From Chromera velia (lineage: Eukaryota; Sar; Chromeraceae), in assembly GCA_018398765.1 (NCBI GenBank), contig JAHBMJ010000594.1, forward strand, positions 17,596 to 44,019: a DNA stretch of 26,424 nucleotides, read 5' to 3'. This document shows, piece after piece, positions 1-26,424 of the stretch (within the stretch, counting starts at the first letter, position 1; each line of letters starts with the position of its first letter). A program made the position numbers and the translations under genes. The notes below the pieces were generated by a model. It was not told the DNA's origin, made no database searches, and was given only the letters and a program-made list of their open reading frames with translations.

Positions 1-177
1 AGAAGAGCCTCCTGCGTCCTATGAGCACACAGAGAGGCTGATGCATGGGTAGGCGGAGACGAGGGGGGAGAGACCTGTCGAACATCGGTCGACTAAAGCG
101 AGCGAGGTAAAAACAACAACTCATGCAGAAGGTGTGTTCATCAAGGGATTCATTCAGTGTAGAAGAACGAATGAATC

Positions 178-969
178 GTGTGTCTGCATCCAGTCAAGAC
201 ATTCGAGTTAGCGAGCAACGGAACCTCAAGTGAATGCATGAGCGCAGGACCTGATGAATGCATGCATGCATATTCTGATTGCAGGTTCAGATCCACACTT
301 CCAAACTCAAAGGAACCCGAAGGATCTCCCCCCCGCACATCCTCGCTCAGGTCTCCACGTTCATATTCAACAATGCACTACTCTCCCTCTGCACCCGCTA
401 TCTCGCCCTCAGGAGCACTGTCACACTCCCGCTCCCGCATCTCTTCCTCCCGATCACCCCAGGCGCGACCCCGATTTAAATCACCCCTGGCACACACCTT
501 CCAATCTCCACACACGCACTCCTCAAGCAGACCCACGCCAACGGTCTCTCCACGATCTGCACATGATTCGACAGCCTCCGTGCGAGCATCCCCGAGAGGA
601 GTACCGCCAGGCCCCCCAGGGCCCTCTGGGAGGGCATCGAGTCTCTCCCCCCTCCCTCCACCGAGACGTAAACCCCAAAGGGGACCTCCACACATAGTCA
701 TCAGCCCTCCGCGAGGCCCCACATCTGCTGAGGCGAGACCCCCTGATGCACCGAGCAGCTCTACTCCAGGCCCCCCTCAGCAGACAGGCGGTCGAATGTC
801 CCGCACCGGCAGGCCTTCTGGAGACATTGACGTTCTTGAGGCCTTCCAGTCGCTGTCTTCTCCGAACAAAAAGTCGATGATGGACACTTGGGGGGGATCC
901 ACTAACAGGCGCTTTCCGAAGGTCTCTTTTGCTGCAGGCCCCCCGCAAGAACGAAGATATCAGCCTTGA
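178..969 (+). CDS. Ser/Pro-rich protein, probable 3'-terminal exon (partial)
   Basis: An open frame ends in TGA at 967-969. From about residue 37 it is rich in Ser, Pro and Arg, with repeated SPR/SP dipeptides and PPGPPGP-type stretches, so it is probably disordered. The last 50 residues are less biased (DIDVLEAFQSLSSPNKK, then a WGGSTNRRFPKVSF segment) and look like real coding sequence. The first part may not be coding: a possible splice acceptor, ttgcag, ends at 284, and the real exon may start there, with upstream exons outside the window. I recognise no catalytic domain. Overlapping frames on both strands are also open because the sequence is C-rich, so codon bias gives little help. An isolated short gene starting near 178 or a chance ORF are the alternatives. 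Confidence 0.4.
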   Translation: MCLHPVKTFELASNGTSSECMSAGPDECMHAYSDCRFRSTLPNSKEPEGSPPRTSSLRSPRSYSTMHYSPSAPAISPSGALSHSRSRISSSRSPQARPRFKSPLAHTFQSPHTHSSSRPTPTVSPRSAHDSTASVRASPRGVPPGPPGPSGRASSLSPLPPPRRKPQRGPPHIVISPPRGPTSAEARPPDAPSSSTPGPPQQTGGRMSRTGRPSGDIDVLEAFQSLSSPNKKSMMDTWGGSTNRRFPKVSFAAGPPQERRYQP

Positions 970-1103
970 AACCCCAATTTTACTATCGCAAGACGAAAAT
1001 CTAGAGATGCTTATCACAACGCACAGAGTTTTAAAATGGTTTTCGCCGTGCAGTCTCTGTCTGAAGTCTTGACTGCACCTGTCATTCCAATTTTAGAAAT
1101 TAA

Positions 1104-1139
<36 letters not shown>

Positions 1140-1173
1140 GACAATATAGTCTGTCTGTCTGTCTGTCTGTGCC

Positions 1174-1240
<67 letters not shown>

Positions 1241-1752
1241 CATCATTTCAATCAGATTATAAAAAATGAACCGTAAGGCAATAAAATTCGAAGTTGTGTT
1301 TGTAGTTTTAAATTGTATACAATTGTAATTGAAAACAACATTGACTCACTTAGTGAGTTACACTTAAATTGTATGAGGAGTGTTTTATGTTCAAGTTACC
1401 TGCATGCTTGATTAATTGATCATTGATTAGATATATTTGGATACCAACTCTGTATATCTCTGTATCTCTGTATGTAGTTTTAATTGTTATGTTTTGCTGT
1501 GTATATTTTTTATGTATTTTGGAATACAACTTAGGATAGGATAAGATTTATATTTCAGATGCCCCCCTAGTGCCTCCCCTGGTTCACAGACCACAGTCTA
1601 CCATATTCTACTGCCTAAAAAACGTATATAGCTTCCTTTGGCACCAGAACTTCATTAAACTTAATTGAGCTGAACAACAAACTAATTTAACTATCATATG
1701 GGGCCATGTAAAAATCTAGGTAAAAATTTATTTGCATGTCAGTGGCATGCAT
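970..1752. other. Non-coding AT-rich stretch with microsatellite
   Basis: I see no coding frame here. It holds the TCTG/GT microsatellite (listed separately), then AT-rich sequence. It includes a short degenerate tail, taggataggata, near 1532-1545, which could be the 3' end of an old non-LTR retroelement; that is only a guess. Confidence 0.5.
1104..1238. repeat. (TCTG)n / (GT)n compound microsatellite
   Basis: Two blocks of TCTG units (about 1104-1140 and 1149-1176) are followed by a GT tract of about 60 bp. Only a few interruptions are visible. Confidence 0.95.
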
Positions 1753-2051
1753 CAGTGGGTTAACTCGTTAATCATTATAGCATCATTATATTAACTGTAA
1801 AATCTTCATAATCATATATAATCATTATAGGTGGTCTTATGAAAAAAATAAGAATTTGAATAAGTTTTATGGCCGAAAGGATTTATCTTTATGAGACAAA
1901 TCAACTCGTTTAAACCGTTTTTTGAAAAAGTGATTTTTGGATGAGAAATTGGCTTCAAAAGTTAGGTGACTCCCCATAATCATTATGAAATTCAGAGTCA
2001 CTATGAAAATCTATAATTATTATGAAAGTACCCCTTTGAGTTAACCCACTG
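1753..2051. mobile_element. hAT-like MITE, 299 bp
   Basis: The ends are perfect 14-bp terminal inverted repeats, CAGTGGGTTAACTC at 1753 and its complement ending at 2051. The CAGTGG start is typical of hAT-type elements. The flanks (gcatgcat before, atatgcaa after) share ATGCA at matching positions and could be a decayed 8-bp target duplication. The interior is AT-rich with repeated AATCATTATA-like motifs and no coding potential, so it is non-autonomous. Confidence 0.6.
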
Positions 2052-2594
2052 ATATGCAAACAGGCTCAGAATGGGAGTGACAGGGGTCTTTGTGTGCCAG
2101 CAAACCAAAAATGACCGTTCTTTTCCACTATTAAAACACATTTTTAAGTCAAAAAAACTGGGTTTTCAATTTTTTTAGGAGGGTTGTGTGCCGTTGTAGT
2201 AGAAGGTAGGGGAGGGGGGGGGTCTTGCGTCTCACTGACACTCAAATAAATTTTTATATGGCCCCTATACATCTAATAAGTAAATCGATCGATCGATAAT
2301 TCACGTTATAGGACTGCTTCCTTTTTTTATATATGAAGTAGTAATGAGAAAACAGAGTAACAGTACTGCATAGTACTGCTCTTAACTAGAACATACCAGA
2401 ACCACTTTACTTAGAAAATTTAATATACAGTATAAACGACTAAACTATAAAAGCTCACCAGTAACTTATTAAAATAAACAATAACGCTAGACACTGCAAG
2501 GGGTTGGCAACAGTCCAAGCTCTACCAAGCTCCAACTTAAGTGAGAAAGGAGATTGGGCTTAAAGTCATGAACGGTATGTCACGGTATTCTACA
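2052..2594. other. Non-coding AT-rich stretch
   Basis: I see no gene. It contains a short gatcgatcgatcgat palindromic run near 2284-2299 and a G run at 2210-2222. The rest is anonymous AT-rich DNA. Confidence 0.5.
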
Positions 2595-2973
2595 AAAGGG
2601 TTGGCGCCACCACGGGGTGTGGCTGGTCATCGGCCGCGTAGCCACCTTTCTGGACATCTGTCGCCCTCACACAAAGTCATATGCATGCAGAAATAATATG
2701 AATACGTACATGGCTATACACAGCGCCTGTACAATCGATATATTAAGTGGAATCAATATAGTCATGCAATGACCTGCAAGATAGAGTCAGCAAGAAATGC
2801 TGCGTGAACCGATAAGACTCTGTGTGTGGTAGAAAGTAAGGAAACGACCTGCATTGTATTGTAATAATAAGTAGATGTGTGGTATTGTATGAGTATACAT
2901 GACTAGATTTAACGAATGAAGGTTGTAGTATGTTGGAGGGGCCGCTCAGCCCCCACCTGCCAAACCTTTCGGT
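2595..2973. repeat. Diverged direct repeat, copy 1
   Basis: This copy runs from AAAGGGTTGGCGCC to AAACCTTTCGGT and is closely similar in order and orientation to 3941-4280. Shared blocks include ccacctttctggacatc, gtatgcatgcagaaataat (with one change), aacgacctgcattgt and gtagatgtgtggtatt. Indels make this copy longer by about 40 bp. The pair could be LTRs of a small degenerate retroelement or two insertions of one dispersed repeat. I see no reverse transcriptase, primer-binding site or polypurine tract between them. Confidence 0.8.
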
Positions 2974-3940
2974 GGTGTTTGCAGCGTCGGGCTCATCCGT
3001 TCCTTCAGTTGTCAGACAGTCTGTGATTGCTTCGAGCTGCACGCACTCCTGAATTTTTGGCAGAGCCTAGGGCAGAGCCTCTTTGAAAAGTGAATTTTAT
3101 GGTTTTTAAAGGGGGTTTTAGCGTGGTTTTAAGGGGGTTTTCGCCCCTCAGAAGAAGACTTTTTGCCTATAAATGAATTTTTAGCAGCTCATAACTAAAA
3201 CATGAACCAATGGTTCATAAGTGCATGCAGCGTGGATTGCTTGAGCCACTGCAGCAAGGGGGGGCAGAGAGTTTGGCTTCTGGTTGCCTTTTACCTTCGT
3301 CATGTCAAATTGAGTGAATTGCATGCACGCGTTCCATGGCTAGGTTCAACGGAAGAGACTGGAGAAGGCAAAGTGGGTATGCAGAGAAGCAAGGAGCCAA
3401 AGAGAAGCAAGAGACCCAACGAGAACCGGAAGCCCTAGGAGAAGAGAGAACGGATGGTGGGATGCAGAGTCGACCGGTTCTCCGTGTTCAGAACTTAGGG
3501 GAGAGTACACGATGCCAAGGAGATGGAGGGCAGCGGGTGCAGGCCCGAGGAGGCTGCATTTCACCAATCGTTGAAAGCCGGAGGCAGGAACTGGCGGGCG
3601 ATTGGGTTGGAGTCATGCTGCTCATACATAGCTATTGAAAGGTCTTATGAAAATAGGGATGATGGAGCAAAGTGGGTCTGAAGAAAGCAAGGCGGGCAGG
3701 GAGTGAATGCAGGGACTCCTTGATTACAGGCCAGGTGGAGAAGAAACAAGGGACACGAAGGGGTCCGCCCTATGGTCATAAAGTACCCGGGCGACTGAAA
3801 CCTCTCATAGCCAGCAAAGACTTCGACAAACTGCCGTAGAAAACTTGCAGACGGAGAAAGAGACAGAGAGAGATAGAAAGAGAAGCAAAGAGAACGGGGA
3901 AGAAGAGAGAACTGAGTGAATCGTATGAGGGGGGTGCGAA
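2974..3940. other. Sequence between the two direct repeats, no recognised gene
   Basis: Short open frames exist on both strands (the longest on + spans 3336-3638). None resembles a known domain, and their composition (Arg/Gly/Glu, AAG- and GAG-rich) follows the purine-rich DNA. A G-run motif, ggttttaaaggggg, recurs near 3100-3140. If the flanking repeats are LTRs, this is the interior of a non-autonomous element. Confidence 0.4.
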
Positions 3941-4280
3941 AGGGTTAGCGCCGCATGGCCACCTTTCTGGACATCCGCCGCCCTCACATAAAGTCGTATG
4001 CATGCAGAAATAATACGTACTGTAACACGGCTATACACGGCTTGTATAATCAATACAGTCAATGACCTGTAAGATAGAGTCGGCAGGAGTAGGCAAGAGA
4101 TGCTGCGTAAACGGACAAGACTATATGTATGGTAGGAAGTAACGAAACGACCTGCATTGTGTTGTAATAATGAGTAGATGTGTGGTATTATGTGAGTATA
4201 CGTGACTAAATTCAGTGAATGAAGGTTATGGTTGGAGGGGCTGCTCAGCTCCGGCCACCTTTAGCGCTAAACCTTTCGGT
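3941..4280. repeat. Diverged direct repeat, copy 2
   Basis: Partner of 2595-2973, with the same edge motifs (AAAGGGTTAGCGCC and AAACCTTTCGGT) and the same orientation. Differences are scattered substitutions and small indels, which suggests old copies. Confidence 0.8.
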
Positions 4281-4695
4281 TATTCGTTACTATATGGTCT
4301 GAGCTAGTCTCAGTACCTCCGAGATTTCGAATTCTGACAAAATTTAATCCAGAGTCCAGACAGTGCGCTCAGCATGCAAATCTGCGCGTTGCGGCCGGAG
4401 GCCCTCAGGCCGTGGCACGTCCGACCTTGTGTCACATAAATCAGACCTCTCCTTTGAAACTATATATCATACAAACATCTATGAGCAGTGCTTGGGTTCG
4501 AACACCATACCAGCTTGTTCATATCGTTGTATGCAGGGAGAGGCCCATACAGAAACCTGATTGAAGTTTTGCGGCTTCAGGAGACTATCTCCTTACTTAT
4601 CCGTCTCCGCCTCCTTTGTCGGCTTTTTGTTTTTTCTCTTCATTCAGCCGGCGCACATATTAGAAGCATTTATCTTCGAGCAAGGCCTGCTTATA
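4281..4695. other. 5' flank of the pseudogene
   Basis: The reading frame of the downstream pseudogene stays partly open here, but a TGA at 4558 and the absence of family-like sequence argue that this is upstream non-coding DNA. A GC-rich inverted motif, gcggccggaggccctcaggccg, covers about 4390-4412. Confidence 0.4.
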
Positions 4696-7162
4696 ATGCA
4701 AAACGAAGAGAAACCCGTGTCTATTCTCCATCACCCCATTCTTTCTCTTCTTCGGGGCTTTTTTGAGAATGAGACGGCTTCCGATTTTCTTTGCACTTCT
4801 CGTAAAGTTCTGCACAAGCTTCTCAAGGATGCAGAGGTTGCCGTGACATTCAGAGACTGGGGATGTCCTGGCTAGGTTTCTATCTGTTTGGATCACCTGC
4901 CTCTGGTAGAGATCACCACCCAGGTGTTTAGAGTGAAAGACTCCAAGCAGAAGGCGAGAGGAAAGAGAACTCTTGAGAGTATCAAAAATCGTCTGCGAGA
5001 TTCTGTTCCCTTTTTACGTTTTCCTTCCCACTAGGGGTTGAAGGTCTGCTTCGCAGAATACCTGAATGACCTCGCAGACGATGTCCTAGAGACGCTGGAG
5101 ACCTTGAAGGTCTTCGTAGTTCTAATGCATGATCCCAACCCTCCTCCCCTTTCCTGAAAAAGATTCCGCCGTCTCCAAAAACTGAAAAGTCTCGAGTTGG
5201 GGGGTCCAGGTGAGGACAGTGTACAGCTCCTTAAACTTTTGGGGGAGTCGGGGTTAGTTTTTCCTCTTATTGAGAAATTGACATGGATGGTGGGGCCAAA
5301 GGGTATCACTCCTCTCTGTTCCAATTTATTTGCTTCTTTCAAACTATCCGTTCTTTTCCCTTCCCTGTCAAGCCTTCAGATTTCATTCCTGGGGACAAAT
5401 CTCGAAACATCCCCCAAAATGCTCACAGTTTTTGAAGGCCTTGACTTAAAACGCCTCGTCACAGAGAGCAGGCGGGCTTCGGATGCCCAGTAGCAGCTTC
5501 ATATTCAGAGGAGACGGAAACACAGACTGACACCCGAACAAATGTTTCCGTCTCCTGAGCTTTCATCACTCTTGAAGGGATGGATCCACAAATGGAAGAA
5601 TTTGGTTAAACTGAACATTCCCATTAATCACTCCAGCCAGATCCCCCTTTTGAGTGCCCTTGCAGAGCTGCCTGAGCTCAAATGCTTCGGAACTCTCGAG
5701 ATCAAAGACACCCAATGGGATTAGGCAGAGAGAAGTGATGAATTGCGGAGATTGGAGAATGAGGCAAGAGAGCAAGGGAGGGACAGAGTCTTGTACACAA
5801 AAAATTATTATTCAGGCCATTTCTGGTGGAAATTGAAAGATCATCTTGCGTTTCACAAGAAGGTTTAGAAGAGCGGGAAACAGTTAGATCATTTTAGAAT
5901 TATCAAATACGATCCTGACGTAGCGATGATTAGGGGAAGTGGTTTGGAGACTCCTTTGCTCGATTGGAATAGAGTGAGGTCACGGCGCGATTTCCGTTTC
6001 CCCAAAGTGAAAGTACTCTTCATTGAGTATGGAGGTTCGGGCTGTTTCTCGAGAGAGAGACACAGTGATCCTCTGAGAAGAATACAGACCCGTGCAATGA
6101 TTGAAGAGCCCTACCGAGCTCTCACTCCCGATCATATAGTCATTTCGCTCTATTGTGACAGTCAGTTAGCAAGGAAGTGGCAGGCGAGAAGGCTCGTAAC
6201 GACGCTCCTCGCATATTATGAGAGGGTGTGCGAGATAGCGAGAGACGTCGCCACAGTATGGGCCGAATCAAGTCAGTGAAAAGAGGGGCAGAGTACAAAG
6301 AACCGATTCCGGGCATTCAATCAAAAGTACTTCCAGGACCTATCCCCCTGTCGTATCCCTGCCGGTCTGCCCGCATTAAAAGAACCGTTGGAACGCTCTC
6401 TGCGTGCAGAGTGTCAGACTGATTCCTTTGTCAGAGCCGTCTCGAGTCTCAGAAGTGAATCCAAATCGGATTCCACTTATGTGAATATGCATATTGCTTA
6501 GGCATATTGCCTTGAAACCTCCGAACAAACTCCACATCTGGGATGTCTCTGAGTCATCTAGGTTTGTCTGGGGGAGGAGAGAAGAAGCCTTGGATGTTGA
6601 ACATGACTTCAGAATTTGTTACGCTTTCATAGAGGGCACTTTCCATGTGTTTGGGACGCACTCCTGTTTGTTTCCTCCCTCCTACACTTGTTTGTCTAAC
6701 CATCTGACAGACTCTGAGGTGAAAGTTGGGCCTGCTCTTCGAGAGAGGGTGGACAGGTTGAAGGAATTCATTGAAGAGAAGTACGGGGACTTTATGGAAA
6801 TGCAGAGGTGGGCCACTTATGAGAAGCAGATATTGAGGAGGACGGTAGGAGGGGAAGAGAGAGAAGAGTCTCCCCCTGGGGAGGATCCAGGAGCAGAGGG
6901 GGATGGGGGATAAAGGGTGAAAGAAACAGAGGGGACTAGAGAGGGGGAGGGAGTGGAAGGTGGAGGGGGGGATGCGGAGGTGGCCTAGGGAGAGGGGGTG
7001 AGAGAGGGCGAAGGGGAAGTTTATGACTTCTTTTCAATCGGCTCAGAAGAGCGGAAGTCTGATGATGACTATAACTACCTGGATGATGATATCTCTGACT
7101 ATTTCTATTCCTTCTCTGCCTTAATTTCCTCAGGTTTTGAGTCTGAGAGTGAGACACATTGA
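4696..7162 (+). pseudogene. F-box/LRR-like gene, disabled by nine in-frame stops and a 13-bp duplication
   Basis: A plausible start is the ATG at 4696 (MQNEEKPVSIL). The following Leu-rich stretch with SLLRGFF and DFLCTSRKVLHKLL resembles an F-box helix pair. Further on are Leu-rich segments typical of degenerate LRRs (LQKLKSLELGG, LPELKCFGTLEIKD). The C-terminal part has a charged, probably helical region (ERVDRLKEFIEEKYG) and an acidic tail containing DDDYNYLDDD, ending in TGA at 7160-7162. One frame runs from 4696 to about 6498 without an indel but contains stops at 4873, 5032, 5155, 5491, 5722, 5866 and 6277. A 13-bp tandem duplication (gcatattgc at 6489 and 6502) then shifts the frame. 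The shifted frame carries TAA at 6911 and TAG at 6986. The intact protein would have been about 820 residues. The domain call is tentative; the single-gene interpretation is strong. Confidence 0.75.
6489..6510 (+). repeat. 13-bp-offset tandem duplication causing a frameshift
   Basis: The 9-mer gcatattgc is repeated 13 bp apart, with TTAG between the copies. Ignoring one 13-bp unit makes the flanking frames continuous, so this duplication explains both the frame change and the local TAG at 6499. Confidence 0.75.
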
Positions 7163-7273
7163 AGAGGCCCGGGAAGGGAGAGAAGAAATGTCTGTTCTCA
7201 CCTAGCTTGCATAATATAACAAGAATTTTAGCAAAAATTGAAAAGACAATACATATCGATATCATTATTAGTA

Positions 7274-7930
7274 CCCTGCAAAGACCTAGGAATTTAGAGG
7301 AATTTAGACAGGATTTTAGAGGAATTTAGAGGAATCTAGACAGGAATCTAAAGGAATTTAGACCTCCAAACCCCTAAAAGAGGTCCAAGTTAATTTCTTA
7401 TCATGAATTTGATGAACCATAATCAGTTAGAAGTTGACAATAATCGTGCTTATAGATCTATATTAGACCTATAAGCACCGTTAATATCAAGTTCTAAATC
7501 ATTATAGTTCACGAAAAATCGACCTCCAAAAATTGCTAAATTCCTCTAAACTAGGCCACCCACATAGAAAAAAAATAAAAAAGTAATTGCCTAAAATCGA
7601 TTTTTGATTTTCATTTTTTCTTTTTTTTTGTTTGTTTAAACAATACTTGTATATTGTGCAACACCCATGCAACACCCCAAACAACAGTTGTTCAGGTGGT
7701 ATTCTAAAAAAAAAAAAAAAACTAATTAGGTTTTTAGCCCAATTTTCTTTTTTTTTTTCCTTTTGATGTGGGTAGCCTAGCCTCTAAATTCCTGTCTTTA
7801 AATTCCTTTAGATTCCTAGCTAAATTCCTTTAAATTCCCCTAAGTTCCTGTATAAATTCCTCTACAGGATTACAGGATTCCTGTCTAAATTCCTTTAAAT
7901 TCCTGTTTAAATTCCTGGGTCTTTGCAGGG
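7274..7930. mobile_element. TIR DNA transposon (non-autonomous), 657 bp, TA target duplication
   Basis: The terminal inverted repeats are CCCTGCAAAGACC and its complement. They are flanked by TA at 7272-7273 and 7931-7932, the target duplication of Tc1/mariner-like elements. About 100 bp inside each end is an array of the motif AGGAATTTAGA (as TCTAAATTCCT on the right side) in opposite orientation, as expected for transposase-binding subterminal repeats. A hairpin sits inside (gtgcttatag at 7446, complement at 7469-7478). The only open frames are short and AT-rich, so no transposase is encoded. Confidence 0.75.
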
Positions 7931-8665
7931 TAATCAGAAAACAACTATAATTTGAATTGAAGAATGGCAACGAGGTATGATATGTAATTAAGAGGGTGAT
8001 AAGCTATATAATAAGTATACAATTCAAAGTTAGTGATTTGATTTGATTTGAGGTCGGGCTTAACCTCAAATCAAATTTGCAGGTTTGTATGATGGGGCTT
8101 GCTCTGACGTCCCTATCAAATTTATATCAAATCTACCTAGCTCAAATCTGACTTTTAATCTCAAATCTGTGCCCTGCATGGGGAGCTCCGCTCCCCAGAC
8201 CCCCGTTCTAGCCCCCGTTTTAATTGTTACAAAGACAACCTAGAAGGCGACTCTAGGGGCGACTTTAACATAACAAATAAAAACATATCTTAACAAAATA
8301 AAGTATATTCCGCATTTTTAAAAAAAAAAAAGCTTTTAGACACCAGTATAAAAAGTATTAAACTTTCATGGTTTAAAATGAAGGCTCATCTACTAAAATA
8401 CATTTTGAAAAGCAGCTTCTTTAAATGAGTAGTAACCGTTATACACTAGGCCGATTCGTGGCCTAGCGTAACCATTATAAATCGCACTACGCCTTCGGCG
8501 GGCCTTGAAAAATAACCGTTATATACAACCCAAAGGCTCCCAGCCCCCCAGCCGTGTACACTCCTGACAGTGTTTAAAACAAGTTTTGAGATTACCACTT
8601 ATTTAAATCTTATAGTTCCTGTAGTTTAGTTTAGATGATAATAGTTTAGATCAGATCCTAGATCA
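7931..8665. other. Non-coding, hairpin-rich AT stretch
   Basis: It contains a 14-bp stem (atttgatttgaggt at 8041-8054, complement at 8063-8076). Several further TCAAAT repeats follow, to about 8168. The palindrome ggggagctccgctcccc lies at 8180-8196. These may be parts of another decayed foldback or TIR element whose ends I cannot fix. No coding region is visible. Confidence 0.5.
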
Positions 8666-8800
8666 CTGTGTGGGTGTGTATGTGTGTGTATGTGTGTGTG
8701 TGTATATATGTGTGTGTGTGTGTCTGTATGTGTGTGTGTATGTGTGTGTGTGTGTGTGTATATATATGTGTGTGTGTGTGTGTCTGTATGTGTGTGTGTA

Positions 8801-8857
<57 letters not shown>

Positions 8858-8933
8858 CTGTGTATGTGTATGTGTGTGTATGTGTGTGTATGTGTGTATG
8901 TATGTGTGTATGTGTGTGTGTGTGTATATCTGT

Positions 8934-8976
<43 letters not shown>

Positions 8977-9070
8977 TGTGTGCATATGTATATGTGTGTG
9001 TGTGTATGTGTGTGTGTATGTGTGTGTGTGTGTGTGTATGTGTGTGCATATGTATGTGTATGTGTGTGCG
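8666..9070. repeat. Long (TG)n / (TGTA)n microsatellite
   Basis: About 400 bp of TG dinucleotides are interrupted mainly by TA and occasional TC, in a semi-regular pattern (tgtgtgtatgtgtgtg). All six frames look open only because of this composition. Confidence 0.97.
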
Positions 9071-10087
9071 TACATAGCTGGGTACGTAGGTAACCAGGCA
9101 CTGGCATGTCTGTACAATCTATATGGGTGTTCTTTCTTTCTAGGTACGTTGAGCAAATCCTAAACGGTGTAAGCCGACCTCTGGCAGTGGACCGCGGGGC
9201 CCAGGCAAAACCCAGAACATCAATGCTATGCTATACTATACTCTGAGCGATATTTCTTTTTTACTAGACATTTCAATGTAATTGCATCTTTCTTTTCATG
9301 CATGTATGTAGCTTACATATTGCTTAAAAATGGTAATTTTAATGGTAAAAACATATTAAAATTTGTCCTAGAATTTGTCTGGAATCTCAGGCTGAAAACT
9401 ATTCATAGTTTTAATTAAATGATTCAAGTTTAATTTTTCGTGTATGCATTTTCCTTTGCTTTAAGTTAGTCCTTCAAGTTTGCTTACCCCGCTCGTAACC
9501 CAGGCCTATAGTATTTATAGGATTGCTGAGCAGATTGGAAAATAAATTTTCTACTAATTGATTGATTTACTAGTTGATTGATTAATTCAAGAATAAACTA
9601 AGTAGCTCAGTAATGGGCAGAGATCATGATCAGAAGAAGTGTCAGTCCTCAGTCAATCACACAGAACAGATGAATCAAATGAATCCTGTGAAAAACTCAA
9701 TCGCATAGAAAATAAATCGCTTGAATTGCACACATGCATGGATCAACCCGCGCGATTATTCAACCCGCGGCGAATAATCGTCCCGCGCACAAGATGTGCA
9801 CAAGAGGCCCCAGTCCGGCCTAAAGCGCGGCGCGGCGCGGCGGCAGTACCCCGCGGCATGGCGGCAGTACCCCGATCTTCAACTATTCATTCAGAAATAT
9901 AGGTGTTTAAGTATATATCTCTCCACCATGTTTAATTTAATTAAGAATCACTATCACTAAGAAGCTTTTCAATCATATAAAAAAAGTTTCCAGCAAGGTT
10001 TTAAATTTAGTTAGTACACCATTTTTATAGTATGTGGGTTTTAAAAAACAAACGAATGATTGAGGTTTGCAAAGTAAAAAAAATAAA
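9071..10087. other. Non-coding stretch downstream of the glycosyltransferase-like gene
   Basis: A segment near 9165-9235 ends in a degenerate tail (tgctatgctatactatac) that could be a retroelement 3' end. A TTGATTGATT-rich segment lies near 9555-9590. A GC-rich hairpin (listed separately) lies at 9744-9875. I see no convincing coding sequence. Confidence 0.45.
9744..9875. repeat. GC-rich hairpin and short direct repeats
   Basis: GATTATTC at 9754-9761 pairs with GAATAATC at 9772-9779 across a 10-nt loop. CAACCCGCG occurs twice. Downstream there are three GCGCG/GCGGC blocks and two copies of ggcggcagtaccccg. The stretch stands out as GC-rich against AT-rich surroundings. Confidence 0.7.
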
Positions 10088-11991
10088 TCAATGGGAAGTG
10101 CATTTTTGTGGAGGGCAATGAGAACGTTCTGTTCTTACACAAAGATCGAGACACTGACAAGCAAGTACCCGTGCACCTCTCTCTGGTCCTCCCAAGAGAC
10201 GCACCCACTTCTCTTCAAAGACCTCCAGCTCGTGCTTGTAGAAACTCGACAGGCTTTCAAATCCTAACCGAACTTGTGAGTCCGTGACCAGCGGTGCGTG
10301 CATTGTATTGGGCAGACTGAGCCCAAAGGGCTCATCATCACCCCTCGATGACACCGACTCCACACAATCCCCACCTCCCTCACACTTCTTTCCATTTGCA
10401 GTCTCGTCCATTGAGGTCTCAGACGCCTTTGGCGATTCATCGTCGAGAGAGAACTCGTCGATGTTCGGCAGGGTGTGGAAGTCAAACGCCAACAGGGCAG
10501 GCATCAGATCTCTGCAACCATCCACCCATTCATCTATCTTTCCATGCACCGCAGCAAGGATCTGCTTGAAATACAAGGATTCATTGCTAGAGCATCCGAC
10601 AAATCTGTGGCCGCAGGTGATGGGTGAGCGACAGGCAGCTTGACAGACTGTCCGCTTCCCATCTCTCTTTTCACGTACACAGAGATAAAGAAAGAAGGCA
10701 GGAAAGAGAGAGGGGGGGGGAGAGAGGGAGAGAGAGAGAGAGAGAGAGAAAGGAAGACAGACAGAAACAAACAAATAAAGAAACGAAGAAGAAACAAATA
10801 AATAAAAAAATAAAGGAAGGAAGGAAGGGCGGACGGAAAGAGAGAAATTTCAGACAGCAAAAAACGAACGGACGGACGGACGGACGGACGAACGAACGAA
10901 CGAAAGAAAGAAAGAAAGAAAGAGAGAACGAGGAAAGAAAGGCTCAGGCAGCTCAGCGAAAGAGAACGAGGAAAGAAAGGAAGAAAGAAAGAAAGAAAAT
11001 AACAAGACGGACACCCGATAGGTGGGCACGCAGACAGACAGAAAGAGACTCGAGTGACACTTGCGAATCTGCCAGCAGACAGGCGGACAGACCAGCGAGC
11101 CTACCTGTGGATGCATAGCTCTTGCGATTCTTTTGCCGTTTCTCGTTGCCCGCTGGATGCATCGAGACACTTTCGGCTTGCCGCTGCATATCGAAGTGCT
11201 TTCCCTTCCATGAGTGCTCTCGCGCTTGTTTTTGCCGTGAGCATCATGCCCCCGTCGAGAATCACGAAAACTCCCTCGTGACACAGATTCTCGTGGAATG
11301 CCCACTGGACAATATCCTTATGTAGATGTTCTGAAGAGGGAAGAGGAAGAGGTCTGTCGGGGGCGGCGGGAAAAAGAAGCGATGGGTGTCGATGAGCGAC
11401 TGCTGGAAAGAACCGACACACAATTTTCAACGTTTTACATTTCGCTTCCAACGAATCTCGTATTCGCATTTCTTTGTCCATGCTCTCTTCCTCGCTGAGG
11501 TCGAGATCGAAATACGCAATGTATCTGAAGGGACCTCGGAAGAATTTCTTCAGGAGAGCGTACTGAGTCTCCACACAGGTCTCCGATACCCGCCCGATGT
11601 GGATTCCTGCAAACACCACCGTTTCGTCTCTGAAGGCGGTCATGAAGTTCTCCATCCTCCCGGGCTTCAGCTTGTCATTGGCCAGACCTCTGTTATCCTT
11701 TGGGAACAGAATATTTTCTGTCCGATCTCCGCAGAGTCTTCTCCTCCCCCTCTGAGGAGGTGTCTGATCAGAGTCCAGAACGTAGACGGGCCCTCGAGGC
11801 AACGGGGGTCGTCTCTGGTCTCGGAGGCAGGACGGTGCGAAGACTAGAAAGACGAAAAACTGTGCCACGCTCATCAGCAAAAGCGGTGGAATAAGAAGGG
11901 CGGAGCGGTCCAAGACCCCGCGCCAAGATGAAAAAGCGCGCCTCGCACACGGACTTAGAAGGCTAGTCATTTTCGTGCGCAGAATGCCCAA
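10088..11991 (-). CDS. Type II membrane glycosyltransferase-like protein, two exons
   Basis: Exon 1 is 11991-11105 (donor GTAGGC) and exon 2 is 10604-10088 (acceptor ccacag, stop TGA at 10090-10088). The junction is phase-consistent, splits Arg296 and gives 467 aa. A basic N-terminus is followed by one membrane segment at about residues 31-52 with no obvious signal cleavage site, as in Golgi type II enzymes. The lumenal part contains VFVILDGGMML at about 241-251 and MPALLAFDFHTLPNIDEF at about 330-347. The second segment resembles the WPGLLFFD...LPN pattern that I recall from a GT-A-like, nucleotide-sugar-transferase-type protein family. Where that family has an acidic DxD metal motif, this protein reads LDGG. 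The substrate is unknown. It is divergent from the light-harvesting gene, 755 bp away. The start is the first ATG of the open frame; Met8 is an alternative. Confidence 0.65.
10680..11000. repeat. Purine-rich simple repeats in the intron
   Basis: GAGA, GGAC, GAAC and GAAA tetranucleotide runs occupy most of the 500-bp intron (10605-11104) of the glycosyltransferase-like gene. In the transcript they form a long CT-rich tract. Confidence 0.9.
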
Positions 11992-12746
11992 ATCCGATCG
12001 AATGCGGGTGAGTTGGAACTCTGAGGGATCTGGAATCGATATGCAGAGAAGTGTTTGCGGCCGAGGCTCATGCCGTCAATGGATCTCCTTTTTCTGAACT
12101 TCGAATGTTACAGTTTTGCTGGATTTCTGGGTTTCAGTTTAAAGGAATCACCTCGTGGTGGTCAATCGCACAATTTCTGGCCGCTTTAAAAATCCCTCTA
12201 CACATCAAGTAAGAGAGAGACACCTACAAGACCCTGGCCCAGAGCATATGACTGCGATTCGAAGATCTCACATCAGAGCGCTTGAACTCAGCCTTTCCGA
12301 GTTCCTTCCTTTGGTGACAATTTGGTGTTGCTTTGTGTTGCAGCGCGCGGTTCGGCATTTTTCACACATGCATTCGAGGCGCCGTTCCCGCTTTTGCTGC
12401 GTGTTCGCACGGAGGGAACGCGTCTTTGCGGGGCAGAAAAAATCGGAAAAAAAGGTGGCACTTACAGTTTGTTGCGCGGGACCCCTCTCCCCGCGTTCCC
12501 CCCTCAATCGCGCATGCACCTCGTCGCCGCGTGTGCAGAGTTTGCCGTCTCGCTCGTGCAGAGTTGAAGGCTCGATCCCGGAGACGCCCGAAAGTATAGA
12601 CGAGTTCCTGAATTCTTAATCAAGATCGCCCCCTTGCTCTCTTTGCGGTTGTTGGCTCACGTCCTGCCATCGAAAGAAGTCAACAGAGTGGGAAGCACAC
12701 TGACTTGGCGGGCGCACTCCACACTTTTCACACAACCCTATACAGA
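11992..12746. promoter_or_regulatory. Divergent intergenic region
   Basis: This segment separates the start of the minus-strand glycosyltransferase-like gene from the start of the light-harvesting gene, so it should hold both promoters. Open frames such as 12155-12619 cover it but show no family resemblance. No clear TATA box is visible. The sequence just before the light-harvesting ATG is cctatacagaATGAAGG. Confidence 0.4.
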
Positions 12747-13686
12747 ATGAAGGCCGTGCTTTCAATCTGCGCCGTCGCTCTGTCTTCGGTTGGGACGGAG
12801 GTGAGTGGTCCCTTCTCTCAATGTGGGTATGCTGCGCTTTTTCTCCCTTTGACCGACTTCTGTTGTCCTTCTTGCAGGCATTCGCTCCCACCAATGTGCT
12901 CTCCAGATCACGAACAGCAGACTCCAGCCTGAGTGCAAAGAGCGAGGCCATGCCCTTCATGGAACGCCCAGAGAGACTTCCCACAGGATGGGTCAGTCAG
13001 TGAGTCAGTTGGTGGGGCAGTTGGTGAGTCTTTCTGTTGTGGGGCTTTTTTTTGTTGCGTTTGTATCACGCATGGGTTTCGTCACGAGGATGCGAGATGC
13101 CTCTACCGTTCATGTAGTGCGTGTGTCTGTCTAGTGCCGTGTGTCTGTCTGACTCTTTACCCAAGACGTAAGGACACTTCCGGTGATTCGCTTTTCTGGC
13201 CCTCTTCTGATCGACCTGCCTCTTTGCGCCAAGCTCACGCAATTACAATGTGGCCATCTGCGCGCCTTGACGACAAACTCACCACACGCGTCCACCCGTT
13301 CACTACCTGCCTGCTTGCTTGCCTTCCTTCCTTCCTGTCTGATGATTTTCACACTCTGTGTCCGGACGCTCCAGCATTAGCAGTGCCCTTCTCGACGGCT
13401 GCTAGCAGGACGGAGCGTGTGGGTGTTCCGACAGCATCCACACAGGCAGGCGCATGCACAGGGAGGAGAGAAGCAAAGTGTGCAAGGGATGACATTTCCT
13501 CTCTCCCGTTTCGTGCGCACTTTCCCTCTTTTCGTTCGTTCTTCTGTACCTTTTGTCAGCCTGCATGCCTGTTTGTGGTATAAACATGAAACTGGAAAGG
13601 CGCGAGAAAAAGAAAAGGAAGAAAGCGGTCTGTATTTCTGTTCTCCTTCTCTCTACGTAAACGTCCCTCGCTCTCTGTCTTTCTGT

Positions 13687-13763
<77 letters not shown>

Positions 13764-16076
13764 CGCGCGCGCAGGCAGGAGACAAGGGGTTTGACCCTCT
13801 TGGGTTCTCAAGCGTTTCCACAAAGACGAACATGAACTATCTTCGGGAAGCAGAGATTAAACATGGACGCGTTTGCATGATGGCAACTCTCGGGTGAGTG
13901 CTTTCTACCGTTCTGCCTACACATCCAAAGCAGCTGCGTGTGGTTGACGAGCGGCGACAGCAGCTGGAGGTTCCTTCGCTCTCCGTCCTTCTCCGAAAGA
14001 CGTTGATCAAGTTTCTTTCTGACTCTCCTCTGCGTGGCCTCTCGAAAAAACAGTCAAATATTGCTTTTCAGCGTTTTCAATTGCATGTTATTGTGCTCTG
14101 GGACAGCAGATGCCGACTGTGGCCGTGTTGGAAAGCGGCCTTGCACGCATGAAAGCCCAATAAAGTGTGTCTGCATTCGCGCCAGTCCTCGCACCGTGTG
14201 TTTTGCGTACGCTGCAGGACCATGCAGGTTTCCAGATGGTCTTTGTCGCGTGTGTATGGAGCTTGTTCATGCCTGAATTCCTGTCTTAATTGTGTGTGTG
14301 CATGCAGGTTTGTGGCAGTGGACTGCGGATTTGTCGCCCCCCAGTTCGAAAAGGTCTCTTCGTTGAAGGCGCACGACGCGAACCTCGGGTGGATGGCCCT
14401 GATTTTTCTCCTTGTCGGAACGATCGAAATCTTCACAGCCAAGCTGATTGGAGATCCCGACAGGGAGCCTGGCAACTTCGGTTGGTTGGTTGGGGGGCTG
14501 GTTTTTGCATTTTTGACTGGCTTTGGGAATTTTTGACTGGCTTTGGGCATTTTTGACTTGCTTTGGGCATTTTTGACTTGCTTTGGGCATTTTTGACTTG
14601 CTTTGGGCATTTTTGACTGGCTTTGGGCATTTTTGACTTGCTTTGGGCATTTTTGACTTGCTTTGGGCATTTTTGACTTTTTTTGGGGGGTGGAAGGGGG
14701 GGCGGTAAGTGGGAGGACGGTTTGCAAGGAGCGCAGGAGTGAGTGATCAGATATTCGCTCATGAGGAGCCTCGGGTGTCTTATGAGACATGGGGCAATCA
14801 AAAACGGGGAGGAGACTGCGCGATGCATGGGTTTAAAAGAAACGAAAGAAAAAGAAAAAGGAAGAACAGAAGAAGAAGAAGAGGTTCGTCCAGAGGGAAG
14901 TCTGCAACTGTCTCGTTCCATCCTCTTTTTCTCTCTCTCTGAGACCGCTTCCGTTCCCCCTGTCTGCTGTTGGTTTCTCATCGATGCGAAAGGCCTTTTC
15001 TTTCACTCCTTTCTGCTGGTTTTCATCTTTACTCTCGGCTCCTTTCTCTCCCTCCATTTGCGTCCCTTGTGCATACAGGATTTGACCCCGCAGGGCTGGA
15101 GAAGTATGACAAGAAGGTGAGTGCGTTTACTTTCATACCTCCCTGAAAAAGAATTCTGTATGAAAGGAGAAGTATGACAAGAAGGTGAGAGGACCTAGAG
15201 GAAGAAAGAAAGAATGAAAGGAGGAAGCGATTCAGAAAGTCTGCAGTCCTTTCTCTGCTCTGCTTTTTTCTTCTCTGTTGTGATGGATTCTCGCATTCCC
15301 GTAAGTTCTCTTTGTACCTGTCTGCATTCTGGAATCCCCTTCTTTGTTCTTCGAAATACCAGCTACGGGAGATTTTTTTTATATCGCCCCCCCCCTTTTT
15401 TCTTTCAGTATTCCCTTCCTTTTCTCTTGAGTGACTGTCCCATTGTGGCGTAATACTGACAACCCAAGCTTTTTTCCTGAGTTCTTTTCCACCACAGCCA
15501 CTCTCGATCTGCTTCCGGTCCCCCCTTTCTCTCTTCCTTCTTCCCTTCCTCGCCATTCGACTGCGACTTGAGCAATTCAACGAAGAGCGAATTCAAATTC
15601 TAGATTCATGATGGTTGCTTCTCTCTCTGTCTCTCTGTTTGCCTCCCTTCCTGTCTCTCTGTTTGTTTCTTTGATTGATCTTTCAGGGCACTTTCAGGGA
15701 AAACGAGATCACCCACGGACGTGCCGCCATGCTCGCATTTTCCGGTCAGTTAATTCAGGTATATCAGTAGACTCAGTTGAAGGAAGCGAGCTCAACCAGG
15801 ACGTGGAAGTTGAGGAAGGACGCTTTTGTCCAACTTTCATTTCAATACAGTAAGTGCAGCTTCAAACTAGCTGTATGCTGTTTGTTTTTGGACACCAAAG
15901 ACATCCAGTGGCTCGATCCTTTCTGCATCCATGGTGGTGCATTCGTAGCATTCTTCTTCTTTTCGTTGATTTGTGTATCATTTGCTTGTCTGTCTGGATG
16001 GATGCATGCAGGCATTGTGACACAGTCTGCGCTGTTCAACACCGGGTTCCCCTATTTCGGGAACTTCGGATCCTAA
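12747..16076 (+). CDS. Plastid light-harvesting chlorophyll-binding protein (FCP/LHC family), seven exons
   Basis: It binds chlorophyll and carotenoid in thylakoid antennae. Exons are 12747-12800, 12878-12991, 13775-13893, 14308-14480, 15079-15116, 15687-15744 and 16012-16076, giving 206 aa with all phases consistent. Residues 1-19 form a signal peptide ([16 protein letters not shown]) followed by AFAP at 19-22; an aromatic residue at the cleavage site is the hallmark of bipartite targeting to red-derived complex plastids. [11 protein letters not shown] at 58-68 is the N-terminal LHC motif. Helix 1 carries EIKHGR (Glu83, His86, Arg88), helix 2 is about 122-142 with Glu136, and helix 3 carries EITHGR (Glu173, His176, Arg178). 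Glu and Arg of helices 1 and 3 form the central chlorophyll-ligating ion pairs. [10 protein letters not shown] precedes helix 3. Exons 5-7 are small. The exon 5 donor region is duplicated by a short mobile element (15098-15189). Confidence 0.93.
13688..13772. repeat. (TA)n(TG)n(CG)n tract at a 3' splice site
   Basis: An alternating pyrimidine-purine tract of about 85 bp passes from TA to TG to CG and runs straight into the CAG acceptor of light-harvesting exon 3 (AG at 13773-13774). There is no conventional polypyrimidine tract. Confidence 0.95.
14507..14680. repeat. 20-bp minisatellite, about nine copies
   Basis: The unit is ctttgggcatttttgacttg with G/T variation near its end. It starts about 27 bp after the donor of light-harvesting exon 4. 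It lies wholly inside intron 4. The periodic peptide visible on the opposite strand is a by-product of the repeat. Confidence 0.97.
15098..15189 (+). mobile_element. Small palindromic element A with 24-bp flanking duplication (exon 5 donor)
   Basis: A 24-bp sequence holding the end of exon 5 and its donor (aagaag|gtgag) occurs at 15098-15121 and again, identically, at 15166-15189. Between the copies are 44 bp starting TGCGTTTACTTTCATAC and ending GAATTCTGTATGAAA. Both ends match element B; the right end lacks the outer nine bases of the inverted repeat. Using the second donor would read through the element into a TGA, so the first donor must be the functional one. The second is a decoy inside the intron. 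Confidence 0.85.
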
Positions 16077-17890
16077 GCGGCTGGCTGGCTGGCCTTCTTC
16101 TCCTTAAGTGCCGTCTTCCCTTTTCTCCTTTCTTCTTTCTTCTCTTTTTTTGAGTGGAGAAAAAGAGAAAGAGAGAGAGAGAGAGAGAGCAGGGGAAAGG
16201 GGGACAGGGAAGATCAGGAAGGTACCCTGGATGGTGTCTGTTTGGGGTGGCGCTTCCTTTTTTGTTTCCGGTGTCTGTCTTTTTCTCTCTCTCTCTGCCT
16301 GTATGTCTCTCTTACTGTCTGGATTCAGGATTCAGCCAGGAGTGAGGAGGGGAGCAGAGGGCATTCGAAAGGGGAAGAGCAGAGCACGCGGCCTGTCTCT
16401 TTCTGGGCAGGGTGTGAAACCTCTTTGTTGCTTTCGATGTTGAATGAGTGAAATGTATCTTTCCACATATGAATGGATGAATGAATAAATGGATAGTTGG
16501 GTGGTTGTACGGGGAAGACTTGTGCATATTTCTTTGTTGCAAGGGAATCTTTCAGGAGACGAGCGAGGAGGGACGGTGGAGGAAGACTGGTGTGCCTTTT
16601 TTGTCTGTTGTATTGATCGAGTCTGAACGAAAATGATTGACTCCCGTGATCGCTGGAGATCTCCCTACCTTCGGCTTGTAGCTCTATCGGATGGATAGAC
16701 GGAAGGGAACGGATTGAATGAGACGGGAAGAGGGAGAGATGACTCAATGTGTCGCTTGTTCTTTGTCAGCCCGGAGGTTGAACGAAGCAAACGGAACAAA
16801 AACAGAGGAAAGAGCAAAGGTCGAGTCCACTCTGCAGTAGTGGAGACGAAAGAAGAGACCTGAGGCCGATCATCGCACTAGTAGATCCGGAACTGCGCTT
16901 GTTGACTTTGCTTAGGAAGGGAAGGGAAGGGAAGGGAAGGAAAAGCGATAAGTGCAGCACATGCATGGTCTCCATATGCAAGAATACGGTGAGGGACCCA
17001 AAGCGTGTATATGAAGAGAATTGAAGAAGAAGAAGAAGGGAGCAGGGATCGAGAAAAGAAAGACGAGATAGGAGCAGACGGCGGCAAGGGACGGGTACCC
17101 CTCTCTTTGGAGGGCTTCCTTTCTTCCCGCCTGAGTCGCGTGTCTCTGAGTCCTCGATCTTCTCTTTTTTTACTTCCTGCATGAGGACGCAAAAAGGGGA
17201 CGTGCGTGCACGCGGTATACAGATCTGCATGTCAACGAGGCGGACAAGCAGAACACTTTTTGAGCGCAGGGTCGTAAATCATACACAAGAAAAAACATGA
17301 ACTTCCGACGGTCTGGCGAATGAACACAAAAGAAGCTATAGAGTCACTGGGTCACACTGCCACATAGATTAATTATCATTGATTAATTAGAATTAGATGT
17401 AGCTAAAAACTGGTTTAGAGGCCTCGATCATTTTCTACATATAGCTCATTTTATTAGTAACTTTAGAGATGTGGTATATGAGTCATACATGGATTGACAG
17501 GTAGTAGCATTGGATACATATCAGTTTTTTTTTTTTTTAATTTTTTGCTATATAATATTTTTATGGCATTGGATTATACTAACTTTAAAGTTTATAGACT
17601 TGCATAGGTTTGCCTTTATAGTTTTATTGGGCTAGTTATTGGGCTCGATCGTTTGGCGGCGTCAGTTTGGCTTAATAAAAACTTCAGTCTTCAAACTATT
17701 AAGTTGAAACTAAAAATAATTCCTAATATCCTATACATTCAAAATTCAATAACTTTAATTTATTAGTTCAGTTATTAATGCTTAGTGACTAAATAGAAAT
17801 ATGCGTACTAAGAATGTTTTAATGGGTGATGAACATCCAATATACACTCTAATAGTGACTCTATAGTATACACCGGTGTTAAACCTAGTG
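16077..17890. other. Convergent intergenic region, left part
   Basis: It lies between the 3' end of the light-harvesting gene and the hAT-type element. It contains a GA microsatellite (about 16160-16192) and an AATAAA at 16484-16489 (possible but distant polyadenylation signal). There is a GGGAA run near 16918-16940, and AT-rich sequence from about 17340 on. Open frames up to 154 codons at 16766-17230 (-) are low-complexity and have no recognisable domain. Confidence 0.45.
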
Positions 17891-19069
17891 CTAGGCGTGG
17901 TTTATACATACATATATACATTAAATTCTGTCCATCAAGAATGTATGTATGTATATATATAATGTATGTAAACTAATGTTATAAAAGTTATTTTCAAAAC
18001 TAAATTCTTGATAATGCCTAGGACAATGCCAGTTAAGTTCCTACTCAAGTTTATACAGTCAGTTTAGTAGTTGGTCTATTACCAAACTAGTGACAATTTG
18101 ACACTGACAAACAAGGAGAGGACTTATATGCTGAGCTAGACCTGAGCTAGAAAATTAGTAGAAATTAAATTTAATTTAGTTTTTTTAGCTAAATACTTCA
18201 TGCAAAAAGCTGGTATGAAAACTTATTATTAAAAAGTTTAAGTAGGAGTCACTACACTGTAGGATAGCTGATAGTATGGTTTGAAAGCAAACAAAACGGA
18301 CACTCCATCGATAGATTCGGTTTTCCGTACGCAACGAAGAACCTCTAACTTTATTGATCTGTTCTTAGGTTCCAGGAAAACTCTTTTTGATAGTCGGATG
18401 CTACTTACTGACTTCACAACGTCAATAATTCCTAATTTTTCCAGGACCTCTATCGCTGCTCTCTCCTCCTGTCATCGTTTTTTCCCCTTTCTCCCACCTT
18501 CTGCATCAACACCCATAGCTGTAGCTGCAGCTGCAGAGGCTGCAGTAGGCTGAGCACTCACCAGTGGCTGGACATCATCTCTCTCCGTCTTCATCCATAC
18601 AATGGTCTTCTCTATTAAAATAGAAGCCTCATAGTCACTCTTACCAGGCCCGCCCACTCTAACTCTATCTGATCGCGTTGCCTTGGCTAGCTAAAAAATT
18701 TATGACCAGTGCCGCTGCGCCAGTCAAGTTTAAGTCTCTCTGCCACTTCTATTCTGCATTCAAGATGAGACCAATCGCTTCGAGCTCTCTCTCCTAGTTA
18801 AGCACAACTAGCCGCCCAAACTTGTCCTTCCCCCCTTCTCCTTCTGCGTTGACTTTGATTAGCACAGGGCGACACTCTTCTTCTTTCTTACCTTCTCCGT
18901 CTGTCACCGTCCATGGCTCCCAGTCTTTATCAGACTCTGAATCCGATTCCCTCTGTATTACCTCTGTTACTATTTTTTTGAATATAGTCTTTATATACAT
19001 TGTGTATACATTACATTCTCCAAGTGCAGAATGTACGTAAGAATGTATGTATGTATAAACCACGCCTAG
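17891..19069. mobile_element. hAT-type DNA transposon, degenerate, 1179 bp, 8-bp target duplication
   Basis: The terminal inverted repeats start CTAGGCGTGGTTTATACATA, and the right end is the complement. The element is flanked by a perfect 8-bp direct repeat, ACCTAGTG, at 17883-17890 and 19070-19077; eight bp is the duplication size of hAT transposases. The interior is AT-rich on the left. On the right it carries broken minus-strand coding-like fragments: an acidic SDSESDKDWEPW segment around 18900-18960 and a segment with EAIGLILNAE and LNLTGAAALVINFL (18675-18790) interrupted by stops. I cannot identify a transposase motif, so it is either non-autonomous or a decayed copy. Confidence 0.8.
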
Positions 19070-19390
19070 ACCTAGTGTTAAACTGCATTTCAGACTAGAT
19101 TTCAGAGCTGTCGCCACATCTTTAAAATCCCAGGGGGCTTAGTCCCTCAATGTCCCTGACAGATCTCACAGATTGATGGCCGAGACCCTTCAAGAGGGAC
19201 ACTACTACAGCTGCAATCTTCTAGTGATAGAAATGGCTGCATGTCCCTAGCTCTTGAACGAACACAAAATCCCCGACTGCATGATACTTCCGATCCCTCC
19301 CTAAACCTCAGTCTCCCAAACTTACATTTTTCTTTTCCTTCTCTGGCAAGAACTTCTTACGTGCATGCGCTTTTCTCCTATCTGACTCTC
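19070..19390. other. Short stretch downstream of RPT4
   Basis: It holds the right target duplication of the hAT-type element, then unremarkable sequence up to the RPT4 stop codon. It should contain the RPT4 3' UTR and polyadenylation site (minus strand), but no clear AATAAA signal stands out. Confidence 0.4.
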
Positions 19391-20022
19391 TCAGAATTTG
19401 GAGTAGTCCATCTTGCTCTCCAGCTTTTTGTTTTCAGAGATCTTTCGCGCTGCCTGCACCAGAATCCATCAAAAGAAAAACTGACAGACGCAGACTTTAC
19501 GTTCAAGGTAACGACGATTGAGGAAACGAGCGAATCAATCATGAAAAGTCAAAAGGTACACGTCCAAACCATGGGAGGACTCTAGACAGATCGGAAAAGG
19601 TTAGAAGGCGAAAAAGAAAAAACGCCCAGAGCATCTCAAGTGAGGAATTTCACCGTTCTCTTCCTTCCTTTCTTTCTTGCTTCCTTCCTTCCTTCCTTCC
19701 TTCCTTTCTTTCTTTCTTTCTTTCTTTCTTTTTTGCTTCCTTCCTTTCTTGCTTCCTTCCTTTCTTTCTTCCTTTCTTCCTTTCTTTCTTTCTTTCTTTC
19801 TTTTTTGCTTTCTTTCTTTCTTTCTTTCTTTCTTCCTTTCTCTTTCTCTCTCTCTCACACACACACACTCTGTCTCTCGGTCTACTTCTGTACACACGTG
19901 CACAAACGGAAATATACATAGACAGATAGGTAGAGAGCGAAAGAGAGATAGAGAGAGATCGAGGGAGGGAAGGAGAGGGAGATAAATACATAGATAGAGA
20001 GGAAGAGAGACAGCGACGAAAC

Positions 20023-20058
<36 letters not shown>

Positions 20059-23000
20059 GCGCCAATCAACGGACGGACCTTCATGAAGTCTTCCTCAATC
20101 ACATAGTCTCTGTCGGCTCTGATGGCGAACAGACCTGCACGTAGAAGAGAGAAAAAACAGTAAAAAAAAGAGAAGAGGAACGACGAAAACCGAACAAGAG
20201 AAGAGGGGAGAGAAGAAAATTACAGCGACAGAATGGGCTGAGCCACCTCAGCGGATGGGACACCGCGCGAAGGAGCAGACAGCCAACCAAGCGGAGAGGC
20301 AGGGAGGGAGGAGACACGGGGGCCTTTCCTTTTTTCCGACCTCTTTCTCTCTCATACAGTCGACGGAGAAAGGATGCAAACACGTTCTCAGAATGGCATG
20401 TCATCTGTCAGCCGAATTTGCAGAAAGGCATCAGACGCAGACGAAGAGAGATAGAGAGAGCGCGACCAACCGGCTTCTGTGCAAACATTGCGCAAGTCGG
20501 CACCGTTGAATCCATCACACAGTTTGCACACCGCTTCGTAGTCTGCACACACGCAGAGATCGAGAGAAAAAGCGAACAAATATTCAGAGAGCCAGGTGCC
20601 GTTCAACACATCAATTAAATGCGGGTCTGTTTGCACACAGGACTCAAGCAAGACTGGATGAATGGAAAAAGGAGTTGCACCCGAACCCTCTCGGGCCTGG
20701 AGGCCTCACCCCCTCACATCCGCCCAACCGCCTGTCGGTCTCTGGAACCCCTTTTGCACCCTCAGTTCATAAAAGTTTTTCCGACTCCGTATTTTACACC
20801 CAAACCCACACAGAGGTTAAAACCCAGGGTCCCATACACAAAAGGAGAAGAACCCAAAATGCAATTGTGTTCCGTAGTTTCGAGACAAAACAGAGAGGAG
20901 ACAGGACACCCAAAATGGATTCAAACCAACCACTGTGTCAGGCACAGAACGACAGCATCCGTCACATCAATCAATCTTGTTTCTGCAATCTTCCCCCTTC
21001 AGAGAGGCTTAAAAATCTGGGATCTCTTCTTTCCTCATGAATCAATAAATCTACCCAGCACGCACTTTCTTCATATGGATTTTGGCTGTTGATGCAGCAA
21101 GCATCGAGAGCATCAAGGAAGCAGGCGGGAGAAAAGGAGTAAAACTTCCAGCGAAAGCTGTTTTGTAAGACTGCATGCACAGCCAGCAATATGCGCTTCG
21201 ATCGCGGTCCTACTGGAAAGAAACGGAAGACTCACTGACTTACCGACGTCCCCGCTCTTGGTGATCGAGCTGGCGTGGATTTGGAGAATTTCCATTCGGG
21301 CGACTTCGTTCGGCAGGGGGATCTCCACCTTTCGGTCTGAGAACGAATTACGGGAAGAGGAAGCGAAGATGAAAAGGGTACTACAAAATCCGTTTCCCCG
21401 CTTGTTCGTTTGACGCCATTGGAACGAAATTGGGCACCCCTATTCAATGTGCAGACGAACAGAACGGCAATCACGTCACGGTTTCACACACACGCACAGT
21501 CACCTCGACGCCCACACCCACGCACGCACCTTGTCCTTACACGCGCACACGCACACAGACGACGGGAGAGAGACGGACAAGCAGGCAAACGGAGACAAAA
21601 GGACCGACCGACCAACCGACCGAGTCTGCCAGGTCTCATGAGTGCGGGATCCAGCACGTCGGGTCTGTTGGTTGCCATGATCAATTTGACCTTCCCGAGT
21701 TCGTCGAAGCCGTCCATCTGATTGAGCAGCTGCACTCACTCACTCACTCACTCACTCACTCAGTCGTTTGATGGAAAAGATATCAACGTGGGCTTTGGGA
21801 GTCTCTCTTGGACTTTCATCTGTGTATCTGCCCATCCCTTTCTCTCTCTCTTCTCTTTGGTTGCCTCTGACGGCGTTTGCTATCTGCTTGTTCACTTTCC
21901 CTGCGTGTGCATGAGCCGAAGAGGACACAGACCATACTCAACTTCTCATCGCACTGAGACAATAACACCAGCTTTCAACTCCCGACACTACTAGCTGGAT
22001 ACGGTGGGTGAAGAGGAATAAAAAGGACGGTATGCCACATCAGTAGCGACTGGACACATGGACACACGGGAAAGTGGGGAGGAAGTGGGGAAGAGACAGG
22101 TAGACGGAGGGAGCCACTGCTGACCTCCATAAGAGTTCTCTGGATTTCTCTGTATGCGTTTACTTTCATACAGAATTAAAATTAAATAAACTACAGAATT
22201 AATACAGAATGTATGAAAGTAAACGCATCCCCTGCTGACCTCCATAAGTGTTCTCTGGATTTCTCTGTCGGCAGATGTGCCCTGAGAGAAACGTTTGCCC
22301 CCAATGGCATCAATCTCGTCAATAAAAATGATGCACGGCTCGTGCTCACGAGCGTAAGCTGCAAGGAGGACACGTACACATTGACAAAATCAAAACCGCA
22401 GATGGAAAAGGAAAGGGGTTCCTGCCTGCATTGTTCTGCCTCCCTGCCTCTCATTCCCCTCTGTCTCTCTGCACTCTGTTGAGAGAGGGGCGTTGGATGG
22501 ACCATTTCCGTTCCGTATTTCTTGAAATCACGCATGCAGGCATGTACTATTAATAGCATGACGCACGAAACCACCGCCGTGAAACAAATTGAAAGATCAA
22601 AGACGCAAGCAAGCACAACAGAGAGAGATTCGGTGGATCGATCAATCGTTCGAAGCTGGCCTGTCGGACACAGACATGAATTAAATGAAGGAAGGAGCTA
22701 GGAAGAGGACTGACTGACAGAACATCTCTCGGATGATCCTTGCGGACTCTCCGATGTACTTGTCCACAATTCCTGACGCAACAACCTGCATTTATTTTCA
22801 TACAGAACTCATTTTAATGCATTAACTTCTATATGAAAATAAATGCATGCGGACTCTCCGATGTACTTGTCCACAATTCCTGACGCAACAACCTGCAGGC
22901 ATGATCGATGAGGAGGAAGAGGGAAGATGCCCCCTGCGGTACTTTATCTCTCTCTGTTTTCTTCCTACCTGCCTGACTTCTTTCTAGGAATGCAGGCTTT

Positions 23001-23528
23001 TCAACAAGGCTGGTAGAGTCGGTCCATGCCGACACAACAAAAAGAAACGCCAACAGCGCTCTTTCTGTGGCAAGCGTTCGAAGACACGAGGCGGCCACTC
23101 TAATGTGTGAGAAGATACGCCGAGACACACAGAATCACGGTCCAGAAATGAAACAAGAAAGACTCCTGCAGAGAACGAAAAACTTGCATCAAGTACACTG
23201 CGATTCAGAAAATGAACGCTGACGCACGCACGTGCACACAGAAAGATCTCGGCCCTCCCACATACCCAGCAACCCCCCTACCTTCATGAAGTTGCAGGTC
23301 ATGTTGGAAGCCATGGCTCTGCGGTCATATGATCATGCAATGTCACTCAGTCAGTCAGTCAGTGCGTGCATGGGAAGCATACGAGGAGGAAAGGAAGAAA
23401 AGAAGCAGAAAGGGTGCGGGCCGTCTAGGGGCCCCCCGCAGAAGGTCATATGCGTGGGATGCACGTAGGACTTGTTCATGCTTCTATCGATGCTTGCCAA
23501 TCTGTTTCCATCACCTCCTCTCCCTCTC

Positions 23529-23559
<31 letters not shown>

Positions 23560-25332
23560 TTGCTCTCTCTCCCTCTCTCTCTCTGTCTCCTTCTCTTGCA
23601 AGGGTGAACTGAATTACGTTCTGCATACATGAGTCTTCCTGGAACCCGCTTTAAGCTCCTCTCATCTGTCTGTCTGTCTCCATTCTGACCAACCAACCTT
23701 GCCAAAAGAGTCTTCCCCGTCCCCGGAGGCCCGTACAGAAGGACTCCTGCACGCACGTGCACACACACACTCAAGCTCGTTCATACACACCGGGACAGAG
23801 AGCACGCACACTCACGGGAAAACGTTGAGAAGCAGCACGCATCCCGAAGTGAAGAGCAAAGAACAGAAAGGAGCAAAAGGTGAGGAGATTAGCTGCAGAA
23901 GGACAAATTGTAGCAGATACACAAGATCGTTCTGTATTTCTCTTCTGTCGTCATTTCACTCGGCTATCCATTCATCCTTCGTTTTCCCCTCGTTTCTCTA
24001 GGGAAAAGTGCCGCTTTCATACCTGCCGCTCCAACTCGATGATCGCATCACCCCTGCCGTCCAACCTTGACCTTACCTTTGGGTGTCTTGATCCCAACAC
24101 GCCGGAAGAGTTCAGGATTTGTTAGGGGTAGCTCGATCACCTCCCTCATCTGTCTGATTTGCTCCTGCAGTCCCCCCACCTCCGTGTACGACACCTGCGA
24201 GGTCAAGGCAGGAGAGAGAACAGAAGAAAAGAATACAGGCAGGAGGCAGGGTGCATGGAGGATATTCAGTTTCATTTTGATTGCTTCCTTTCAGATTACG
24301 AAAACTTCTATCTGTATTGCTCGATCACTCGATGGCTTGTTATGTTCTTTCGTTCTTCTTTTGTTTGTTTCCTTGTGTGCTTCCTCCCCTCCTTCCTTTC
24401 TTCCCTTGCCCTCGTTTTCTCTGGCTGACTGAAAAATGCTCAAAGAATAAAACAGCTAGGCGAGTGTATGGGGCGTCTGTTTGGTCAGGCAGCCAGCTCC
24501 GAACGAGCAGACTTAGGGAGAGGTTGTTTTCATACATTTGTCGGTACATGCTCACTCGAAGCGCCCTGAAGAACATGCTCTCTCCGTCTCTTTCCTTGTT
24601 TGCTTCTTCCCTCTGTCTCTTCTGTTCACGGGAGAGAAAGCATCGTGTCCGACAGAGGACAAAAGGAAGGGTGCAGAGGGGAGGGGGAGAGTGCAGGGAA
24701 GGGCAGAAGGGCGAGTGCACGCACGTTGCCTGGGTCTTCGTGGAGCATGTTGAAAACAGAAGGGTCAACCTCACGCGGGAGTTGTCTGAGGATCGTCATC
24801 GTTGTCATGTCCTGCAGAAGGCAAGGCACAAAGGCAAGCCAGCAGGCAGGGACACTGTCTATTCCAGATAAGGGTGTGTGGGGTGGTTTGCGGTCGCACA
24901 GTAGCCTCTGAAGTGGTTCATTATTGACGGGACCTGATAGATCCACTGGCTACTCGAAAGCGTTTGTGCAGGGAGAAGAGGAAAGGGAGGAATTTGCCTT
25001 CAGTGGAGAGGCAAAAAAACGCTGGAGAGGGCAGGATTGCGGATTCGAAATAATTCGAAATAGAAGAACAACGGCAGAATTGTGGAGAGAATGCAAGAAC
25101 CAAGGTGCACATACGGAGCGACAGAGACTGGTGAGGAAGAGAGCCAGACAGGTAGGCGGAAGGAAATTGACGAGGAGTCACCAAGAAGGATCGAGGCGGA
25201 GTCAGCTCACCAATGCGACACGAACGCCAGCCACCAGTTTCGCTTTGTCCAATTTCACCCTCACTCCCACGACATATCGGGGTCCGCTGGACGCCTTCAC
25301 AATGACTGCACATTGCATGGGAAGGGAAACCA

Positions 25333-25363
<31 letters not shown>

Positions 25364-25916
25364 GCGTGGAGGCATGCTACCCCTCGAATGTCGAGGGCGG
25401 ACGAAGAAAGACGCAGACTTCCTGTGAATTGTTCGTCTTGAAGGGAGAGGAGACCGCAATTTTGTCCGTTCCCAAAGAGAAAGGAGACAGAGGCCTCAAG
25501 TACCATGGGAATAAGAGAGGGGCATCAGGGTCGGTTGGCAAGGTGAAAACACGTCTCAGAATAGCAGACCGACATCTTTCTGCGTCCAGCTGTCTGAGCA
25601 CTTCCCCAATAATCTGCCCCACGGACTGAAGCGCCTTCTGATCGTCCTCCGTTTTGTCGTAGGTCTTCTGCAGCTCTTTCAGCGATTCCCTCACTGAGAT
25701 CAAGCAAAAACAGGCATAGATGCTATGAAGTGCCAAAAAATAGTTGCATGCATAAAGGGAAAAAAACAGAGAGAGTGCACAGTAAAAGAGAGGTGGAAAG
25801 TCGTCTCTTTCAGACAACTGACGTTTTTTGACACGTGCCTCGTGCTCCCTGTATTCTTTTATTTTCTTCACATATTTCTGAAGGGCCTCGTCCTTGGCAG
25901 GGTCAGCAGCGGCCAT
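19391..25916 (-). CDS. RPT4: 26S proteasome regulatory subunit RPT4 (PSMC6, subunit 10B), AAA ATPase, 14 exons
   Basis: One of six ATPases of the 19S base that unfold substrates and open the 20S gate. Exons (transcript order): 25916-25823, 25693-25574, 25305-25211, 24811-24725, 24194-24077, 23746-23698, 23318-23282, 22785-22719, 22358-22240, 21729-21621, 21336-21244, 20542-20471, 20134-20079, 19453-19391. They give 392 aa; all junctions are GT-AG and phase-consistent, and human PSMC6 is 389 aa. The start is ATG 25916 ([18 protein letters not shown]). An N-terminal coiled coil is followed by the OB domain (GPRYVVG, residues 77-83), the interdomain [16 protein letters not shown], Walker A GPPGTGKT (177-184), Walker B IIFIDEID (232-239) and the second region of homology with likely Arg fingers Arg294 and Arg297. 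The tail is [11 protein letters not shown]. Exons 6 (49 nt) and 7 (37 nt) are very short. The exon 8 acceptor and exon 9 donor regions are duplicated by small mobile elements. Confidence 0.96.
19655..19860. repeat. (TTCC)n/(TTTC)n pyrimidine microsatellite
   Basis: About 200 bp of TTCC and TTTC tetranucleotides end in a CTCTCT and CACACA run. It lies in the last intron of RPT4, so the transcript carries it as GGAA/GAAA. Confidence 0.97.
20025..20055. repeat. (CA)n microsatellite
   Basis: A run of about 15 CA units lies in RPT4 intron 13, 24 bp beyond the exon 13 donor (20079). Confidence 0.95.
21733..21756. repeat. (CACT)6 repeat at the RPT4 exon 10 acceptor
   Basis: In the transcript this reads as GAGT repeats leading directly into gtgcag|ctgctc, so the 3' splice site of exon 10 is part of a tetranucleotide array and lacks a clear polypyrimidine tract. 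Confidence 0.9.
22114..22268 (-). mobile_element. Small palindromic element B with 40-bp flanking duplication (RPT4 exon 9 donor)
   Basis: The 75-bp element at 22154-22228 has perfect 18-bp terminal inverted repeats, ATGCGTTTACTTTCATAC and its complement. The 40-bp flanks at 22114-22153 and 22229-22268 match except at two positions. Each contains the end of RPT4 exon 9 (REIQRTLME) and the donor gtcagc. The upstream copy in the transcript (22229-22268) must be the functional one, because inclusion of the element plus the second copy adds 115 nt and shifts the frame. Confidence 0.88.
22741..22893 (-). mobile_element. Small palindromic element C with 46-bp flanking duplication (RPT4 exon 8 acceptor)
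   Basis: The 61-bp element at 22787-22847 has 16-bp inverted repeats, TGCATTTATTTTCATA and its complement. The flanking duplications (22741-22786 and 22848-22893) are identical over 46 bp, or 50 if the shared TGCA is counted. They encode the start of exon 8 ([15 protein letters not shown]). In the transcript the first copy runs into stop codons in the element. Only the second copy continues into the rest of the exon, so its acceptor, formed by the element's terminal TGCA plus the G of the duplication, must be used. Confidence 0.9.
23530..23559. repeat. Poly(C) run of 30
   Basis: Thirty uninterrupted C lie in RPT4 intron 6. The transcript carries them as G30, a strong potential G-quadruplex. 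The length in the assembly may be unreliable. Confidence 0.85.
25335..25364. repeat. Poly(G) run of 30
   Basis: Thirty uninterrupted G lie in RPT4 intron 2, about 30 bp before exon 3. The transcript carries C30 just upstream of the acceptor, where a polypyrimidine tract is expected. Confidence 0.85.
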
Positions 25917-26424
25917 CTTCTCTCACTGGCCTCTCTCTCTCTCTCTGTGAATTCCAGGTGGCAAGAGACGAGGACTCCAGGAAGCGATGAAGGATCGTAT
26001 CCCGACTTGTGGACGCACTCGCGGGAACGGGGTGGGGAAAAGAATAGCGCCTGACGGAAGCCGAGGACGCCTTTGTACTACAGACCAAGGACCCAAGTGT
26101 GTACTACCAGAGGTTATGCGTTGTATTCATCTGAAAGCAGCTAGGAGGAGTCATTCCCGATCGAGCCAGCCAGCAGCGAGTGCAGGGGAGCTCAATTAAT
26201 GCTCAGCTCATCATTGCACGCGGTGGCGGCGGGAAAAAGCGGCGGCGCGCAAAAGCTCCCATTTCAGGTCATGCAGGTCATTGCAGGTCGGGTCAGGTCA
26301 GGCGTTGAGATTGGCTTGAAGCCCTCAGATGAGAGGTTGGCCCCGAAAAGCTAGCTTCATACACTAAAAAAAAAAATGAGTTTGATTTTTTTTTAAATTC
26401 TGATTTTATAGTTTTTGTAGAGTT
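25917..26424 (-). promoter_or_regulatory. RPT4 upstream region with phased CAGGTC repeats and E2F-like motifs
   Basis: Directly upstream of the RPT4 start is a CT/GA-rich leader. Further out are GGCGGGAAA (26228-26236) and GGCGCGCAAAA (26244-26254), both close to E2F/DP consensus sites. Next come four CAGGTC hexamers at 26265, 26274, 26284 and 26294, spaced 9, 10 and 10 bp. Binding factors are not known; the motif assignments are by resemblance only. The last 60 bp are AT-rich. Confidence 0.4.

What the first reader, a model, noticed from the sequence alone, without database searches (positions are those of the whole stretch)
15098..22893. A family of tiny TIR elements inserts at splice junctions with 24-46 bp duplications
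A, B and C share TGC[GA]TTTA[CT]TTTCATA at one end and TTCTGTATGAAA at the other. All three lie within about 11 nt of an exon-intron boundary, in two unrelated genes. All three carry direct duplications far longer than the 2-10 bp made by usual cut-and-paste transposases. Either insertion is guided to splice sites (through the spliceosome, R-loops or nascent RNA), or only insertions whose long duplication preserves a full exon edge survive selection. Both would make this an introner-like mechanism with a distinctive duplication signature. I know of no described system with this combination.
Basis: partly seen in the sequence, partly recalled or inferred. Interest (0 to 1): 0.92.

Follow-up and report, generated by a model that had tools for sequence, protein, structure and literature searches.

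The report
Tiny palindromic elements at splice junctions
A probable alga genome holds many copies of a mobile element only about 40-110 bases long that, when it lands, duplicates an unusually long stretch (mostly 20-55 bases) of its target, and that is found more often than chance at exon-intron edges, where the duplication can keep a working splice site.

Summary
A, B and C are real, and all three duplications cross an exon-intron boundary: A in an LHC-type gene, B and C in a proteasome ATPase gene. The genome (177.8 Mb, unnamed, probably Chromera velia) has 1,866 matches to one element end, against 26 for the reversed control. Of 153 sampled element clusters 147 have a flanking direct repeat. 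In 122 single insertions it is 13-68 bp long, median 36.5. The element looks like a two-arm palindrome (inferred full form 74 bp; no intact one seen, longest perfect stretch 46 bp). Splice-junction-like signals occur in 42% of duplications, 15% of random and 16% of same-locus shifted intervals. I read seventeen junctions by protein similarity; one kinase copy is intronic. No larger relative was seen. Best reading: a non-autonomous mobile palindrome joined into long-staggered breaks, biased towards exon edges, kept where the duplication preserves the splice site. It is not a standard introner: duplications are too long, and in readable cases the intron already existed. Direct splice-site guidance is neither shown nor excluded.

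The parts
15098..15121 (+). A: left copy of the 24-bp duplication, crossing the 5' splice site (...KYDKK|gtgag) of the LHC-type gene
15122..15165 (.). A: element, 44 bp, left end complete (TGCGTTTACTTTCATA), right end truncated (TTCTGTATGAAA)
15166..15189 (+). A: right copy of the duplication
22114..22153 (-). B: first copy of the duplication (40 bp, 95%); on the minus strand it is the copy on the intron side of the junction
22154..22228 (.). B: element, 75 bp, 19-bp perfect terminal inverted repeats
22229..22268 (-). B: second copy, crossing the 5' splice site after ...RTLME of the proteasome ATPase gene
22741..22790 (-). C: first copy of the duplication (50/50 identical), the copy that continues into the exon [10 protein letters not shown]...
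22787..22847 (.). C: element, 61 bp, 21-bp inverted repeats (95%); its TGCA ends are shared with the duplication
22848..22897 (-). C: second copy, crossing the 3' splice site tgcag|GTTGTTGCG; upstream, intron-side copy
13775..16073 (+). Host gene of A: chlorophyll a-b binding (LHC) protein, hand-read exons 13775-13894, 14306-14482, 15078-15116, 15687-15758, 16011-16073
   Evidence: Pfam Chloroa_b-bind 3.5e-13 for the first of these exons, no hit for the second, others not submitted
20079..24194 (-). Host gene of B and C: 26S proteasome regulatory ATPase (Rpt4-like, subunit named from memory), nine coding stretches read by hand
   Evidence: Pfam AAA 2.8e-08 and 3.7e-08 for the two exons submitted

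Best explanation
A high-copy family of non-autonomous mobile palindromes. Each arm reads TGCRTTTAYTTTCATACAGAATTCTTTTTCAGGGAGC at its longest; two arms facing each other would make a 74-bp palindrome, which is inferred, since the copies I saw have a lost, shortened or scrambled centre or arm. SHOWN: copies share ends, sit at different loci, and nearly all sampled ones are flanked by direct repeats of their own target, mostly 20-55 bp; the joins carry lost, shared or added bases; splice-junction-like signals are enriched in the repeats. INFERRED: the target is opened by two nicks on opposite strands some 15-60 bp apart, the element DNA is joined in with loose end processing and the gaps are filled, which duplicates the target. 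Insertion favours exons or exon edges. A copy within an exon would disrupt the protein and is lost; a copy whose long duplication contains a whole splice site leaves one intact junction, so element and spare copy are spliced out with the existing intron. Such copies accumulate, and some later expand into tandem arrays.
For: Copy number: against reversed controls. Duplications: 105 of 113 clusters with repeat score at least 15, against 228 of 2,000 random places, 87 of these non-tandem; 20 of 20 and 19 of 20 in two later samples drawn with other motifs. In 179 kb of long loci, nearly all chosen because they hold the family, 34 of 45 non-simple repeat-insert-repeat structures contain it. Junction scan: score at least 8 in 50 of 119 duplications, 14.7% of 4,000 random and 16.1% of 756 same-locus shifted intervals. 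Seventeen junctions read by similarity; exon part longer than intron part in 15 of 17 (lengths counted by hand, tallied). Pfam support for host genes. Repeat plus insert length modulo 3 is spread 43/33/46 over 122 copies, so most are not in-frame exon additions. End scars: of 32 tails after a complete right end 25 begin with T; of 27 before a complete left end 20 finish with A, as if copied back from the TGCA end. Several half-units joined inside one insertion (L107, L108).
Against: No enzyme, larger relative or donor was found. No intact 74-bp palindrome is in the fetched loci; the longest perfect element palindrome is 46 bp (L108). The coding model is weak: self-training failed and the codon table from the window gave a kinase exon a slightly negative score, so the junction scan rests mainly on splice motifs and open frames. 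A test of GCAG polarity in the two halves of the duplications was negative, 49 against 46, and a control word pair was as skewed as the splice words. Part of the TGCAG excess comes from the element's own TGCA ends, and plain GTGAG and GTAAG are not enriched. Eleven of 45 repeat-insert-repeat structures lack the family motif, though one of these carries its core word. The 17-junction table was chosen where similarity could be seen, which needs an exon at the site. No RNA data.
Confidence: 0.58

Rival explanations
1. Splice-guided insertion: a protein or RNA at the splice site or on nascent transcripts directs the cut, one nick a few bases into the intron and the other 20-45 bases into the exon.
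For: In 17 readable junctions the intron part has median 8 nt and the exon part 29 nt; in the scan the intron share is 0.39 against 0.52 in controls, p 0.003. Both 3' and 5' sites appear (28 and 22 of 50). No sequence motif other than a weak TGCA marks the duplication edges.
Against: Exon-biased insertion followed by selection gives a similar skew. At least one copy lies about 110 nt inside an intron (L020). No machinery was identified.
Confidence: 0.2
2. No dedicated transposase: the element is small palindromic DNA captured by end joining at natural long-staggered breaks, for example paired nicks near transcribed exon edges.
For: Variable duplication length, filler and shared bases at the joins, scrambled and concatenated inserts, no autonomous relative among 153 sampled clusters; 11 of 45 repeat-insert-repeat structures hold other DNA.
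Against: 34 of the 45 hold this one family (loci chosen for the family), whereas random capture should bring in many kinds of DNA. One sequence reaching this copy number implies a mobilising system or a very abundant source.
Confidence: 0.17
3. Retroposition of a short hairpin RNA by target-primed reverse transcription, the long duplications being its target-site duplications.
For: Broad duplication lengths are usual for that mechanism (recalled); 56 of 87 single copies have only one complete end.
Against: I saw no 3' tail in the copies printed; both ends are the same TGCA-ended arm and 27 of 87 copies have both complete (the sample was chosen on a complete end).
Confidence: 0.08
4. Classical introners that create new introns.
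For: Intron-associated inverted-repeat elements in an alveolate-like genome; introners are known from related groups (PMC9860276, PMC7789003, passages read).
Against: In readable cases the intron exists apart from the element (for example LHC, proteasome ATPase, Mg-chelatase). Published introner duplications are 3-9 bp or 3-5 nt.
Confidence: 0.06

Closest known systems
Introners / introner elements (Micromonas, Aureococcus, Symbiodinium, Amoebophrya)
   Same: Small, multi-copy, non-coding elements, some with inverted repeats, tied to introns in protists (passages of PMC9860276 and PMC7789003).
   Different: Their duplications are 3-9 bp or 3-5 nt and they make the intron; here 13-68 bp, at the edge of introns that already exist in the readable cases.
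MITEs
   Same: Short, inverted-repeat ends, no coding capacity, many copies, target duplications.
   Different: MITE duplications have a fixed short length for each superfamily (recalled); here the length varies about five-fold within one family, inserts are mostly about 40-110 bp, and no partner transposon was found.
IS1202-group insertion sequences (bacteria)
   Same: Inverted-repeat elements with unusually long duplications, 16-28 bp (passages of PMC10132070).
   Different: Bacterial, about 1.5-2.5 kb with a transposase; shorter and narrower duplications; no splice junctions.
Direct repeats near splice sites (Rogers and Bendich 2025, PMC11782384)
   Same: Direct repeats at or near intron/exon borders, read as insertion scars.
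   Different: Abstract only read: 4-30 bp, mean 11.4, around the borders of whole introns; here a junction is duplicated around a tiny element at one end of an intron.
Tandem duplication at staggered nicks
   Same: Offset nicks filled in give duplications of tens of bases (recalled, no paper read).
   Different: Here one specific palindromic sequence is usually joined in at the break.

Membership tests
Introner | Multi-copy sequence associated with introns across many unrelated genes | tested here: met
   genes named
Introner | The element creates the intron (supplies or recruits both splice sites of a new intron) | tested here: not met
   In A, B, C and other readable junctions a separate intron continues beyond the element; copies that could not be read were not tested
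Introner | Short target duplication, 3-9 bp | tested here: not met
   Median 36.5 bp, range 13-68, in 122 single insertions
MITE | Terminal inverted repeats without coding capacity | tested here: met
   many copies have one arm truncated; inserts too short to code a transposase
MITE | Target duplication of fixed short length | tested here: not met
MITE | Autonomous transposon with the same ends | tested here: inconclusive
   None seen among 153 sampled clusters; family-model searches of the genome did not complete
Target-primed retroposed element (SINE-like) | 3' tail or simple-repeat tail, promoter, RNA source | tested here: inconclusive
   No tail seen in printed copies; Rfam gave no match at its thresholds for L107, L108 and the window; promoter and RNA source not tested
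IS1202-like DDE element | Related transposase | not tested
   No transposase candidate to compare

The most novel reading that the evidence does not exclude
A mobile system whose insertion is guided to exon-intron junctions: an enzyme acts on splice-site DNA or nascent pre-mRNA/DNA hybrids, cuts a few bases into the intron and 20-45 bases into the exon, and installs a short self-complementary DNA so that each insertion carries its own spare splice site and is spliced out. It would be a transposition strategy that makes gene-dense targets harmless by duplicating the splice junction itself.
Probability: 0.22. Interest if true: 0.93.

Novelty: new variant of a known kind. Interest (0 to 1): 0.76.

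Why it matters
Target duplications of one eukaryotic inverted-repeat family normally have one short length (recalled). A family with 13-68 bp duplications, enriched at splice junctions, points to an undescribed integration route and a simple way for mobile DNA to live in intron-rich genes without harming them: copy the splice site together with the insertion. It also gives a natural test of how tandem splice sites are chosen, and a source of exon-edge repeats and arrays.

Tried and rejected
Self-trained coding models, one seeded on long open frames and one on average protein composition, drifted and missed known exons of the window; discarded. A codon table from 396 window codons was kept but is weak. 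GCAG polarity within duplications: no signal, 49 against 46; donor words 25 against 11, p 0.03; a control word pair was equally skewed, so this test was not relied on. A 'near' search of the phage collection with window 21640-22900: no match. Rfam: no match. Pfam on the 20 open frames first picked by an early score: 3 gave hits, of which WD40 (L022) and dynein (L071) were used and a low-complexity one (L039) was not. In some searches, 13 of 16 frames from loci other than the window had a hit; L082, L132 and L145 had none. Assembly error was considered and rejected: single structures are mostly under 200 bp, the published Chromera assembly used k-mers of 71 (PMC4501334, passages; that this is the same assembly is my inference), and the loci have different repeats. 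Rows dropped: 7 of 108 sites (L016, L052, L054, L091, L102, L107, L108), because the array arithmetic left under 12 bp of repeat or the site had N runs; 2 more of 121 for short flanks. L054 is a simple-repeat match counted as a repeat. Of the 6 clusters without a detected repeat, L049 and L076 show a decayed one by eye; they were not counted. The reading of the last 20 loci was by eye and not blind.
Full report
What is in the window. Three elements lie at 15122-15165 (A), 22154-22228 (B) and 22787-22847 (C). A is flanked by 24/24 identical bases, B by 38/40, C by 50/50. B and C have 19-bp and 21-bp inverted repeats; A keeps one full end and a truncated other end. The host genes were read by eye from three-frame translations: an LHC-type gene on the plus strand and a proteasome ATPase gene (Rpt4-like, named from memory) on the minus strand. 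Pfam supports the LHC gene (3.5e-13 for one of two exons submitted) and two ATPase exons that meet at AAA profile positions 89/88 on either side of the intron at B. A and B duplicate a 5' splice site, C a 3' splice site. For scale: about 26 hand-read junctions in about 6.4 kb of genic DNA give roughly a 15% chance that a random 37-bp stretch there crosses one; my arithmetic.

Genome. The window lies in a 177.8-Mb assembly of 4,040 contigs. No name is given; size, gene content and intron-rich genes suggest Chromera velia, whose published assembly is 193.66 Mb (PMC4501334, passages); this is an inference. TGCRTTTAYTTTCATA with up to one mismatch occurs 931 + 935 times, reversed control 15 + 11. 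The inner word CTTTCATACAGAATTC, also with up to one mismatch, occurs 690 + 751 times, control 0 + 3. A list shows only about 100 places, so I sampled: 60 stretches around places, 38 and 2, 20 more and 20.

Duplications. In the first sample (window included), 108 of 113 element clusters have a flanking direct repeat (score at least 11), 105 with score at least 15; of 2,000 random places in the long loci 228 have one, 87 of them non-tandem. The second sample gives 20 of 20 and the third 19 of 20, so 147 of 153 in all; one of these, L054, is a simple repeat. Over 122 usable single insertions the repeat is 13-68 bp, median 36.5, middle half 27-44; the insert between the copies has a median of 69 bp; the two copies are identical in 41 of 122 and have a median identity of 97%. 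Sixteen of the 138 usable sites are tandem arrays of repeat plus element, up to nine units. A first census in 179 kb gave 202 repeat pairs, 61 with a family motif, the rest that I could see mostly tandem or simple repeats. A cleaner one counted 45 single, non-simple repeat-insert-repeat structures, 34 with the family. Apart from the window these loci were chosen because they hold the family, so the share is not a genome average.

The element. Arms reach TGCRTTTAYTTTCATACAGAATTCTTTTTCAGGGAGC at their longest. Facing arms would make a 74-bp palindrome without a loop. That is an inference: no fetched locus holds it, and the longest perfect element palindrome is 46 bp, in L108. The joined centre, with up to one mismatch, is found at only two places in the genome, those of L107 and L108; both insertions carry several half-units joined together. 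Other copies look like versions with the centre deleted or scrambled. Joins are loose: many have 1-4 shared bases or a few added ones. Added bases after a complete right end begin with T in 25 of 32, and before a complete left end finish with A in 20 of 27. That looks like short back-copying of the TGCA end, as in opened hairpins, though a longer true end of the element would give the same picture.

Splice junctions. A scan using splice-site tables from hand-read window exons plus open frames gave a score of at least 8 for 50 of 119 duplications (42%), 14.7% of 4,000 random intervals and 16.1% of 756 intervals shifted 100-250 bp in the same loci; at least 10: 21%, 4.3% and 6.9%. The window's own three sites are among the 119 and their junctions helped build the tables. 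An earlier run without the second sample gave the same picture, rank test p 2e-12. Donor-like words are about twice as frequent in duplications as outside, and TGCAG three times, part of the latter from the element's own ends (the printed denominators for the donor pattern are off, so only the rough ratio is used). Two plain donor words were not enriched: GTGAG 8 and GTAAG 2 in the duplications, below the background rate. Taking about 70% detection from already read junctions (scores), roughly half of all duplications cross a junction; this is an estimate.

Junctions read by similarity (17; lengths counted by hand, tallied): A, B, C; WD40 L022; dynein L071; EGF-repeat genes L021 (two sites, one covered by the Pfam query) and L027; ubiquitin hydrolase L037, WDR35 L083, Mg-chelatase L073 (the hit is in the neighbouring exon), PAPS reductase L079 (hit upstream in the same frame), epimerase L136, kinase L139; cyclin L018; and L132 and L145, recognised from memory as a nucleotide-sugar transporter and an RNA polymerase second subunit, with no Pfam hit. 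In WDR35 the Pfam match stops at residue 117, within two codons of the junction read inside the duplication. The exon part is longer than the intron part in 15 of 17. EGF gene L028 also reads as a 5' junction but is not in the table. Against: in L020 a kinase exon ends about 110 nt before the duplication, so that copy is intronic; L064 and L143 sit at or near the ends of recognisable coding segments but are ambiguous. In the last 20 loci I judged 15 to cross a junction, 4 unclear, 1 without a repeat; this reading was not blind.

What it means. Selection alone can delete exon-breaking insertions but cannot raise junction-crossing ones above their share among harmless ones, so insertion must favour exons or exon edges. 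The duplication then explains survival: one copy of the splice site stays joined to its exon while element and second copy fall into the intron. Whether the bias comes from the splicing machinery, from transcription, from nucleosome spacing over short exons or from base composition (GC is 54% in duplications and 48% in the long loci) is open. Edges of duplications carry no motif beyond a weak TGCA, 30 inside against 8 outside of 200 edges, and some pyrimidine excess outside.

Known systems. Previously described introners have 3-9 bp duplications and make their introns (PMC9860276, passages); those of Amoebophrya have 3-5 nt repeats (PMC7789003, passages). The longest inverted-repeat duplications I found in print are 16-28 bp in bacterial IS1202-group elements (PMC10132070, passages). 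Searches of the open library for Chromera with introner, MITE, palindrome, intron or repeat terms, and for long duplications or direct repeats at splice sites, listed nothing that describes this family, judged from titles and abstract starts apart from the five papers opened (searches; papers); subscription papers are not covered.

Noticed in passing
window 17360-19060: AT-rich block between the LHC and proteasome ATPase genes, with short repeated stretches (gtatgtatgtata and its complement), possibly a decayed mobile element; seen by eye.
   Followed up: no
window 14506-14680: Tandem array of a 20-bp unit (GCATTTTTGACTTGCTTTGG) inside the LHC intron that begins after GNFG.
   Followed up: no
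L012:1337-1790: Tandem array of about 80-bp units that contain the element's core TTTCATACAGAATTCTTTTTC joined to GGCCAACTGAGGGCCAATTTCCC.
   Followed up: no
L045:370-976, L036:307-1090, L042:1212-1866: Arrays of repeat plus element (9, 6 and 6 units, over 98% alike between neighbouring units), probably recent expansions.
   Followed up: partly
L107 and L108: Insertions holding several half-units in both orientations, with the only two joined palindrome centres found in the genome.
   Followed up: partly
L021, L027, L028: Genes with EGF-like exons carry elements at exon edges, in L021 at more than one.
   Followed up: partly
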